Assembly: GCF_004799685.1 (NCBI RefSeq) | Contig: NZ_CP031311.1 | Span: 682,001-746,000, forward strand | From: Halobellus limi | GTDB taxonomy: Archaea > Halobacteriota > Halobacteria > Halobacteriales > Haloferacaceae | DNA length: 64,000 nt | Direction of reading: 5' to 3' | Part shown: piece by piece, positions 1 to 64,000 of the stretch | Layout: each line of letters begins with the position of its first letter | Position numbering within the stretch: position 1 is the first letter of the stretch | Notes under the pieces: generated by a model | Databases searched by the model: none | Told to the model about the DNA's origin: nothing | The model's input: the letters and a program-made list of their open reading frames with translations, nothing else | Made by a program: the position numbers and the translations under genes

Positions 1-266
1 GCCTCCGTACAGCCGGCGTCCGCGCCGATCCGGAGCCGCCGTCTGACGTCCTCCGGCGAGAGCAACGTCGCCTCCCCCGGCACGTCGTAGTAGCTGCAGT
101 AGGTGCAGGTGTAGCGACAGGCGGTCGTCAGCGGGAGGAAGACGTTCCGCGAGAAGGTGAGTTCGGCCGCGGCGGCGACGTCGCCGGGCGTCACAGAGAG
201 CAGCTCGTCGACCTCCGATCCCTCGATTTCTACGTCGACGCCGTACTCCTCGGCCGCGGGAACCAT
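1..266 (-). CDS. cofG: 7,8-didemethyl-8-hydroxy-5-deazariboflavin synthase subunit CofG (5' part; runs off the window)
   Basis: Translating the minus strand from the ATG at 266 gives about 88 residues starting MVPAAEEYGVDVEIEG, before the window ends. Near residue 48 there is a radical SAM cluster CRYTCTYC (CxxxCxxC), which binds a 4Fe-4S cluster and SAM. CofG works with CofH to build the deazaflavin chromophore (FO) of coenzyme F420. The motif and the upstream cofC gene on the same strand make CofG the best call; another radical SAM protein such as CofH is less likely. The 267-bp gap to cofC holds a candidate RNA on the opposite strand. Confidence 0.85.
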   Translation of the reverse strand, partial: MVPAAEEYGVDVEIEGSEVDELLSVTPGDVAAAAELTFSRNVFLPLTTACRYTCTYCSYYDVPGEATLLSPEDVRRRLRIGADAGCTE

Positions 267-382
267 CGTGCGCCATCTGCGTCACGGACGTACAAAAACC
301 GTCGTGCTTTCGGCATCCCTGTCGGACGCGCTCCGGTCCGTCCGACGGACGTGCGTTTATATAGGAGAGAGCGACCAGTCGC

Positions 383-493
383 CCCGTGACGTGAGATTCA
401 CCCCGCGTCGGGCCGCGGTCGCTCGGCACGTCGACGCGGGAGCCGAGCGGTCGCATTCGAGGCCCCGCGACCGCGCGTGTGCCGACTGTTCGC
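383..493 (+). ncRNA. Candidate structured RNA, copy A (paired with copy B at 40107-40219)
   Basis: A TATA box (TTTATA, 356-361) lies 44 bp before a 41-bp core (400-440) that recurs at 40124-40164 with two differences. Helix P1 pairs 402-410 with 432-440 (CCCGCGTCG/CGACGCGGG). Helix P2 pairs 447-454 with 467-474 (GCGGTCGC/GCGACCGC). A conserved 17-nt tail at 477-493 follows. Within the tail, GTGCCGA (479-485) is complementary to TCGGCAC (423-429) in the P1 loop, so a pseudoknot is possible. Copy B keeps P1, the loop, the tail and the TATA spacing exactly and replaces P2 with an unrelated but equally paired helix. The 5' end is inferred from the TATA box and the 3' end is unknown. Function is unknown. 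Confidence 0.6.
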
Positions 494-533
494 CACCCCG
501 ACGCCGGACGCTCACCCGTCGATCGTGACCGTG

Positions 534-1226
534 CTACCGACGCCGGACGCCCACCCGTCCGTCGCTCCCGCTTCCGACCTCGAACCCGGCGTCGACGAGC
601 CACCGCCGCGCCCGCCCGTCGCCGTGCAGGAGCACTTCGAGGAGGTCCGAGGGCTCGTCGACGTCGGTCGCCAGCCGCATCGAGTCGACGACGGCCACCG
701 GCAGGTCCGCCTCGGCGGCGATCCGGCGGTGATCGCGGTACGACGCGCCGTGGTAGTCGACCGAGAAGCCGGGGTCGCGGACGACGAGGGCGTTCGTCCC
801 CCCGCCGCGCCCCGGCGCGATAGCGACGTCGCCGCCGGCGGCGAACAGCCGTCGGAGCGCCGTCGGCGTCGCGAGCGCGAGATCCGCCATCACGACCGCC
901 TGGACCGGGTCCCGATCCGACCCGTCGTCGAGCGCTGCGTTCACGGCTGCCGTCAGCGGCCTGTCGTCGACCGTCGCGGGGAGCGATTCGAGCCGTTCCA
1001 CCGCGTCGGCGTCGAGTCCGACGCCCGGAGCGTCGTCGCCCGTAGCGGGACCCTCGAAGTCCAGCGGCTCGGGAACGAGCAGTTCGGGTTCGTGGCCGAC
1101 GCCTTCGACCGCGTCGACGACGTCACACAGCATCGCAAGCGCGAACTCGCGGCGTTCGGTCGTCGAGAGAACGGGAGTGAGGCGGCTCTTCGGATCGCGG
1201 TCCGTGAAGGGGACGATGATACGCAT
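534..1226 (-). CDS. cofC: 2-phospho-L-lactate guanylyltransferase CofC
   Basis: A 230-aa protein starting MRIIVPFTDRDPKSRL. It fits CofC/FbiD, which uses GTP and 2-phospho-L-lactate to make the activated intermediate that CofD attaches to FO in coenzyme F420 synthesis. The N-terminal nucleotide-binding segment (PFTDRDPKSRLTPVLS) and a later GRGGGTNALVVRD segment match the family, and the length is normal. The gene precedes cofG on the same strand, so both F420 branches are represented here. The 3' end faces the plus-strand RNA candidate. No alternative function is favoured. Confidence 0.88.
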   Translation of the reverse strand: MRIIVPFTDRDPKSRLTPVLSTTERREFALAMLCDVVDAVEGVGHEPELLVPEPLDFEGPATGDDAPGVGLDADAVERLESLPATVDDRPLTAAVNAALDDGSDRDPVQAVVMADLALATPTALRRLFAAGGDVAIAPGRGGGTNALVVRDPGFSVDYHGASYRDHRRIAAEADLPVAVVDSMRLATDVDEPSDLLEVLLHGDGRARRWLVDAGFEVGSGSDGRVGVRRR

Positions 1227-1251
1227 CGAGGTGAGGGGCTTCGGGTCGGGA

Positions 1252-2037
1252 TCAGCCGAGTTTGTCGTGGCCCGACTGCTGTGAGCGCCAGTAGAGGAAC
1301 CCGCCGACGAGGAGGCCCACGACCACCAGCCCGCCCACGGCGTAGAGGATGAGCTGCATCCGCTGGTTCGACTGCTGGGTCTGCTGGGCGCGCTCTTCGG
1401 CCTGTCCGGCGAGATCGGTCGCGAGGCCGAATTCCTCGCCGTCGTACGCTTCGATCGCGTTCCCGAGCCGACGCTCGGCCTCGTCGTCGCTCACCTCTTC
1501 GACGGTCGAGGCGGCGTCGTCGATCGCGTTCCGGGCGTCACGGCTCTCCTGGGTGTAGTGCGTGGCGGTCCAGGTGTCGATCTCGTTTGTCGAGCCGCCC
1601 TCGCGGGTCTGTTCGAGCGCCATCACCGTGAACGACTGCGGCGGTTCGTACGCGTAGTCGTCCACCTGCGGGACCGTCCCGGTCACGCGGATCTCGACCT
1701 CGCTAGTGCCGTCGTCGGCGACGACCCCCGCGCCGGAGAACGACTGCCCGTCGTAGGACTCCTGGCCGACCTTCGCGCCGGTCTGATCGTAGTAGACGAC
1801 CGTCCACGTCACGTCCGTGAGTTCGGTGCTCCCCGCGAGCGTCCACTCCTCCAGCGAGGGGTTCTGGTACAACTCGGTCAGCGTGGCTGTTGCGGTGACC
1901 TCGGTTCCGACCTCGGCGTCGCTGGTGACGGTCGAGTCGCCGACCGAAACGGCGGCGGCGGGGACCGTCGCGACGGAGAGGACGAAAAGACAGGCCAGCG
2001 CGAGCTTAGAAAAGCGACTCCAGCTCGTCTTCGTCAT
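1252..2037 (-). CDS. Secreted/membrane-anchored protein of unknown function next to cetZ1
   Basis: A 261-aa protein not assigned to a named family. Residues 1-28 form a signal peptide ending near AAA. A beta-rich extracellular region (about 30-155) is followed by a charged helical stretch (about 160-220, possibly coiled coil with a QQTQQSNQ segment), one transmembrane helix (about 227-250) and a short cytoplasmic tail. The predicted topology is a single-pass protein with most of its mass outside the cell. Its start overlaps the last 32 bases of cetZ1, so the two are probably co-transcribed and translationally coupled. This suggests, without proving, a link to the cell-shape cytoskeleton. Confidence 0.8.
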   Translation of the reverse strand: MTKTSWSRFSKLALACLFVLSVATVPAAAVSVGDSTVTSDAEVGTEVTATATLTELYQNPSLEEWTLAGSTELTDVTWTVVYYDQTGAKVGQESYDGQSFSGAGVVADDGTSEVEIRVTGTVPQVDDYAYEPPQSFTVMALEQTREGGSTNEIDTWTATHYTQESRDARNAIDDAASTVEEVSDDEAERRLGNAIEAYDGEEFGLATDLAGQAEERAQQTQQSNQRMQLILYAVGGLVVVGLLVGGFLYWRSQQSGHDKLG

Positions 2038-3186
2038 CGTTTACTAGGTTCTCCAGGTTGTCTTCGCTCTCCTCTCGGATGTCGTCGATGTTCTCTTGCG
2101 CCTCGATGGCGACCTGCTGTAGCTCCTTGATCCGCGGGACGTTCGTCACGCCGGAGAGGAGAATGACGGACGCGACCTTCCCGGAGTCTCTGATCGGGTA
2201 GTCGCCGCCGCGGACCTCCATACTGCCGGTCTGCTCTTCGATCCACTTGCGACCGCGCTCTATTCCCTTCCGGTTCAGGTGCTGGGAGGGGCCGGCCATC
2301 ACGAGCAGGGCGCGTTCGGCGCCTTCGATCTCACAGGGGAGCGTGAGACGGCCCAGCGCGGCCTTGCGGACGAGCGAGGTGATCCGGTTGGTCGTGTGGG
2401 CGGTGTCGAGTTCGTTCTCCTCGTTGCCGCCGGTGATCCGAGAGAGCAGGCCGCCGCCGGAGGAGTCGTTCTCCACGGTCTCGGAGGCGTACCCGACCGT
2501 CGAGACGCCGCCGCCGGCGAGGGTGTTGATGATCTCCGAGGAGTCGACGACGCTCTCGGCGACCTCGCCGCCCTGCCCGATCTCGCCCGCCCCGAACAGG
2601 ACGCCGAAGCGGGTGACGATCTCCTCGTTGATCTCGTCGTAGCCGCCCTGCACCGACTCGCCGGTCTTCCGCCAGGCGTCGTTGTCGAAGACGAGGAGGT
2701 TGTCGACCTCCCGAACGAACGTCTGGAACGACCGCGCCGCGTTCAGCGTGTAGATCCCCCCTCGTCGCTGCCGGGCAGGACCCCCAGTCCGTACACCGGC
2801 TCCGTGTAGATCCGCTGGAGGTGTTTCGCGAGCACGGGCGAGCCGCCGCTGCCGGTGCCGCCGCCGAGTCCGGCGACGACGAGGAACGCGTCGATCTCGT
2901 GGACCGGGATGCTGTCGATCGCCCCCTGGACCTCGTCGATGTCTTCCTCGGCCACCTCGGCGCCGAGTTCGTTGTCGGCCCCGACGCCGTGACCCTTCAC
3001 GCGAGACTGACCGATGAGGACCCGCTGGTCCTTCGGGATGTGTTCCAGTCCCATCAGGTCGGCCTTCGCCGTGTTGACCGCCACGGCCGCGCGGACGATC
3101 CCCGAGTCGTGGCGTTTGTCGTATTCGACGAATTTGTCGACGATCTTTCCCCCGGCCTGCCCGAAACCGATCATTGCAAGCTTCAT
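2006..3186 (-). pseudogene. cetZ1: CetZ1 tubulin-like GTPase, reading frame broken by a one-base change in a G run
   Basis: The ATG at 3186 opens MKLAMIGFGQAGGK, with the Rossmann-like FGQAGG at residues 8-13 and the tubulin signature GGGTGSG at about 108-114. CetZ proteins are haloarchaeal tubulin/FtsZ relatives that polymerise with GTP and control cell shape and motility. The frame is lost at codons 142-144: six consecutive C on the plus strand (2756-2761) give PGSDEGG then STR and a stop. In the neighbouring frame the protein continues GIYTLNAARSF to a normal end (NDDEDELESLF, stop at 2006). One extra G restores DEGGIYTLNAARSF and a protein of about 393 aa, the usual length. Both halves are otherwise intact, so a sequencing error or very recent mutation is likelier than decay. 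Confidence 0.9.
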
Positions 3187-3405
3187 GTATCGGGTCCCCT
3201 CGCCATTGCGTGTAACCCAGTGCAAACGCGGACATAAACCTTGTGATGGTGCGAAACGTCCGTAAGGAAGTCCATACCGGAATAACCGCACGACAGCGCC
3301 GGGGTCTTAATCGGTCATTAGAACCCGCTTCCCACGAAGCGGCGCTCTATTTCTCAGGATTTATATTTGCAACCGGGCCGTCGACACGGTCCCGACTCAC
3401 CCGGT

Positions 3406-4335
3406 TCAGTCCGACGTCGCCGCCGCGCTCCCCGCGCCCGCCTCGCCGACCCGTCCGTTCAGGTACGACTTCAGCGTCGTCAGTTCGCCCACGCCCACAC
3501 CGAAGGCGTCGACGTCGTTGTCGTCGGTGACGTTGTCGAACTGCAGCGACCGGTACTGGTCTTTCCCCATCGGGAACCCCGGCACGAGGTCGCCGATGCT
3601 GAGTCCGATCTTGGCCAGCCCCATCGGCACGGGCACGACCGTCGTCGACCGGCCGTCGGACTTGTGGATCATCCGTGCGATCTCCGCGAGCGTGAGTTTG
3701 TCGGGACCGCCGACCTCGTAGATCTCCCCGACGTGTTTCTCGTCCTCGATCGCGTCCGCCAACATCGGCACGAGGTCGCCGACCCAGATCGGCTGGAACC
3801 GGGTCTTGCCGCCCCCCGGAAGCGCGCTGACGTACGGGGGTGCGAGCAGTTTCGTGAAGGAGACGAACTCCCCGCCGTCGCCGAAGACGACCGAGGGGCG
3901 GAAGATCGTGTAGTCGAGGACGGACTCGGTGACGATCTCTTCGGCCTCGCCCTTCGAGCGGATGTACGCCGTCGGCCCGTCCGGGTCGGCTCCGAGCGCG
4001 CTCATCTGGACGAACCGGTCGACGTCGTGCTTCTCGGCGGCGCGGACGACGTGCTCGGTTCCCCTCCGGTGGATCTCGTCGTGCATCTTGTCGCCGCCGC
4101 TGGGTTTGAAGAGCGGCGACAGCGCGACCAGGTTGTACACCGCGTCCTTCCCCTCGAACGCCTCGCGGATGGAGCCGTACTCCCTGACGTTACCCATCAC
4201 TTTGTTGACTCCTTTCGGGAGGTCGTCGCTGCCGGGACTCCGCGACAGCGCCGTCACGTCGTGGCCCCGGCGCTTCAACTCGCCACAGAGGGTGCTTCCG
4301 ATGAATCCGCTTCCGCCGACGACAAGTACTTTCAT
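3406..4335 (-). CDS. NDUFA9-like NAD(P)-binding SDR protein
   Basis: A 309-aa extended/atypical short-chain dehydrogenase. The dinucleotide-binding motif GGSGFIGS is at residues 7-14, and an active-site-like YIRSK (YxxxK) lies near residue 124. It resembles the NDUFA9 group of complex I-associated epimerase-like proteins, which bind NAD(P)H and in archaea and bacteria are usually stand-alone enzymes of unknown substrate. It is transcribed away from the zinc operon. The 219-bp gap to cetZ1 (3187-3405) contains an AT-rich stretch near 3358-3367 that could be a promoter in either direction. The substrate cannot be inferred. Confidence 0.85.
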   Translation of the reverse strand: MKVLVVGGSGFIGSTLCGELKRRGHDVTALSRSPGSDDLPKGVNKVMGNVREYGSIREAFEGKDAVYNLVALSPLFKPSGGDKMHDEIHRRGTEHVVRAAEKHDVDRFVQMSALGADPDGPTAYIRSKGEAEEIVTESVLDYTIFRPSVVFGDGGEFVSFTKLLAPPYVSALPGGGKTRFQPIWVGDLVPMLADAIEDEKHVGEIYEVGGPDKLTLAEIARMIHKSDGRSTTVVPVPMGLAKIGLSIGDLVPGFPMGKDQYRSLQFDNVTDDNDVDAFGVGVGELTTLKSYLNGRVGEAGAGSAAATSD

Positions 4336-4446
4336 ACCCGTGATATCTCTCCGTGCCGACGTAAAGCTAACTGCCGATCAGATTCCGCGCCGGCCCTTCG
4401 GTCTCGTCCGAATCGGTTATTATCTCCATCGCGTTCACGATGGCAA

Positions 4447-4459
4447 AGTTATTATAACT
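4447..4459. promoter_or_regulatory. Palindromic operator over the TATA box of the metal ABC operon
   Basis: AGTTAT-T-ATAACT is a perfect 13-bp inverted repeat. The znuA-like ATG is at 4481, so for a leaderless transcript the TATA element falls at about 4451-4458, inside the palindrome. A repressor bound here would block TBP. In a metal-uptake operon this suggests a metalloregulator (DtxR/SirR-type or a Zur analogue). The regulator is an inference; the palindrome is seen directly. Confidence 0.5.
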
Positions 4460-4480
4460 AAGCAATATATTATTAAACAG

Positions 4481-5547
4481 ATGGAGACAACAAGACGTCG
4501 GCTGCTCGCGACGGCAGCGGGGGTGGCCGCGCTGGGTGCCGGCGCCGGCTGCGTCGGCGGAGCGACGACCGGCGACGACTCGGAAGCCGGGCGAGCCACC
4601 GTACGGTCCTCGTTTTTCGTGTTCGGAGACGTCACGGCGAACGTCGCGGGCGACGCCGCGGCGACCGAACTGCTCGTTCCGGTCGGACAGCACGGGCACG
4701 GGTGGGAGCCCGGACCGCGGGTCCGCGAAGCGATCCACGACGCCGCGCTGTTCGTTCACGGGCCGGTCGGTTTCCAGCCGTGGGTCGACGACGTCCTCGG
4801 CGACCTCGCCGCCGACGGTTCGGACGTGGCGACCGTCGACGTGACGAGCGGAGTCGACCTGCTGTCGGCCGACGGCGCTCACGACCACTCGGATCAGCAC
4901 GAGCACGGGACGGACGAGCACGACGAGGAACACGCCGAAGCCGACTACGGCAGGGACCACACCCAGGACGATCACGAGGATCACACCCAAGACGATCACG
5001 AGGACCACAATCGCGGAATCGACCCGCACTTCTGGATGGACCCGCTCCGACTCGGAGCATCGGTTGGAACCGTCCGCGACGCGCTATCGGAGATCGATCC
5101 CGAGAACGCCGGGACGTACGCCGGGAACGCCGAGTCGTTCCGTTCGGGTGTCGAGGATTTCCACGAACGGCTGGAATCGACGGTCGACGAGGCGTCGAGA
5201 GACGTCGTCCTCGTGGCCGGCCACAACTCGCTCCGGTACTTCGGCGACCGCTACGGCGTCGAGGTCGAAGCGCTGACGAACGTCTCTCCCGACGACCGTC
5301 CGACGCCGCGGGACATCGAGCGCGCGCAGACGGTCATCGATCGGCACGACCTGCGGTACGTCTGCGCGGACCCGCTGGAATCCCGGCGGGCCGCGGAGCA
5401 ACTCGTCGCGGAGACCGACGCGGAGGCGGTGCTGCCGCTGACCTCGATGCCGGGACTGACGGACGAGTGGGAGACCGAGGAGTGGGGGTATCTCGACGTG
5501 ATGCGCAACGTGAACCTCCCGACGTTGGAACGCGCGCTGGAGGCCTG

Positions 5548-5548
<1 letters not shown>
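4481..5548 (+). CDS. Metal (probably zinc) ABC transporter substrate-binding lipoprotein
   Basis: A 355-aa protein with a Tat-type signal (TRRRLL) and lipobox GAGC at about residues 21-24, so it is lipid-anchored outside the membrane. The body fits the ZnuA/SBP_bac_9 family: an early His near GHGWEP, a His/Asp-rich loop at about residues 128-187, a PHFWMDP motif just after it and AGHNSLRYF later. The loop contains a 24-bp DNA direct repeat (about 4954-5001) encoding DHTQDDHE twice. The His-rich loop favours Zn over Mn. The stop overlaps the next start (TGATG), so it forms an operon with the ATPase and permease. The ATG at 4481 was chosen because the signal peptide starts there and a TATA box lies 27 bp upstream. 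Confidence 0.9.
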
Positions 5549-6284
<736 letters not shown>

Positions 6285-6285
<1 letters not shown>

Positions 6286-7250
6286 TGGTCTCCGCTTCAC
6301 CGCTTCCGGCCCTCGCACTCCCGACGTCCGCGGACGCCCACGTCGCGCTCGCGGCCTCCCTCGACCGGGCGGTCGACCTCGTCCTCGACGACGTCTGGGG
6401 GACGGCGCTGGATCTACTCGCCGCTGCGACCGGAATCGAGATCCTCGCCTCGCCGTTCATGCAGCGGGCCTACCTGGCGGCGGTCTGCATCGCCGTCATC
6501 GGCCCGCTCGTCGGGAGCTTCCTGGTCCACCGCGAGATGGCGATGATCGGCGACACGCTGGCGCACTCGGCGTTCGCCGGCGTCGCGGCCGGGCTGTTCG
6601 TCAACGGCGTCTTCGCGCTGACGGTCCCGCCGCTCCTGACCGCGCTCGTCGTCGCCGCCGCCGCCGCGCTGGCCGTCCAGGCGCTCGTCGACCACGCCGG
6701 CACGTACCGCGACACCTCGCTCGCGATCGTTCTCACCGGGTCGTTCGCCGTCGGGAGCGTGCTCGTGACGGCGACCGACGGCGGGATCGCGGTCGGCATC
6801 AACGCGTACCTCTTCGGGTCGCTCGCGACCGTCTCCAGGGCGAACGCCGCGGTCCTCCTGGCGATGAGCGTCGCCGTCGGCGGCGTCGTCGCCGTCGCGT
6901 ACCGCCCGCTCGCCTACGTGACGTTCGACGAGGTCGGCGCCCGCGCCGCCGGCCTCGACGTCACCCGCTACACCCGGTTGCTCGCGGTCCTGACCGCCGC
7001 CGTCGTCGTCGCCGCGATGCAGATCATGGGCGTCATCCTCGTCGCCGCGATGCTCGTGATCCCGGTCGCGGCGGCGACGCCGGTCCGCGGGTTCAAGCGC
7101 TCGATCGCCGCGGCGGTCGGGGCCGGACTCCTCTCGACGGTCGCCGGCGTCACGCTGTCGTACTGGTACGACGTCGCCGCCGGCGGAGCGATCGTCCTCG
7201 TCGCGATCGGCGTCTACGGGCTCTCGAAGGCCGCCTCGCGGACCGGGTAG
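6285..7250 (+). CDS. Metal ABC transporter permease (ZnuB-like)
   Basis: A 321-aa integral membrane protein of the ABC-3 family with about eight hydrophobic segments. Family landmarks include REMAMIGDTLAHSAFAG (around residues 84-100) and a late GVILVAAMLVIPVAAA segment. It forms the translocation channel with the ATPase. An N-terminal extension of about 60 residues before the first core helix is somewhat longer than usual; an internal Met near SPFMQRAY (residue 65) is an alternative start, but the ATG overlapping the ATPase stop is preferred because of coupling. Confidence 0.9.
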
Positions 7251-7324
7251 CCGCGGGTGGAACGGCGCAAACGGACGCCGCCGACTCCGAGGAGTTTTAA
7301 CGCTCCTTCCCGCCACCTCGAAGC

Positions 7325-7930
7325 ATGCTCCTCACGCTGGAGGGACTGGACGGCAGCGGGAAGACCACGGCCTGGGAGGCCCTCGAAGACGAGTACTCCG
7401 AGGCGACCTTCACCCGCGAGCCGACCGACTCGTGGTACGGCGACGCCGTCGAGCGGTCGATGCGCGACGACGACGCCGACCCGCTCGCCGAACTCTTCCT
7501 TTTCACCGCCGACCACGCCGATCACCTCTCGCGGGTCGTCCGACCGGCGCTCGCCGAGGGCGACGTGGTGATCTCCGACCGCTACACCGACTCGCGGTTC
7601 GCCTACCAAGCGGCGTCGCTCTCGGAGTCGTATCTCAGCGGCGCGCGCGACCCGCTGCAGTACATCCAGGAGATCCACGGCGTCTTCTCGCACCCGCCGG
7701 ACGCGACGATCTACCTCGACGTCGACCCCGAGACCGCGGCCGCCAGGGCCGGCGCGACCAACAAGTTCGAGCGCGCGGCGTACCTCGAACGGGTCCGGGA
7801 AAACTACGAACGGCTCATCGAGGCCGACCCCGAGCGCTTCGTCCGCGTCGACGCGACGCGGCCGCTCACCGAGGTCGTCGACGTCGTCGGCGACCACGTC
7901 GAACGGCTGGTCGGCGACGAGTTGTCGTAG
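7325..7930 (+). CDS. tmk: Thymidylate kinase
   Basis: A 201-aa P-loop kinase that phosphorylates dTMP to dTDP. The P-loop is [11 protein letters not shown] (residues 5-15), the DR motif is in [17 protein letters not shown], and a LID-like segment follows ([14 protein letters not shown]). Length is normal. A TTTTAA element about 28 bp upstream (near 7294) suggests a leaderless mRNA separate from the metal operon. Confidence 0.93.
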
Positions 7931-8018
7931 GCGACCCGGACAGTCGGCGGCGGAACGGGCTGGTGTCTCTCAGGGTCCATCGACCGTTTTCCACTCAGAT
8001 CCGATCGACTGTTCCCTC

Positions 8019-8339
8019 TCAGGTCCGATCGGGCAGATCGATCTCCTCTGGCGGCGGGACGTACAGGGTATCGATGGTGAACCCGAGCGCCAGCGGGAGT
8101 CCGACGGCCGCCCCCAGAAGCGCCGTCCCGCCGAGGTTCAATCCCGCACCGATCGGGAACACGCCGAAGAAGACGAGCGTCGTCACGAGGAGGACCACGG
8201 GGATGATCGCGAACGAGTAGATCACGTAGCCCCACTGGGTCTTCAGCCGAAGCCGGAAGAACCGGGTGAGGACCGCCGCGAACAGGGTGTGGACCACGAG
8301 CACCGCTCCGAACAGGACGAGTCCGACGACCGAGGCCAT
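8019..8339 (-). CDS. Small conserved membrane protein of unknown function
   Basis: A 106-aa protein with three hydrophobic segments (about residues 3-25, 38-62 and 66-90) and a proline/acid-rich tail (VPPPEEIDLPDRT). I do not recognise a characterised family. It is transcribed convergently to tmk and alone; the 88-bp gap after tmk shows no clear signal. Confidence 0.72.
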   Translation of the reverse strand: MASVVGLVLFGAVLVVHTLFAAVLTRFFRLRLKTQWGYVIYSFAIIPVVLLVTTLVFFGVFPIGAGLNLGGTALLGAAVGLPLALGFTIDTLYVPPPEEIDLPDRT

Positions 8340-8409
8340 ACCGGCGGTAGGGGTGCGGAGGACTTTACGGGTTCGGCTCCGGTGCCGCGCCGACGCCCGT
8401 CATACTAAT

Positions 8410-8474
8410 TACTCTCACTTTTCACCGTCGAGCGCCGGCAACGGGGTGGCGCTCGGCGGGAAGAGACGAGAGTA
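8410..8474. repeat. 65-bp palindromic 3'-end element, copy 1
   Basis: Outer arms TACTCTC (8410-8416) and GAGAGTA (8468-8474) are perfect. Inner arms CGAGCGCC (8429-8436) and GGCGCTCG (8448-8455) are also perfect. The element lies 7 nt after the stop of the minus-strand RAM gene at 8482. It aligns without gaps to 9786-9850 and, inverted, to about 22109-22174. A role as transcription terminator or mRNA 3'-end stabiliser is inferred from position. Confidence 0.6.
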
Positions 8475-8481
8475 CCCGGTC

Positions 8482-8712
8482 TCAGTCCATCGCGATGTAG
8501 GTCTTCGTGTCGGTGACGCCGGTCAGTCCCTGAATGTCGCTCGCCGACGCGTTCAGCACCTCGTAGACCTCCTCGGCGTCGGTCTCCGCGATGATGTCGT
8601 ACGCGCCCGCGACGACGTGCGCCTCGGTGACGTTCGCGAGTCCCCGGACGGAGTCGACGAGCTGCTCGGACTTCCCCGGGCCGGTCTTCACCATAATGAA
8701 CGCGTGCACCAT
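8482..8712 (-). CDS. Stand-alone RAM (Lrp/AsnC ligand-binding) domain protein
   Basis: A 76-aa protein consisting only of the ligand-binding/oligomerisation domain of Lrp/AsnC regulators, without the HTH. It starts MVHAFIMVKTGPG and ends KTYIAMD. Such domains form alpha-beta dimers and higher rings and bind amino acids or other small effectors. A second copy (9548-9778) ends with the same TYIAMD and is coupled to an RCK protein, so this copy may work with the same partner. It cannot bind DNA by itself as an Lrp would. Confidence 0.87.
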   Translation of the reverse strand: MVHAFIMVKTGPGKSEQLVDSVRGLANVTEAHVVAGAYDIIAETDAEEVYEVLNASASDIQGLTGVTDTKTYIAMD

Positions 8713-8858
8713 ACTACCACGGTACGCGGTACCGTTTCAAAGTGTTTGCGCCGACCCAGCGCGGTCGGCAGTTCGGACCGCCCGGTCCGGCCGGGGCGCA
8801 GGTACCTCACGGACGTTCCGGAGAAACATTATTCACGCCCGCCGGCGTACGGCACTGT

Positions 8859-9548
8859 ATGCGGTTCGTTATCATTGGTGCAGGTCGCGTCGGACTCCGG
8901 ACCGCCCGGGTTCTCAGAGACGAGGGGCACCAGGTCACGCTCGTCGAACTGGACCGCGACCGGGTGGAACGCGCCCGCGAGGCCGGCTTCGAGGTGGTCC
9001 ACGGCGACGGGTCGCTGGAGGACGTCCTCTCGGAGGCGGGCATCGAGGACGCCGACGGCCTGGGGGCGCTCACGAGCGACCTGAACGTGAACTTCGCGGC
9101 GTGTTCGATCGCCAAACACCACCGGACGTGGACGGTGCTCCGCGTCGACGAGGACTACCGAGAGGAGGTCTACGAGAAGTACGCCGACGAGGTCGACGAG
9201 GTGGTCTACCCCGAGCGGCTGGGCGCGATCGGCGCGAAGAACGCGCTCCTCGGCGGTTCGATCCACGCCATCGCCGACGTCGCCCAGCACCTCCAGGTGG
9301 TCCTGATGACCGTCACCGAGCAGTCGCCGATGCGCGGCTACACCATCGAGGAGGTGGCGCTCCCGGCGAACTCCCGGATCGTCGCGTTCGGGAAGGCCGA
9401 CGAGCCGATGGGGCTGCCGCTGTCGGACGACTCCCTCGAGGTCGGGGACCGACTCGCCGTCCTCGCCGACTTCGACGTCCTCGAGGAGGTCAGACAGCTC
9501 ATCGTCGGCGAGACGCTCGCTCCCGAACCGGAGGGAGGTGCGGCCTGA
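8859..9548 (+). CDS. RCK (TrkA-N/TrkA-C) domain regulatory protein
   Basis: A 229-aa cytoplasmic protein. Residues 1-120 are a Rossmann RCK-N domain (FVIIGAGRVG near the N-terminus; LVELDRDRV with the acidic residue expected for NAD ribose binding). Residues about 140-220 are an RCK-C domain (MRGYTIEEVALPANS, VGDRLAVLADFDV). TrkA-type proteins gate K+ channels or transporters in response to nucleotides. No channel gene is adjacent. The stop overlaps the ATG of a RAM-domain gene, so the RCK and RAM proteins are made together. Confidence 0.88.
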   Translation: MRFVIIGAGRVGLRTARVLRDEGHQVTLVELDRDRVERAREAGFEVVHGDGSLEDVLSEAGIEDADGLGALTSDLNVNFAACSIAKHHRTWTVLRVDEDYREEVYEKYADEVDEVVYPERLGAIGAKNALLGGSIHAIADVAQHLQVVLMTVTEQSPMRGYTIEEVALPANSRIVAFGKADEPMGLPLSDDSLEVGDRLAVLADFDVLEEVRQLIVGETLAPEPEGGAA

Positions 9549-9778
9549 TGGTCACCGCCTACGTGATGGTGAAGGCCTCGACCGGCGACGTCGACCGGCT
9601 GAAATCGGAGATGGAGGCCGTCGACGGCGGCGTCGAGTCCATCAGCGTCGTCGCGGGCGACATCGACTACATCGTGAAGGTCCGCGTCGACACTCCGGGC
9701 GACGTCAAGGACATCGCCACGGCGATCCACGAGATGGCCGGCATCGAGAACACCCAGACGTACATCGCGATGGACTGA
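9548..9778 (+). CDS. Stand-alone RAM domain protein, coupled to the RCK gene
   Basis: A 76-aa Lrp/AsnC ligand-binding domain without HTH (MVTAYVMVKASTGDV to TYIAMD). The start codon shares a base with the RCK stop (TGATG), which implies translational coupling and probably a joint complex. It is paralogous to 8482-8712. Ligand unknown; amino-acid or nucleotide sensing is plausible from the fold. Confidence 0.88.
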   Translation: MVTAYVMVKASTGDVDRLKSEMEAVDGGVESISVVAGDIDYIVKVRVDTPGDVKDIATAIHEMAGIENTQTYIAMD

Positions 9779-9785
9779 GACCGGG

Positions 9786-9850
9786 TACTCTCACTTCGCA
9801 CCGCCGAGTGCAACCTCCTTTACGGCGTTCGGCGGGGAGAGACGAGGGTA
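9786..9850. repeat. 65-bp palindromic 3'-end element, copy 2
   Basis: It begins 8 nt after the stop of the RAM gene at 9778. Outer arms are TACTCTC (9786-9792) and GAGGGTA (9844-9850), pairing with one U-G wobble. It is the same length as copy 1 and aligns ungapped, with conserved ends and a variable loop. Changes in the inner arms keep pairing through G-U wobbles. Beyond it, CGGTATGAGACGGTC also follows copy 3. Confidence 0.6.
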
Positions 9851-9911
9851 ATCGGTATGAGACGGTCGACGATCGCTTTCGTCCCGGCGCGGCGCGCGGC
9901 CGGCGACGTTT

Positions 9912-10424
9912 TCAAAGCGGCGTCCCGCCCCGACTGCCGCCCGCGGCGTCGGCCGCCTGCTGGATGAGATCCGTCACCGGTTCGGTGTACTCGTACCCGG
10001 GGATGACGCCCTCGACGTACGTCCCCTCGACGTACTCGACGACCGCGACCGCGTCGTCGGCGGCGCGTTTCGCGTCGAGGTCGGACAGTTCCACGCGAAC
10101 GACCGCCTCCTCTCCCGTCCGTTCGACCTCGACGCCGACGTCGTCGCTCCCGCGGAGCACGCCGTCGACGTCTTCCACTCGGAGCGCGAACGTGTCGAAC
10201 CAGCCGTCCTCGACGACGGGCGCGACCCGATCGGCCGTGACCGCGTCGAGCATCGGGACGCGGACGGCGACAGAGAACGTCGCGTACCCGTCCGCCGAGC
10301 CGACCTCGACGTCCGCGTCGAACACCGTCGTCGCGACCGCGTAGCGGTCGTCGTCTCTCGGTTCGAGCGATTCGTGGCTGTCGGCGGCGCGCCGGGCGCG
10401 CTCGACGGCGTCACTCCCGCTCAT
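9912..10424 (-). CDS. Conserved haloarchaeal protein (resembles DUF5813)
   Basis: A 170-aa acidic soluble protein. It starts MSGSDAVERARRAADSHESL and contains a region with alternating beta segments (YAVATTVFDADVEV, YATFSVAVRVPML) and a C-terminal YVEGVIPGYEYTEPVTDLI. I associate the pattern with the DUF5813 family found in haloarchaea, from memory only. No catalytic motif is evident. It is transcribed alone, divergently from the sRNA/rps8e region. Confidence 0.75.
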   Translation of the reverse strand: MSGSDAVERARRAADSHESLEPRDDDRYAVATTVFDADVEVGSADGYATFSVAVRVPMLDAVTADRVAPVVEDGWFDTFALRVEDVDGVLRGSDDVGVEVERTGEEAVVRVELSDLDAKRAADDAVAVVEYVEGTYVEGVIPGYEYTEPVTDLIQQAADAAGGSRGGTPL

Positions 10425-10559
10425 CTGGACTCACTCATTGGGGAACGGAGGGGCCACGGCGACAAAAACGTCTCGCGTGACGGAGGACCGACCGCGGATT
10501 TTCCGGAAACTTCTGACCGGGTACGGCACGTTTAAGTACATTCCACCCATTCGCTCAAG

Positions 10560-10651
10560 TGACGCTTCGTCTGGAGGGCCGAAGCGTCAGCGGGGACCAA
10601 TTCAGGGCGGCAGCGGCCGTCCGGGCCGTTCCCGGACGGCTGCTTCCTTTT
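10560..10651 (+). ncRNA. Candidate two-hairpin small RNA upstream of rps8e
   Basis: A TATA-like TTTAAGTA (10531-10538) lies about 29 bp before a perfect 10-bp hairpin (TGACGCTTCG, 10560-10569, with CGAAGCGTCA, 10580-10589). After a 20-nt linker comes a second hairpin (10610-10643): GCAG, a 3-nt bulge, then CCGTCCGGG paired with CCCGGACGG and CTGC around a CCGTT loop. The pyrimidine tract TTCCTTTT (10644-10651) follows, as in archaeal terminators. The 346-bp gap 10425-10770 contains no convincing ORF. It could be an independent sRNA or the leader of rps8e. No ACA box or C/D box pair was seen. Confidence 0.5.
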
Positions 10652-10770
10652 CCGCGACCCGACGACGATGAGCCGCGCGGCCGTCGCTTCCGTTCTCCCG
10701 CGTGAGACGAGGGGGATCGCCGCGCCGCCACTCCGTGCGATTCAAGTACTCACCCGGCCAGTTACCCCGT

Positions 10771-11148
10771 ATGCAGGACCAAGGACGTTCCAAGCGGAAG
10801 CGCACCGGCGGTCGACGCCGGCGCTCGCACAAGAAGACCCGCCACCAGCTCGGCCGACAGCCCGCCGAGACCACCGTCGGCGAACCCCGGTTCCAGGTCA
10901 TCGACTCCCGCGGCAACAACGAGAAGGTGCGCGCGCTCTCGGCGAACACCGCGCAGGTTGCCACCGACGGCGAGGTCGCCGAGGCGACGATCGAGAACGT
11001 GGTCGAAAACCCGGCGAACGTCAACTACGTCCGCCGGAACATCATCACGAAGGGCGCGGTCATCGAGACGTCGGAGGGGCGCGCCCGCGTGACGTCCCGC
11101 CCCGGCCAGACCGGTCAGGTCAACGCCGTCCTCGTCGACGACGAGTAA
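10771..11148 (+). CDS. rps8e: 30S ribosomal protein S8e
   Basis: A 125-aa protein with a basic, Arg/Lys-rich N-terminus (GRSKRKRTGGRRRRSHKKTRHQ) followed by the S8e beta-barrel with VRRNIITKGAVIET and a Gln-Asn-Val-rich end. It is an archaeal/eukaryotic component of the small ribosomal subunit. The ATG at 10771 was chosen because family members begin near MQDQGRSKRKRTGG. It is monocistronic here, with the sRNA candidate upstream and the phosphate regulator converging downstream. Confidence 0.94.
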   Translation: MQDQGRSKRKRTGGRRRRSHKKTRHQLGRQPAETTVGEPRFQVIDSRGNNEKVRALSANTAQVATDGEVAEATIENVVENPANVNYVRRNIITKGAVIETSEGRARVTSRPGQTGQVNAVLVDDE

Positions 11149-11170
11149 CTCGTTCTCTCTCGATCTCGAC

Positions 11171-12172
11171 TCACGGCGTCGGCGCGGCCTTCTGCAACGC
11201 CGTCTCCGCGATGTTCCCGCCGTAGTCGGCGCTCCGCGACACCGAATCGACGATGAGTCCGAGGAGCTGCGCGCGTGCGGGGTCAAGATCACGAAGCAGT
11301 TCGTCGATCTTCCGCGCGCGTTCGTCGATCACCTGGACGGACTCGCGGGCCTCGTTCGCCAGCCGGGTGGCCTCGTCGCTGTCGTCCGCGAGCAGCGCGT
11401 CCATCCCGTCGTCGATGATCGTCCGGGCCTCCTCGTGCAGTTCCGCGAGCGCGTCGACGACCTCCTCGGGGATCGGCTTCTCGAACTCCAGGGTGAGGTG
11501 GGCGATCTTCGTCGCGTGGTCGGCGACGCGTTCGAGCTGGCGCGCCGCGGACTGGTAGTCGAAGCAGACCTCGCGGGGCAGGCCGAGTTCCTCGGCGGCC
11601 TTCGGCGTCCGGAGCGTGGCGCGGAAGATGCGGGAGACGACCATCCACAGCCGGTCGACGTCGTCGTCGCGCTGGATCACGTCCCGTGCCATATCGGTGT
11701 CGAGTTCGGCGAGCGCCTCGACCGCGTCCGAGAGCATCGACAGCGCGATGAGCCGCATCCGTCTGACGGCGGTGTGGATCGACAGTTCGGCCGAATCGAG
11801 CAGGTCGCGGATGACCACCGTATCGCGGGTCTCTTCTAGGACTTCGAGCCCGACGAGACTCTGGGTCGCCTGCCGGATCGTCCGCCGCTGATCGGTCGTG
11901 ATCCGAGAGCTTTCGAGGGTGATGATGTCGAAGCCGCTGACGTACATCGTCATCACCGCGCGCGTCAGTTCGTCACCGGTGAGGTCGGTCACGTCGAGGC
12001 TCCCCTCGGTCCGCTCGTCCCCGTTCGTCGGTGCCAGGAACAGCGAGTCCCCCTCCGGGTAGAACTCGACGACGCTTCCGGCCGAGACGTCGTTCTCCGT
12101 CGCCCACTCTTTCGGAATGGAGACCGTGAACGTCGAGCCCCCGGTGACCTGAACTTTCCGCGTTTCCACCAT
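11171..12172 (-). CDS. Phosphate regulator: AbrB-like DNA-binding domain fused to PhoU
   Basis: A 333-aa protein. Residues 1-50 match the SpoVT/AbrB swapped-hairpin fold (VQVTGGSTFTVSIPKEWA). Residues about 110-330 are PhoU-like helical repeats with the metal-binding signatures RLERVADHATKIAH and the related SVSRSADYGGNIAE near the end. AbrB-PhoU proteins act as transcriptional regulators of phosphate uptake in haloarchaea. It is divergent from pstS across a 361-bp AT-rich region, and both promoters share a motif (see 12195-12221 and 12481-12510). A second, HTH-free PhoU is encoded at the end of the pst operon. Confidence 0.9.
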   Translation of the reverse strand: MVETRKVQVTGGSTFTVSIPKEWATENDVSAGSVVEFYPEGDSLFLAPTNGDERTEGSLDVTDLTGDELTRAVMTMYVSGFDIITLESSRITTDQRRTIRQATQSLVGLEVLEETRDTVVIRDLLDSAELSIHTAVRRMRLIALSMLSDAVEALAELDTDMARDVIQRDDDVDRLWMVVSRIFRATLRTPKAAEELGLPREVCFDYQSAARQLERVADHATKIAHLTLEFEKPIPEEVVDALAELHEEARTIIDDGMDALLADDSDEATRLANEARESVQVIDERARKIDELLRDLDPARAQLLGLIVDSVSRSADYGGNIAETALQKAAPTP

Positions 12173-12194
12173 ACGAGGCCGTAGCGATCATCGG

Positions 12195-12221
12195 AATATA
12201 AATTTGGCTATTACTATATAG
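12195..12221 (-). promoter_or_regulatory. Promoter of the AbrB-PhoU gene with a shared Pho motif
   Basis: Reading the minus strand, CTATATAGTAAT (12221-12210) precedes the TATA element TTTATATT (about 12203-12196), which is 27 bp before the ATG at 12172. The same CTATATAGTWAT motif in the same orientation lies upstream of pstS. An inverted repeat GCTAT-N6-ATAGC spans 12207-12222. Confidence 0.5.
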
Positions 12222-12222
12222 C

Positions 12223-12480
12223 AACCGGCACGAGACGGTCGACTTCGGTCCCGAACACGTTGAGCCGCTGAGATATGTACCCGAAAGTCTCACCGGGCGA
12301 AATCGGGCATCGACTCTGCGATCTCCTAGAGCGAAAGCAATTGGACTAATGTGGGACTTTCACCGATCAAAGATCGAATAACCGATCTATCATCGGCTGT
12401 TTTGAACACTACTGTTTCCCTGCGGCGCACGCCAGAGAGCAATTGATCTATCTCCGGTCGAGTATTGTCTGGTATTTTTT
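12223..12480. other. Intergenic region between the divergent Pho promoters
   Basis: This central part of the 361-bp gap between the AbrB-PhoU gene and pstS is AT-richer than its surroundings. No ORF or RNA was recognised, and no strong inverted repeat was found beyond the two promoter motifs at its edges. It probably serves as regulatory spacing for the phosphate regulon. Confidence 0.45.
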
Positions 12481-12510
12481 CTATATAGTTATATTAGTAG
12501 CGGTTTTATT
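12481..12510 (+). promoter_or_regulatory. pstS promoter with shared Pho motif
   Basis: CTATATAGTTAT (12481-12492) is followed by the TATA element GTTTTATT (12503-12510), 24-31 bp before the pstS ATG at 12534, so the mRNA is probably leaderless. The motif matches CTATATAGTAAT upstream of the divergent regulator, in the same orientation relative to transcription and at a similar distance from TATA. A Pho-box role is inferred. Confidence 0.5.
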
Positions 12511-12533
12511 CTAACTACGGATACGGAGAGGTA

Positions 12534-13589
12534 ATGACGCGGCAATCCGAACGCAACAGTCGTTTCTCACGTCGTGAGTTCCTCGCAGCCACCGGCGGTC
12601 TGGGCGTCGCCGGCCTGGCGGGCTGTACGCAGGACAACCCGAGCGGCGACGCGACCGACGAGCCGACGGAAGCCGGTTCGGACGGTTCCGGCTCGGGCGG
12701 GGACGGCGGGTCCGACGGACTCTCGGGAGACATCTCGATCGCCGGGTCGTCGACGGTGTTCCCGCTCGCCAGCGCGATGGCCGAGCGGTTCGAAGAGCAG
12801 CACAGCGACGTCAGTATCAGCCTCCAGTCGACGGGCTCGGGCGGCGGCTTCGCGAACTACTTCTGTACGGGACAGACCGACTTCAACAACGCCTCGCGGC
12901 CGATCCAGCCCGAGGAGGAAGAACAGTGCGGGGGCAACGACGTCGAGCCGGTCGAACTGAAGGTCGCGACCGACGCGCTCACCGTGATCGTCAACAACGA
13001 CAACGACTTCCTCGGCGACGGGCTCACCGTCGAGCAGCTCAACGAGATCTGGTCGGCGGAGTCGCCGCCGGAGACGTGGGCGGACGTCAACTCCGAGTGG
13101 CCCGACGAGCCCCTGGAGCTGTACGGCCCCTCGGACGCGTCGGGGACGTACGACTACTTCCACGAGACGGTCATCGGCGAGGAGGGCGGGCATCGCCAGG
13201 ACTACTCTCCGACCGAGCAGGACCGGACGATCATCCAGGGCGTCGCCGGCTCCGAGTACGCGATGGGGTATCTCGGCTTCGCGTACTACAGCCAGAACCA
13301 GGACACGGTACAGGCCGTCCCGATCAAAGACGGCGAGGGCGACTACGTCGAGCCGTCGCTCGACACCGCGCTGTCGGGGGAGTACACGCCCCTCTCGCGG
13401 CCGCTCTTCACCTACCCCAAGGTGTCCGCGCTCGAAGAGGAGCACATCGCGGAGTTCGCGCGCTTCTGGATCGAAAACTCGACGAGCGAGTCGATCGTCG
13501 CCGACGAGGTCGGCTACGTCCCGCTCAGCGAGGACGAGCGCGACGAGATGCTCGAGAAGATAGACAGCGCGGTCGGCGGATCGGCCTGA
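12534..13589 (+). CDS. pstS: Phosphate ABC transporter substrate-binding lipoprotein PstS
   Basis: A 351-aa protein with a Tat signal (FSRREFLAAT) and lipobox LAGC near residues 28-31, then a Ser/Gly/Asp-rich linker. The mature domain carries PstS phosphate-loop motifs: IAGSSTVFPL (about 65), STGSGGGF (about 98) and PSDASGTYDYF. It captures phosphate at the cell surface for PstCAB. It is first in an operon reading pstS-pstC-pstA-pstB-phoU with short gaps. Confidence 0.94.
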   Translation: MTRQSERNSRFSRREFLAATGGLGVAGLAGCTQDNPSGDATDEPTEAGSDGSGSGGDGGSDGLSGDISIAGSSTVFPLASAMAERFEEQHSDVSISLQSTGSGGGFANYFCTGQTDFNNASRPIQPEEEEQCGGNDVEPVELKVATDALTVIVNNDNDFLGDGLTVEQLNEIWSAESPPETWADVNSEWPDEPLELYGPSDASGTYDYFHETVIGEEGGHRQDYSPTEQDRTIIQGVAGSEYAMGYLGFAYYSQNQDTVQAVPIKDGEGDYVEPSLDTALSGEYTPLSRPLFTYPKVSALEEEHIAEFARFWIENSTSESIVADEVGYVPLSEDERDEMLEKIDSAVGGSA

Positions 13590-13649
13590 GCCGCTTTCCG
13601 GAGGACTCACCGCACTGACTGACTGACACGCCACTGAAACAATGACCAC

Positions 13650-14609
13650 ATGAGCACGGACGAACTGACGACGGACATCACGAAACAGACGGAAAACTCC
13701 CCGCGAGAGCTACTGACGCGCACGTTCTTCTTCCTGTGCGCCGCGCTCTCGATCGTGACGACGATCAGCATCGTCGCCCTCCTGGTGACCGAGGCGGCGA
13801 GGTTCTTCTCGCTCACGGCACCGCTCCTGGGCGTCACCGGTCCGACCGCGTCGATCGTCGACTTCCTCACCGGGACGACCTGGAACATCAACAGCGGCGA
13901 GTTCGGCGTCCTCACGCTCGTCTCGGCGACGGTGATGATCACGCTCGGATCGGCCGTCATCGCCATCCCGCTCGGCGTCGCGACGGCGATCTACCTCAGC
14001 GAGTACGCCAGCGAGCGCGCCCGGTCGCTGCTCAAACCCGCGCTTGAGATCCTCGCTGGCGTCCCGACGGTCGTCTACGGCTTCTTCGCGCTCATCTACA
14101 TCACGCCGGCGCTCTCGGTGGTCCTCCCGAGCATCGGGACGTTCAATATGCTGTCTGCGAGCATCGTCGTCGGGATTATGATCATCCCGATGGTCGCCTC
14201 GATCAGCGAGGACGCGATGTCGGCGGTGCCGGACGAACTCCGGCAGGCCGGCTACGGGATGGGCGCGACGAAGTTCGACGTCGCGACCGGGATCGTGGTC
14301 CCGGCGGCGCTCTCGGGCATCTTCTCCTCGTTCATCCTCGCGCTCTCGCGGGCCATCGGCGAGACGATGGCCGTCACGATCGCCGCCGGGTCGCGGGCGC
14401 AGTTCCTCAACCCCGTCAACCCCGCCTCGTTCCTCGAGGGGTCGCTCCCGATGACCGCCGCGATGGTGCAACTGCTCCTCGGCGACATCACCGGCGGGGG
14501 CCTCGCCTACCGGAGCCTGTTCGCGATCGGGCTCGTCCTCTTCGTCATCACGCTCGTCATGAACGTCATAAGCGACTTCGTCGCCCAGCGCTACCGGGAG
14601 GAGTACTGA
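13650..14609 (+). CDS. pstC: Phosphate ABC transporter permease PstC
   Basis: A 319-aa membrane protein with six predicted helices. The first helix begins near residue 30, after a polar N-terminus. The inner-membrane ABC permease signature covers EILAGVPTVVYGFFAL and later DELRQAGYGMGATKFDVATGIVVPAAL. It pairs with PstA to form the phosphate channel. An upstream ATG at 13642 is out of frame and short. The stop is separated from the pstA ATG by one base. Confidence 0.93.
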   Translation: MSTDELTTDITKQTENSPRELLTRTFFFLCAALSIVTTISIVALLVTEAARFFSLTAPLLGVTGPTASIVDFLTGTTWNINSGEFGVLTLVSATVMITLGSAVIAIPLGVATAIYLSEYASERARSLLKPALEILAGVPTVVYGFFALIYITPALSVVLPSIGTFNMLSASIVVGIMIIPMVASISEDAMSAVPDELRQAGYGMGATKFDVATGIVVPAALSGIFSSFILALSRAIGETMAVTIAAGSRAQFLNPVNPASFLEGSLPMTAAMVQLLLGDITGGGLAYRSLFAIGLVLFVITLVMNVISDFVAQRYREEY

Positions 14610-14610
14610 G

Positions 14611-16266
14611 ATGGCAGCCGAAACCGACACCGGGGCGATCGAGGGCTTCGGACAGGTCAGCCGCACGGTCGGCACCGTCTTCCGCTATCTGCTGCTCGCG
14701 GCGACGATGTTCGGCATCGTGATGCTGGCGGTCCTGCTGCTCTACGTCGCCAACGACGCGATCCGGCCGCTCACGGCCGACCCCGGCTGGTACCTGGCGT
14801 TCTTCCTCGCGCTCGTCGTCCCGACGGCCCTCGCGGGCTGGACCGTGCGCCGTCGCGACCCCGCGGCGCTCACCTTCGGGGCCTTTCTCGTCGGGACGCT
14901 CGTCGTCTCACTGATGTTCAGCGGTGGCGTGGCGCTCCTCGTGATCGACGTCGTTCCGCCGCTCGTCGCCCTGGCGTTCGCGATCGGCCTCGTCGTCCCC
15001 CTCGCCGCGACGATCGGCCTCACCCGCTACGCTCACCGGATCCCGTTTACGACCCGGCTCGCGGCGACGACGGCGGTCTTCTACCTCTCGCTGTTCGGCC
15101 TCCCCGGGCCGATCGGCGACGCCGTCGGCGCGCCACGGGTCCTCCCGAGCCTCGTCGCGTTCGTCCAGTCGATCCCGGTCATTCCGGTCGACTGGATGAT
15201 GGTCACGGCCGTCGTCGGCGGCGCGTCGGCGGCGGCGACCGGCGCCTACGTCTCCGGCGTCCGCGACACGTCGGCCGGGCTGTACGCGGCCGGCGCGGCC
15301 CTCGCGGCGAGCGCCGTCGCCGGCGCCGCCGGGCCGCTCGTCGGCGTCGACTCGGTCCCGGCGGTCGTGATCACGGCCGTCGCGTTCGTCCCGACGGGCG
15401 CCTACGCCTGGCGCGGGGCGTTCACCGAGGAGGGCTCCCCGCTCGGCCTCGCCTTCGCGGCGACGGTCGTCGGCGGCGCGCTCCTCGGAGCCGTCGCGGT
15501 CGATGCCCTCGGGTTCGCCGGGCCGCAGTCGTGGGTCGACTGGGGATTCCTGACGAGCGCTCACAGCGGGACCGCCGAGAGCGCGGGGCTGTACCCCGCC
15601 ATCGGCGGGTCGATCCTCCTGATGACGACGGTCGCCGCGCTGTCGTTCCCCGTGGGCGTCGGCGCGGCGGTCTACCTGGAGGAGTACGCCGGCGACAACG
15701 CGCTCACGCGGTTCGTCGACGTCAACATCTCGAACCTCGCGGGGGTCCCCTCCGTGGTGTACGGGCTGCTCGGCCTGGGCGTGTTCGTGACGTACCTCGG
15801 GCGCTCGGCCGGGACGGTCCTCGTCGGCGGCGCGACGCTCGCGCTTCTCATCCTCCCGATCGTCATCATCTCCGCGCGGGAGGCGATCCGCTCTGTCCCC
15901 TCCGATATGCGGCAGGCCTCCTACGGGATGGGCGCGACGCGCTGGCAGACGGTCAAGAACGTGGTGCTCCCCGAGGCGTTCCCCGGCATCCTCACCGGGA
16001 CGATCCTCGCGCTGGGGCGGGCCATCGGCGAGACGGCGCCGCTCATCATGATCGGCGCGCCGAACGTCGTGTTCAACCTCCCCACCGCGCTCGGCTCGAA
16101 GGTGAGCGCGATGCCGCTGCAGGTGTACGCGTGGTCCAGTCTCTTCGCCAGCGAGGACTTCTACACGAAGGCGGTCCCCGCCGGCGTCGTCGTGCTTCTC
16201 GCCGTCCTCCTGGCGATGAACTCGGTCGCGATCGTGCTGCGGAACAAGTTCGAGCGAACACAGTGA
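14611..16266 (+). CDS. pstA: Phosphate ABC transporter permease PstA with a long N-terminal membrane extension
   Basis: A 551-aa protein. The C-terminal part (from about residue 310: [52 protein letters not shown]) is a normal PstA permease. The first ~300 residues are extra and contain around seven or more hydrophobic segments, about twice the bacterial length of some 290 aa. It forms the channel with PstC. The extension's role is unknown. Confidence 0.92.
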
Positions 16267-16292
16267 GTCAGAACCCAACGAGCCAGATCCCA

Positions 16293-17186
16293 ATGAGCCA
16301 GAACTCAACGAGCAAACAGAATCGGAACGAACCGGCGGAGAGAGACGAGTCGGCGGATCCGACCGCAGACGGGATGAACATCCAGACGGACGTCAGCGGA
16401 AGCGTCGACGCCTCCTCGGGCGGGTCGTGGACGCGCGACACCGTCGTCCGCGCGGAGCACATCGACGTCTGGTACGACGACGACCAGGCGCTCTCGGACA
16501 TCACGATGGAGATCCCCGAACAGAGCGTCACCGCGATGGTCGGTCCCTCGGGGTGTGGCAAGTCGACGTTTCTCCGCTGCATCAATCGGATGAACGACCT
16601 CATCGACAGCGCCCGCGTCGAGGGCGACCTCTACCTCCGCGGGAAGAACGTCTACGACGACGACGTCGACCCCGTGGCGCTGCGACGAAGGGTGGGGATG
16701 GTCTTCCAGAAGCCGAACCCGTTCCCGAAGAGCATCCGCGACAACGTCACCTACGGGTTGAAGATCCAGGACAAAGAGGGCGATTACGACGCGATCGTCG
16801 AGGAGTCGCTGAAGCGCGCCGCGCTGTGGGACGAGGTGAAGGACCAACTCGACGAGTCGGGGCTGGAACTCTCCGGCGGCCAGCAGCAGCGGCTCTGCAT
16901 CGCCCGCGCCATCGCGCCCGACCCGGAGGTCCTCCTGATGGACGAACCCGCCTCCGCGCTCGACCCGGTGGCGACCTCACAGATCGAGGACCTCATCGAG
17001 GAACTCGCCGAGGACTACACGGTCGTCATCGTCACGCACAACATGCAGCAGGCCGCCCGCATCTCCGATCAGACCGCGGTCTTCCTGACCGGCGGGGAGC
17101 TCGTCGAGTTCGACGACACCCAGAAGATCTTCGAGAACCCCGAGAGCCAGCGGGTCGAAGACTACATCACCGGGAAGTTCGGGTAA
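16293..17186 (+). CDS. pstB: Phosphate ABC transporter ATP-binding protein PstB
   Basis: An ABC ATPase with Walker [10 protein letters not shown], the PstB hallmark [13 protein letters not shown], signature [16 protein letters not shown], Walker [14 protein letters not shown] and the switch His in IVTHNMQQA. The start is uncertain: GTG at 16263 overlaps the pstA stop, ATG at 16293 gives MSQNST, and ATG at 16374 (MNIQTDVSG) starts just before the folded domain. The segment before 16374 has SQNP/SQIP/SQNS-like repeats and is probably disordered. Confidence 0.92.
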
Positions 17187-17192
17187 TACAGT

Positions 17193-17870
17193 ATGCCAAG
17201 ACAAGAATACCAGGAGTCCCTCTCGAACCTCCGCGACGACGTCCTCTACATGAGCGAAGTCGTCGCCGAGCGGCTTCGGCTCGGACTCGACGCGCTCGAA
17301 CAGAAGGACCGAGAACTCGCCGAGGAGGTCGTCGGCGGCGACGACGAGGTGAACCAGATGTACCTCGACCTGGAGAGCGACTGCGTCGACCTGATCGCGC
17401 TGCAGCAACCCGTCGCCTCCGACCTCCGCTTCATCGCGGCGTCGTTCAAGATCATCACCGACCTCGAACGGATCGGCGACCTCGCGGTCAACCTCGCACA
17501 GTACGCGATGGACGCCGACCGGGACGTCTTCCCGGAGGTCGACGTCCAGCAGATCGGCGTCGAGACGCTGAACATGCTCGAGTCCGCGATGGCCGCCTAC
17601 GCGAACGACGACTCCGAGGCGTGCTACGCCGTCGCCGAGCGCGACGACGACCTCGACGCGATGTGCGAGGCCGCGAGTTCGACCGTCGTCCGCGACCTCA
17701 TCGAACACGACCCGTTCGGCGAGGACGACGCCGACGCGGAGTCGTACCTCCAGGACATCTCACGACTCCTGCTTACGGTCCGCGACCTCGAACGCGTCGG
17801 CGATCACGCGGTCAACATCGCCGCGCGTGCGCTGTATATGATCGAGGACGACGCCGAACTGCTGTACTGA
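17193..17870 (+). CDS. phoU: Phosphate signalling complex protein PhoU
   Basis: A 225-aa all-helical protein with two PhoU repeats. Each repeat has the metal-ligand pattern (FKIITDLERIGDLAVNLAQ near residue 90 and VRDLERVGDHAVNIAARAL near residue 195). PhoU links PstB transport activity to signalling and represses the Pho response. It lies 6 nt after pstB and closes the operon. The operon thus encodes plain PhoU, while the divergent gene encodes the DNA-binding PhoU. Confidence 0.93.
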   Translation: MPRQEYQESLSNLRDDVLYMSEVVAERLRLGLDALEQKDRELAEEVVGGDDEVNQMYLDLESDCVDLIALQQPVASDLRFIAASFKIITDLERIGDLAVNLAQYAMDADRDVFPEVDVQQIGVETLNMLESAMAAYANDDSEACYAVAERDDDLDAMCEAASSTVVRDLIEHDPFGEDDADAESYLQDISRLLLTVRDLERVGDHAVNIAARALYMIEDDAELLY

Positions 17871-17921
17871 TCGCCGTCGACCTGGTCACTGTCCCTCGCG
17901 AGGGAGCGACGGACCGTCCGC

Positions 17922-19169
17922 TCAGAAGATGTTCGCCTGCCGGTAGACGCTGATGCCCGACTCGGTGAGTTCGTAGGGCTTCGTCGCCCGCGAGTGGTTC
18001 GCGTCCCTGATCTTCTGGATCTCGACGGCCAGCCGCGTCTCCCGGAAGTCGCTCTCTCTGACGTACTGGAGGACGAACACGGCGTCGGCGAGGTACTCGA
18101 CGATCCCGAACCGCGAGGTGTAGGGGTCCTCCGCGCTCGCCTCCGAGGTCAGAAGCGTCGTGATGCCGGCGTTCTTCAGCGCGCGGGTGAAGCCGAACAC
18201 CTGGCTCCGTCGCTTCGGGGCGCTCTCGTACATCATCTCCAGCAGCGAGACGGAGTCCAACACCAGCCGGTCGGCCCCGAACTCCTCGATGAGGTCGGGC
18301 AGGTCGTTCTGGATGCTGTCGAGGCTGTTCGCCATCTCGATGGGGTCGATGTCGACGACGGCGAGACGGCCCTCCTCGACGTAGCCCTCGAAGTCCCACC
18401 CCTTCTCGCCGGCGGTGTCGAGGATGCGGTCGTGGCTCTCCTCTAACGTGATGTAGACGGCAGACTCGCCGTTTTCGAGGCCGTGATTCAGGAACTGGAG
18501 GCCGAACGTCGTCTTCCCGGTCCCCGCCGACCCGACTGCGACCATCAGCGACCGGCGCGGGACGCCGCCGAGGATCATGCTGTCGAGGCCCTCGATCCCG
18601 ATTTCGAGCCGTTCGAGATCGGAGTCGAACGCCTCCTCGTCGAACTCCTCCTCGCCGCCAGCGGGGCCGAACGCGTCGCCCTCGGACGACGGGTCACCGA
18701 AACCGAAGTCGTTACCACCGGACCCGAACTCGTCACCACCGGAGCCACCCTCGCCGCCGAATCCGCCCCCGCCACCGAAGTCGCCGAAGCCGTCGTCCGA
18801 TTCGGCGGACGACGGCTCGTTCGCTCCGCCGTCGAACCCGGACGGCCGGTCCGTCCCCGGATCCGGGGCGTTCTCCAGCGCCGTGGCGAAGTCCTGACCG
18901 AACGGGTCCTCCTCGGAGTCGGCGGGACCGTCACCTCCGCTCGGACCGGCAGCCGCCTCGGCGCCGTCGGTCGGCGCCTCGCCGTCCGTCTTCTCGCCCG
19001 CCGATCCGTCCGGGGACGGGCTGTCGCTCTTCGACCCGTTCGATCCCGGCGGGACGTCACCGTCCGACTCTCCGCCCTTCGGCGACGAATCACCGTCCTT
19101 CGGCGATACGTCCTCGGCGCCCTCCTCCTCGCGGAGTGCCCGTTCGAACCAGTCGTCGTCGTCACTCAC
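17922..19169 (-). CDS. RAD55/KaiC-like RecA-superfamily ATPase with a long disordered N-terminus
   Basis: About 415 aa. Roughly the first 185 residues are low complexity: acidic and Ser/Pro-rich, then a Gly/Phe-rich stretch ([15 protein letters not shown]). A RecA/KaiC domain follows with Walker [11 protein letters not shown], the acidic ITLEES after it and Walker [15 protein letters not shown]. Such proteins hydrolyse ATP and often act in signalling with HTR or Che proteins; the target here is unknown. The GTG at 19169 starts [12 protein letters not shown], typical of the family. An ATG at 19184 adds only MGWPT. The gene is divergent from nadK. Confidence 0.85.
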
Positions 19170-19434
19170 GGTGGGCCACCCCACACCGCGGTGGCGCCGT
19201 ACTCGCCGTCCGGTTCGGACACACTGCGCCCTGGCGGCTCGGTTCCATCGCCGTCGTTTCCACGTCGACCGGGGCGGCTATCAATGTTGCCCGTCGTCCG
19301 CGTCGTCGCGCCGGGGCGTCGTTTCCAGGTTCGTGTCCGATCCTGCCGAGAACGGAGCCGATCGCCGGCGGGCCACGAGCGGTCGGCCCGTGACGGAGCC
19401 CTTTTTGGACGTCGCGTCGAACGCTGCGACGGAG

Positions 19435-20259
19435 ATGAAGGTGGCCATCGTCGCGCAGTGGGGGAACGACCGGACGGCCCGTCTGGCGAGCGAGATCCGG
19501 CAGCGACTCGTCTCGGAGGGCCTCACGGTGTGGGTCGACACGGCGACGGCCGCCGAACTGGACGTCGAGGGGCGGGACGTCGACGAGTTCGACGCGGCCG
19601 ACCTCGTGGTGAGCATCGGCGGCGACGGGACGTTCCTCTTCGCCGCCCACGGCGCGGGAACCACGCCGGTGCTCGGCGTCAACCTCGGCGAGGTCGGGTT
19701 TCTCAACGCCGTCAGCCCCGAGGACGCCGTCGACGCGGTGATGGCCGAGGTCCGCCGCTTCCGGGCCGACGGCGAACTCCCGACGCGGTCGATGCCCCGA
19801 CTCGCGGCGAGCGGCGAGGGGTGGACGCTGCCGCCCGCCGTCAACGAGGTCGTCGTGCAGGGGCCCCGCCGCGGCCACGGCGGCGGCGCCTCGATCGAGG
19901 TGTCGATCGACGGCTCGGCGTACGCCGACTGCCACGCCGACGGCGTGCTCGTCTCGACGCCGACCGGTAGCACCGCCTACAACCTCAGCGAGGGCGGTCC
20001 GCTGATCCACCCCGGCGTCTCGGGCATCGTCGTCACCGGGATGGCCGCCGCTGACGGGACCCCGCCGCTCGTCGTCGACCGCGACGCGACCGTCTCGGTC
20101 ACCGTCTCGGACGCCGACGACGCCGTCGTCGTCGTCGACGGCCGGATCCGAGAGCGGGTCGGCGCTCCCGCGGAGGTCACCGTCGGCATCGCGGACGAGC
20201 CGGTGCGGATGGCCGGTCCGGCCTCGGATTTCTTCGAGGCGCTCGGGAAACTGGAGTGA
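19435..20259 (+). CDS. nadK: NAD kinase
   Basis: A 274-aa enzyme making NADP from NAD with ATP or polyphosphate. Motif GGDGT lies at residues 62-66 and NEVVV follows later. The glycine/threonine-rich motif [15 protein letters not shown] also matches the family. Length is normal. The ATG at 19435 was chosen because [11 protein letters not shown] begins the N-terminal Rossmann half. The 265-bp upstream gap (19170-19434) shows no further gene. Confidence 0.93.
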
Positions 20260-20405
20260 GGCGCGGTCGCGGCGATCGACCGACGAACCGGCAGCCACTT
20301 GCACGAATTTCACAATACTCGGTCGAGACTGACCGTGAAACGTTGACAAATCAGCAGCCGATCGGATAGCAATCCACATTAACCCCGAAGCCGAATCGCT
20401 CGAAT

Positions 20406-21650
20406 ATGACCCAGTCGTACGTCATCATCGGCGACGGTGTCGCCGGCAGCTCCGCCGCCGAGACCCTCCGCGAGGAGGAGCCCGACGCCGACATCACCGT
20501 CATCACCGACGAGGGCGAGGCCCTCTACAATCGGATCCTGATCAAGGAGTTCGCCAAGGGGAAGCTCCCGGAAGCGCCGATCTCGATCCACGACGAGTCG
20601 TGGTACGCCGAGCGGGACATCGACCTCGAACTCAACACGCTCGTCGTCGACGTCGACGTCGACGGGCACACCGTCGAGACGCACGAGGGCGAGGAGTTCT
20701 CGTGGGACAAGCTCCTCCTCGCGATGGGCGGGACGCCGACGCAGCTCCCGGTCGATAACTCCGACGCGGAAGGGGTCCACCACTTCTGGACGTTCCAGGA
20801 CGCCCGCGCGATCAAATCCCACATCGAGGGGGCCGACAGCTCCGTCGTCGTCGGCGCGGGCCTGCTCGGTATCGACCTCGCGGCGATCACCGCCGCCCAG
20901 GACGTCGAGGGCAAGTACCTGATGCGCGGGGACTGCTGGTGGCGCTACGCGCTCTCCGAAGAGGGCGCGGAGATCATCCACGAGGCGCTGCGCGAGCGCG
21001 ACGTCGAACCGGTGTTTCAGTCCGGCGTCGACCACTTCGAGACGGACGACGACGGCCGCGTCACGACGGCGGTCGACCCCAACGGCGACGAGTACGACGC
21101 CGACTTCGTCGGCATCGCGATCGGCCTGAACTTCAACACCGAAATCTTACAGGACACGCCGATCGAGACCGACACCGGCATCGTCGTCGACGAGTACATG
21201 CGGACGAACCACGAGGACGTCTTCGCGGCGGGCGACATCACGGAGTTCGAGGACCTCATCCTCGGCGAGCGCGCGCAGAACGGCGCGTGGGGCTCGGCGA
21301 AAGAGCAGGGGTCGATCGCGGCGCAGAATATGGTCGAGTACGGCTCGGAACCGTTCGAGTGGGTCTCCTCGTACTCGATCACGCACTTCGACTTCCCGTT
21401 TCTCTCCTTCGGCCACCCGACGCTCGGCGACGACGAGGCGGAAGCGAAGTACTCCGACACCGAGTGGCGGCGGCTGGCGTTCAAAGACGGCCGCATCGTC
21501 GGCGGCGTCCTCATCGGGGACCTCTCCCCGCAGACGAAGTTCAAGCAACTGATGCGCGAACAGCGCGTCGTCGCCGACCAGAAGGACGTCCTGATGCAGC
21601 AGACCTTCGAGCTCGACGAACTCGACCTCGAAGAGACGCCCGCCGAGTGA
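20406..21650 (+). CDS. FAD-dependent NAD(P)H oxidoreductase (NirB-N / nitrite-reductase-like flavoprotein family)
   Basis: A 414-aa flavoprotein with an N-terminal FAD-binding VIIGDGVAGSSAAETL (about residues 6-21) and a second, NAD-binding VVVGAGLLGIDLAA (about 147-160). The C-terminal FAD motif is EDVFAAGDITEF. It belongs to the pyridine nucleotide-disulfide oxidoreductase class 3 group (rubredoxin reductase/NirB-N-like). No CxxxxC redox disulfide is visible near the FAD site, so it is not a lipoamide dehydrogenase. Partner unknown; it stands alone. Confidence 0.86.
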   Translation: MTQSYVIIGDGVAGSSAAETLREEEPDADITVITDEGEALYNRILIKEFAKGKLPEAPISIHDESWYAERDIDLELNTLVVDVDVDGHTVETHEGEEFSWDKLLLAMGGTPTQLPVDNSDAEGVHHFWTFQDARAIKSHIEGADSSVVVGAGLLGIDLAAITAAQDVEGKYLMRGDCWWRYALSEEGAEIIHEALRERDVEPVFQSGVDHFETDDDGRVTTAVDPNGDEYDADFVGIAIGLNFNTEILQDTPIETDTGIVVDEYMRTNHEDVFAAGDITEFEDLILGERAQNGAWGSAKEQGSIAAQNMVEYGSEPFEWVSSYSITHFDFPFLSFGHPTLGDDEAEAKYSDTEWRRLAFKDGRIVGGVLIGDLSPQTKFKQLMREQRVVADQKDVLMQQTFELDELDLEETPAE

Positions 21651-21870
21651 CGGCGCGGGTTCCTCGGAGCCGTCGCTGGCGGCTGTCCATCGAGCGCGAC
21701 TCGGCCCGGCAGACGCGACGCTGCGGCGCTGTTCTCCGGACGTACGACTCGTTCCTCGCGTCGGATTCCTCTCCTCCGGGCGGCCCGTTCTTCTCGCCGT
21801 CACGAGTGGGGAGCGTCCCGTCCCCCGATTCGCCCCAATCTTTATGATCTTTCCTGTCATTTGGTAGCGT

Positions 21871-22101
21871 ATGTCACGATCCGTTCGAACGCACGGCGAC
21901 GCCGACGTCGGGCGCGTCGTCGTCGAGTGCGACCCGGCCGAGGTCGACTCCGGGGACAGAGTGCGGGACGTCGATCAACTGTCGCCGTCCGATCGCCGCG
22001 ACTTTCTCGACGCGATCGACGGGACTACGCGGCTGATCGACGCCCCGGGGCTGGCGGCAGGCGACGTCGTTCGCTTCACCGCCTACTACCGCGTCGTTTG
22101 A
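21871..22101 (+). CDS. Small conserved haloarchaeal protein
   Basis: A 76-aa acidic protein (MSRSVRTHGDADVGRVVVE to RFTAYYRVV) with no recognised motif. A TATTT/TTTATGAT element near 21840 lies about 28 bp upstream and supports expression. A copy of the 65-bp palindromic element starts 7-8 nt after its stop, as after the two RAM genes. Function unknown. Confidence 0.68.
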   Translation: MSRSVRTHGDADVGRVVVECDPAEVDSGDRVRDVDQLSPSDRRDFLDAIDGTTRLIDAPGLAAGDVVRFTAYYRVV

Positions 22102-22108
22102 TGCTGAT

Positions 22109-22174
22109 TAGGCTCGTCTCGTGCCGCCGAATGCCGTCGGCGGGGGCGGCGCTCGGCGGTAACAAGTGGAGGGA
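22109..22174. repeat. 65-bp palindromic 3'-end element, copy 3 (inverted relative to copy 1)
   Basis: CTCGTCTC and CCGCCGAATGCC on the left, and GGCGCTCGGCGG and AAGTG on the right, match the reverse complement of copy 1. The inner arms CCGCCGAATGCC/GGCGCTCGGCGG pair at 10 of 12 positions with one wobble. The following CGGTATGAGACGGTC is shared with the flank of copy 2. It is the only content seen between 22102 and 22268. Confidence 0.5.
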
Positions 22175-22268
22175 CCGGTATGAGACGGTCCCGTTCTACC
22201 CCCCGGCCGCGGGGGCGACACCGCGCGCGACCGATGCAGTTTTCGGCGGGTAGGCGATAGGGGCGGGT

Positions 22269-22709
22269 ATGAGCGACGAGTCCTCGTCACCGAGCGGCCC
22301 CGGCGGCGACGCCGACATGACGCTGGCGTTCGAGTTGGCGGCGCTGCAGGCGTTGGCGGACCCGAACGCGGTCTTCAACGACGCCCGCCAGTGGACCGAG
22401 TACGTCGGCGTCGTGAGCGAAAAGCCCACCTACGTCGTCACCAACTTCACGCGGAAACACCGGGTCAGACAGGACTTCTTCTCGGGCCCACGCGGCGTTG
22501 AGGAGAGCCTGAAGAACGTCAAGACCCAGTTCGACACCGAGCGGCACGTCTTCGTCGGGACCAGCGATGAGGACGCCGAACTCGCCGCGGCGGCCGAGTG
22601 GGAGTACCTCCCGCTGGAACAGGCGGCCGAGGCGGCGGGGTGGACGCTCGCCGGCGACGCCGAGACGGAGGACCACTTCGAGTCGAGCGGCCGCGACGAC
22701 TGGCCCTGA
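22269..22709 (+). CDS. Conserved haloarchaeal protein (resembles DUF7124)
   Basis: A 146-aa acidic soluble protein. Core segment [25 protein letters not shown], then [35 protein letters not shown]. The family association is from memory. No catalytic signature seen. It lies 67 bp upstream of mptA on the same strand and may share its transcript. Confidence 0.75.
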
Positions 22710-22776
22710 CCGTTCCGCTAGCGACGAGTTTCGGCTAACGAAAGCGTTAATCGAACTGCGTCCTTCCCGTGTGACA

Positions 22777-23715
22777 ATGAGTCACCAGCTTCCTGACGTC
22801 CAGGCAAGCCAACCCGACGTCACGGTGGGGTTGAGTCAAGTCGGCGTGACGGGCGTCGAAAAACTCGTCAAACTCGCCCGCGAGACCAAGCGGCCGCTCA
22901 TCCTGACCGCGGAGTTCGAGGTGTTCGTCGACCTCCCGAGCGGGCGCAAGGGAATCGATATGAGCCGGAACATGCAGGTCATCGACGAGACGCTCGAATC
23001 GGCCGTCGCCGAGCCCGCCTATCGCGTCGAGGACCTCTGCGGCGACGTGGCCGAACGGCTGCTCGAAAAGCACGAGTACACCTCGACCGCCGAGGTGCGG
23101 ATGACGGCGGACTTCGTCGTCCGCGAGGACACGCCGGCGAGCGAACTCTCCACGCAGAGCACGATCGAGATCGTCGCCAGCGCGACGGCCACCGACGAGG
23201 GGACCCGCGAGGAGATCGGTGCCAAAGTCGTCGGGATGACGGTCTGTCCCTGCTCGCAGGGGATGTCCGCCTCCCGCGCCCGCGACGTGATGCGCGACCT
23301 CGACGTCGACGAGGAGACGATCGAGGAGTTCCTAGAGCAGGTCCCCCAGCCGGGGCACTCCCAGCGCGGCCACGCGACGCTCACGGTCACCGCCGACGGA
23401 TCGCCGGACGTCGACCTGATGGACGTCGTCGAGATCGCACGGGACTCGATGTCGGCGCGGATCTACAACCTCGCGAAGCGCCCCGACGAGGACTATATGA
23501 CCTATCACGCCCACGCGGACGCGAAGTTCGTCGAGGACTGCGTCCGCTCGATGGCCGAGCAGGTCGTCGACGAGTTCGACCACCTCGCGGACGACGCTGT
23601 CGTCCACATGAAGCAGTCGAACGACGAGTCGATCCACCAGCACAACGCCCACGCCGAACGCGAGGTCACGCTCGAACAGCTCCGCGCAGAAGTGGACGGC
23701 AGAGCGCTGAACTGA
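22777..23715 (+). CDS. mptA: GTP cyclohydrolase MptA (FolE2-like, type IB)
   Basis: A 312-aa enzyme that opens the GTP ring to start archaeal methanopterin/folate-type pterin and possibly archaeosine synthesis. The metal/active-site Cys segment CPCSQG is at residues 157-162 and [10 protein letters not shown] follows. An HNAHAEREV segment occurs near the end. In haloarchaea MptA is linked to folate needs. Length matches the family. The ATG at 22777 is preceded by a GTTAATCG promoter-like element. Confidence 0.92.
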
Positions 23716-23830
23716 ATCGACCGGCACGCGATTGGGCCGCATCGAACGGCGTGGAACCGGAGCAGTCGGCCCCGGACTGACCGACCCGAACCCCTCCCCT
23801 CGCTCGACCACGTTCCGCTGGGGCTGGACC

Positions 23831-24652
23831 TCACTCTTCGGCGAGTGCCGACAGCGACAGCGGCTCGGCCGCCTCCCACCGCGGATCGAACATCTCCCTG
23901 ACGTCGGCGGCGAACTCGGGGTCCTTCAGGTCGATCATCGCGAACGCCTCACCGGGGTCGAGCGGGTTCGGCACCTCGATGCACACCTCGACGTCGTCGA
24001 TGAGTTCGAACGTCCCGGAGAGTTCCGGTGCCGTTCGGACCGAGAATGTCGGATGGTCCGCGAGCCGCTCGGTGTACCGCTCGCCGACGCTCTGCGGGAG
24101 CGACTCGACCAGTTCGGGCGCCATCAGCACCGACACGTCGACGCCGCGGTCCAGCGCCTCCTCCAACTCCGCGACGACCCTGTCGCCGACGGTCCCCAGG
24201 TCGAACTGCGGGGAGACGCTGCCGGCGACGACGACCAGCGAGTCGTCGGCCGCGGCGAGACGCTCGACGAGGAGTTCGATCCACTCTTCGGCCCCGACGG
24301 CGGCCGTCCAGAACTGGCTCTGGACCGGCTCTGCGGTCTCTAACTCCTCGGTGAGTTCGTCGACGACGCCCTCGTACTGTTCGGCCTTCTCCCGGAGTTC
24401 CCGTCGTTTGCTCTCCAGCAGTCGGTCGAGCGCCGTGTCGGGTTCGACCGCGACGTACTTCTTCGGCCGACTCGCGGCCTGACTCCTGACGAGGCTGTGC
24501 TGTTCGAGGCTGTTCAGCACGTCGTAGATCCGCCCCATCGGAACGTCGCTCGCGCGAGACAACTCCTTTGCCGTTGTCGGCCCCGTCCGAAGCAACGACC
24601 GGTAGGACCGCGCTTCGTACTCGGACAGCCCGAGATCCCTGAGACTCGCCAT
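23831..24652 (-). CDS. TrmB-family transcriptional regulator
   Basis: A 273-aa protein. Residues about 1-70 are a TrmB winged HTH (LGLSEYEARSYRSLLRTGPTTAKELSRASDVPMGRIYDVL). A coiled-coil segment (about 80-110) and a C-terminal phospholipase-D-like sensor domain (VVVAGSVSPQFDL, VDVSVLMAPEL) follow. TrmB proteins bind sugars and control sugar transport or central carbon genes. No sugar gene is adjacent; the next gene (24747, same strand) encodes a DUF255 protein. Ligand unknown. Confidence 0.87.
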   Translation of the reverse strand: MASLRDLGLSEYEARSYRSLLRTGPTTAKELSRASDVPMGRIYDVLNSLEQHSLVRSQAASRPKKYVAVEPDTALDRLLESKRRELREKAEQYEGVVDELTEELETAEPVQSQFWTAAVGAEEWIELLVERLAAADDSLVVVAGSVSPQFDLGTVGDRVVAELEEALDRGVDVSVLMAPELVESLPQSVGERYTERLADHPTFSVRTAPELSGTFELIDDVEVCIEVPNPLDPGEAFAMIDLKDPEFAADVREMFDPRWEAAEPLSLSALAEE

Positions 24653-24746
24653 ACCACACGCTGTGAGGCCACGAACAAAAACGAATCGGAGGTTTACACC
24701 GGCGGATCGTTCCCGGATTCCACACTGACGGCCCCCGAGAGCCCGC

Positions 24747-26504
24747 TCAGGCGTCGCGCGTGAGCGTCGAGACCGCGTCCATCAACGCCTCGGGCGTGGT
24801 CGCCTCGCGGGTCTGTTCACCCCGCTCGACGGTCGCGACGCCCGCCGACACGGTCGGTGCTCGGGGGACGACGACGGCCTCGTGGTCGGCGACGCGCAGC
24901 GCGGCCCGATGGAGGTCACACCCCGCGGGGCCGCCGACGGCGACCACGAGATCCGGGCGCGTGAGCCGCGCCGCGACCGATCCGTATCCGGCGACCTGGA
25001 CGCCGATCCGCTCCCGCGCGCCGGCGAAGGCGGCGATCCCGGCGTGCGCGGCGTCTTCGTACCGCTGAGACGCTTCGGTCGCTCCGTCCCCGTCTCCTAA
25101 CTCGCCGACGAGCGCTCCGAGGTCGAGGAGCGCGTCCGCCATCTCGACGCCCCCGTCGAGCGGCCTGAGCGGCTCGTCGAGCAGACCGACGCCCGTTTCG
25201 GGGCCGTCGCGGAACGCGCCGTCGGGTTCCTGCAGGGCGTCGATCGCCCGATCGGCCACGCTGCGGGCGACGTCCAGCGGGTCCCGCCCCGAGGCGAGTG
25301 CGTCCGGGCCGAGGACCTGCCGCGCGCGAGCGAACGCGCCGACGACCCGCGCGTGGTCTTCGAGCAGGAGTTCGGGCGCGTTCGTGGCTTCGCCGCCGGA
25401 GGCCGCATCCGATTCGGACTCGCCCGACGCCCCCGCGGTCGCCTCGAAGTGCACGACCGTCCCGTCCTCGGCGACGAGGGCAGCGTCGAGTTCGTCGAGG
25501 ACGCGGGTGGCGTACGACCGCGCCGTCTCGTCGTCGGTGTACGACGCGAGCGTCAGGAAGGCGTCCGCGGCCAGCGCGTTGCCGCCGGCGTAGGCCGTCA
25601 GGTCGCGTCGCGGGCCGAAGTCGCCCGAGTCGACCGCTGCCGACCCCTCGCCGTCGCCCGACCCTCCGGCGTCATCGGGTGCGGGCGCGACGCTGCCTCC
25701 GAACGCGGTCCCGTTCCAGAGGCGCTCGATCAGGAAGTCGCGGGTCCCGAGCGCCGGATCGAGCAGGCCGTCGTCGCCGGTGTAGAGGTAGCCGTTGGCG
25801 AACGCGCGAACGAGCGCCGCGTTCGCGTCGAGCACCTTCTCGGTGTGCGGGTCCGACCAGTCTCGCCCCTCCGCGTAGCGGTAGAACCCGCCGGACTCGT
25901 CGTCGTAGAGGGACTCCCCGATCACGCCGAGCGTCTCGGTCGCCTGCTCGCGGGCGCGCTTGAGCGCGAACTCGATGGTCCGGGGGAGCGGGAACTTCGC
26001 GTCGGTGCCCCACCCGGCAAAGCGCGGGTCCCACTTCTCGTCGAGTTGCCCGGCGAGGTGCGACTCGATCCGCTCGTCGACCGGTCCCGCGGGCGTCGGA
26101 TCGCCCGACAGCGCTCGTGGGATCCGCCCGGCGTCGTCGCCGCGCTCGCTCCAGACGTCGCGGACGGAGCCGAGCACCTGCCGCATCCCGTCGGGGCCGA
26201 GGTACGTCGCGCCGGTGATCACGCTCCCGTCGGGCGTACAGAACACCGTCGAGGGAAAGCCGCCCATATTGTATCGTTCGCGGACGCTCGGCCGTCTGTC
26301 GACGTCGACCCGCACCGGGACGAAGCCGTCGTTGACGTTCGCGGCGATCCGCGGTTCGGCGTAGGTCTCGGCGTCCATCTCGTGACAGCTGTCGCACCAC
26401 GTCGCGGTGAGCGCGAGCAGCACGGGACGGTCGGCGGCCCGGGCCTCCTCGAAGGGCGCCGGTCCCCACTCGCGCCACTCGACGTGCGTCCGATCGTCGG
26501 TCAT
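24747..26504 (-). CDS. Thioredoxin-domain protein, DUF255/YyaL (spermatogenesis-associated 20-like), diverged C-terminal half
   Basis: A 585-aa protein. Residues about 10-120 form a thioredoxin-like DUF255 domain with the CxxC motif CDSCHEMD near residue 36 and a cis-Pro segment GGFPSTVF. The rest is a helical, (alpha/alpha)6-barrel-like region (KFPLPRTIEFAL, YRYAEGRDWSDPHTEKVLDANAAL). The family normally runs about 650-700 aa. The ATG at 26504 starts MTDDRTHVEWREWG; the frame stays open further upstream on the strand opposite fxsA, but that extension is not coding. Biological role of the family is poorly known. Confidence 0.88.
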   Translation of the reverse strand: MTDDRTHVEWREWGPAPFEEARAADRPVLLALTATWCDSCHEMDAETYAEPRIAANVNDGFVPVRVDVDRRPSVRERYNMGGFPSTVFCTPDGSVITGATYLGPDGMRQVLGSVRDVWSERGDDAGRIPRALSGDPTPAGPVDERIESHLAGQLDEKWDPRFAGWGTDAKFPLPRTIEFALKRAREQATETLGVIGESLYDDESGGFYRYAEGRDWSDPHTEKVLDANAALVRAFANGYLYTGDDGLLDPALGTRDFLIERLWNGTAFGGSVAPAPDDAGGSGDGEGSAAVDSGDFGPRRDLTAYAGGNALAADAFLTLASYTDDETARSYATRVLDELDAALVAEDGTVVHFEATAGASGESESDAASGGEATNAPELLLEDHARVVGAFARARQVLGPDALASGRDPLDVARSVADRAIDALQEPDGAFRDGPETGVGLLDEPLRPLDGGVEMADALLDLGALVGELGDGDGATEASQRYEDAAHAGIAAFAGARERIGVQVAGYGSVAARLTRPDLVVAVGGPAGCDLHRAALRVADHEAVVVPRAPTVSAGVATVERGEQTREATTPEALMDAVSTLTRDA

Positions 26505-26591
26505 ACCACTGATCGGGCGCGCCGGCGGGTAAGCCCTTCGAGGTGACGTCCTCCGGGCGTCCGACGCTCCGAGCCGGACGACACAAGGGCT

Positions 26592-27104
26592 ATGAACGGC
26601 CGTCGCAAACGGTGGCGTATGCGAACGCGCTGGGTCATCGCACTCCTGTTGGCGATCCCGCTCGCCGACACGCTCCTGTTGCTGCCGATCGCGGGACGGA
26701 TCGGCTTCGTCCCGACAGTGCTCCTGGTGGTTCTCACCGGGCTCGTGGGGATGCTCCTCGTCCGCGCGGAGGGTCGCCACACCTTCTCGAAGCTCCAGCG
26801 GAAGGCCGCGACGGGCGAGGTCCCGACGAACGAACTCCTGGACGGGGGACTCCTGATCGCCGCCGGCGCGTTCCTGCTCACGCCCGGCGTCGTCACGGAC
26901 GCGCTCGGGTTCGCGCTCGCGCTCCCGGTCACGCGCTATCCGATCCGCGAGGTGCTGAAGCGGTACGTCGTCCGGCCGTACCTGGACCGGCAGACCGGGG
27001 GCTTCGTCTCCGGCAACGTCTGGGTCGGCGGCTTCCCGGCCGACGACGACGTGGTGAACCTCGACCCCGAGGAGTACGGCCGCTCGGGCGACGACAACTC
27101 CTGA
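26592..27104 (+). CDS. fxsA: FxsA family membrane protein
   Basis: A 170-aa protein with three or four hydrophobic segments: WVIALLLAIPLADTLLLLPIAGRIG, VLLVVLTGLVGMLLV and GLLIAAGAFLLTPGVVTDALGFAL. The conserved EGRHTFSKLQRKAATGEVPTNELLDGGLLI loop is typical of FxsA, a cytoplasmic membrane protein linked in E. coli to F-plasmid exclusion of phage T7. An internal ATG at 26619 (MRTRWVIALL) is an equally good start and would put the first helix at the N-terminus. Confidence 0.87.
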   Translation: MNGRRKRWRMRTRWVIALLLAIPLADTLLLLPIAGRIGFVPTVLLVVLTGLVGMLLVRAEGRHTFSKLQRKAATGEVPTNELLDGGLLIAAGAFLLTPGVVTDALGFALALPVTRYPIREVLKRYVVRPYLDRQTGGFVSGNVWVGGFPADDDVVNLDPEEYGRSGDDNS

Positions 27105-27210
27105 CCGCGAACCCACCGCAATCGGCCCTAACCCCGGCACTCCGTGACCAACTGCCGTCGAAAGGAAACTCTTAAACTACTCATCGAACAACGAGTAGAT
27201 GCGCTCGCCT

Positions 27211-27284
27211 GGGCCAATAGCTCAGTCAGGTTGAGCGCTCGGCTGATAACCGGGAGGTCCACGGTTCAAATCCGTGTTGGCCCA
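27211..27284 (+). tRNA. tRNA-Ile (anticodon GAT)
   Basis: The acceptor arms GGGCCAA (27211-27217) and TTGGCCC (27277-27283) pair fully, with discriminator A at 27284. The anticodon stem CTCGG/CCGGG encloses CTGATAA, so the anticodon is GAT (Ile). The T-loop GGTTCAAATCC is canonical. The 3' CCA is not encoded. A TTAAAC box lies upstream near 27172, and CTACTC/GAGTAG arms flank the 5' leader. Confidence 0.95.
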
Positions 27285-27486
27285 CCTCCTTCCCTGCCGG
27301 CTTCCGGCCGGCGGGGAACTGGGGCCGCAACTCCCCAGCCACCTAACTTCGTGCGATACCCGAAACCGAGAGAGACTTCCCTCTTCGACCCGGCAAACCC
27401 CGACTTCCTCTCTTCGGTTTCTCGGCTCTGAGCGCGGGGAGCAGTTGTCGGACCAGACGCGTCTCCCTCGCGACGAGAAGCCGTCA

Positions 27487-28896
27487 TCAGCCGGAAGCAG
27501 AGTGCGTACCGGACAGCAGCGAGGCCGCCTCGAAGTCCATATCGAGTCGCTCTTCGACGCCGAGCAGCTCCGCGATCGTCGGCGCCACGGCCCGCGCGTC
27601 GACTGGTCCGTCGAGCGTCCCTCGGTCCGGGGCGGCGGGACCGCCGAGTCCGTACACCCCCAGCGTCTCCTCGTCAACGCGCCCGTGGGATCCCCCGACC
27701 CGCGTCGGATCGAGCGAGGTCAGTCCGTCGTCGCCGAAGAAGAGTTCGCAGGGATCGAAGCCGGGCTTGGCGTGGATGTCCATATCCGCGGCGTACGACG
27801 GAGCCGTCTCGCGGGTGTCCCACCAGTAATACTGGAACCAGGCGTCGGGTTCGGCGACCAGCACGAGGTCGCCCGCGTTCGGGTGGTCGATATCGCGGGC
27901 CGCCTTTCCGCTGTCGTCAAGCACCTCGGCGACGCCGTCGAGCGTTTCGAGCGTCTCGCTGGCGTCGGCGAGCACTCCCGAATCGGCGTACACGTGCGCG
28001 ATCTGGTGGTCGACCATCGCGAAGGCGGACGAGCGCGAGAGATCGACCTCCTCGCCGCCGCGGCCGTCGTCGGTCATCGAGAGCAGTCCCACCTCCCAGA
28101 GCGCGCGGTTGGGGAACGCGGGCGCGTCGACGGAGTGGAAGCCGTACTCGCTGACGACGTTCACGACCGTCTCCTCCCAGCGCTCGCCCCCGCGGAGGAA
28201 CGACAGGAACGATCCGAGGAGTTCGTCGACGGCTTCGAGTGCCGCGTCGGTTTCCGGCGCGTCGGGGCCGTGTCGCTGCGCGTCGTAGTCGAGGTGGGGG
28301 ACGTACACCCAGAGCAGGTCCGGGTCGTACCGTTCGATCGCCTCGCGGGCGGCGGTCAGAATCCACTCGCTGCTTCCCTCGTCGGCCGCCGGCCCCCAGT
28401 AGCTGTGCAGTGGGAAGTGACCGTGTTCGGCCTCCAGCTCGTCGTAGAACCCGTCGGGATTGGTCCAGCAGTCCATCTCGAGGAGGTTGTTCTCCTCGTC
28501 CTCGATCGGCGAGGGCGTCACCGCGACGTCGGCGGTCGTCCCGACGAGGTGCTGGAAGAACAGCACGCCGGAGGTGAGACCGGCGTCGGCGGCGGCCTCC
28601 CAGACGCGAGTGCGGTCGCCTCGGTCCCGCTCCCAGAAGGCCACCGCGTCGGCGTCGCGGTCGTACTCGCCGTTCGCCACGTCGCCGTGGGCCGCCGGCG
28701 AGCATCCGGTCGCCAGCGTGGTCTGCGCCGGAACCGTGACGGCGGGGAACGGCGGCCGGAGGTCGGCCGTCGTCCCCTGGCTCAGTAACTCGGTCAGGTT
28801 CGGCGTGCGGCCGTCGACGAGATGGTCGCGCTGGAGGCCGACGACGTCCAGGACGACGACGCGCCGGGCCGCGGTTGGCCCGCCGGACGCGGTCAT
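27487..28896 (-). CDS. Alkaline phosphatase superfamily phosphodiesterase (EboF-like)
   Basis: A 469-aa member of the type I phosphodiesterase/nucleotide pyrophosphatase family. The nucleophile region is PAVTVPAQTTLATGCSPAAHG (Thr within TVPAQTT, about residue 53), with metal-site segments VVLDVVG and YVPHLDYDAQRHGPD. Where the family usually has SDHGM, this protein reads SEYGFHS. The start overlaps the stop of the inositol-phosphate synthase gene (ATGA), so the two form an operon. Context fits EboF of the Ebo-type cluster; its substrate is unknown, perhaps a phosphorylated cyclitol or sugar. Confidence 0.86.
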   Translation of the reverse strand: MTASGGPTAARRVVVLDVVGLQRDHLVDGRTPNLTELLSQGTTADLRPPFPAVTVPAQTTLATGCSPAAHGDVANGEYDRDADAVAFWERDRGDRTRVWEAAADAGLTSGVLFFQHLVGTTADVAVTPSPIEDEENNLLEMDCWTNPDGFYDELEAEHGHFPLHSYWGPAADEGSSEWILTAAREAIERYDPDLLWVYVPHLDYDAQRHGPDAPETDAALEAVDELLGSFLSFLRGGERWEETVVNVVSEYGFHSVDAPAFPNRALWEVGLLSMTDDGRGGEEVDLSRSSAFAMVDHQIAHVYADSGVLADASETLETLDGVAEVLDDSGKAARDIDHPNAGDLVLVAEPDAWFQYYWWDTRETAPSYAADMDIHAKPGFDPCELFFGDDGLTSLDPTRVGGSHGRVDEETLGVYGLGGPAAPDRGTLDGPVDARAVAPTIAELLGVEERLDMDFEAASLLSGTHSASG

Positions 28897-30101
28897 TCGA
28901 CGGCGGCCTCCCTCGCGTGCCGGTCGACGTACTCGTCCAGCAGCGCGAACTGCCGGGAGAGGTCGTGTTCGTCGACGCCGAGCGGAGCCTTGAAGAACGA
29001 CGCGAGATGGCGCTGGAGGCCCCCCTCGCCGCGCTCGTCGGCGTGAGCGAGCAGACGCACCAGATCTAGCACGAGCGGAGCGGCGAGCGCCGAGTCCGAG
29101 CCCTCCCAGGTGAACTGCATCGTCATCTCGGTGTTCAGAAAGCCCTCGAAGTGGACGTAATCCCACGCGGTCTTCCAGTCGCCCAGCGACGGCGTGTAGT
29201 CGATTCGGACCCGGTTGTGTTCGAGACCGGGCAGGATGGAGTCGAGCACGCCTCCCTTACTCGCCAGTTTCCCGGCCTTGTTGGCCTCGTCTTCGAGGAC
29301 CCGGCCGTCGTCGTTGCCGAGGATGTTGTGGCCCTCCCACGAGCGCACGCGGAGGTTCCGACCGGCGAACATCGGTGCGAGCGCCGACTTGACGAGCGTC
29401 TCACCCGTCTTGGCGTCTCGGCCCGTGTGCGGGACGTCCCGGTCGTCAGCGAGTTCCCGGAGGCCGCCGAGCGCCGAGCCGGTACTCGGCGTGAAGTTCA
29501 GGTACGGGTGCTCGTCGACGAGCGCGGCGTACGCGTAGAGCGCGCTCGCCGGGAGGTCGCGGTCGTCGGCGGCGATCGCCCGCTCGAACGCGTCGATCGT
29601 GTCGTACCGGCCCGAGTCGTCCAGCGGGGGTTCGGTCGAGGCGACGTTCACCACCACCACGCGATCGAGGCCGTGCTCCCGGCGGAACGCCCGGTAGTCG
29701 TCTCGGATGCGCTCGACGACCTCGTCCACGGAAAGCCGGTCGTCGAGGGGCCCCTCATCGGCGAGATCGTCGACCGCCGCTCCGCAGTTCATCGCCGTTC
29801 CCGTCTCTATCCGCCGGTCGATGCGACGGAGGTCTTCGGCCACCGCGTCGACGGTTTCCGGACTCGGGACACCGCTCGAAGAGAGGTCCCGCGCCGTCTC
29901 CAGGAGGCTCTTCTCCCGGATATCGTGGCCGCCGAAGACGAGTTCCTCGACGTCGGGGAGGGCCAGCCGGGAGTACGGTTCCCGCGCCGTCACCAGGCCC
30001 GTCGTGTCCGTTTCTCCGCGGGCCAGTGCGCGCGCTCCCGCGATCGCAGTGGTCGCGACGTTTCCGCGAGCGCCGATCAACCAGACTCCTGTGCTTGTCA
30101 T
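28893..30101 (-). CDS. myo-Inositol-1-phosphate synthase family protein
   Basis: A 402-aa protein with N-terminal NAD-binding VWLIGARGNVATTAIAG (about residues 5-21). Family motifs include VVVVNVASTEPP, YLNFTPSTG, the active-site-like GRDAKTGETLVKSALAP and NILGNDDGR. MIPS converts glucose-6-phosphate to 1L-myo-inositol-1-phosphate by an NAD-dependent aldol cyclisation. It is the likely cyclitol source for the cluster. In many bacterial Ebo operons the cyclase (EboD) is instead a dehydroquinate-synthase-like protein. The ATG at 30101 was chosen because MTSTGVWLIGARGN starts the fold. Confidence 0.9.
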   Translation of the reverse strand: MTSTGVWLIGARGNVATTAIAGARALARGETDTTGLVTAREPYSRLALPDVEELVFGGHDIREKSLLETARDLSSSGVPSPETVDAVAEDLRRIDRRIETGTAMNCGAAVDDLADEGPLDDRLSVDEVVERIRDDYRAFRREHGLDRVVVVNVASTEPPLDDSGRYDTIDAFERAIAADDRDLPASALYAYAALVDEHPYLNFTPSTGSALGGLRELADDRDVPHTGRDAKTGETLVKSALAPMFAGRNLRVRSWEGHNILGNDDGRVLEDEANKAGKLASKGGVLDSILPGLEHNRVRIDYTPSLGDWKTAWDYVHFEGFLNTEMTMQFTWEGSDSALAAPLVLDLVRLLAHADERGEGGLQRHLASFFKAPLGVDEHDLSRQFALLDEYVDRHAREAAVE

Positions 30102-30323
30102 AGGCGTGAGCGTCTCTTGTCGAACTATCCACATTGTTATGCCACGTCTGACCGGGACGGTCGGCTGTTACACGACGCCTGAATGGGATTGACACACTGA
30201 GAAGCCGGGTGGCGATCAAACCCTTCCGAGCGCTCGGTACGGCCCTTCCTGTTGCAGTGGTACGTTTCGAGGTCAGCCGAAGGAGGCCCATAACGAAGTA
30301 CGAACTGATTGACACGTAATCCG
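30102..30323. promoter_or_regulatory. Divergent promoter region of the Ebo-like cluster
   Basis: This 222-bp gap separates the minus-strand pair (MIPS, phosphodiesterase) from the plus-strand genes starting with the TatD hydrolase. An AT-rich ATTGTTAT near 30132-30141 could be the minus-strand TATA and CATAACGAAG near 30290 the plus-strand one. No ORF was recognised. Shared control of the two arms is inferred from the arrangement. Confidence 0.4.
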
Positions 30324-31124
30324 ATGCGTATAATCGACCCCCATATGCATATGGTGTCGCGCTCGAGCGAGGACTACCGGCGTGCCCGACGCGCGGGAAT
30401 CGAGTGCTGTATCGAACCGGCGTTCTGGAGCGGGACCGACAAACAACACGCGGGCTCGTTCTTCGATTACTTCGAACACATCACCGACTTCGAGACCGAA
30501 CGCGCCGAGCGCGCGGCCGGGATGGACCACTACGTCACCATCGGGCTCGAACCCAAAGAGGCGAACTACCCGGAGATGGCCGAGAAAGTGATGGAGCGCA
30601 TCCCCGAGTACCTCGACCGCGAGAACGTGGTCGGCGTCGGCGAGATCGGTCTCGATCAGGGGACCGAAGCCGAGGAGTACGCGTTCCGCAGGCAGCTCCG
30701 GATGGCCGAGGAGCGCGAGCTCCCCGTCATCGTCCACACGCCCCACGAGAACAAACCGGAGGGGACCGAGCGGCTCGTCGAGATGATCCGGGAGGAGGAC
30801 GTCACCGAGGAGCGAATCGTCATCGACCACAACACGGAACACACCATCGACACCAGCCTGCAGACGGATTGCTGGGTCGGCTTCACCCTCTACCCCGGCA
30901 AGATCGAGGACGAGAAGGCCATCGACTTACTCGAGGAGTACGGCACCGACAAGATGATTCTCAACAGCGCGGCCGACTGGGACCCCTCGAACCCCCTGGC
31001 GGTGCCGATGGCCCGGGACAAGATGATCGACCGCGGCTGGGACCGCGAGGAGGTCCGAAAGGTCGTCTTCGAGAACCCCTACGAGTTCTTCGACCAGTCG
31101 CCGAACTTCGACTACGAGCCCTGA
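30324..31124 (+). CDS. TatD-related metal-dependent hydrolase (EboB-like)
   Basis: A 266-aa amidohydrolase-fold protein. Metal ligands are visible: PHMHM at residues 6-10, GEIGLD near 112, IVHTPHENKP near 150, VIDHNTEH near 175 and the late Asp in NSAADWDPSNP. TatD enzymes are nucleases or hydrolases; the Ebo homologue's substrate is not known. It starts the plus-strand arm of the cluster and lies 6 nt before the isomerase gene. The ATG at 30324 was chosen because an upstream TTG adds only five residues. Confidence 0.88.
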   Translation: MRIIDPHMHMVSRSSEDYRRARRAGIECCIEPAFWSGTDKQHAGSFFDYFEHITDFETERAERAAGMDHYVTIGLEPKEANYPEMAEKVMERIPEYLDRENVVGVGEIGLDQGTEAEEYAFRRQLRMAEERELPVIVHTPHENKPEGTERLVEMIREEDVTEERIVIDHNTEHTIDTSLQTDCWVGFTLYPGKIEDEKAIDLLEEYGTDKMILNSAADWDPSNPLAVPMARDKMIDRGWDREEVRKVVFENPYEFFDQSPNFDYEP

Positions 31125-31130
31125 GTGCCT

Positions 31131-31958
31131 ATGCGATTCGCCTTCTCAGCCAACGCGTTCCAGGAGTACGACCCGGTCGAGACCGTCGAGATCCTGGCCG
31201 ACGTCGGGTACGACGGGGTGGAACTGCTGTTCGGCGCGTCGCACCTCCACCCGGCCGACACCGACGAGGACGACGTCGCCGCGGTCGAGAACGCCCTCGA
31301 CGACGCCGGCCTCGAAATCAGCAACTGCAACGCGTTCATGGTGACCGCGGAGGACTTCCAGCACCCCTCCTACGTCGAGACCGATCCCGGGTACCGCCAG
31401 CAGCGCCTCGACTACACCCGCGAGTGCCTCCGCCTGGCCGACGCGTTCGGGGCCGACTCCATCTCCGTCCAGCCGGGGGGCCCCATTCCCGAGGGGAAGT
31501 CCCGCGAGTGGGCGATGGAGACGTTCGCGGAGGGGATGCGGTCGATCGCACAGACCGCAGAAGACCTGGACGTCGACCTGTTGATCGAACCCGAGCCGGA
31601 CCTGCTGATCGAGACGACCGATCAGTACCTCGACATCGACGGCCGGATCGACTCCGGGGCCGTCGGCTGCAACTTCGACGCGGGGCACCTCTTCTGCGTC
31701 GGCGAGGACCCCGCCGAGGCCGTCGGACGGCTCGCCGACCACACGCCCCACTACCACCTCGAGGACATCCCGGCCGACCGCACGCACGAACACACCCAGT
31801 TGGGCGACGGCGCGATGGACATCGACGGATTTCTCGAGGCGGTCGAGGCGACGGGCCACGAGGGGCTCGTCACCGTCGAGCTGTACCCGTATCAGGAGAC
31901 CGCCGAGGAGACGGCCCGCGAGGCGTACGAGTACCTCGAAGAGCACGGGTGGGCCTGA
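31131..31958 (+). CDS. Sugar phosphate isomerase/epimerase-like TIM barrel (EboE-like), copy 1
   Basis: A 275-aa xylose-isomerase-like TIM barrel. Metal-site segments visible are LIEPEPDLLIET (about 150), CNFDAGHLF (about 181), YHLEDIP and a terminal VTVELYPYQ. Such proteins isomerise or epimerise sugars or cyclitols. It lies 6 nt after the TatD gene and 7 nt before the UbiA gene. It is similar in layout to 33024-33872; a duplication is likely. A GTG at 31125 would add two residues. Confidence 0.88.
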   Translation: MRFAFSANAFQEYDPVETVEILADVGYDGVELLFGASHLHPADTDEDDVAAVENALDDAGLEISNCNAFMVTAEDFQHPSYVETDPGYRQQRLDYTRECLRLADAFGADSISVQPGGPIPEGKSREWAMETFAEGMRSIAQTAEDLDVDLLIEPEPDLLIETTDQYLDIDGRIDSGAVGCNFDAGHLFCVGEDPAEAVGRLADHTPHYHLEDIPADRTHEHTQLGDGAMDIDGFLEAVEATGHEGLVTVELYPYQETAEETAREAYEYLEEHGWA

Positions 31959-31965
31959 TCGAGCG

Positions 31966-32904
31966 ATGACTCACTCCCGACGCGGTACAGTCCGCGTGCG
32001 ACGCACCACGGCGGCGTACGCCGAGTTAGTTCGCGTCCCGAACCTCTTTACCGCACCGCCGGACGTGATAGCCGGAGCGGCGCTCGCCGTCGCCGCGGGT
32101 GGCGCAGTCGCGCTCCCTGCCGTCGCCGGCGTGGGCGCCGCGTCCGTACTGCTCTACGCCGCCGGTACGGCGCTCAACGACTTTTTCGACGCGCCCGTCG
32201 ACGCCGAGGAACGCCCGGAGCGACCGATCCCCACCGGTCGGGTGTCGCGCCCGGCCGCCGGCGCTCTCGGAGCCGCGTTACTGCTCTGTGCCGTGCTCCT
32301 CGCGGCCGCAGTCGCCGGAACCGATGCCGGCATCGGCGCGGCCGCGGTCGCGGCGGCGGTCGTCGCGTACGACGGCGCTCTGAAGGGCGGCCCGGCGGGC
32401 TTCCTGGCGATGGGCGCGGCGCGCGGACTGAACGTCCTGCTCGGGACGACGGCCACCGATATCTCGGTCGCGTCTCTCCCGCCGTGGGCCCTCGGTGTAC
32501 CGATCGCGGTCGCCGCGTACGTCGCGGGGGTGACGCTGGCGGCCGCCGACGAGGCGAGCGGCGCGGCCCGGCGGTCGGTGGTCGTCGCGGGCGGCGCCGC
32601 CGGCGTCGCCGGGGCCGCCGCGGTGACGCTCCTCGCGACCGTCGGCTTCACCGTCCGCCCGCTCGCCGCGGGCGTCGGCGTCGCACTCGCTGTCGGGTTT
32701 CTCGCCGTGACGGGACGAGCGCTCGCGCGGGCCTACCGCGACCCGTCGCCGGAGACGATCGGTCCGGTCATCGGAACGTGCGTGCTCGCGCTCGTCGTCC
32801 TCGATGCGGCCGTCGCGGCCGTCGCCGGCCTCGGGTGGACGCTGGTCACCGTCGCATTCCTCGGCCCCGCGGTCGGACTGGCGCGACTGTTCGAAGTCTC
32901 GTAA
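31966..32904 (+). CDS. UbiA-family prenyltransferase (EboC/SCO3242-like)
   Basis: A 312-aa membrane protein with about eight or nine helices. The first Asp-rich prenyl-diphosphate motif is NDFFDAPVD (about residues 64-72), and the second region is YDGALKGGPAGFLAMGAARGLNVLLG. That second segment, with its MG-R-LN-LLG pattern, resembles EboC/SCO3242 proteins more than archaeol-synthesis enzymes. It would attach a prenyl chain to the product of the cluster. It is co-directional with the TatD and isomerase genes. Confidence 0.87.
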   Translation: MTHSRRGTVRVRRTTAAYAELVRVPNLFTAPPDVIAGAALAVAAGGAVALPAVAGVGAASVLLYAAGTALNDFFDAPVDAEERPERPIPTGRVSRPAAGALGAALLLCAVLLAAAVAGTDAGIGAAAVAAAVVAYDGALKGGPAGFLAMGAARGLNVLLGTTATDISVASLPPWALGVPIAVAAYVAGVTLAAADEASGAARRSVVVAGGAAGVAGAAAVTLLATVGFTVRPLAAGVGVALAVGFLAVTGRALARAYRDPSPETIGPVIGTCVLALVVLDAAVAAVAGLGWTLVTVAFLGPAVGLARLFEVS

Positions 32905-33023
32905 TTTGGTGACACCACGATGAACCTGAGACACTCGATTTACCGAACCGGATCCGACCCGACGACGTCGCACCGACTCCCCGTGGCGGCCGATCCTTTC
33001 AGCAGGCTCGGGGGTGAGCGGTG

Positions 33024-33872
33024 ATGGTCGAGTTGGCCTTCTCCACGAACGCCTACACCGAGTACGCGCTCCCGGAGGCGGTTCGCCGCATCGGCGCTCA
33101 CGGCTACGACGGCGTCGAACTACTCGGCGACGAGCCCCACGCCTACTTCCCGACGTTCGGCGACGACGACGAGCGCGCGCTGTGCGACGCCCTCGCGGAG
33201 GCCGGGCTGTCGGTGTCGAACGTCAACGCGAACACGGCGATGGGTTACTACGACGACGCGCCGCCCTCGGCGTTCTTCGAGCCGAGCGTCGTCACCGACG
33301 ACGACGAGGCCCGCGAGTGGCGCGTCGAGTACACGAAGCGCGCCGTCGACCTCGCCGAGACGGTGGGGTCGCCCGCGGTCTGTCTCGCGACCGGACGACC
33401 CCTCGCGGGGAACCCGCCGGAACGCGCCCGGGAGCACCTCCGCGCGTCGCTCCACGAGATTCTCGACTACGCGGAGCCGCGGGGCATCGACGTCGGCATC
33501 GAGTTCGAACCGGAACTGCTCGTCGAGTGCACCGACGAGGTGTTGGCCCTGATACACGAGATCGGCCGCGAGTCGCTGGGCGTCAACCTCGACGTCGGGC
33601 ACGCGGCCGTGTACGGAGAGGACCTCACGGAGACCATCCACCGGAGCGCGGGCCACATCACCGGCGTACACCTGGAGGACATCGTCGGCGGCCGTCGGGG
33701 CAAGCACTACCACCGGATCCCCGGCGAGGGCGACCTCGACTTCCGGACCGTCTTCGACGCGCTGGACGACGTCGGCTACGACGGGTTCGTCACCCTGGAG
33801 CTGTACACGTATTCGCACGACCCCGATCGGGCCGCCGACCGTGCGTACGAGGAACTGACACAGTACTGCTGA
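33024..33872 (+). CDS. Sugar phosphate isomerase/epimerase-like TIM barrel, copy 2
   Basis: A 282-aa xylose-isomerase-like TIM barrel with the same landmarks as copy 1: IEFEPELLVE, NLDVGHAAVYGE, VHLEDIVGG and a late VTLELYTY. It starts 119 bp after the UbiA gene, so it may have its own promoter or share read-through. Two paralogues suggest successive isomerisation steps or different substrates. A GTG at 33021 is an alternative start that adds one residue. Confidence 0.87.
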   Translation: MVELAFSTNAYTEYALPEAVRRIGAHGYDGVELLGDEPHAYFPTFGDDDERALCDALAEAGLSVSNVNANTAMGYYDDAPPSAFFEPSVVTDDDEAREWRVEYTKRAVDLAETVGSPAVCLATGRPLAGNPPERAREHLRASLHEILDYAEPRGIDVGIEFEPELLVECTDEVLALIHEIGRESLGVNLDVGHAAVYGEDLTETIHRSAGHITGVHLEDIVGGRRGKHYHRIPGEGDLDFRTVFDALDDVGYDGFVTLELYTYSHDPDRAADRAYEELTQYC

Positions 33873-34002
33873 TACTGTCGGCTGTCGTTTCAGAGCTTCG
33901 CGGTCCGGGGTCGCACTACGTCGCGGGCGCACAGCCGACGGGACGAGGAGCGACCCGAGGGCGACTGTGCCGTCCGGCACACCAGTTGGCCGCTCCGGGG
34001 TT

Positions 34003-34479
34003 TCACCCCCGTCGCCGCGCGAGCCAGACCGGAACCGCCACCGCGATCGCGACGGCCGCCGGCCAGACGTCGGTGCTGGCGTAGAGGTTCCCGGCGGGCG
34101 GCAGCCAGGCGGTGAGCGGGAACAGATACGGCGCGCCGAACCCGTCGACGCGGATCACGAACAGGTCCAAGAACAGGTGGGTGACGCCGCCGAGAACCAG
34201 CGCGCCGAACGCCGCCCGGCGGTCGTCACTGCGGACCGTCATCGCTCCGACGCCGGCGAGAACGACCACGCCGCCGAGGGTGTGGATCCCCCAGAACGAG
34301 TACGGAACGCCGGCGGCGGTCCCGGCGACGGCTTCTCCGAGCACGGCGGCCTTCATCACGTCCGGCGTCACGGCCCCCACGGTCACGACCGGGAGGTATC
34401 GGTCCGGCAGGGCGGTCCGCCCTACGACGACCGCGCCCGCGACGTAGGCGAGCAACACGTGCGTGAGCAGATCGGGCAT
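34003..34479 (-). CDS. Membrane-bound metal-dependent hydrolase-like protein (YdjM/DUF457 type)
   Basis: A 158-aa integral membrane protein with about four helices. It begins MPDLLTHVLLAYVAG and carries TPDVMKAA and GGVTHLFLDLFV, the His/Asp pattern of the YdjM-like family of putative membrane metal-dependent hydrolases. Its ATG overlaps the stop of the upstream OB-fold membrane gene, so the two are coupled. Substrate unknown. Confidence 0.82.
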   Translation of the reverse strand: MPDLLTHVLLAYVAGAVVVGRTALPDRYLPVVTVGAVTPDVMKAAVLGEAVAGTAAGVPYSFWGIHTLGGVVVLAGVGAMTVRSDDRRAAFGALVLGGVTHLFLDLFVIRVDGFGAPYLFPLTAWLPPAGNLYASTDVWPAAVAIAVAVPVWLARRRG

Positions 34480-34931
34480 CACTCGCCCTCCCGCGGGACG
34501 AACCGCCACCCGCTCCGGTCGACGCGCCACCGCCGGAGGAAGCCGGCGGCGGCGAGCAGCGCCCCGAGGACGGACACCCCGTACATGTACCCGATGCGGC
34601 CGGTGGACTGGACGTCGTAGGCGGTCGTCTCCATCCGTCGATCGGGGCGGAGCGTCCCGTACACCTGCACGCTGTCGCCCGGGTCGACCGCCCGCGGCGG
34701 CGGGTCGGAGACGGCGAACCGGAGCGGGTCGGCGGCGAGGACGACCGTCCCGTCCCCCGTCTCGACCACTTCTCCCCACAGGTGCACCCGTTCGCCCACG
34801 TGCGAGGGGTACTCGTCGTCGATCGCTTCCGGATCCGGGTAGGCGTCCGACCCGTTGAACTGCAGGCCGAACCCCACGACGAGAGCGATCAGCGCGACAC
34901 ACAGGACGAGAAGCGTCGGAAGACGGCGCAC
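34479..34931 (-). CDS. Membrane-anchored protein with an OB-fold-like domain
   Basis: About 150 aa from the GTG at 34931 (VRRLPTLLVLCVALIALVVGFG, an N-terminal helix), then an OB-like segment (YPSHVGERVHLWGEVVETGDGTVVLAADPLRFAV, DPGDSVQVYGTLRPDRR) and a C-terminal helix (YMYGVSVLGALLAAAGFL). An ATG at 35003 would add 24 polar residues before the helix. Family not named; the architecture suggests a membrane-bound stress or binding module. It is coupled to the downstream hydrolase-like gene. Confidence 0.7.
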   Translation of the reverse strand: MRRLPTLLVLCVALIALVVGFGLQFNGSDAYPDPEAIDDEYPSHVGERVHLWGEVVETGDGTVVLAADPLRFAVSDPPPRAVDPGDSVQVYGTLRPDRRMETTAYDVQSTGRIGYMYGVSVLGALLAAAGFLRRWRVDRSGWRFVPREGE

Positions 34932-35042
34932 GGGTGCAATCCGTTCGGATTGGGTAATGATGCTTTCGCTGTCGCTTCCTCCGGCGCCGTCGACGACCGT
35001 CATCCGACAGGATGAGAATGCTGCGGCTCCAAGGGCGGAACG

Positions 35043-35288
35043 ATGAGCGACGACACGCCGAGCGAACACGACGGAGACGAGCGCCTGTTCGCGCTGACCC
35101 GAGACAACCTCCTGCTGGCGGCGATCCTCCTGTTCGGCATCGCCGGCTCGGGTCTCGTGCGCCGGCTCCTCGGTGAACTCGGCTACAACGACCTCGGTGC
35201 GCTCGTGTTCATGTTCGGCTACGGCGGGATGATCTTCGCGATCTGGTACGGTTGGATCCGTCCGATGGACATCAGCGGCCCGAACTGA
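35043..35288 (+). CDS. Small membrane protein
   Basis: An 81-aa protein with an acidic N-terminus and two hydrophobic segments (about residues 23-42 and 52-72), ending IRPMDISGPN. No family recognised. It is divergent from the OB-fold membrane gene. Expression is supported by its conserved-looking composition rather than by any motif. Confidence 0.65.
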   Translation: MSDDTPSEHDGDERLFALTRDNLLLAAILLFGIAGSGLVRRLLGELGYNDLGALVFMFGYGGMIFAIWYGWIRPMDISGPN

Positions 35289-35361
35289 CCGCCGCCCGCT
35301 CGTCTGAGGGGACGAAGAACGGAACTTTAATACTCGATTCGCGCCGAAACTCCGGACAAGG

Positions 35362-35613
35362 ATGCTCCCCCTACAGCTCGTCGACAGTTTCCTGCTCAAC
35401 TACAACGTCGGGCAGGCGCTCCTGCTCGTCTTCGTGTTCGCGACAGTGGGCGTGCTCCCCCTGAAATCACAGAAGGTTCTCGCGCTCAACACCATCGTCT
35501 TCGGGCTGATCTTCGCGTTGACGCCGCAGTCGCTCGTGCCGATCCACTACCTCTTTCTCGGTCTGGCCCTCCTCGTCGTCGGCCCGCTCCTGTACGCGAC
35601 CGCGAGCAACTGA
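35362..35613 (+). CDS. Small membrane protein
   Basis: An 83-aa protein with three hydrophobic stretches (QALLLVFVFATVGVLPL, NTIVFGLIFALTP, HYLFLGLALLVVGPLLY). A TTTAATAC element (about 35326-35333) lies 29-36 bp upstream of the ATG. Function unknown. A palindromic element follows 44 bp after the stop. Confidence 0.68.
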   Translation: MLPLQLVDSFLLNYNVGQALLLVFVFATVGVLPLKSQKVLALNTIVFGLIFALTPQSLVPIHYLFLGLALLVVGPLLYATASN

Positions 35614-35657
35614 GTCGGGAACGCGAGGGATCGACGTCTCGAACCGGGTCCACGGCT

Positions 35658-35739
35658 TATAGTAGCGTTTGCAAGTCTCCACTCACTCGATCGCACGCTG
35701 TCGTGCGATCGGATGAGCAATCAGTCGCTAACTACTATA
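35658..35739. mobile_element. 82-bp imperfect palindrome, MITE-like
   Basis: Ends TATAGTAG (35658-35665) and CTACTATA (35732-35739) are perfect inverted repeats. The centre GATCGCACG-CTGT-CGTGCGATC (about 35689-35710) is a perfect hairpin with 9-bp arms. The arms between are only partly complementary. It lies in the 180-bp gap 35614-35793. I recall similar palindromes in other haloarchaeal genomes. No target duplication is obvious. Confidence 0.55.
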
Positions 35740-35793
35740 GTTTCAACGACCGGAGAGCGCGACGTTTAACCGCCGTCGCGGACAACCGAGGCT

Positions 35794-36327
35794 ATGGCAC
35801 AACCGCAGGTCCCGGGCGACGGCGGTGAGACGCTCGAGCTTCCGTGCGGCGAGACCAGGTCCGTCCGCACGCTCGATCTGGGGATGCGCGAGTTCGAGTG
35901 TTCCTGCGGGGACGCACACGCGGTCGTGATGGACGTCCACCCCCCCGAGCGGTTCGTTCCCGAGTTCCTCGTCTCGGTGCTCCGCGACGCCGTCGAGACG
36001 ACAAGCGAGGAGATGCCGGAGTTCGGGACGGCCCATCTGATGGGCATCGTCCTCGAAGAGTTCCCCCAGCGGGTCGTCTCCGCCGACGTGAGCGACGACG
36101 GCGACGTCGGCGCGGGGATCCTCTGGGTGACCGACTTCGACTCCAGACGACTCCACGAGATCGTCGTCGAACTCGTCGTCGAACTGATGGAGCACGCCGT
36201 CAGCCACGCCGAAGACGATACCGCGGTCTCGGAGTTCGAGCGACAGATGCTCGACTTCGACGTGAGCGAGTTCGTCACCGAGTACCGCGCGGAGCGGGAC
36301 CTCTCCGAAGACGACGTGTACGCCTGA
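35794..36327 (+). CDS. Conserved haloarchaeal protein (DUF5815-like)
   Basis: A 177-aa acidic protein with LPCGETR and FECSCGDAHAVVMDVHPPERFVPEFLVSVL near the N-terminus. Cys at about residues 18, 36 and 38 with a nearby His could form a metal site. The family name is from memory. Function unknown. It is followed 112 bp later by a small HTH-like gene in the same direction. Confidence 0.78.
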   Translation: MAQPQVPGDGGETLELPCGETRSVRTLDLGMREFECSCGDAHAVVMDVHPPERFVPEFLVSVLRDAVETTSEEMPEFGTAHLMGIVLEEFPQRVVSADVSDDGDVGAGILWVTDFDSRRLHEIVVELVVELMEHAVSHAEDDTAVSEFERQMLDFDVSEFVTEYRAERDLSEDDVYA

Positions 36328-36439
36328 AGGAAACAGCACGCTCGTTCTCCTCGCCGCGTGCGTCCGTGTTCGCCCATCTTCGGGCCGTCTGACGCCTGTC
36401 GCACTGACACCTAAGCGTCGTCGGAGCGTAAACGAGGGT

Positions 36440-36664
36440 ATGATCGCGACCCGGCCACCCGGGTTCGAACAGCTCCTCGACGTCCTCGAAGAGGCGGAGG
36501 AACCGCTCACCGCACGCGAAATCCTGGAGCGCCTGCAGGCGCGCGACGTCGATGCCTTCGAGACGCCCTATCGGGTCGCGACCGTCCTCGGGCAGATCGA
36601 AGAGCGCGGCGGTCCGGTCGACGTGGTCGAGGGGAGCCCGTACCGGTATCGGTCCGTCGAGTGA
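36440..36664 (+). CDS. Small winged-helix-like protein
   Basis: A 74-aa protein with a predicted HTH-like pattern (PPGFEQLLDVLEEAEEPLTAREILERLQARDVDAFETPYRVATVLGQIEER). This looks like a stand-alone winged helix. It lies directly upstream of carB on the same strand. DNA binding is inferred from the pattern only; it might regulate pyrimidine genes, but nothing in the sequence shows it. Confidence 0.7.
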   Translation: MIATRPPGFEQLLDVLEEAEEPLTAREILERLQARDVDAFETPYRVATVLGQIEERGGPVDVVEGSPYRYRSVE

Positions 36665-36759
36665 GGTGCCGCGGCGAGCAGTTACGAATTTCGAAACGGC
36701 TTTTCGCATCTCGTAGTATTTCGCCGGGCTTATTACGATGTGCGGACTCAAACAGCGTG

Positions 36760-40005
<3,246 letters not shown>

Positions 40006-40106
40006 TCCGGTAGCGGCGAACCCCACATAACGCGATTCGGGATCATCGACGCCTCGCTGTTTTCGCAACCGGACGTAGGTTTATATCCGAACCCGCGGCC
40101 AGAGCC

Positions 40107-40219
40107 CTCGTGATCTGACGACGACCCCGCGTCGGGTCGCGGTTGCTCGGCACGTCGACGCGGGGAAACGGCGACGGCGCTGCGAGGACGTCGTCGCCGG
40201 CGGTGTGCCGACTGTTCGC
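40107..40219 (+). ncRNA. Candidate structured RNA, copy B
   Basis: TTTATA (40080-40085) lies exactly 44 bp before the conserved core (40124-40164), as in copy A. P1 is CCCGCGTCG/CGACGCGGG. P2 is CGGCGACG (40169-40176) with CGTCGCCG (40192-40199): a different sequence from copy A but the same 8-bp length. The conserved tail GTGTGCCGACTGTTCGC is at 40203-40219, and GTGCCGA can pair with the P1 loop TCGGCAC. It lies between carB and the DUF6149-like gene. The 3' end is unknown; a further repeat follows. Confidence 0.6.
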
Positions 40220-40228
40220 TACCGGGAC

Positions 40229-40470
40229 AGCCGCGGCTCCAAGTGGGACCCTGACCGACGGGCGGTGGGAGCCGATCGAACAACCACGGGTGGGACTGGA
40301 AGGGGCCGCGCTCTCGGCGAAGGCGCGCGACGCAAGCACCGCAAGAGTGAGCGAAGCGAACGACGAGGAGCACAGCGAGCGCACCAAGTCGAGAGCGCGG
40401 GGGCTTCCGAGATTCTCGCAGTTGCAACACCAACTCGGGCGGGCTTCACGAAACCACCAGATACGTACAC
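40229..40470. repeat. Haloarchaeal intergenic stem-loop repeat with GGGACTGGAAGGGG segment
   Basis: After RNA copy B, CGGCTCC and GGAGCCG (about 40232-40276) can pair. Then CCACGGGTGGGACTGGAAGG precedes a long-range stem: GGAAG with CTTCC, and CGCGCTCTCG (about 40309-40318) with CGAGAGCGCG (about 40391-40400). Inside are GAGCGAAGCGAACGA-type purine repeats. I recall the GGGACTGRAAGGGG segment as recurrent in haloarchaeal intergenic regions. No ORF was credible in 40006-40509. It may extend the RNA upstream or be a separate element. Confidence 0.45.
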
Positions 40471-40509
40471 GCGTGTCATTCAAGTTCGCCCGGTCCCAAC
40501 GCCGATCCG

Positions 40510-41121
40510 ATGAAACTCCGCCAGAACATCCGCCACTTCGCGGCGAAGAAGGCGCTGACGATGCCGGTCGTCGGCGACATCGCGACGGACAAACTCGTCG
40601 ACCTCCACGTCCGCGTGTTCGGCGAGAAGGCCGACCCGGACCACCGCGAGGAGCGCGAGCCGCATATGGCGACGTTCTTCGAGTTGACGTTCGACACGTA
40701 CGTCCGCGCGCTCGAAGAGGGGTTCACCGAGGCGGAGGCCAGAGAGATCACGCATATTCAGGCGAACTTCGACTTCTACAACCACGGCTGGACGGAGATG
40801 ATGGAGTTCCCGGTCGAGGAACTCGAAGCCCACTACGAACGCTACGAGGAGTTCTTCGAGCGCTACGACATCGACATCGCGAGCCCGCTCGGGGACTTCC
40901 GCACGAAGGAGATTCCGGACGCGCCGTCGACGCCGGAACGGTTGGAGGACCCCGAGCACCCGCACGCCGCGAGCGGCTTCGCCGACGACGTCTACGTCGA
41001 GGGCGAGGACGGCGAGGTCCGCGTCGGCGGTCGCGAGGAACCCGAGGACGTCGACGTCGAGATCGCCCCGGGTCTCCAGGACGTCGACGCCGAGGGCGAC
41101 GCCGACGAGACCGAGGCATAA
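40510..41121 (+). CDS. Conserved haloarchaeal protein (DUF6149-like)
   Basis: A 203-aa protein. A helical N-terminal body (MKLRQNIRHFAAKKALTMPV, EAEAREITHIQANFDFYNHGWTEMMEFPVEEL) is followed by a strongly acidic C-terminal tail that looks disordered. The family name is from memory. Function unknown. The ATG at 40510 is downstream of the RNA copy B region. Confidence 0.78.
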   Translation: MKLRQNIRHFAAKKALTMPVVGDIATDKLVDLHVRVFGEKADPDHREEREPHMATFFELTFDTYVRALEEGFTEAEAREITHIQANFDFYNHGWTEMMEFPVEELEAHYERYEEFFERYDIDIASPLGDFRTKEIPDAPSTPERLEDPEHPHAASGFADDVYVEGEDGEVRVGGREEPEDVDVEIAPGLQDVDAEGDADETEA

Positions 41122-41166
41122 GCGTCCGTTCGTCGCCGCTCGCCATCGAATTCGTCGCCGATCACT

Positions 41167-41240
41167 CGTCGCGTATCCCGCTTACCTTCCTACCGTCGCG
41201 TATCCCGCTTATCCCCCTACCGCCGCGTCTCCCGCCTCAC
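41167..41240. repeat. 27-bp tandem repeat, 2.7 units
   Basis: Units start at 41167, 41194 and 41221, each beginning CGTCGCGTATCCCGCTTA or a variant. The last, partial and diverged unit runs into the stop of the minus-strand oxidoreductase gene (stop at 41237). It fills the gap after the DUF6149-like gene. Slippage-type origin is inferred. Confidence 0.75.
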
Positions 41241-42631
41241 TCGTCGACGCCGAACTCGAAACCCGTGCCGACCGCGCCGCCGGTGTCCGCGTCCACCGAC
41301 GCGTCGATCCGGTCGGCCACCTCGTAGCCGGCGACGATTCCCCCGTTGAGCGACCGCTCCGGATACTGCGCCTCCGAGGCCATCCCGGCGTAGTAGACGC
41401 CGTCGCCGACGTCCTCGTCGAGGTGGTAGGGCACCACGAGATCCAGGTAGCCCCGCTCGTAGATCGGAGCGGCGCGGGGGTTGCGCGCGATCCGACACTC
41501 GGCGACCGCGGATCGATCGAAGTCGGGAAACATCGACTCGATCTCCTCGAGCCACGTCTCTCTCACCTCCTCGTCGTCCATCCGCCACAGGTCTTCCTCC
41601 CGATCCTGGACGTACGCCGCGACGTAGAGGAGGTGATCGCCGCCGTAGCGCTCCCGCTCGACGAAGTTGGTGTGCTCGATGAGCGCGCCGAAGGGCGCGT
41701 CGTGTGCGACGTTGAGCCAGTAGGTGTCGAGAAGCGACTCCTCCATCGTGAGGAGGCCGCAGATCGCCCCCTGGAAGTCGATCTCGCAGGGGAATCCCGT
41801 CAGGGACTCCAAGACGTTCGGCATCGTCGCGACGACGGCGGCGTCGACGTCGTGGCTCTCATCGCCTGTCGTCTCCGCCTCCGCGCCGTCCGAGTCGCCC
41901 GACCCGACCGTCAGCGACTGCACGCGTCCGTTCTCGACCGTGAGATCCGTCACGGGCGCGCCGGTCTCGATGTTCTCCCGCCCGACGGCGTCGACGAGCG
42001 CGTCGAGCAGGACGCCGAACCCGCCGTCGAGGTAGCCGAGAACCTCTCCGCGGAGGAGGTCCCGTTCCCCGCGAAATCGGACTCGGCCGAGGAACCACGC
42101 CGCGGAGATGTCGTCCTTTCTGTCGCCGTACTTCCCGTCCAAGAGCGGGTCGACGAAGTTCTCGTAGACGCTCTTCGTGGTGTGTTCTTCGACGAACTCC
42201 CGGACCGTGACGTGCTCGTACTCGGCGAGGTCGTCGTAGGCGTCGAAGTCGGGCACCAGCCCGCGGACGTCGACCCCCTGCGTGAGCATCCCCAGCCGGA
42301 ACTTGTCGTAGAGGCTCATGTGCGGGTACGCGAGGATCTCCCACGGCGTGTCGAGGGGGTGGACCACGCCGTCGACGTAGTAGCCGTTGGTACCGATGCG
42401 CCACTCGATCCGCTCTTCGAGTCCCAACTCCGCGGCGAGTTCGACGATCGTCTCCTCCGATTTCGAGAGGTGGTGATAGAACTTCTCGACGTCGTCGCCG
42501 CGGGTCTCGTAGGTGGCCGCGAGGCCGCCGAGCTGGTCTGCGGCCTCGAACACCCGCACGTCGTGGCCGTGTTGCTGCAACCGATAGGCGGCCGCGAGTC
42601 CCGCGATCCCGCCGCCGACGACGCCGATCAT
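41237..42631 (-). CDS. NAD(P)/FAD-dependent oxidoreductase (protoporphyrinogen oxidase/amine oxidase-like)
   Basis: A 464-aa flavoprotein with an N-terminal FAD motif GVVGGGIAGLAAAYRL (about residues 3-18) and FEAADQLGG. It belongs to the NAD(P)-binding Rossmann/amino-oxidase group often called protoporphyrinogen oxidase-like; in haloarchaea similar proteins act on varied substrates. The C-terminus has GDGVYYAGMASEAQYPERSLNGGIVAGYEVA, the second half of the FAD site. No haem gene is adjacent, so the substrate is open. Confidence 0.85.
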   Translation of the reverse strand: MIGVVGGGIAGLAAAYRLQQHGHDVRVFEAADQLGGLAATYETRGDDVEKFYHHLSKSEETIVELAAELGLEERIEWRIGTNGYYVDGVVHPLDTPWEILAYPHMSLYDKFRLGMLTQGVDVRGLVPDFDAYDDLAEYEHVTVREFVEEHTTKSVYENFVDPLLDGKYGDRKDDISAAWFLGRVRFRGERDLLRGEVLGYLDGGFGVLLDALVDAVGRENIETGAPVTDLTVENGRVQSLTVGSGDSDGAEAETTGDESHDVDAAVVATMPNVLESLTGFPCEIDFQGAICGLLTMEESLLDTYWLNVAHDAPFGALIEHTNFVERERYGGDHLLYVAAYVQDREEDLWRMDDEEVRETWLEEIESMFPDFDRSAVAECRIARNPRAAPIYERGYLDLVVPYHLDEDVGDGVYYAGMASEAQYPERSLNGGIVAGYEVADRIDASVDADTGGAVGTGFEFGVDE

Positions 42632-42771
42632 ACCGGCCCTACTCGGCGGCCCCGAAAGTGTGTTCCGTTCCGGTGCGCCCGACCCGCTCGAACCGCCGGA
42701 TCGCCCCGCCGATCGGTCTCGCAGTACCGTCGTTCGCTACCTTTTTACCCTCGTTGGGCAACCTGACGCGT

Positions 42772-43647
42772 ATGCAGACGGTCAGGGCCCCGGCGACCAG
42801 CGCGAATCTCGGCAGCGGATTCGACGTCTTCGGCGTCGCCCTCGACCGACCGACCGACGTCGTCCGTGTCGAGAAGGCCGACCGGACGACCATCGAGATG
42901 ACCGGCGTCGGGAGCCAGTACATCCCCGAAGACCCCGAGAAGAACGTCGTCGGGGCCGTCGCGGAGGCGCTCGACGCCCCCGCGCACATCCAGATCGACA
43001 AGGGGGTCCGCCCCTCCTCGGGGCTCGGCTCCTCGGCGGCCAGTTCCGCCGCGGCGGCCGTCGCGCTGAACGCCCTCTACGATCGGGGGCTCTCCCGGGA
43101 GGAACTCGTCCCGATCGCCGCCGAGGGCGAGGCGGTCGTCTCCGGCGAGGCCCACGCCGACAACGTCGCTCCCGCGCTCCTGGGGGGGTTCACCATCGCG
43201 CGCGGCGGCTCCGTCACCGCCGTCGACGCGTCGATCCCGCTCGTTGCCTGCCTGCCGGAGATCGCGGTCTCGACCCGCGACGCCCGCGCCGTCGTCCCGA
43301 CGTCGGCGTCGATGGAGGACGTCGTCCACACCGTCGGCTCGGCGGCGACGCTCGCGGTCGGGATGTGCCGCGACGATCCCGCACTGGTGGGACTCGGGAT
43401 GGACGAGCGCGTCGTCACGCCCGCCCGCGCGGAACTCATCACCGGGTACGACGCCGTCCGCGAGGCGGCGCTCGACGCGGGCGCGACGGGCGTCACCGTC
43501 TCCGGGGCCGGCCCGGCCGTCCTCGCGCCGTGTCCCGACCCGGACCGCAGACACGTCGCGGCGGCGATGGTCGACGCCTTCGCCGACGCCGGCGTCGAGT
43601 CCCGCGCGTATCAGACGCGCGTGAGCGGTGGCGCGACGCTGTACTGA
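42772..43647 (+). CDS. thrB: Homoserine kinase
   Basis: A 291-aa GHMP kinase that phosphorylates homoserine with ATP for threonine synthesis. The ATP-binding motif PSSGLGSSAAS is at residues 81-91. An N-terminal RAPATSANLGSGFDVFG and a C-terminal GATGVTVSGAGPAVLA are typical of ThrB. Length is normal. A TTTTTACC element about 30 bp upstream suggests its own promoter. No thrC is adjacent. Confidence 0.93.
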   Translation: MQTVRAPATSANLGSGFDVFGVALDRPTDVVRVEKADRTTIEMTGVGSQYIPEDPEKNVVGAVAEALDAPAHIQIDKGVRPSSGLGSSAASSAAAAVALNALYDRGLSREELVPIAAEGEAVVSGEAHADNVAPALLGGFTIARGGSVTAVDASIPLVACLPEIAVSTRDARAVVPTSASMEDVVHTVGSAATLAVGMCRDDPALVGLGMDERVVTPARAELITGYDAVREAALDAGATGVTVSGAGPAVLAPCPDPDRRHVAAAMVDAFADAGVESRAYQTRVSGGATLY

Positions 43648-43760
43648 TCGGCTTTTCGCGTTCTGCGTTCGAGACTTGTTCTCGGTTCGTAGCGATGCCT
43701 GCTCGTTCGATGCGTAACCCGCGAACCGAAATAACGGAGAACGTCGTGCGATTCGACGAC

Positions 43761-44669
43761 TTAGACGCCGCGACCCTGCAGTTTCTCCTCTTCGGGGAGG
43801 TCCGCGTTGGACTCGCCTTTCATCCCCTTGCCGAGGTTCGAGGCGATGTCGGCGAGTTCGTCGGGGTCGTCCCAGTTGTTGACGGCCTCGACGATGGCCT
43901 CGCCCATCGCCGGCGGGTTCTCCGCGCCGAAGATGCCGGAGCCGACGAAGATGCCGTCACAGCCGTGGTGCATCATCAGCGCCGCGTCGGCGGGCGTCGC
44001 GATGCCGCCGGCGGCGAAGTTCACGACCGGCAGCCGACCCATCTCGGCGGTCTCGTGGACGAGGTCCGCGGGCGCCTCGTGCTCTCTGGCCCACTTCTCG
44101 CGCTCCTCGTGGGTCTTCCCTTCGAGTTCGCGGATCGCGCCCTTGATGTTGCGCTGGTGGTGGACGGCCTGGTTCACGTCGCCGGTGCCGGCCTCGCCCT
44201 TCGTGCGGATCATCGCCGCGCCCTCGTCGATCCGGCGGAGCGCCTCGCCGAGGTTGCGCGCGCCGCAGACGAACGGCGCGGTGAAGTCGCGCTTGTCGAT
44301 GTGGTAGCGGTCGTCGGCGGGCGTGAGCACCTCGCTCTCGTCGATCATGTCGACGCCGACCGACTGGAGGATCTGCGCCTCCTTCGTGTGACCGATTCGG
44401 GACTTCCCCATCACCGGGATCGAGACCGACTCGACGATCTCCGCGACGTCCGCGGGGTCGGCCATCCGCGCGACGCCGCCGCGCTTTCGGATGTCCGCGG
44501 GGACGGCTTCGAGCGCCATCACCGCGACCGCGCCGGCTTCCTCGGCGATTCTCGCCTGTTCGGCGTCGACGACGTCCATGATGACGCCGCCCTTCTGCAT
44601 CTGTGCGAACCCGCGCTTGACGAGGTCGGTTCCGCGCCGGAGTTCGGACAGATCGGTCTCCTCGGGCAT
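43761..44669 (-). CDS. pdxS: Pyridoxal 5'-phosphate synthase lyase subunit PdxS
   Basis: A 302-aa TIM barrel that builds PLP from ribose 5-phosphate, glyceraldehyde 3-phosphate and ammonia supplied by PdxT. The family N-terminus [22 protein letters not shown] and the segments [31 protein letters not shown] and [22 protein letters not shown] are present. The Lys in VMGKSRIGH and in RTKGEAG are the expected Schiff-base lysines. pdxT is not adjacent. Confidence 0.95.
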
Positions 44670-44866
44670 ACACCTGGATTACGGTCGAACGTACTTAAAC
44701 CGTTGAGTCACGGCGTCGGCGCGGCGTTCGGCGGTCGGGGCGCGGCCGGTAGACTCTTACGTGAAGAGCGTCCCCCGCGGGGGAAAACGGGAGTTCCGGC
44801 CGTCCGGACGCTCCCCGCCGCTACCGGAACCGTCACCGCTTTTTCGCCTGGATCCGAGCGTCGGGT

Positions 44867-45640
44867 ATGGCATCGCCCCGCGCGTCCGCCTCGACGCTCC
44901 ACGACCTCGTCTCGGGCGACGGGCTCCCGGCACCCGAGAGCCTCCCGCGCTGGCTCGCCCCGCTGCCGACGTGGCTCGAGAACGTCGGCCTCCGCTTCGC
45001 CTGGGTCGTCGTCGCGATCAACCTCCTCGGGACCGCCTTCGGCTTCTGGTACTACGGCTTTCACCCCTTGCCGCTGTCGGATCCGCTTGTCACCTGGCAG
45101 TTCGCCGCGGAACCGGTCGCGATGTGGCCGTTCGTCCCCGACAGCCCGATGGCGACGCTGTTCATCGCGCTGGCGTTCGCGAGCTGGAAACTCGGCCGGA
45201 CGAACGAGTACCTCGCGGCGCTGGCCTTCTTCGGCTGCTGGAAGCTCGGGCTGTGGACGCCGTACGTCCTCACGGTCTTCGCCGACGCGTTCCTGGAGAC
45301 GACGTGGCTCCCGCTCTACGTCTTCCTGTTCGTGAGCCACCTCGCGATGGTCGTCCAGGCGTTCGTCCTCCACCGGATCGCCGACTTCCCGATCCGCGCG
45401 GTCGCCGTCGCGCTCGCGTGGTACGGCCTCAACGACGTCGTCGACTACTTCGTCCCGATCGTCGGCGACCCGCACCACACGTCGCTGCCGCTGGCGGACG
45501 CGACGGTCGTCGGGATCGGCGGCGGGACGACGGTCCTGCAGCTCGCCGCCGCCGGCGCGGTGGTGCTCACGTTCGTCGCGACGTTCTTCGCGCTCGCGAC
45601 GCGCGCGAAGAAACTGGAACTGCTGGCCGGGGCGGACTGA
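44867..45640 (+). CDS. DUF1405 family membrane protein
   Basis: A 257-aa protein with about six hydrophobic segments; FAWVVVAINLLGTAFGFWYYGF starts near residue 45. A periplasmic-type loop with HPLPLSDPLVTWQFAAEPVAMWPFVPDSPMATLF follows, and a later NDVVDYFVPIVGDPHH is family-like. DUF1405 proteins are uncharacterised. The final 28 bp begin a 4-unit tandem repeat that continues beyond the stop. Confidence 0.85.
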   Translation: MASPRASASTLHDLVSGDGLPAPESLPRWLAPLPTWLENVGLRFAWVVVAINLLGTAFGFWYYGFHPLPLSDPLVTWQFAAEPVAMWPFVPDSPMATLFIALAFASWKLGRTNEYLAALAFFGCWKLGLWTPYVLTVFADAFLETTWLPLYVFLFVSHLAMVVQAFVLHRIADFPIRAVAVALAWYGLNDVVDYFVPIVGDPHHTSLPLADATVVGIGGGTTVLQLAAAGAVVLTFVATFFALATRAKKLELLAGAD

Positions 45641-45723
45641 ATTGGAGCCGCTGGCCGGGGCGGACTGAATTGGAGCCGCTGGCCGGGGCGGACTGAATTG
45701 GAGCCGCTGGTCGGGGCCGACCG
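45612..45723. repeat. 28-bp tandem repeat, 4 units, starting in the DUF1405 gene
   Basis: Units begin at 45612, 45640, 45668 and 45696. The first encodes the final residues LELLAGAD of the DUF1405 protein and is followed by its TGA. The second and third are identical and the fourth diverges. Since 28 is not a multiple of 3, only the first is coding. It lies in the gap before the enolase-like gene. Confidence 0.8.
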
Positions 45724-45799
45724 ACACCGGGCTATCGCGTCGACGCCGTTTCGCTCGTTGACGCGACGCTTTTCCGCGTGAGGAGCGAACGTGTACCCG

Positions 45800-46882
45800 A
45801 TGAGCGATCTCTTCGATTCCGTCGCCGACCTCCCGCTCGCGGTCGAGTCGACCGAACGGAGCCGACGCGAGCGCGACACCTCCAGCGGCTTCGTTCGAAC
45901 GACGACCACGTTCCACCTGTCGGGACCGGCGGCCCCCGACGCCGACGGGGCCGAGGAGACCCACACCGGCCGCGGCGAGGACGTCAGCTACGACACCGCC
46001 GATCACGACGCCCTCGCGGACGCGCCGGCGTTCGACCTCGCGGGCGAGTACACGTTCGCTGAGTTCTCCTCCGCCCTCGACGACGTCGACCTGTTCCCGA
46101 CGGCGCCCCCCGAGCGCGAGACGGCGCGGCACTACCGCCGTTGGGCGGTCGAGTCGGCGGCGCTGGACCTGGCGCTCCGGCAGAACGACCTGTCGCTCTC
46201 GGAGGCCGTCGGCCGCGCGCCCGAGCCGGTCCGCTTCGTCGCGTCGATGCGGCTCGGGGACCCGCCGACGACCGACCGACTCCACGCGGTGCTGGATGCC
46301 TACCCCGACACCGAGTTCAAACTCGACCCGACGCCCGAGTGGGACGCCGACCTCGTCGAGGCGGTCGCGTCGACCGAGGCGGTTCGGATTCTCGACCTGA
46401 AGGGCCTCTACGAGGGGACCGAGGTCGACGCCGATCCCGATCCGGACCTCTACGAGCGGCTGCTCTCGGCGTTCCCCGAGGCGGTCATCGAAGACCCGGG
46501 GCTGACCGACGAGACGCGCCCGCTCTTCGACGGCGAGGAGGGGCGGGTCTCGTGGGACTACCCGATCACGGGCGTCGAGTCCGTCGAGGACCTCCCGTTC
46601 GAGCCCGAGTGGTTGAATATCAAACCCTCGCGGTTCGGCACGGTCGAGTCGCTGTTCGAGACGATCGAGTGGGCCGAGGCCCGGGACGTCGACCTGTACG
46701 GCGGCGGCCAGTTCGAACTCGGCGTCGGCCGCGACCACGTCCAACTGCTCGCGTCGCTGTTCTACCCCGAGGGGCCGAACGACGTCGCGCCCAGTGGGTA
46801 CAACGACCCCGAAGTGAGAGATGGGTTACCAACGAGTCCGCTCGACGCGCCGAAGAACGCGGTCGGACTGTCGTGGGACTGA
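45800..46882 (+). CDS. Enolase-superfamily-like (mandelate racemase/muconate-lactonizing type) protein
   Basis: A 360-aa protein. Segments RFVASMRLGDPPTTDRLHAVL, TEFKLDPTPEWDADLV, RILDLKG and AVIEDPGL match the TIM-barrel half of the enolase superfamily (metal-ligand Asp/Glu strands). A later NIKPSRFGTVESLF and the GGGQFELGVGRDHVQLLAS stretch continue the pattern. Substrate and ligand completeness are uncertain. The ATG at 45800 (MSDLFDSVADL) is chosen over MYP at 45791. It converges with the aminopeptidase gene. Confidence 0.78.
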   Translation: MSDLFDSVADLPLAVESTERSRRERDTSSGFVRTTTTFHLSGPAAPDADGAEETHTGRGEDVSYDTADHDALADAPAFDLAGEYTFAEFSSALDDVDLFPTAPPERETARHYRRWAVESAALDLALRQNDLSLSEAVGRAPEPVRFVASMRLGDPPTTDRLHAVLDAYPDTEFKLDPTPEWDADLVEAVASTEAVRILDLKGLYEGTEVDADPDPDLYERLLSAFPEAVIEDPGLTDETRPLFDGEEGRVSWDYPITGVESVEDLPFEPEWLNIKPSRFGTVESLFETIEWAEARDVDLYGGGQFELGVGRDHVQLLASLFYPEGPNDVAPSGYNDPEVRDGLPTSPLDAPKNAVGLSWD

Positions 46883-46909
46883 CCGCAACGCGGCGAAGGT
46901 CCGGCGGGA

Positions 46910-48001
46910 TCAGGCCTCGTCGAAGCCGTCCTCGAAGACGAACGTCCCGTCGCGCTGGACGACCTCGCCGTCGACCTCGATGACCGAGTCCTCGCTCATG
47001 TCGACGATCATGTCGACGTGTTCGGCGCTCTCGTTGCGCTCGTTCTCCTCGCCGACCGTGTCGGGGTACGCCGAGCCGACGGCCATATGGACGGTGTCGC
47101 CCATCTTCTCGTCGAAGAGCATGTTGTACGTGAACCGGTCGATCGCGCGGTTCATCCCGATGCCGAGTTCGCCGAGGTAGCGCGCGCCCTCGTCGGTCTC
47201 GAAGATGCCGTCGAGGACGTCCTCGTTGCGGCCGGCGCTGTAGGACTCCACGCGGCCGTCCTCGAAGCGGACGCGGACGTCTTCGATCTCTCGTCCCTGC
47301 CGGTACAGCGGCATATCGAAGTGGACCTCGCCGTCGACCTCGTCGCGGACGGGCGCGGTGAACACTTCCCCGCCGGGGAGGTTCGCCTCGCCGAAGTCGT
47401 TGAGCGTCTCGTTGCCCGCGAGGCTCATCGTGACGTCGGTCTCCTCGCCCGATTTGATGCGCACCTCGTCGGCGTCGTCGAGTATCTCGACCATTTGCTC
47501 TTGGTGCTCGCGCTGTTTCTCCCAGTCGAGGCTGACGGCGTCCCACACGAAGTCCTCGTAGCCCTCCGTGCTCATCCCCGCGAGCTGGGCGTTGCCGGAG
47601 GTGGGATACTGCGTGAGACACCACGTCTTCGAGAGGCGCTCCTGGAGGACGGGCTTCATCGCACGGCGGTAGGCGGCGTTGCGCTCGGGGTCGACGTCCG
47701 ACGTCTCGGTGGCGTTGACGTCGCCGCGGACGGCGACGTAGACGTCCATCTCCTCGTACATCGCGAGGAGGTGCTCGGGCGTCTCGAAGTCGCCATCGTG
47801 GTTCCGGAGGAACGCCCGGGTCGCCCGGGAGTCGCTGTTGATCGAGACGGGATGCGCCCCGCGCTCGGCGCACTCCTCGTGGAGCGCGACCACCAGGTCC
47901 TCGGCGGCCGCCGGCGCGCTGATCACGACGCAGTCGCCGGATTCGATCCCCGTGGAGTGGTCGGCGACGGTCCGTGCGTGTTCGCGGATTCGCGGGTCCA
48001 T
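46910..48001 (-). CDS. M29 family aminopeptidase
   Basis: A 363-aa metallo-aminopeptidase. Visible family segments are GGEVFTAPVRDEVDG (metal Glu), YLGELGIGMN (Glu), MLFDEKMGDTVHMAVGSAYPD (His) and AEHVDMIVDM (His/Asp). These proteins release N-terminal residues from peptides, typically with Zn or Co. The ATG at 48001 gives MDPRIREHARTVADHS, the usual N-terminus; a longer in-frame upstream extension (to 48154) is not supported. Confidence 0.9.
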   Translation of the reverse strand: MDPRIREHARTVADHSTGIESGDCVVISAPAAAEDLVVALHEECAERGAHPVSINSDSRATRAFLRNHDGDFETPEHLLAMYEEMDVYVAVRGDVNATETSDVDPERNAAYRRAMKPVLQERLSKTWCLTQYPTSGNAQLAGMSTEGYEDFVWDAVSLDWEKQREHQEQMVEILDDADEVRIKSGEETDVTMSLAGNETLNDFGEANLPGGEVFTAPVRDEVDGEVHFDMPLYRQGREIEDVRVRFEDGRVESYSAGRNEDVLDGIFETDEGARYLGELGIGMNRAIDRFTYNMLFDEKMGDTVHMAVGSAYPDTVGEENERNESAEHVDMIVDMSEDSVIEVDGEVVQRDGTFVFEDGFDEA

Positions 48002-48142
48002 ACCCGAAGGTCGTCCGTCCGGACCAAACCCCTTTCGCCCGCCGCTCGACCCGTCCCCCTCCCGCCTCTCGTTCGGCTCCCTTGATGTGTAGGGACGCTT
48101 CCTAAACCCCCTCCGTTCCAAGTAGAGCGTGGCCGAGCCACC

Positions 48143-48484
48143 ATGGAAAACCACACCGATTCACGGCACCTCGACGACGCGGACGCCGTCGCCCGCGTCG
48201 ACGGCGCGGGCGCGGACTCCGACACTGTGGTCTACACCCGTTCGGACGGAGACTCCCCGTCTCACAGCGTCGTCGAGGCGGTCGCCGACGTGACCGGCAC
48301 GGAGCCGACCCGACTCCGACCGCTGTACGAGGTGATCGACACCGACGCCCTCGACGACCTGATCGCGGGCGACTCCGAACGACCCCGGGCACCCGAAGGG
48401 CTCTCGGTGACCTTCCGGTTCGAGGGCTGCGACGTGGCCGTCTACGGCGACGGCCGGACGGTCGCCTCCCGATCTCCACGGTGA
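48143..48484 (+). CDS. HalOD1 output domain protein
   Basis: A 113-aa protein with a HalOD1-like pattern: SHSVVEAVADVTGTEPTRLRPLYEVIDTDALDDLI followed by VTFRFEGCDVAVYGDGRTVA. HalOD1 is a haloarchaeal signal-output domain of unknown mechanism, often seen with Bat/HTH-10 regulators. Here it converges on just such a regulator (48491-49189), so a functional link is possible. Confidence 0.82.
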   Translation: MENHTDSRHLDDADAVARVDGAGADSDTVVYTRSDGDSPSHSVVEAVADVTGTEPTRLRPLYEVIDTDALDDLIAGDSERPRAPEGLSVTFRFEGCDVAVYGDGRTVASRSPR

Positions 48485-48490
48485 CGACTC

Positions 48491-49189
48491 TCACTCGGCG
48501 TCCGCGAACAGCGCCGAGAGGAGCTTGCGCTCGGCGGCGTGGATCTGTTCGGAGAACGTCGCCGACGTGATGTCGAGCGCCGCGGCGACCTCCTCTCCCG
48601 TCGCCTCCCGCGGCCAGTCGTAGTACCCCGCCTCGAAGGCGGTCTGGATCACCTCCCGCTGCTTGTCGGTCAACTGCGTCGACAGCAGCTGCTGGTACGT
48701 CCCGCCGCTGAACATCGGCTCGATGTTCTCCTTTTCGCGTATTCCCGTCAGTTCGGCGTCGGGATACTCGTCGAGAAACCCCTCGATGACCGCTCTGGTG
48801 TCGTACTGCGCCGGAACCTCCGCGACGATGCGACCCTCGCCGTCCGTCGCTCTGGCCGTCCGCGGGAGTCCGCCGAGGGTGCCGAGATGCTGCGCCGGAC
48901 AGCCGTCGGAGACGAGAAACTCGAAGAGCGAAACGTCGTCGTAGGTGCTGAGGAGCGACGCCTCGACGGTCTCGTACTCCTCGGCGAGCGCGAGGACGCG
49001 CTGTGGGTCCACCCCGTTCACGTTGAAGAACTCCGCGTACCGGTCGCCCTTCCGGGGGAGCATCCCGACGAGTTCGACCGCGCAGTTCTCGGCGTCCGAG
49101 AGGGCGACGAACGGGTACTTCGAGCCCCGGAGGACGAACTCGACTTCGGAGACCGGATCGTCTCGGTCGGAGGCGGACTTGTTAGCCAT
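48491..49189 (-). CDS. Bacterio-opsin activator-type HTH-10 transcriptional regulator
   Basis: A 232-aa regulator. The C-terminal HTH-10 domain reads LTDKQREVIQTAFEAGYYDWPREATGEEVAAALDITSATFSEQIHAAERKLL (about residues 168-225). The N-terminal ~160 residues are a Bat-type sensory region. Such proteins activate genes in response to light, oxygen or other cues; the target is unknown. The start at 49189 (MANKSASDRDD) was chosen since it opens the folded part. A MITE lies just upstream of its promoter TATA (about 49217-49229). Confidence 0.86.
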   Translation of the reverse strand: MANKSASDRDDPVSEVEFVLRGSKYPFVALSDAENCAVELVGMLPRKGDRYAEFFNVNGVDPQRVLALAEEYETVEASLLSTYDDVSLFEFLVSDGCPAQHLGTLGGLPRTARATDGEGRIVAEVPAQYDTRAVIEGFLDEYPDAELTGIREKENIEPMFSGGTYQQLLSTQLTDKQREVIQTAFEAGYYDWPREATGEEVAAALDITSATFSEQIHAAERKLLSALFADAE

Positions 49190-49245
49190 CGACTGTCTAT
49201 CGGAGGTACTCCGAGCGACGTTATGTATCTTCGGTAGCACGACGC

Positions 49246-49364
49246 GGTACTGTTTAGTTAGGAGTGAAATCGGTGGGAAGGATGCAGGGAAGCCCTCGGA
49301 AGCCCCCTTCCATTCCCGCCCGTCGGTGGTTTTCCGGGTGGGAGTCGCTTAACTAAACACGACC
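49246..49364. mobile_element. 119-bp MITE with 15-bp terminal repeats and 8-bp target duplication (IS1595/ISH4-like)
   Basis: Ends read GGTACTGTTTAGTTA (49246-49260) and the reverse complement of GGTCGTGTTTAGTTA (49350-49364), matching at 13 of 15 positions. CACGACGC occurs immediately outside each end (49238-49245 and 49365-49372) as an 8-bp target site duplication. The interior codes for nothing. An 8-bp duplication with GGT..TGT ends is typical of IS1595 family elements, so a non-autonomous derivative is likely. It lies in the gap between the HTH-10 regulator and the DUF1684 gene. Confidence 0.8.
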
Positions 49365-49450
49365 CACGACGCACTGCCGACGGCGTTCCAGCGGGTCCGG
49401 GGTTACACGGAGCCGAGGAGAGAGCCCGCGACTTCAGTCGTGAGAGGACG

Positions 49451-50041
49451 TCAGGGTTGCCAGTCCTTCTCGCCGGCGCGGACGGCGGTCTCCAGCCAGT
49501 TCTCCTCCGGCGGCAGCGGGCACTCGAAGGTCTCGCTGAACGCGCAGAAGGGCGTGTACGCGAGGTTGAAATCGAGGGTGACCCGGTCGCCGTCGCCGAG
49601 TTCGTCCGCCGGGTGGAGTTCGAGGTACCGGCCGCCGCGGTAGCTCTCCTGTCCGGTGGTCTTATCGCGGAACGGGACGAAGATCGGCTCCTCGTCGTCG
49701 TCGGGGCGCTGCTTGTAGCCGTGGAGGCGGTGGGTCTCGTCGGCGAGGTCGAAGGCGAACGTGACGACGCGGACGTACCGGACCTCGTTATCGGCGGTCG
49801 TCTCCATCGGTACGGGCTCGGGGTCGGCGTGCGTCTCGACGGTCGCCTCGACGCGGTACGCCGGCGCGGGATCGAAGTACTCCAGACCGTCGAAGCCCTC
49901 GCGATGCTCCGGCGGAATCGGCGACTGCGGGTGGGAGCCGAAGAAGTCGTCCTTCTCCTCGCGGTTCCGCCGGAGCTCCGAAACGTAGTCCTCGTCGGTC
50001 GTGACGGCCTCCGCTGTCGTCTCGCCTTCGTCGTCGGTCAT
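49451..50041 (-). CDS. DUF1684 family protein
   Basis: A 196-aa acidic soluble protein. DUF1684 landmarks are visible: YVSELRRNREEKDDFFGSHPQSPIP, FDGLEYFDPAPAYRVEATV, VPFRDKTTGQESYRGGRYLEL and LDFNLAYTPFCAFSETFECPLPPEENWL. The PFRD..G..SY.GGRYL and N.AY.P.C.F..TF.CPLPP.EN motifs are diagnostic. The function is unknown in the family. The start at 50041 (MTDDEGETTAE) fits. Confidence 0.92.
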   Translation of the reverse strand: MTDDEGETTAEAVTTDEDYVSELRRNREEKDDFFGSHPQSPIPPEHREGFDGLEYFDPAPAYRVEATVETHADPEPVPMETTADNEVRYVRVVTFAFDLADETHRLHGYKQRPDDDEEPIFVPFRDKTTGQESYRGGRYLELHPADELGDGDRVTLDFNLAYTPFCAFSETFECPLPPEENWLETAVRAGEKDWQP

Positions 50042-50293
50042 ACCGGACCCACGCGCGCCGCGCCGTAACGTCTGACGGTTCCGTGTCGCGTCCGGCAGGT
50101 GTCGCGACCGGTGAACGTCGCGTCCGGCGGACGTCGATCCGAGGGTGATCGCGACGGAGGATCGCGTCGGTTCGACGCGCCGACGCCTCATACTGAGTAC
50201 TATCACTGCGGCCGTCCGTGACGTGCTCTCATCCGTCGAAGCGGCGCGAGGTCCCGCGGCTTTTTGTGGTTCGGTGGTAAGTCCTCAACGTCT

Positions 50294-50908
50294 ATGACAG
50301 ACGACGACGTCCCGACGGCGCGGTCGGTCGACAGCGACCTCTTCATCACCGTCTCGGGGCCGCCCGGTTGTGGCGCGACGACGCTCTGTGAGGGACTCTC
50401 GGCCGCGCTCGACTGCGGGTACGTCTCCGGCGGGGACATCTTCCGCGACCTCGCCGACGAGCGGGACGTATCGCTCTCGCAACTCATCGCGAAGACCGAC
50501 GAGACCGACGAGATCGACCGCGCGCTGGACCGTCGTCTCCGGACGATCGCCGAGAAGTGGGGCGCGTCGAGCAAACCGTTCGTCCTCGAATCGCGCCTCG
50601 CCGGGTGGCTCGCCGGCAACCGCGCGGACCTCCGGATCTGGCTCGACGCCCCCGACGAGGTCCGCGTCGATCGGACGCGCGACCGCGAAGAGATGGAGGC
50701 GGAGATGCGCGTCCGCGAGGTCAGCGAGGCCGGTCGGTACAAGTCGTACTACGACATCGACATCTCCGATCAGTCCTTCTACGACCTCTCGATCAACACC
50801 GCGCGCTGGAGTCCGGAAGCCACCCTGGAGATGGTCCTCACCGCCATCGAGGAGTACGACCCCGAGGTCGACGAGGGCGCGTTCCCGACCGACGACTTCG
50901 AGCTGTAA
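50294..50908 (+). CDS. Cytidylate kinase-like protein with a degenerate Walker A motif
   Basis: A 204-aa archaeal CMP kinase homologue: YVSGGDIFRDLADERDVSLSQLI, FVLESRLAGWLAGNRADLRIWLDAP and YYDIDISDQSFYDLSINTARWSPE all match archaeal Cmk. However, the P-loop reads GPPGCGATT at residues 22-30; the Lys that contacts phosphate (GKT/GKS) is Ala. CMP phosphorylation is therefore doubtful, and a bona fide cmk should exist elsewhere. An N-terminal extension of about 14 acidic residues precedes the fold. It may be a regulator or have a changed donor site. Confidence 0.85.
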   Translation: MTDDDVPTARSVDSDLFITVSGPPGCGATTLCEGLSAALDCGYVSGGDIFRDLADERDVSLSQLIAKTDETDEIDRALDRRLRTIAEKWGASSKPFVLESRLAGWLAGNRADLRIWLDAPDEVRVDRTRDREEMEAEMRVREVSEAGRYKSYYDIDISDQSFYDLSINTARWSPEATLEMVLTAIEEYDPEVDEGAFPTDDFEL

Positions 50909-51005
50909 CCGTCGATCTGTAGTTATTAATCGAGGGCGTCCCAGAACCATTCACAAGGCGTTCTCTTCATTGGTTCTGAGAACGAATCCCCCTGTTATAT
51001 CGCGC

Positions 51006-51275
51006 CTGCGTGTTGAGCATCCGCGAGCGGAGCGAGCGGTTCACCGACGTAGCCGCCGGAGTTCCCGTGAGCGACTGACAGGAGCGAACGGGAGCACGGA
51101 AGAGCTCTGCTCTTCCGGAGGCGGCGGAGTCGGACGTTTTTTGGTCCAGCTTTTTGCAACGAGGGCGAGACGGCAGAGCCGTCTCGCTTCCCCACGGGCG
51201 ACTCACGGGTCGCCCGTGGAGAGCGGTGCGCCGGAGGCGCACCCGAGTCAGCAAAAAGGTAGCTGTATTGAGCGG
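51006..51275. repeat. Palindrome-rich intergenic cassette
   Basis: This stretch in the 454-bp gap 50909-51362 contains several perfect hairpins: CGGAAGAG/CTCTTCCG, GAGACGGC/GCCGTCTC, CACGGGCGAC/GTCGCCCGTG and GTGCGCC/GGCGCAC. GCCGCC with GGCGGC can bracket the first of these. AGCTTTTTGC and GCAAAAAGGTAGCT can pair across about 100 nt. The TTTTTTGGTCCAGCTTTTTGC segment is, from memory, common in haloarchaeal intergenic DNA. No credible ORF is present. It could be a structured RNA, recombination scar or repeat family member. Confidence 0.5.
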
Positions 51276-51362
51276 TCCGCTACCCTTTATTCTGGTCGCG
51301 GCGTCCCCGAGTAGCCTCGTCGGACCAAATACTTATTCTCTCCACCCCGTATATCAGCCGTG

Positions 51363-51632
51363 ATGGCAACCTCGACGTGGGACGGCGACAACTACGAAGA
51401 CGAAATCCGTCTCTGGCGTGAGGACGAGTGGTGGATCGCCAAAGACGTCGAAACGGGAGTCACGACTCAGGGATCCTCACGAACTTCGGCACTGGAAAAC
51501 CTTGATGACGCCGTTGCCCTCCGAAAGGGTGAGACTGGACGCGAACCCACGGACGAGGAACTCAGATCGATGGGAATCGATCCAGAGGATAACACGACCG
51601 GTGATCAGGACCCTCCGGACGTCCTGAAGTAA
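51363..51632 (+). CDS. hicB: HicB-like antitoxin
   Basis: An 89-aa protein with the HicB partial RNase-H-like fold: IRLWREDEWWIAKDVETGVTTQGSSRTSALENLDDAVALR. The C-terminal tail is acidic and lacks a recognisable DNA-binding motif. HicB neutralises HicA. It is immediately upstream of hicA with overlapping stop/start (TAATG), so antitoxin precedes toxin. An ATACTTATTC promoter (51329-51338) lies about 30 bp upstream. A GTG at 51360 would add one residue. Confidence 0.85.
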   Translation: MATSTWDGDNYEDEIRLWREDEWWIAKDVETGVTTQGSSRTSALENLDDAVALRKGETGREPTDEELRSMGIDPEDNTTGDQDPPDVLK

Positions 51633-51883
51633 TGGGGAGACGGACGTTCTCCGGGCGAGAGGTGGTCACGGTCCTCGTCAACGTCGGCGGATTCGATTGG
51701 CGTCGAACGACCGGCGACCACGCCCAACTGTACTACGAGCATCCGACCAACGAAGACGACCGGCGGCAGGTTACTGTGCCGCTCCACGATGAACTCCGGA
51801 TCGGAACGCTTCGAGAGATTGCCGAGAACGCAGGTGCGCACAACTTTGACGACTTCTGTGCCTGGATCGATCGAAATTCGTAG
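51632..51883 (+). CDS. hicA: HicA-like toxin (mRNA interferase)
   Basis: An 83-aa protein with the HicA double-stranded-RNA-binding-like fold. It opens FSGREVVTVLVNVGGFDWRRTTGDHAQLYY, which carries the conserved G...R..GDH pattern with the catalytic His (about residue 31). The later VPLHDELRIGTLREIAENAG matches HicA. The toxin would cleave mRNA when HicB is degraded. The 219-bp gap to the DMT gene downstream is empty. No mobile element was found adjacent. Confidence 0.86.
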   Translation: MGRRTFSGREVVTVLVNVGGFDWRRTTGDHAQLYYEHPTNEDDRRQVTVPLHDELRIGTLREIAENAGAHNFDDFCAWIDRNS

Positions 51884-52102
51884 GAAAGTACCAAAATCTC
51901 ATTCCAAGTTGCCACCTCCTCCCGAGAGCGTCATACAAGAGACCCCATAGCGAACCTCAAATCGATCAATTTGCTCACTATATCCTCTGTACTGAGCGAT
52001 TCCTGCTCGGGTGTGGGAACCATCCTACGATACTCTCGTTAATCAGTACCTGTCGATCAGTCTCCGCCCGCCGCTCGGCCGCGCCGGCCGTCTCCCCCGA
52101 GT

Positions 52103-53032
52103 TCACGGCCGCGACACCATCTTCCGGAGCCGCGGCACCTCCGCGCGGATCGCCCGGCGCTTCAGGAGCAGGAACCCGACGAAGATGACGAAGAAGCCGA
52201 CCACCGTGTGGACGGTCGGCACCTCGGCGAGGACGGCCCACCCCGCGAGCGCGGCGGAGACCGGTGCGACGTAGGACACGAGGTTGATCTCGATGGCCCC
52301 GAGTCGCTCCAGCAGGTCGAAGTAGATGAGAAAGCCGAGCGCGCTCGCGACGACCGAGAGGTAGGCGAGCGCCGCCAGCGACTCGACCGTCCAGGCGACG
52401 TCCGCGAGCGACTCGCCCATCCCGAAGCTCACGACGTGCATGATGAGCGCGCCGCCGACCATCGACCACGCCTCCATCGTCTCGATCGGGAGTTCGGCCT
52501 CGACGCGCCGGGTCAACACCGACCCGAGCGCGAACGCCGCGGCGGCCCCGAAGATCAGGAGCTTCGCGACGGCGCCGCCGGCCAGGAGGTTCTCCGGGTC
52601 GGGGTTCGAAAGGATCACGACGCCGACCAGGCCGAGGAACAGGCCCGCGATCCCCGCGGCCGTGAGTCGCTCCTCCGGGAGGAACAGGCGGGCGAAGCCG
52701 GTCGTCAGCACCGGGCTGAGACTCACGATGACGGCCGCGGCGGCCGACGTGACGGCCGGGTCGGTCTCGCCGATGAAGAGCAGCGTGTGGTAGCCGGCGA
52801 TGAGGAGCGTCGCCCCGATCCCGACGAGCGTCCACTGCCCGCGCGTCCGCGGGATCGGGTCGTCGGTGGCATAGAACGCGTACGCGAGCATCAACACGCC
52901 GGCGACGTCGTAGCGGAACGCCGCGAAGAGCACCGGCGGGATGTAGGCGAGACCGGCCTTGATCGCCATGAACGCCGACCCCCACGCGGCGGCCAGGAGG
53001 GTGAATAACAGCAGGTTGCGGTACCGGGACAC
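52103..53032 (-). CDS. DMT family transporter (EamA domains)
   Basis: A 309-aa membrane protein with about ten helices in two EamA repeats; the first repeat starts LLFTLLAAAWGSAFMAIKAGLAYIPP and the second ALGSVLTRRVEAELPIETMEAWSMVGGALI. The conserved FAAFRYDVAGVLML segment is present. Such transporters export or import amino acids, nucleotide sugars or similar metabolites. Substrate unknown. It is a single gene. Confidence 0.9.
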   Translation of the reverse strand: MSRYRNLLLFTLLAAAWGSAFMAIKAGLAYIPPVLFAAFRYDVAGVLMLAYAFYATDDPIPRTRGQWTLVGIGATLLIAGYHTLLFIGETDPAVTSAAAAVIVSLSPVLTTGFARLFLPEERLTAAGIAGLFLGLVGVVILSNPDPENLLAGGAVAKLLIFGAAAAFALGSVLTRRVEAELPIETMEAWSMVGGALIMHVVSFGMGESLADVAWTVESLAALAYLSVVASALGFLIYFDLLERLGAIEINLVSYVAPVSAALAGWAVLAEVPTVHTVVGFFVIFVGFLLLKRRAIRAEVPRLRKMVSRP

Positions 53033-53112
53033 AGAGGCACTGCGGCCCCGGGTGTTCTCAACGTTTCGTTCGCTGGCGACGTTTTAAGTTCAGGTGGTGT
53101 GACAGGTGGGGT

Positions 53113-53388
53113 ATGGACGGGTCACCGTATCGCCCCCCAACTGAGGAGGAGTTCGAGCAGGTCGAAGCGGCGTTCAACGACTACTACGCCTTCGGCGATC
53201 GGTTCTCGCTGGACGACTTCCCCGTGATCGTGATCGACGAGTACGAGACCGGCGACGACTCCTACGGCGGTCGGCTGGCCGTCGTCGTCGACGGCGGCGC
53301 GAACGCCACCACCTACGGCTTCGACGACGACGGCGCGTTCCTCGCGAGCGACGCGCTCAACGAGAAGCGCGGCGAAGAGGTGCGCTAA
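53113..53388 (+). CDS. Small conserved haloarchaeal protein
   Basis: A 91-aa acidic protein (PTEEEFEQVEAAFNDYYAFGDRFSLDDFPVIVIDEY, GGRLAVVVDGGANATTYGFDDDG). A GTTTTAAG TATA element near 53081 suggests leaderless expression. No known family or motif recognised. It converges with the CBS protein gene. Confidence 0.7.
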   Translation: MDGSPYRPPTEEEFEQVEAAFNDYYAFGDRFSLDDFPVIVIDEYETGDDSYGGRLAVVVDGGANATTYGFDDDGAFLASDALNEKRGEEVR

Positions 53389-53444
53389 GATGCTCGCTCG
53401 GGGGCGGGGTCACGGCTCCCGTCTCCCGCTGCTGCTCGGCAGGA

Positions 53445-53966
53445 TCAGGCGTCTCCGCCCTCGGCCGTCCGCTCGTCTCGGATCGCTCGGATGACGTCCT
53501 GCCGGGCGACGATCCCCACGAGTCCGCCGTCCTCGACGACCGGTAGTCTGTTGATGTCGCGTTCGTCGTCGGCGAGGAGGTCTAGGATCTCGTCCAGCGA
53601 CGTCCCGGGCGCGACGGTCACCACGTCCTCGGTCATCACCTCGCGGACGGGTTTGTTCGTGTTCCGCAGGAGGTCGATCCCCAGGTCCAGGTCGTCCCAG
53701 GAGACGTCGACCGCGTAGGTGAGCGTCTCCAGGAAGGGGGGAAAGCCGACCGGAATCCACAGCGTCCGGTCCTTCGTCTGGAACAGGCCGACGAGGTCGT
53801 GCTGGGTGACGATGCCGACGACCGCGCCCTCGTCTACCACGGGAAAGCCGTTGAAGTCCGCGCGGGCGAGGCGGCCGAGCACCTCGCTCACGTCGTCGTC
53901 GGGCGAGACGGTCTCGACGTCCGTCGTCATCAACTCCCGCGCCGTCAGAGACTGGATTCGGGCCAT
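53445..53966 (-). CDS. CBS domain pair protein
   Basis: A 173-aa protein with two CBS domains: LTARELMTTDVETVSPDDDVSEVL with a GFPVVDEGAVVGIVTQHDL half (about residues 8-60), and VREVMTEDVVTVAPGTSLDEIL with INRLPVVEDGGLVGIVARQDVIRAI (about 105-160). CBS pairs sense adenine nucleotides. A linker of about 40 residues with an aromatic cluster (LWIPVGFPPFLETLTYAV) separates them. Partner unknown. The ATG at 53966 (MARIQSLTAREL) fits the family. Confidence 0.9.
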   Translation of the reverse strand: MARIQSLTARELMTTDVETVSPDDDVSEVLGRLARADFNGFPVVDEGAVVGIVTQHDLVGLFQTKDRTLWIPVGFPPFLETLTYAVDVSWDDLDLGIDLLRNTNKPVREVMTEDVVTVAPGTSLDEILDLLADDERDINRLPVVEDGGLVGIVARQDVIRAIRDERTAEGGDA

Positions 53967-54082
53967 ACCCGTCGGTTCGTCGCCCGGCGGTCTAATTATT
54001 CCGACCGGAACGCGGGGCCGTGGCGGTACGTCGGGGCCGTCGGCTGAGTTATCTTTAAGAACGCGCACGGACTAGCGAGCGT

Positions 54083-54757
54083 ATGGCCGCTCACGGCCGT
54101 CCGACGCTCCGTGACCTGTTCGACGACTCGCCGACCCCGCACATCGCGCACCCGCCGCGCACTCACCACCGACACTTCTACGTCGCGACCGACGGGTCGT
54201 ACCGCCGCGACGGCGGCGGACTGGGCGCGGTGATCGAGGCGCGAGACGGCACCCGCGTCGCGCGGGTCTCTCTACCCGACACCGCCCCGAACAACAACGT
54301 CGCGGAGTATCGCGCGCTGCACCTCGGTCTCGACGTCCTCGCCGCTCGAACGCCCTCGGACGCCCGCGTCGGCGTCCTCGTCGACCACGACCACCTCGCG
54401 GCCGCCGTCAACGGCGAGGTGCTCGCCGGTTCCGGCGGCGACGCGGAGTGGCGTCCGACCGGCCGCGAGCGGATCCCCTCCGGCAGCGAGTCCCACTGGC
54501 GGGGGATCTGCGCGCGGATCGCCGGGTTCGAGGAGCTACGGGCGGCCCGGATCGACGGCCGGGAGAACCCCGCCCACCCGCTCGCGAACGCCCCCGGCGA
54601 CTACGCGCACGTGAACCGCCGACCGGACCGCTGCGTGGTCCCCGAGCCCGTCGACGCCGGCGACGCCGGACCCGCGACGGTCGAGGAGCGGGGAACCGAG
54701 AACGCCGATCCGCAGTACCCGCCGCCGTCGCGGTTCGAGGGTCGGGCGAGCGACTGA
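54083..54757 (+). CDS. RNase H-like protein with His at the last catalytic position
   Basis: A 224-aa protein with an RNase HI-like fold: YVATDGSYRRDGGG (first catalytic Asp, about residue 38), NVAEYRALHLGL (Glu), VGVLVDHDHLAAAVNGE (second Asp) and RENPAHPLANAPGDY. In archaeal RNase HI the last motif is usually REEN..AD.LAN, with the fourth catalytic Asp; here that position is His. An N-terminal His/Pro-rich stretch (HIAHPPRTHHRHF) precedes the fold and the C-terminus is disordered. RNA/DNA hybrid cleavage may be altered. A CTTTAAG TATA element lies about 28 bp upstream. Confidence 0.85.
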   Translation: MAAHGRPTLRDLFDDSPTPHIAHPPRTHHRHFYVATDGSYRRDGGGLGAVIEARDGTRVARVSLPDTAPNNNVAEYRALHLGLDVLAARTPSDARVGVLVDHDHLAAAVNGEVLAGSGGDAEWRPTGRERIPSGSESHWRGICARIAGFEELRAARIDGRENPAHPLANAPGDYAHVNRRPDRCVVPEPVDAGDAGPATVEERGTENADPQYPPPSRFEGRASD

Positions 54758-54845
54758 TCCCGACACGCCGGCCCGGATCGACGCCCCGATCTTCGTCGGC
54801 TTCGCCTGCTCTTCTCGCTCGACTCCTTTCGAGCGTCCCCGGCCG

Positions 54846-57089
54846 CTACTCCTGGGCGTCGACGACGGCGACGCCGGCGAGGTTGACGATGTCTTTCACC
54901 TCGTCGCCGCGCTGGAGGACGTGGACGGGCTTGTCCATCCCGACGAGCATCGGACCGATGGCCTCCGCGCCGCCGAGGCGCTGCAGCAGTTTGTAGCCGA
55001 TGTTCCCCGCTTCGAGGTTCGGGAAGACGAGCACGTTCGCGGGCTGGTCGAGCTGTGAGAACTCATAGGTGCCCTCGAGGATGTCCTCGACGACGGCGGT
55101 GTCGGCCTGCATCTCGCCGTCGACCGGGAAGTCGACCTCCGCGTCGGCGTGGAGCTCGGAGACGGCGTCGCGGATCTTCCGGGTGCCCTCGTTGTCGACG
55201 CTCCCGAAGTTCGAGTACGACAGCATCGCCGCGCGCGGTTCGACGTTGAACCGCCGGGCGAGTTCCGCGGTGTGTTTGGTGATCTCCGCGAGCACGTCCG
55301 AGTCGGGGTCGAGGTTGACGGTCGTGTCGGCGGCGAAGACGACCCGGTTCTTGAACGTCAGCATGTAGACGCCGGCCGCGTAGTCGGCGTCCGGCGCGGT
55401 CCCGATGATCGAAAGCGGCGGTCGCAGCGCCGAGGGGTAGTGGTGGGTCAGCCCCGTGAGCATCGCGTCGGCGTCGCCCTCTTCGACCATCACGCTCGCG
55501 AGGTAGTTGCTGTCGCCGCGGATCAGTTCGTGGGCCTCGCGCTTCGTGACGCCCTTGCGCTGTTGCAGCTCGTAGAGGCGGTCGGCGTAGTGGTCCCACT
55601 CGCCGGCCCAGGGGTCGGCGACCTCGGGTTCGAAATCGAGCCCGAGGTCCGCGGCGGTGCTCGTGATCTCGTCGGTGTCGCCGACGAGGACCGGGTGAGC
55701 GATCCCCTGCTCCCGCATCTGGTAGGCCGCGCGGATCATCTTCTCGTCGCCGCCCTCCGCGAGCGCGACCCGCTTGGGGTCGGACTTCGCCTTGTTGAGG
55801 ACGACGCGCATCATCTCGCGTGACTTGCCGAGCCGGGCTTCGAGGCGCTCCTCGTAGGCGTCGAGGTCGACCTCGGTCCGGGCGCAGCCGGAGTCCATCG
55901 CCGCCTCGGCGACGGCGGGGGCGACCTCGAAGAGGACCCGGGGGTCGAGCGGCTTCGGGATGACGTAATCGGGGCCGAACTGCAGCGGCTGATCGCCGTA
56001 GGCTTTCACGACGGCGTCGGGGACGTCCTGTCGCGCGAGGTCCGCCAGCGCCTCCGCGGCGGCGCGCTTCATATCCTCGTTGATCTCCGTCGCGCGCACG
56101 TCGAGCGCGCCGCGGAAGATGAACGGGAACCCGAGGACGTTGTTCACCTGGTTCGGGTAGTCCGAGCGCCCTGTCGCCATGATGACCGTGTCGTCGCGGG
56201 CGGCCTTCGCCGTCTCGTACTCGATCTCGGGGTCGGGGTTGGCCATCGCGAAGACGATCGGGTTCTCGGCCATCGAGGCGACCATCTCCTGGGAGACGAT
56301 GCCGCCGACGGAGAGCCCCACGAAGACGTCCGCGCCCGCCAGCGCCTCCGCGAGCGTGTCGTCGTCGGTGTCGGAGGCGAATTGGGCTTTGAACTCGTTG
56401 AGGTCCTCGCGGTCGGTCCCGATGACGCCCGAGGAGTCGCACATCGTGATGTTCTCGGTCTCGACCCCGAGCGAGGTGTAGAACCGCGCGGTGGCGATTG
56501 CGGAGGCGCCCGCGCCGGAGAAGACGACGTTCAGCTCTCCGAGGTCCTTGTCGACGACGTCGGCGGCGTTCAGGAGCGCGGCTCCGGAAATGATCGCCGT
56601 TCCGTGCTGGTCGTCGTGGAAGACCGGGATGTCGACCTCCTCGCGGAGGCGAGACTCGATCTCGAAGCACTCCGGCGCCTTGATGTCTTCGAGGTTGATG
56701 CCGCCGAAGGTCGGTTCCATCGCCCGCACCGTGTCGACGATGTCGTCGGGATCGTCGAGGTCGAGTTCGACGTCGAAGACGTCGATGTCCGCGAAGCGCT
56801 TGAACAGGACGCCCTTGCCCTCCATCACGGGTTTCGAGGCCTGTGCGCCGATGTCGCCGAGCCCCAGGACCGCAGAGCCGTTCGAGACGACGCCGACGAG
56901 GTTCCCCTTCGCGGTGTACTCGTAGGCGCGCGTCGGGTCCGCGTCGATGTCGCGACACGGCGCGGCGACGCCGGGCGAGTACGCCAGCGAGAGGTCCCGC
57001 TGGGTGTTCGTCGGCTTCGTCGTCGATATCTCGATCTTGCCGGGCGGTTCCTCGCGGTGATACTCCCTCGCGTCGTCGTCCAGTCCCAT
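54846..57089 (-). CDS. maeB: NADP-dependent malic enzyme with C-terminal phosphotransacetylase-like domain
   Basis: A 747-aa protein. Residues about 1-420 are malic enzyme: [48 protein letters not shown] and [15 protein letters not shown] (NADP site). Residues about 430-747 are a phosphotransacetylase-like PTA_PTB domain ([58 protein letters not shown]). It decarboxylates malate to pyruvate; the C-terminal part is regulatory in MaeB. Three inverted repeats lie just upstream. Confidence 0.94.
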
Positions 57090-57123
57090 AGCGGCGGCGA
57101 CGATAGCAGCACAAAAAAAGCTA

Positions 57124-57193
57124 TCTGTCGAACGCTGCTTCGACAGACGACGAAGAACTACTCGGGGTCGAGTAGTTCCGCGTCGCCGACGAC
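57124..57193. promoter_or_regulatory. Inverted repeats upstream of maeB
   Basis: TCTGTCGAA-N6-TTCGACAGA (57124-57147) has 9-bp perfect arms. GAACTACTCG-N4-CGAGTAGTTC (57155-57178) has 10-bp perfect arms. ACGACGCGTCGT (near 57189-57200) is a third palindrome. The first sits just upstream of an AGCTTTTTTTG TATA-like tract, about 28-35 bp before the maeB start at 57089 on the minus strand. These could be operators or terminators of the upstream M24 gene. Confidence 0.45.
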
Positions 57194-57294
57194 GCGTCGT
57201 GTGCGTCGTGGGCGACGCCCGATCTCCGTCGAGATGCCCGACTGCTCCGCCCCGGGAGCGTCGATCGGTCGGCGTTCGAGCACTATGGGGCCGT

Positions 57295-58491
57295 TCACTC
57301 CCCGCGGAGCGAGCGGACCGCGTGACGCTCGATCTCGAACCCGCCGTCGCCGCAGGAGGCGACCGTCCGCGTGGGCCACTCGCCCGTCCTCGTCAGCACC
57401 TCCGCGCCGTCGTCGGTGAGGAGGACGGTGTCCTCGGACTTCGCCCCGCGAACCGTCGGGTTGTACGCGTACGCCAGCGGGACCTCGACCGCCTCGTCGC
57501 TCCCGGGCGTCGCGATCCACTCGCGGCCCGCGAAGCCGGCGGCCCCGCCCTGGTGGTGGTTCTTCCACTCGCCGGCCTCGCCGACCGCGTCGTACGCCGC
57601 GACGACCTCCTCGAAGACGTCCCCGGCCGTCCCCCCGCTCTCTGCGGCTCGCAGGGTCGCGCCGAGCGCCGTCGTCTCCACCTGCATCGCCCGCTCGTGT
57701 CGATCCGTGAGCCACTCGGGAGCGCCCTCGAAGGCCACCGTCCGCGTCGCGCTCGCGTAGAGGCCGCCGCGCTCGGCGGTCACCGACAGCAGCGCGTAGT
57801 CGCCGAGCTCGCTCCGCGTCGGCGTGTAGTGGCGGTACCGCTGCGCGCGTTCGCTGCCCCCGACGAGCACCACGGGGGCCTCGATCCCGCGCGTCGCGAG
57901 CGAGACGCGCAGGCCCGCGGCGACCTCGTGTTCGGTGTCCGCTGCCTGGAGCTCGCGGGCGACCCGTTCGAGCGCGTCCGCGACGTCCCGGCCCAGCGTG
58001 CGGTAGCGCTCGATGTCGGTCTCGGCGAGCGGTCGGCGGAGCCGACTCACCTCCAGGGGTTCGAACCCCGGCACGTCGAAGTCGGCGGCGCCCGCGCCCG
58101 CCGTCGCGTCGGCGACGGCCCCCGCCAGCGACGACTCGTACCACGGCACCGACGTGACGTCGAACGCTTCGGGCACCTCCTCGGTCGCGAGCCGCTCGGC
58201 CTCGATGTTGTCCGTGACAACGACGAAGCCGTCGGCGCGGGTGTAGCCGGCGGCGGCGACCCCGACGTCGGCGTCGCGGTCGACGACGTTGCTCCCGCCG
58301 GTCAGCCACGCGAAGGAGTTCGGGCGGCCGAACCAGACGGCGTCGAGCCCCTTCCCGTCGAGGACGTCCGAGAGCCGCTCGCGACGGTGTTCGAGGTGGT
58401 CGTCCGTCCGGTCGACCAGGCCGTCGACCTCGCTGACGCCGCCGTCTTCGCTGCCCGGTGCTCGCTCTCCGGTCGACGCGTCGTCGGTCAT
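57295..58491 (-). CDS. M24 (pita-bread) family protein lacking the metal-binding aspartates
   Basis: A 398-aa protein of the Xaa-Pro aminopeptidase/creatinase family. An N-terminal creatinase-like domain ([22 protein letters not shown]) is followed by the pita-bread domain. The canonical metal segment D..A...GY..D.TRT here reads [16 protein letters not shown], so both Asp ligands are Ser. The late EDTVLL Glu is kept. Metallopeptidase activity is unlikely; a binding or other role is inferred. The ATG at 58491 opens a disordered acidic segment of about 30 residues. Confidence 0.85.
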
Positions 58492-58662
58492 ACCTCCGCG
58501 TTCGATCGATGGCCTTTGAAACGTGTCGAATCGCGGCCGACCCGCCGCCGAGGCTGCACAGCGACCGCGAACCGGCGAGCGAACGACCGCGAACCCCCAA
58601 CCGCGCGGTTCGGCCGCCCGACGAAAGAGCGATTCAAGTAGCTCCGACCCCGACCTTAGGGT

Positions 58663-59502
58663 ATGGACGCGCGCCTCCGCCGTTTCGTCGGCGTCTCCGC
58701 CGCGTTGACGGGCATCCTGATGGTGCTCGGCGTGTACACCGCGGCGACGGGAGCGGGACTGACCTGTGCCGGCCGGTGGCCCTTTTGCGACGGCTTTCTG
58801 GGACTCTTCCCGGCGAACTGGAGCAGTTTCGTCGAGTGGTTCCACCGGCTCGTCGCGATGATCACCGGGTTCGTCGTTCTCGGGACCACGATCCTCGCGT
58901 GGCGGGAGGACGCGGACCGTCGGATTCGACTCGCGCTCGCCGGCGCGACGATCCTCCTCCCCTCGCAGATCGTCCTCGGCGCGCTCACGGTGACGACCTA
59001 CGAGTGGGCGATCCTCCTTGCGCACTTCGGGACGGCGTCGATCATCTTCACGGGCGTCGCGCTCGCGGCGGCGTGGACGTACGGTCCCTCGCGGGGCCGG
59101 AGCGCCTCCGAAGGCGTGAAAAGGGCCCTCGCCGTCGCGGCCGCCTCGCTCCCCGCCCTCCTCGTGTTGACGCCGCACGCGTTCGTCACGTTCGGACCGC
59201 CGGTCCAGGCGGCGTACTACCTCCTCGGTCTCGGCGCGTACGCGGCGCTGCTCTCGGCGGCCGTGTGGGCGTCGCCGGCGACGGGATCCGGGACCGCTCG
59301 TCGGGTCCGCCTGCTGAGCGCGGCGGCGGCCGCCGTCGTGATCTCGCTCCTCGTCACCGGTCGGCTGGTCTACGGCGGGACGCTCCAGTACGTCTCCCTC
59401 GCGGGCGGTCTCACCGCGCTCGCGCTGGTCGTCGCCGCGTGGTACGCGCTCCGCCGGGACGTCGGCGCAGCCGACTCCCGCGGGATCCCCGGCGGCGACT
59501 GA
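58663..59502 (+). CDS. ctaA: Haem A synthase CtaA/COX15-like protein
   Basis: A 279-aa membrane protein with about seven or eight helices. Conserved haem-ligand His segments EWFHRLVAMITG (about residue 68) and LLAHFGTASIIF (about 127) are present, and the extracellular Cys pair CAGRWPFC (about 34-41) is typical. It converts haem O to haem A for terminal oxidases. The second half lacks an equally clear pair of His, as in some archaeal versions. No oxidase gene is adjacent. Confidence 0.87.
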   Translation: MDARLRRFVGVSAALTGILMVLGVYTAATGAGLTCAGRWPFCDGFLGLFPANWSSFVEWFHRLVAMITGFVVLGTTILAWREDADRRIRLALAGATILLPSQIVLGALTVTTYEWAILLAHFGTASIIFTGVALAAAWTYGPSRGRSASEGVKRALAVAAASLPALLVLTPHAFVTFGPPVQAAYYLLGLGAYAALLSAAVWASPATGSGTARRVRLLSAAAAAVVISLLVTGRLVYGGTLQYVSLAGGLTALALVVAAWYALRRDVGAADSRGIPGGD

Positions 59503-59572
59503 CCGCGTTCGCGGCTGTCGGTTTCGCCCGTGGTTGTCGGTTTCGCTCGGTCCGATCCCCCGTACCCGATTT

Positions 59573-59617
59573 CCGCACGTGCGAGCGGAACCACCCGACC
59601 GACTTCCGCACGTGCGG
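59573..59617. promoter_or_regulatory. Two palindromic operators 33 bp apart upstream of the amino-acid ABC operon
   Basis: CCGCACGTGCGA (59573-59584) and the perfect palindrome CCGCACGTGCGG (59606-59617) are spaced 33 bp start to start, about three helical turns, so a regulator could bind both on one DNA face. They lie about 50-100 bp before the TATA element GTTATATT (59667-59674), which is 27 bp before the ATG at 59698. Activator or repressor identity is unknown. Confidence 0.6.
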
Positions 59618-59697
59618 TCGAAAGGCCGTGAGAAGCGTGAACGGACGTATACCGAAGCGACACGTTGTTATATTCCTCTCCACAACGGAACGATGTT

Positions 59698-60594
59698 ATG
59701 GACAGACGGACGTACGTGAAGACCGGAGCCGGCGTGATTGCCGGCGGTCTGTTCGCCGGGTGTACCGGCGGCGGATCCGGCGATCAGAGCACCGAAGCTG
59801 ACGGCGACGGCGACTCCGGATCGGACTCGACGGGGACGGCGACCGAGGCGGCGACGACCGAATCGGTCGTCCCCTCGAACGTGGTCATCGGCTCGGACAT
59901 CCCGTACCGCCCCTTCGAGTACGAGACGACCTCCGGGGAACTGACCGGGTTCGACGTCGACATCGCCGAGGCGATCTTCGAGGAGCAACTCGGCGTCAGT
60001 TACGAGTTCAAGCCGACGAGCTTCGATTCGATCATCCCCTCGCTGAACAACAACAACTTCCGGATCATCATGTCCGCGATGACGATCAACGACCAGCGGG
60101 CCGAGCAGGTCGACTTCTCGGATCCGTACTTCACGGCCTACCAGACCGTCATCGTCCGCGACGACGGCGAGATCTCCTCGAAGGAGGACCTCCGCGGTAA
60201 CCCCGTCGGCGTCCAGAAGGGGACGACCGGAGCCGGTGCGGCAGAGGAACTGAAAGAGGAGTTCGACGGCGAACTCGACATCAAGAGCTACGACCAGATC
60301 AACGGCGCGTTCCAGGCGCTGATCAACGGACAGGTCAACGCCGTCATCAACGACAACACCGTCAACGCCGGATTCGCCAACGACCGCGACGACGTCGTCT
60401 TCCTCGAGGGCGAGGGCGTCGCCGCCGAGAGCGACCAGGAAGCGCCGCCGTACCTCACGCTCACGATCGAGAACTACGGCATCGCGTTCCGACAGGACGA
60501 CGACGAGTTCCGCGAGCGCGTCAACGAGGCCCTCGCGGCGATCAGAGAGGACGGCACGTACGACGAGATCTACTCGGAGTACTTCGACGGATAA
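59698..60594 (+). CDS. Polar amino-acid ABC transporter substrate-binding lipoprotein
   Basis: A 298-aa protein with Tat-type signal (MDRRTYVKTGAG) and lipobox FAGC near residue 20, then a Ser/Asp/Thr-rich linker. The SBP_bac_3 domain shows IGSDIPYRPFEYET, GFDVDIAEAIFEEQLG, MSAMTINDQRAEQVDFSDPYF and a terminal REDGTYDEIYSEYFDG. It binds a polar amino acid, perhaps glutamine or arginine, outside the cell. First of three genes (SBP, permease, ATPase). ATG 59693 is out of frame; ATG 59698 gives the signal peptide. Confidence 0.93.
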   Translation: MDRRTYVKTGAGVIAGGLFAGCTGGGSGDQSTEADGDGDSGSDSTGTATEAATTESVVPSNVVIGSDIPYRPFEYETTSGELTGFDVDIAEAIFEEQLGVSYEFKPTSFDSIIPSLNNNNFRIIMSAMTINDQRAEQVDFSDPYFTAYQTVIVRDDGEISSKEDLRGNPVGVQKGTTGAGAAEELKEEFDGELDIKSYDQINGAFQALINGQVNAVINDNTVNAGFANDRDDVVFLEGEGVAAESDQEAPPYLTLTIENYGIAFRQDDDEFRERVNEALAAIREDGTYDEIYSEYFDG

Positions 60595-60627
60595 TATATC
60601 ACGGTTCCGCACCACAACCTCGCAACT

Positions 60628-61455
60628 ATGGCTGATTCATACTCGGGCGCCTCACCCGAAGCCAACGCTGCGGCCGACGGGTTCTTCGACGACCAGACGC
60701 TGAAGTACCTCGGCGTCGGCCTCTCGAGCCTCGTCGCGCTCGGGATCGCGCTGCTCGTGCTGTACATTCTGGCCGTTCAGGTCGATTACGCGCTCATCCC
60801 GACGGTGCTGCCGCAGTTCATCAACGCCTACGTGTTGGTGCTTGGGATCGTCGTCACGGCCAGCGTCCTCTCTGTGACCACGGGGATCTTCGTCGGCCTC
60901 GCGCGCGTCTCGAAGACGTCGATCACGAACGGGATCTCGGCGGCCTACGTGCAGTTCTTTCGCGGGACGCCGCTGCTCTTTCAGATCTTCGTCGTCTACT
61001 TCGGCATCCCGACGCTGTGGCCCGGGACGTTCCCGATCTCGAACTGGGGGATTCCGACGGCGATCATCGCGCTGACGCTGAACCACGCGGCGTACGTCGG
61101 CGAGGCGGTGCGCGGCGGGATCGGCGCGGTTCACGACGGCCAGATGGAGGCGGCCCGCTCGCTCGGGATGGGCTACGTGCAGGCGATGCGCGAGGTCGTC
61201 ATCCCGCAGGCGTGGCGCAACGCCCTGGCGGCGGTCGGCAACGACCAGATCATCCTGGTGAAAGACACCTCGCTTCTGACGGTCATCGCGGTGCCGGAAC
61301 TCATCCAGCAGTTCCGCGACGTCAACAGCGCGACGTTCGACCCCTGGACGCCGCTGGTGCTCGTCGCCATCGCCTACCTCTCGATCACGATTCCGATGGG
61401 CCGACTCGTGGAGTACCTCGAAGCCCGCGCGGACTGGGGTGGTGAGTCCCAATGA
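60628..61455 (+). CDS. Polar amino-acid ABC transporter permease
   Basis: A 275-aa membrane protein with about five helices and the HisM/GlnP-type permease signature ([36 protein letters not shown]). The preceding [20 protein letters not shown] is typical of the family. It lies 33 bp after the binding-protein gene. Its stop overlaps the ATPase ATG by four bases. Confidence 0.93.
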
Positions 61456-62222
61456 GCGACAGCGACCGCCGCAGCGCCGACGACGCCGGCGAGCACGCGC
61501 TGCTCGAGTTCGAGCACGTCGACAAGTACTTCGGCGACACCCACGTCCTCAAGGACATCTCACTGGACGTCGAGGACGGCGAGGTCTGCGTCGTCGTCGG
61601 TCCCTCGGGGTCCGGCAAGTCGACGCTGCTCCGGTGTGCCAATCGACTGGAGGAGATCCAGAACGGCGACATCCGACTCGACGGGCGCTCGATCTCCGAC
61701 CCCGACGCCGACATCAACCGCCTCCGACAGCGCATCGGGATGGTGTTCCAGTCGTTCAACCTCTTCCCGCACAAGACGGCGATCGAGAACCTCACGCTCG
61801 CGCCGCGGAAAGTCCGCGGGATCGACGAGGCGGCCGCCAGAGAGCGCGCGGAGGAACTCCTCGCGGAGGTCGGCCTGAGCGATCAGGCGGACTCGTATCC
61901 GAACCAGCTCTCCGGCGGCCAGCAGCAGCGCGTCGCCATCGCCCGCGCGCTCGCGATGGACCCGCGCGTGATGCTGTTCGACGAGGTGACGAGCGCGCTC
62001 GACCCCGAGCTCGTGGGGGAAGTCCTCGAAGTGATGCGCGGCCTCGCGGACGAGGGGATGACGATGATGGTCGTCACCCACGAGATGGGCTTCGCCCGCG
62101 AGGTGGCCGATCGCGTCGTGCTGATGGACGAGGGACGCATCGTCGAGACCGGCGATCCCGAGTCGTTCTTCGAGAACCCGGAGACCGAACGCGGCGAACA
62201 GTTCCTCTCGAAACTGCTCTGA
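61452..62222 (+). CDS. Polar amino-acid ABC transporter ATP-binding protein (GlnQ-like)
   Basis: A 256-aa ABC ATPase with Walker [10 protein letters not shown] (about residues 51-59), signature [15 protein letters not shown], Walker [15 protein letters not shown] and switch His in [14 protein letters not shown]. It drives uptake with the upstream permease. The short acidic N-terminus precedes the core. The ATG at 61452 overlaps the permease stop (ATGA), which indicates coupling. Confidence 0.93.
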
Positions 62223-62283
62223 GGGCACTCGCGGTTTTTCGACGAGGCCTCCCGGATCTCCTCTTCGGAGGCGATCGTCCCGC

Positions 62284-62505
62284 TCACGGGCCGCGTCCGA
62301 GCAGCCCGAGGACGACGAGCGCGATCCCGCCCAGTATCGTACAGAACGCCGCCATCGACGCGTACGCGCGCTGTTCCTGTCTCGCACTCTCGGGGTCCGA
62401 TTCCCAGTGGTCCGCGGTCGGATAGTTGCGGATCGACAGCGGACGAGCCAGCGCGTACCCGCCGGCCAGCACGCACAGGACGCCCGTCGCCTCGGTGAGC
62501 ACCAT
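62284..62505 (-). CDS. Small membrane protein
   Basis: A 73-aa protein with two hydrophobic segments (VLCVLAGGYALARPL and AAFCTILGGIALVVLGLLG) and a conserved-looking central RNYPTADHWESDPESARQEQRAYASM. No family recognised. It is divergent from the membrane protein at 62668 and converges on the ABC operon end. Confidence 0.68.
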   Translation of the reverse strand: MVLTEATGVLCVLAGGYALARPLSIRNYPTADHWESDPESARQEQRAYASMAAFCTILGGIALVVLGLLGRGP

Positions 62506-62667
62506 ACGCGTGTGGTTTCATCCGGGCGGCGCGTACTAACGTTTCCGCCGCCGAGTCGCGAGCGCGCGGACGGCCACCGTGACGCTCACCCGTCCCACGA
62601 CGCTCACCAGCACCGCGACGTCCACCGCCCGACAAAACACTTACCGCCCGTCCGCGTAGCCGCGGCC

Positions 62668-63207
62668 GTGACCAACGTCCCCGGTACCGGGTTCCTCGTC
62701 GTCCTCGCGGCGATCGCGACCCTCCTCGCCCTCCCGCTGCTCGCGGGCGTGAGCCTCGTCGTCGCCCGAGTCACCGACACCCGCATCGAGATGACGCTGC
62801 TCGTCGTCCACGCGCTCGCCGTCCTCACCGCCGTCGCGGTCGCCGCGTTCGGTCCCGCGGGTGGCGTAGAGACGGTCACGCTCGGGACGGTCGTCGGACT
62901 GGCCCGGTTCTCCGCCGTGACCCTCGCCGCGGGGCTCCTGCTCGCGGCCGTCGCGGAGGGGATACCGATCGCGGTCGGCGCGGCGCTGATCGTCGTGATC
63001 CGTGACGCCCCGCGAGAGTCGGCGCTCGGCTACGCCACCGCCGGTTACGCGCTCGGAGGGGTCGGCGGCGCGAGCGCGGGTATCACGCTCACCGGTGCAG
63101 TCGAGGGCGCGGCGCTCGGCGCGCTATTGGCGGGGCCGGCGGCTCTCGGGAGCGTTCTCCTCGAGGTGGCGGTCTCGCGGTTCGAGCGGCCCGTTTCGGT
63201 CCCGTAG
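62668..63207 (+). CDS. Conserved membrane protein of unknown function
   Basis: A 179-aa protein with four or five hydrophobic segments and a GTG start (VTNVPGTGFLVVLAAIATLLALPLLAGVSLVVARVTDTRIEM). The later GITLTGAVEGAALGALLAGPAALGSVLLEVAV is Gly/Ala-rich. No named family. No in-frame ATG exists near the first helix, so GTG at 62668 is favoured. Confidence 0.68.
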   Translation: MTNVPGTGFLVVLAAIATLLALPLLAGVSLVVARVTDTRIEMTLLVVHALAVLTAVAVAAFGPAGGVETVTLGTVVGLARFSAVTLAAGLLLAAVAEGIPIAVGAALIVVIRDAPRESALGYATAGYALGGVGGASAGITLTGAVEGAALGALLAGPAALGSVLLEVAVSRFERPVSVP

Positions 63208-63331
63208 CGCCGCGGCGGACCCCGGGGACGTCTGATTCGTTCGCGGTCGATCTCGACGTCCGCCGTCTCGTGTCGCGGTCGGCCCCGACGTCGGCCGCCT
63301 CACGTCACGGTCGGTCTCGACGCCGACACGC

Positions 63332-64000
63332 TCACATGAAGTCCGAGAGGCCCGCCTGCCCGTCGTCTTCCTCGGCCGGTTCGGCGTCGTCCACGTCGTC
63401 CCCCTCAGCGCGGTCCAGCACGTCCGAATCGAACGTCTGCTGGTCGTCGCCGTCGTCCGCTTCTCCGTCCGCGTCGCCGTCCGTTCCCTCCTCTGCCGCG
63501 CGCTCGACGAACGCGTCGCCGGCGTGGTCCTCGACCGCCTCCGACCGCAGTTCGGCCGCGTCCTCGACGATCGACTGGACCTTGTTCGTCGTCTCGCCGC
63601 TGCCCGTGACGTAGGAGACGGCCGCCTCGTCTAAGTCGTACCACGCGGCCATCGCGACCGTCAGCTCCCGGGGTTTACAGTGGTGGGTCATCGCCGCGAG
63701 GAACGGCAGCACGTCCAGGCGGGCGGTCGTCATCGAGAAGCCGCCGGACTCGGCGATCGAGCGGACGACCTCGTCGCGGGTCGAGTCCTTCGTCGAGCGG
63801 TAGGGCGCGCCGCCGTACTGCGTCCACCCGCCGCGGGTGCGATCGCGCGCGGCCGCGACCCCCCCGGCGAGGTTGTCGGTGGCGTAGCGCCACCAGCTGT
63901 AGTCGAAGTCCGTCGTGTACACCCGGCTGGTCCAGACGTCCGCGTTCGAGAGGAACTCGTAGGCGCGGGCGAGTTCCTCGCCCTCGTAGACCAGAGACAC
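63332..64000 (-). CDS. Conserved protein, 5' end cut by the window edge
   Basis: At least 222 residues; the frame is still open at 64000, where a GTG happens to fall, so the true start may lie beyond. Core segments read YEGEELARAYEFLSNADVWTSRVYTTDFDYSWWRYATDNLAGG, LDVLPFLAAMTHHCKPRELTVAMAAWYD and SGETTNKVQSIVEDAAELR. The last ~60 residues are acidic and disordered, ending GQAGLSDFM. I do not recognise a characterised family. Confidence 0.7.
   Translation of the reverse strand: MSLVYEGEELARAYEFLSNADVWTSRVYTTDFDYSWWRYATDNLAGGVAAARDRTRGGWTQYGGAPYRSTKDSTRDEVVRSIAESGGFSMTTARLDVLPFLAAMTHHCKPRELTVAMAAWYDLDEAAVSYVTGSGETTNKVQSIVEDAAELRSEAVEDHAGDAFVERAAEEGTDGDADGEADDGDDQQTFDSDVLDRAEGDDVDDAEPAEEDDGQAGLSDFM

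What the first reader, a model, noticed from the sequence alone, without database searches (positions are those of the whole stretch)
383..493. Paired loci encode the same TATA-driven RNA with a fully covarying helix
Copy A (383-493) and copy B (40107-40219) share a 41-nt core with two differences, a 17-nt tail and exactly 44 bp from TATA to core. P1 (9 bp) is identical. P2 has a completely different sequence in each copy yet the same 8-bp pairing (GCGGTCGC/GCGACCGC against CGGCGACG/CGTCGCCG). The tail segment GTGCCGA is complementary to TCGGCAC in the P1 loop, which suggests a pseudoknot. This is strong sequence evidence for a structured, transcribed RNA. It is not tRNA, 5S, SRP or RNase P RNA as far as I can tell. 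Function is unknown.
Basis: partly seen in the sequence, partly recalled or inferred. Interest (0 to 1): 0.85.

Follow-up and report, generated by a model that had tools for sequence, protein, structure and literature searches.

The report
Haloarchaeal start-stop pseudoknot RNA family
The two matching sites are members of a previously uncatalogued family of small RNAs found across most salt-loving archaea (59 copies in this genome alone), each starting with a tiny "start codon, one codon, stop codon" message placed right in front of a tightly folded RNA knot, and sharing a promoter with genes for a pilus-like machine.

Summary
Copies A and B are two of 59 clear copies in this genome. Covariance models find the family in 285 of 392 sampled genomes of the order, in 68 of 95 genera and at least 12 families. 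Haloferax has 2-3 copies. Rfam has no match.

Two helices are proven by covariation: P1 (98.7-99.6% paired, 8 of 9 pairs with double changes) and a 7-bp pseudoknot between the P1 loop and the tail.

Two new features stand out. (1) The predicted +1 is a leaderless mini-ORF, ATG/GTG-NNN-stop. It is intact in 159 of 168 copies, uses TGA, TAA and TAG, and lies exactly 16 nt before P1, where the front edge of an initiating ribosome would sit. (2) The promoter carries an unusual element (GSGRCCA) between TATA and +1. It also precedes leaderless genes of a pilus/secretion-ATPase, MinD/ParA and nuclease set, across families. All 25 RNA-positive genomes tested carry that set; about 9 of 23 RNA-negative genomes carry some of it.

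Best model: a trans-acting RNA that docks or pauses initiating ribosomes while this regulon is on. Family, structure and promoter are shown; the ribosome step is inferred. No expression data were available.

The parts
356..363 (+). Copy A TATA box (TTTATATA)
   Evidence: Conserved at a fixed place in 168 copies; promoter matrix scores 33.4 bits, one of only two hits above 12 in the window
371..377 (+). Copy A promoter element GSGRCCA (here GCGACCA) between TATA and +1
   Evidence: Columns 19-25, up to 1.9 bits across genera; shared with leaderless protein genes
386..394 (+). Copy A predicted +1 and leaderless mini-ORF GTG-ACG-TGA
   Evidence: 159 of 168 copies keep ATG/GTG plus an in-frame stop at codon 2, 3 or 4
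402..410 (+). Copy A P1 5' strand CCCGCGTCG, 16 nt after the start codon's first base
   Evidence: Covariation; spacing:
423..429 (+). Copy A pseudoknot 5' strand TCGGCAC (in the P1 loop)
   Evidence: Compensatory changes with the tail
432..440 (+). Copy A P1 3' strand CGACGCGGG
447..474 (+). Copy A P2, optional variable hairpin (GCGGTCGC 447-454 / GCGACCGC 467-474)
   Evidence: Sequence; loop-3 segments of this genome fold better than shuffles on average (mean z -2.0, 22 of 47 below -2), but P2 is absent in many relatives
479..485 (+). Copy A pseudoknot 3' strand GTGCCGA
486..495 (+). Copy A conserved tail CTGTTCGCCA; conservation ends here (likely near the RNA 3' end)
40080..40087 (+). Copy B TATA box (TTTATATC)
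   Evidence: 38.0 bits
40095..40101 (+). Copy B promoter element GCGGCCA
40110..40118 (+). Copy B predicted +1 and leaderless mini-ORF GTG-ATC-TGA
40126..40134 (+). Copy B P1 5' strand CCCGCGTCG
40147..40153 (+). Copy B pseudoknot 5' strand TCGGCAC
40156..40164 (+). Copy B P1 3' strand CGACGCGGG
40169..40199 (+). Copy B P2, optional variable hairpin (CGGCGACG 40169-40176 / CGTCGCCG 40192-40199)
   Evidence: sequence
40205..40211 (+). Copy B pseudoknot 3' strand GTGCCGA
40212..40221 (+). Copy B conserved tail CTGTTCGCTA

Best explanation
SHOWN: the two sites belong to a haloarchaea-wide family of short RNA genes (RNA of about 80-110 nt). Each has its own TATA promoter, a predicted 5' end at a leaderless mini-ORF (ATG/GTG, one freely varying codon, stop), and 16 nt from the start codon's first base to an H-type pseudoknot (P1 of 9-11 bp; 7-bp helix between the P1 loop and the tail; optional P2 hairpin in loop 3), then a conserved CTGTTCGCC tail. 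The copies carry a promoter element that is also found at the leaderless start codons of a conserved set of pilus/secretion-ATPase, MinD/ParA and nuclease genes. INFERRED: when this regulon is switched on, perhaps by the TFB paralogue encoded in the same gene cluster, the RNAs are made and act in trans on the translation apparatus. A ribosome loads on the 5'-terminal GUG, as on other haloarchaeal leaderless mRNAs. Its leading edge abuts the pseudoknot, and within one codon it meets a stop. It is therefore held, or cycles unproductively, in an initiation/termination state. Up to 59 copies per genome would give the dosage for a transient translation brake or ribosome-associated regulator during the pilus-expressing state.
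For: Family: 59 copies here, 131/170 genomes of the family, 285/392 of the order. RNA structure: P1 98.7% and 99.6% paired with 172 and 53 double-changed cells against about 45 and 10 in shuffles; pseudoknot strands follow each other's changes (CGACTC/GAGTCG, CGGTTC/GAACCG, CGGGAC/GTCCCG). Mini-ORF: 154/168 have ATG/GTG-NNN-stop, 3 more have the stop one codon later in frame, 2 are ATG-TGA; frames +1 and +2 give 0 stops at the same place; TAG occurs 10 times but TGG once (Fisher p=3e-10, ignoring relatedness); codon 2 varies over 17 codons. Geometry: 16 nt from start codon to P1 in 148 of 160 copies across all families; initiating ribosomes protect to about +15/+16 (established knowledge). Leaderless start: with the same promoter pattern the RTG is the exact first codon of 9 protein genes here and of orthologues elsewhere. 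Co-occurrence: 25/25 RNA-positive genomes have DUF7857 and DUF7283. Acting in trans: neighbour genes and orientation vary. Precedent: haloarchaeal CreT RNAs act through a leaderless mini-ORF plus a downstream stem-loop (PMC8501985).
Against: No transcript, ribosome footprint or mutant was seen. The tools hold no expression data and supplements could not be read. Codon 2 is usually a common codon (ATC, ACG, ACC, CGC), so nothing shows that translation is harmed. 9 of 168 copies lack the standard ORF by the script (most with ATC, GTC or GTA instead of a start codon; L067 has TGG; L212 has an intact GTG-ACG-TAA shifted by a few nt). A ribosome on the mini-ORF could simply protect the RNA. The CTGTTCGCC tail is unexplained. 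Haloferax manages with 2-3 copies, so dosage cannot be essential everywhere.
Confidence: 0.42

Rival explanations
1. Ribosome binding at the mini-ORF only protects or matures the 5' end. The working part is the pseudoknot plus the variable P2/tail, acting in trans as a protein-binding or base-pairing regulator of the pilus regulon or of other mRNAs.
For: P2 is hypervariable between copies, as a target-specific arm could be. PMC8708949 discusses two-codon minigenes in bacteria that protect RNA. The pseudoknot and tail are as conserved as the ORF.
Against: P2 is absent in Haloferax and in some copies here, so a P2 guide cannot be the common function. The exact 16-nt spacing is not needed for mere protection.
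Confidence: 0.27
2. CreT-like RNA toxin that sequesters a tRNA or causes peptidyl-tRNA drop-off through its single sense codon.
For: Same architecture as the leaderless CreT of H. hubeiense: start codon, short ORF, UGA, stem-loop (PMC8501985). Two-codon minigenes are the most toxic in E. coli (PMC8708949).
Against: CreT needs two consecutive rare codons; here there is one, and it is mostly a common one. No creA or CRISPR repeat was noticed beside the copies (not searched systematically). 59 chromosomal copies without an antitoxin would be hard to tolerate unless silent.
Confidence: 0.1
3. Cis-acting element: an antisense RNA or collision device at the 3' ends of convergent genes, or an insulator between tandem genes.
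For: The downstream neighbour is convergent in 39/59 copies here and 66/80 in other genera, with the stop codon often within about 25-40 nt.
Against: The bias vanishes in other families (16/29). Neighbours are unrelated housekeeping genes. A cis device would not need the start-stop ORF or the pseudoknot.
Confidence: 0.08
4. Selfish dispersed repeat (MITE-like) that carries its promoter along; RNA features are by-products.
For: Genus-specific expansion to about 50 copies on top of a few old, syntenic ones.
Against: No clear target-site duplications and no near-identical copies (maximum core identity 95%, upstream flanks at chance 29%). No match in phages, plasmids or viral contigs. Compensatory evolution across the order and syntenic loci across genera show purifying selection on the RNA.
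Confidence: 0.06
5. Decoy of the large ribosomal subunit: the tail CTGTTCGCCA equals the 23S A-loop (H92) and binds an A-loop partner such as a tRNA CCA end or a methyltransferase.
For: Ten-base identity with E. coli 23S.
Against: Only CTG and GC(C) are near-constant; the middle varies (TCA, CAA, ACA, TCC). The A-loop stem cannot form when the pseudoknot forms.
Confidence: 0.05

Closest known systems
Haloarchaeal CreT toxin RNAs (Haloarcula hispanica / H. hubeiense; PMC8501985)
   Same: Small haloarchaeal RNA with a very short ORF at or near the 5' end, ending in UGA, followed closely by a stable structure; the H. hubeiense form is leaderless.
   Different: CreT (H. hubeiense) has six codons with two consecutive rare codons and a simple stem-loop, beside creA. 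Here: one common codon, a covarying pseudoknot, up to 59 copies, its own promoter element, no CRISPR link seen.
Two-codon minigenes (lambda bar type; axe-txe mg2, PMC8708949)
   Same: Start, one codon, stop.
   Different: Those are bacterial and mostly act in cis or as toxic ORFs; none that I know of is part of a conserved pseudoknot RNA family.
Viral readthrough/frameshift pseudoknots (e.g. MuLV gag-pol; general knowledge)
   Same: H-type pseudoknot 7-8 nt after a stop codon.
   Different: No downstream ORF to be read; RNA of about 100 nt; archaeal.
Multicopy bacterial regulatory sRNA families (Qrr, OmrAB type; general knowledge)
   Same: Several paralogous sRNA genes under one regulator.
   Different: Far more copies, a mini-ORF, no seed region identified, archaeal.

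Membership tests
CreT toxin RNA | Mini-ORF with consecutive rare codons | tested here: not met
   One codon, mostly common ones: ATC 24.5, ACC 21.6, CGC 35.9 per 1000
CreT toxin RNA | Neighbouring creA with CRISPR-repeat-like sequences | not tested
   Not searched systematically; neighbours are unrelated housekeeping genes
CreT toxin RNA | Stable structure directly after the mini-ORF | tested here: met
   P1 starts 16 nt from the start codon
CreT toxin RNA | Toxicity relieved by extra tRNA | not testable with these tools
   Needs experiment
Two-codon minigene | Start, one sense codon, stop | tested here: met
   154/168 copies
Two-codon minigene | Translated; releases peptidyl-tRNA | not testable with these tools
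   No ribosome profiling available
Any Rfam 15 family | Score over the gathering cut-off | tested here: not met
   No hit on the window copies or on the copies in 15 relatives
MITE / insertion element | Target-site duplication, recent near-identical copies | tested here: not met
Structured trans-acting RNA | Compensatory base changes in helices | tested here: met
Structured trans-acting RNA | Transcript from the predicted start | not testable with these tools
   Promoter inferred from conservation only
RNA of the pilus/MinD/nuclease promoter class | Same promoter at the same distance from a leaderless start codon | tested here: met
   67 places in this genome, reversed-pattern control 0; orthologous genes in other families

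The most novel reading that the evidence does not exclude
A dedicated alternative transcription programme in haloarchaea (a TFB paralogue recognising an element downstream of TATA) turns on a pilus-like DNA-uptake or exchange machine together with dozens of 'ribosome-parking' RNAs. In each RNA a 5'-terminal start-X-stop ORF loads a ribosome against a pseudoknot placed exactly at its leading edge, so translation is braked while the cell is in that state. This would be the first RNA class built to hold leaderless-initiating ribosomes.
Probability: 0.2. Interest if true: 0.95.

Novelty: categorically new. Interest (0 to 1): 0.84.

Why it matters
A structured RNA family conserved across an entire order of archaea, with up to 59 copies in one genome, absent from Rfam and not found in the papers searched here, would be one of the largest RNA families in archaea. 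Its start-X-stop ORF at a fixed ribosome-length distance from a pseudoknot makes a testable link between leaderless initiation and RNA control. The shared promoter points to a previously unnoticed haloarchaeal regulon (pilus ATPase, MinD/ParA, nucleases, possibly with its own TFB), which bears on two open questions: what the many archaeal TFBs are for, and how haloarchaea exchange or take up DNA. The Haloferax genomes searched carry only 2-3 copies, so a clean deletion should be feasible in a laboratory model.

Tried and rejected
Minimum-free-energy folding of single copies was uninformative (z 0.1 and -0.8), because it cannot model the pseudoknot. Rfam, both thresholds: nothing. Pairing of the GTGATC 5' end with the 16S 3' end was dropped, because GTGACG and GTGCGC variants break it. 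Pairing of loop GCGG with tail TCGC was dropped, because tail variants do not co-vary. Rare-codon tRNA sequestration was rejected on codon usage. A cis role beside convergent genes was dropped, because the bias is absent in other families. Mobile element: no clear TSDs or recent copies; phage, plasmid and viral collections empty. A first promoter pattern was off by one base and found nothing; the corrected one gave. Terminator: no T-runs after the tail in this genome (0 of 57). Literature: no description found in 10 searches of an open-licence library, which is not proof of absence.

Full report
WHAT WAS CLAIMED AND WHAT IS THERE. The two copies exist as described. A BLAST of copy A against its own genome, however, returns about 40 places. 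A covariance model built from 41 copies (alignment A1; model R1) finds 59 clear copies, E from 9e-33 to 3e-13, then a gap. Most lie on the main 2.96-Mb replicon and a few on a 398-kb one. Relatives in the same GTDB genus have 25-59 matches each, apart from five genomes with none or a single marginal one; those show roughly a tenth of the first-look candidates, which suggests low G+C. In the family, 131 of 170 genomes and 20 of 28 genera are positive. In the order, 285 of 392 genomes, 68 of 95 genera and at least 12 families are positive, with a second model R2 built from other genera. Genus g43, with 2-3 copies per genome, is Haloferax (H. marinum and H. profundi named). Copies from different genera sit at the same gene neighbours (a zinc-ribbon/HAD-phosphatase locus, a locus convergent to a gene ending REFHPFP, and uvrC). 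The family therefore has an old vertically inherited core plus genus-specific expansions.

STRUCTURE. P1 is a 9-11-bp helix. In 80 copies from 19 other genera it is 98.7% paired, 8 of 9 pairs show changes on both sides, and 172 cells are double-changed against 45 in shuffles; structures slid by one to three columns fall to 31-50% paired. In 29 copies from other families it is 99.6% paired with 53 double changes. Examples are CCGGCAC/GTGCCGG, TCGACAC/GTGTCGA, TCGGTAC/GTACCGA, TCGGCGC/GCGCCGA in this genome, and CGGTTC/GAACCG, CGACTC/GAGTCG, CGGGAC/GTCCCG elsewhere. Many departures in that table are tail mis-anchors of the script. P2 is not the defining helix. In minimal versions, as in Haloferax, loop 3 is only about 8 nt. 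Where it is long, in this genus, it tends to fold (mean z -2.0 against mononucleotide shuffles; 22 of 47 below -2).

THE 5' END. Conservation starts abruptly two bases before the aligned block and runs CG-N4-TTTATATA-CGA-N4-GSGRCCA-N8-RTG. The TATA box lies 30 to 23 nt before the RTG, the usual spacing in haloarchaea, where leaderless transcripts are the norm (general knowledge). What follows is a minimal ORF. Among 168 copies 154 read ATG/GTG-NNN-stop, three have the stop one codon later in frame and two are ATG-TGA; the same test in the other two frames gives none. All three stops occur. TAG occurs ten times, whereas TGG, one change away from TGA, occurs once (Fisher p=3e-10, to be read with care because copies are related). 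The middle codon is free and common: ACC, ATC, ACG, CGC and 13 others. The distance from the start codon's first base to P1 is 16 nt in 148 of 160 copies over the whole order. An initiating ribosome with that codon in the P site ends at about +15/+16 (toeprint knowledge), so the pseudoknot stands exactly at its leading edge, and 7-8 nt after the stop codon.

THE PROMOTER CLASS. The element between TATA and +1 is unusual for archaea and is not explained by the RNA. Searching the genome with TTTATATACGANNNNGSGRCCAN8RTG (up to 3 mismatches) gives 67 places against 0 for the reversed pattern. Most are RNA copies. Nine are protein genes whose first codon is exactly the RTG: a pilin-like protein (DUF7382), DUF7857, two MinD/ParA ATPases, a PLD-type nuclease, a small protein near mre11/rad50-like genes, DUF7283, a TadA/PilB-like secretion ATPase and DUF7310. 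In Haloferax and other genera the same pattern precedes DUF7382, DUF7857, a ParA, DUF7283, the ATPase and a Cas4-like protein. A matrix trained only on RNA promoters picks out the start codons of these genes in other families and almost nothing else in ten 11-14-kb stretches; in the 64-kb window it hits only copies A and B. All 25 RNA-positive genomes tested carry DUF7857 and DUF7283. Of 23 RNA-negative ones, 8 carry DUF7857 and 9 carry DUF7283 at strong E-values. A TFB paralogue lies in the same cluster (DUF7857-MinD-TFB-DUF7858-ParA) here, in Haloferax and in other families. That it drives the class is inference.

HOW IT MOST LIKELY WORKS. Shown: the RNA gene family, its two helices, the mini-ORF constraint, the fixed spacing and the shared promoter. 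Inferred: expression with the pilus/MinD/nuclease set; loading of ribosomes on the 5'-terminal GUG; docking against the pseudoknot; a trans effect on translation. The nearest working precedent is haloarchaeal CreT, where a leaderless mini-ORF followed by a stem-loop stops growth by trapping a rare tRNA (PMC8501985). The feature that makes CreT toxic, rare codons, is absent here, so this is not filed as CreT. A cis role beside the convergent genes seemed attractive (39/59 and 66/80 convergent) but fails in other families (16/29). A mobile-element reading fails for lack of duplicated target sites, recent copies or occurrence on phages, plasmids or viral contigs.

LIMITS. No expression, 3'-end or ribosome data were available. 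Searches over more than 40 genomes used stricter filters and capped the number of scored candidates, so copy numbers outside this genome and absences are approximate. Gene calls used for neighbour statistics come from a simple codon-usage script, and RNA ends for those statistics were set by a pattern. The literature library is incomplete. The rating 'categorically new' refers to the RNA family and its combination of features; its parts (mini-ORF plus downstream structure) have a functional precedent in CreT.

Noticed in passing
own genome C1:2389500-2400500 (L310), 341500-349500 (L307), 2428000-2433500 (L311), 2245500-2249500 (L308), 523000-527000 (L306): A putative regulon sharing the RNA promoter: TadA/PilB-like ATPase, PilC-like protein, DUF7283/7285/7286/7310/7311, DUF7382 pilin-like protein, MinD/ParA ATPases, PLD nuclease, Cas4-like protein (Haloferax). 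It looks like a DNA-uptake or exchange machine; no paper on these DUFs was found.
   Followed up: partly
L307 3395-4282 (-); also L343, L344, L347, L348: A TFB (transcription factor B) paralogue is conserved beside DUF7857-MinD and DUF7858 in several families, near an mcm-like gene; it may be the dedicated factor for this promoter class.
   Followed up: partly
window 486-495 and 40212-40221: The tail CTGTTCGCCA is identical to ten bases of the 23S rRNA A-loop (H92), checked in E. coli. Possibly coincidence; natural variants keep only CTG...GC.
   Followed up: partly
L219 1587-1794: Two copies lie back to back in divergent orientation, 26 nt apart, in one genome of another genus.
   Followed up: no
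L250 1501-2034: In one genome a copy lies immediately beside the archaeal RNase P RNA gene.
   Followed up: no
genomes G001, G009, G010, G012, G016: Relatives placed in the same genus, probably of low G+C, lack the RNA by this model although some keep DUF7857/DUF7283; either loss or a diverged AT-rich form.
   Followed up: no
L069, about 90-190 nt downstream of the hit start: The P2 region of this copy appears internally duplicated (two similar hairpins in tandem), hinting at how P2 arms grow.
   Followed up: no

Follow-up and report, generated by a model that had tools for sequence, protein, structure and literature searches.

Six adjacent genes in the genome of the haloarchaeon Halobellus limi raise the question of what a phosphodiesterase (PDE), a myo-inositol-1-phosphate synthase (MIPS), a TatD-type hydrolase, two TIM barrels (TIM1 and TIM2) and a UbiA prenyltransferase do together, and whether they are related to the ebo gene clusters of bacteria. 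They lie in a window of 64,000 nucleotides (contig NZ_CP031311.1, positions 682,001 to 746,000), where all six are found, in two divergent arms, at the place given by a first-pass annotation (27487-33872; Table 1). All of the domain assignments score above the Pfam cut-offs, with 180.5 bits for PF01663, 168 and 115 for PF07994 and PF01658, 74 for PF01026, 143 and 144 for PF01261, and 74.5 for PF01040. The end of the MIPS gene overlaps the start of the PDE gene by 4 bp. In blastn comparisons, one genome of the same genus matched positions 27468 to 33880 with 91% nucleotide identity, and a second matched 27509-33872 with 87% identity and had no match in either flank.

Table 1. Features of the six-gene block, in window positions.
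Feature	Position	Strand	Basis or remark
Whole conserved block	27468..33880		Sharp-edged between species, from blastn with loci of two other genomes in the genus
PDE, alkaline-phosphatase superfamily, EboF-like	27487..28896	-	PF01663, residue counts, paralogue control
MIPS, myo-inositol-1-phosphate synthase	28893..30101	-	293 bits to 1u1i, eight active-site positions conserved
Divergent intergenic region, 222 bp	30102..30323		Presumed promoter region of both arms
TatD-family metal-dependent hydrolase, EboB-like	30324..31124	+	PF01026, identity to EboB-type proteins, shared residues
TIM1, xylose-isomerase-like TIM barrel	31131..31958	+	PF01261, EPEP..E motif common to EboE
UbiA-superfamily prenyltransferase, EboC/SCO3242 type	31966..32904	+	NF035940, NF045897, tree, motifs
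TIM2, second xylose-isomerase-like TIM barrel	33024..33872	+	PF01261, 36% identity to TIM1

The cluster proposed in the first-pass annotation is real, and the comparison across haloarchaea that it had called for showed conservation. The exact order PDE, MIPS / TatD, TIM1, UbiA, TIM2 is kept in 37 of 52 distinct haloarchaeal loci, which remained from 60 after removal of two duplicates and of loci with identical UbiA; MIPS is a fragment in two of these 37. In 41 loci the PDE and MIPS genes are neighbors in this order, and in 32 of these they overlap. Gap lengths are approximate because the script set gene ends by a simple ORF rule. Among 147 relative genomes, a UbiA orthologue occurs in 18, TatD in exactly these 18, and PDE in 17 of them and, at full length, in no other. 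MIPS occurs in 19, which are all of the UbiA-bearing genomes (one with a fragment) and one more; therefore, the cluster is the main setting of MIPS in these genomes. The co-occurrence was assessed by Fisher tests on genomes that are not independent of one another. Haloferax gibbonsii, H. prahovense, and Halorubrum saccharovorum are among the named haloarchaea that carry the cluster. The genes belong to large families, and unrelated metabolic genes might become neighbors by chance. However, the conserved order, the co-occurrence, and the sharp block edges rule out this explanation, to which we give practically no credence. A tRNA-Ile gene was rejected as a general integration site, since the two same-genus loci have no tRNA and ARAGORN gave any match in only 3 of 22 loci scanned. 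A relative of UbiA was found in none of 20 candidate stretches of viral contigs.

The PDE has the motifs SEYG (residues 249-252) and DHQxxH (296-301), while 2gsn has SDHG in place of SEYG. Glu250 and Tyr251 together with DHQxxH form an unusual pattern that is common to EboF, being present in 47/47 haloarchaeal and 26/27 ebo rows and in 0/23 of the other PF01663 loci among those listed, which served as a paralogue control. For the residue counts of PDE, TatD, and UbiA, identical proteins were collapsed and those of 75% or less of the median length were dropped. In a tree of 30 PDE rows chosen from 82, the haloarchaeal proteins form their own deep clade, apart from the PDEs of MIPS-type bacterial clusters. 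TatD shares residues with EboB-type proteins and is approximately 43% identical to them, versus 23-28% to generic TatD; a tree with a generic outgroup (33 of 90 rows chosen) had long branches and was set aside as unreliable. The TIM barrels resemble sugar epimerases. Their EPEP..E motif was found in 34/37 EboE, 51/51 TIM1, and 36/51 TIM2 proteins, and in 3/6 TIM barrels of bacterial MIPS-type clusters and 2/8 of planctomycetes.

UbiA contains the NDxxDxxxD donor motif. It fits two curated models about equally well but falls short of both, with 169.1 bits against the EboC model NF035940 (cut-off 250) and 167.3 bits against the SCO3242 equivalog model NF045897 (cut-off 260). The UbiA of an operon from Opitutae, where EboE and a cyclase resembling EboD occur, likewise stays under the NF035940 cut-off (83.3). 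Arg153 is present in 104/104 cluster-type rows versus 0/11 outgroup rows, and a single Glu196 stands where the outgroup has Glu-Glu-Asp. A tree was built from 19 of the 51 UbiA rows from haloarchaea and 13 of the 38 from ebo clusters. In it, haloarchaeal UbiA groups with five of six MIPS-type EboC/SCO3242 proteins (support 97/86), and a 100/100 branch divides it from 11 haloarchaeal paralogues that appear to be DGGGPS-like. Approximately unbiased (AU) tests rejected none of three placements of haloarchaeal UbiA, with the DGGGPS-like proteins (p = 0.232), canonical EboC (0.186), or all six MIPS-type proteins (0.152), and so do not decide the deepest branching. The UbiA phylogeny, which the first-pass annotation had named as a possible refutation, thus sides with EboC/SCO3242, but the AU tests also permit the DGGGPS side. 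From these sequence comparisons, the view of the cluster UbiA as an ordinary archaeal-lipid enzyme is disfavored.

The active site of MIPS is intact and of the A. fulgidus type. Non-cluster haloarchaeal MIPS proteins fall among those of the clusters in a tree of 48 of the 55 MIPS rows; therefore, the cluster enzyme may have come from ordinary archaeal stock. In Halomarina, a MIPS gene adjoins a glycosyltransferase gene outside any such cluster. Intact MIPS is absent from six cluster-bearing haloarchaeal genomes, hand-picked mostly for a MIPS-less locus, so that the enzyme is not indispensable everywhere.

EboD, the sugar-phosphate cyclase, is not among the six cluster proteins, and MIPS is there instead. 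Against the EboE model NF035939, TIM1 and TIM2 scored 28.9 and 22.4 bits (cut-off 250), and a search of the 147 genomes at E 1e-10 found no EboE, with control genomes equally silent. The remark in the first-pass annotation that no EboA-like gene is seen agrees with the 0/147 relative genomes that match the EboA model; the control genomes were silent too, although the model matches the rokubacterial locus L098. MIPS is a repeated member of such clusters, in haloarchaea, Actinobacteria, Rokubacteria, gemmatimonads, and planctomycetes. Operons of the order MIPS-EboC-TIM-EboA-EboB-EboE-EboF are present in Actinobacteria and Rokubacteria, which bears out the statement of the first-pass annotation that actinobacterial SCO3242-type clusters use an inositol-phosphate synthase, and Gemmatirosa (L143) has its own version. 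Judged from sequence, the six-gene block is very probably the haloarchaeal form of this MIPS-type ebo cluster. The original Ebo-like reading holds for the EboB-, EboC-, and EboF-type proteins and MIPS, but EboD and EboE, like EboA, were not found; therefore, the block is a new archaeal variant and not a canonical ebo cluster.

As the best overall explanation, we favor, at somewhat better than even chances, a haloarchaeal MIPS-type ebo cluster that makes a membrane-anchored prenyl-cyclitol. MIPS would convert glucose-6-phosphate to myo-inositol phosphate, and the TIM barrels, which take the place of EboE, would act with TatD to isomerize, dehydrate, or hydrolyze the cyclitol. In the membrane, UbiA would join the C20 prenyl group of GGPP, the usual prenyl donor in haloarchaea, to a cyclitol-derived acceptor. 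Because EboF accompanies EboD too, the PDE may have its substrate in an intermediate that both ebo types share, either a phosphorylated one or a prenyl diphosphate. The prenyl-cyclitol would then aid the moving or processing of a metabolite outside the cytoplasm. That the product is a lipid-linked, inositol-derived prenylated cyclitol is about an even bet, and a role in export or envelope work is suggested only tentatively. The favored explanation draws on the conserved gene order, the co-occurrence, the bacterial MIPS-bearing operons, the UbiA scores and tree, the shared residues and motifs, and the intact MIPS active site. Against it count the UbiA scores under both curated cut-offs, the AU results, the separate haloarchaeal PDE clade, the mixed MIPS tree, and the six genomes that lack intact MIPS.

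Two other functions were weighed against this one. The cluster may be related to ebo while its acceptor is not inositol-derived, MIPS being accessory and UbiA prenylating another, perhaps aromatic, metabolite. Ubi-297 prenylates 8-HQA, and the sole EboC-type enzyme found to have been tested took quinoline-like aromatic acceptors (PMC9235831); the persistence of the cluster in the six genomes without intact MIPS also fits. However, the recurrence of MIPS across the five groups and its frequent overlap with PDE make this rather doubtful. In a second alternative, the genes serve sugar or cyclitol salvage, MIPS supplies inositol to the usual polar lipids with inositol head groups, and UbiA is a surplus prenyltransferase of archaeal-lipid synthesis. 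This would agree with the epimerase-like TIM barrels, the DGGGPS-side placement allowed by the AU tests, the Halomarina gene arrangement, and the inositol-derived head groups that PMC8305020 describes on haloarchaeal polar lipids. It is nevertheless unlikely, since relatives without the cluster are almost devoid of MIPS, bacterial ebo proteins have the same EboF-, EboB-, and EboC-type residues, and UbiA differs from all 11 outgroup rows at Arg153.

GSDH-type sugar dehydrogenases adjoin 15 of the 42 haloarchaeal loci examined. They were ruled out as a strict partner because they occur in 134 of the 147 genomes, cluster present or absent, with only their number differing. A bolder reading is decidedly improbable: an inositol-derived membrane lipid with a geranylgeranyl group, made by the cluster, would shuttle electrons or load cofactors outside the cell for secreted redox enzymes, namely GSDH-type sugar dehydrogenases and copper proteins, and this, not pigment export, would be the general ebo role.

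In the favored prenyl-cyclitol reading, MIPS, an enzyme of known chemistry, replaces the cyclase in a compact archaeal version, which predicts an inositol-derived head group. The shared ebo core is cut down to EboB, EboC, EboF, and a TIM barrel; what ebo clusters make thus becomes easier to test, with an archaeal entry to a widespread pathway.

Compared with known enzymes, the cluster MIPS matches A. fulgidus Ino1 over its full length and has the same catalytic residues. UbiA shares its family and donor motif with DGGGP synthase (6m31), but differs from the DGGGPS-like haloarchaeal paralogues in its second acidic motif and at Arg153. The canonical ebo cluster (eboABCDEF or the eboG variant) likewise has EboB-, EboC-, and EboF-type proteins and an EPEP-bearing TIM barrel, whereas its EboD is replaced by MIPS in haloarchaea, where EboA and EboE were not found. 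The actinobacterial SCO3242-type clusters, such as those of Streptomyces sp. NBC_00376 and S. camelliae, and the clusters of Rokubacteria (L098) and Gemmatirosa share MIPS, an EboC/SCO3242-type UbiA, a PF01261 TIM barrel, TatD (EboB), and an EboF-type PDE with the haloarchaeal block. They also have EboE and, except for Gemmatirosa, a detected EboA, and they are mostly co-directional, whereas the haloarchaeal cluster usually has two divergent arms and two TIM barrels.

The first-pass annotation described six genes on two divergent arms. This arrangement was borne out, and the Pfam identities of the genes are clear. DNA similarity to one of two same-genus genomes resumes approximately 1 kb downstream of the cluster; for the other, no further match was found within the 13 kb compared. 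Orthologous UbiA is present in 3 of 17 genomes of the genus, counting that of the window, and in Halocatena, Natronococcus, Halobaculum, and Haladaptatus it is plasmid records that carry the cluster. Therefore, the cluster behaves as a movable unit. The whole cluster is apparently present in two copies in genome G143, split by contig ends (C1, C26, C8, and C9).

Coordinates of the cluster and of features discussed with it
Feature	Location	Observation
Six-gene cluster	window 27487-33872	PDE, MIPS (-); TatD, TIM1, UbiA, TIM2 (+)
DNA similarity to two same-genus genomes	window, start 27468 or 27509, end 33880 or 33872	
tRNA-Ile gene	window 27211-27286	~200 bp off PDE end; no counterpart next to the cluster was found in either same-genus locus
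EboF-like PDE (L211)	G121:C2:36324-37469	nearer bacterial type; host haloarchaeon without haloarchaeal-type PDE
Double-GSDH frame, in the window's genome but outside window	G000:C1 ~1571131-1577382	two GSDH domains in a single 3637-residue open frame; a 3705-residue frame in G008 resembles it

Among 147 genomes, orthologous UbiA (E < 1e-60) was found in 18, and the weaker matches are paralogues. TatD at E < 1e-100 occurs in exactly these 18 genomes, and MIPS occurs in all of them, once as a 75-residue fragment, and in one more. PDE is present in 17 of the 18, and a full-length PDE was found in none of the remaining genomes; G121 has only a distantly related PDE, and G138 has a fragment only. 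The Fisher p values for co-occurrence were ~1e-21 to 1e-23, for genomes that are related and not independent. A survey of named genomes confirmed 84 loci, of which 80 were kept. With all sources pooled, the exact gene order is shared by 37 of 52 distinct haloarchaeal loci (two of them have just a fragment of MIPS). In the remaining 15, the end of a contig or stretch interrupts the cluster, the genes are rearranged, or MIPS, PDE, or TIM2 is missing. Close TatD orthologues (at least 79%) were found in 6 of 392 sampled genomes of the phylum, all belonging to the taxonomic order of the window, and the other TatD matches in this sample have 25-38% identity.

In the UbiA tree, the haloarchaeal proteins are monophyletic (98/97) and group with five MIPS-type bacterial proteins (97/86), while a separate clade (100/99) holds 12 of the 13 canonical EboC rows and Rokubacteria is unplaced. 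AU tests on UbiA rejected no alternative topology. Arg153 of UbiA is present in all haloarchaeal (51/51), MIPS-type (6/6), ebo (38/38), and other (9/9) rows and is missing from all 11 DGGGPS-like rows. Where the outgroup has Glu-Glu-Asp as its second acidic motif, 103 of 104 rows have a single Glu, and one ebo row has Gln.

The haloarchaeal PDEs form a clade of their own (100/100), and the MIPS-type and ebo PDEs are intermixed. Glu250 with Tyr251, and likewise the DHQxxH motif, are found in 47/47 haloarchaeal, 6/6 MIPS-type, and 26/27 ebo rows (one gap for DHQxxH). The solved relative 2gsn has SDHG where the cluster PDEs have SEYG; we take the altered positions to be metal ligands, as in the NPP family. 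Among the 26 PF01663 loci listed from 13 genomes, only the three cluster PDEs combine SEYG and DHQxxH; [SG]DHG occurs in 21 of the 23 non-cluster loci listed, with GEHG and GEYA once each. TatD has S12, R13, D17, Y18, H141, and D168 in common with the EboB-type rows; among solved proteins its nearest relative is AF_1765, which is uncharacterised. The EPEP motif is present in EboE (34/37), TIM1 (51/51), TIM2 (36/51), and the TIM proteins of bacterial MIPS-type (3/6) and planctomycete (2/8) clusters. It is absent from seven other PF01261 proteins (L139, L143, L052, its duplicate L058, L095, and L253 and L256 from the window's genome).

Eight MIPS positions aligned to A. fulgidus Ino1, presumably its active-site residues, are conserved. 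Haloarchaeal MIPS proteins from inside and outside the cluster intermingle in the tree, separate from the actinobacterial group; therefore, MIPS may have been recruited more than once. In ten deliberately picked cluster genomes, MIPS was intact or nearly so in four, an N-terminal fragment of ~45-76 residues in three (one with a stop), and not found in three. The adjoining PDE is retained beside the fragments at L053, L080, and L064. These cases count against the MIPS-based reading: where MIPS is not intact, the prenyltransferase could draw on inositol taken up from outside, or the source may be something other than MIPS.

A GSDH-type sugar dehydrogenase adjoins 15 of 42 haloarchaeal loci examined (L049, L050, L055-L057, L059-L063, L065, L069, L071, L075, and L087), 13 assigned by BLAST grouping and two by NCBI annotation, with Pfam run on three; among the ORFs read in the window, none adjoins the cluster. 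Several of these proteins have twin-arginine-like leaders, and some have copper-binding domains. A multicopper oxidase is close to the Haloferax loci L077-L079 and to L063. The mean number of GSDH matches, which are not genes and are uncorrected for kinship, is 4.9 in cluster genomes versus 1.4, and an excess of 3.4 remains after a linear fit with genome size.

The window's UbiA scored 169.1 bits with the EboC model and 167.3 bits with that of the SCO3242 family, both below cut-off. SCO3242 is tabulated next to SCO3243, a myo-inositol phosphate synthase (PMC3610822). The Rokubacteria locus L098 carries MIPS, UbiA, TIM, EboA, TatD, EboE, and PDE in one direction, with EboA (121.5 bits) and EboE (390.6 bits) above cut-off; the same order occurs in Nonomuraea, Embleya, and, by NCBI annotation, two Streptomyces plasmids. 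Gemmatirosa has TatD, PDE, UbiA, MIPS, and TIM, with EboE on the opposite strand. Clusters with an EboD-like cyclase in place of MIPS occur in Azospirillum, Aureibacter, Deinococcus, Mycetohabitans, Salipiger, Ketogulonicigenium, and many Opitutae. In a Nitrososphaera-labelled metagenome contig (L095), an EboF-like PDE comes after an EboC-like UbiA. The open-access library searched, which covers neither most subscription journals nor any bioRxiv preprints, yielded no publication that describes an ebo cluster in archaea or MIPS in the place of EboD.

Klicki et al. link the ebo genes to the transfer of a precursor of scytonemin into the periplasm and suggest that a cyclitol lipid acts as carrier (PMC6282210), and Yurchenko et al. 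propose that EboD makes a cyclitol to which EboC adds a prenyl group (PMC5133447). Here, MIPS takes the place of EboD, which would yield inositol phosphate; we infer all steps past MIPS. EboF accompanies EboD as well as MIPS; therefore, its substrate is probably shared by both ebo types and not simply inositol phosphate.
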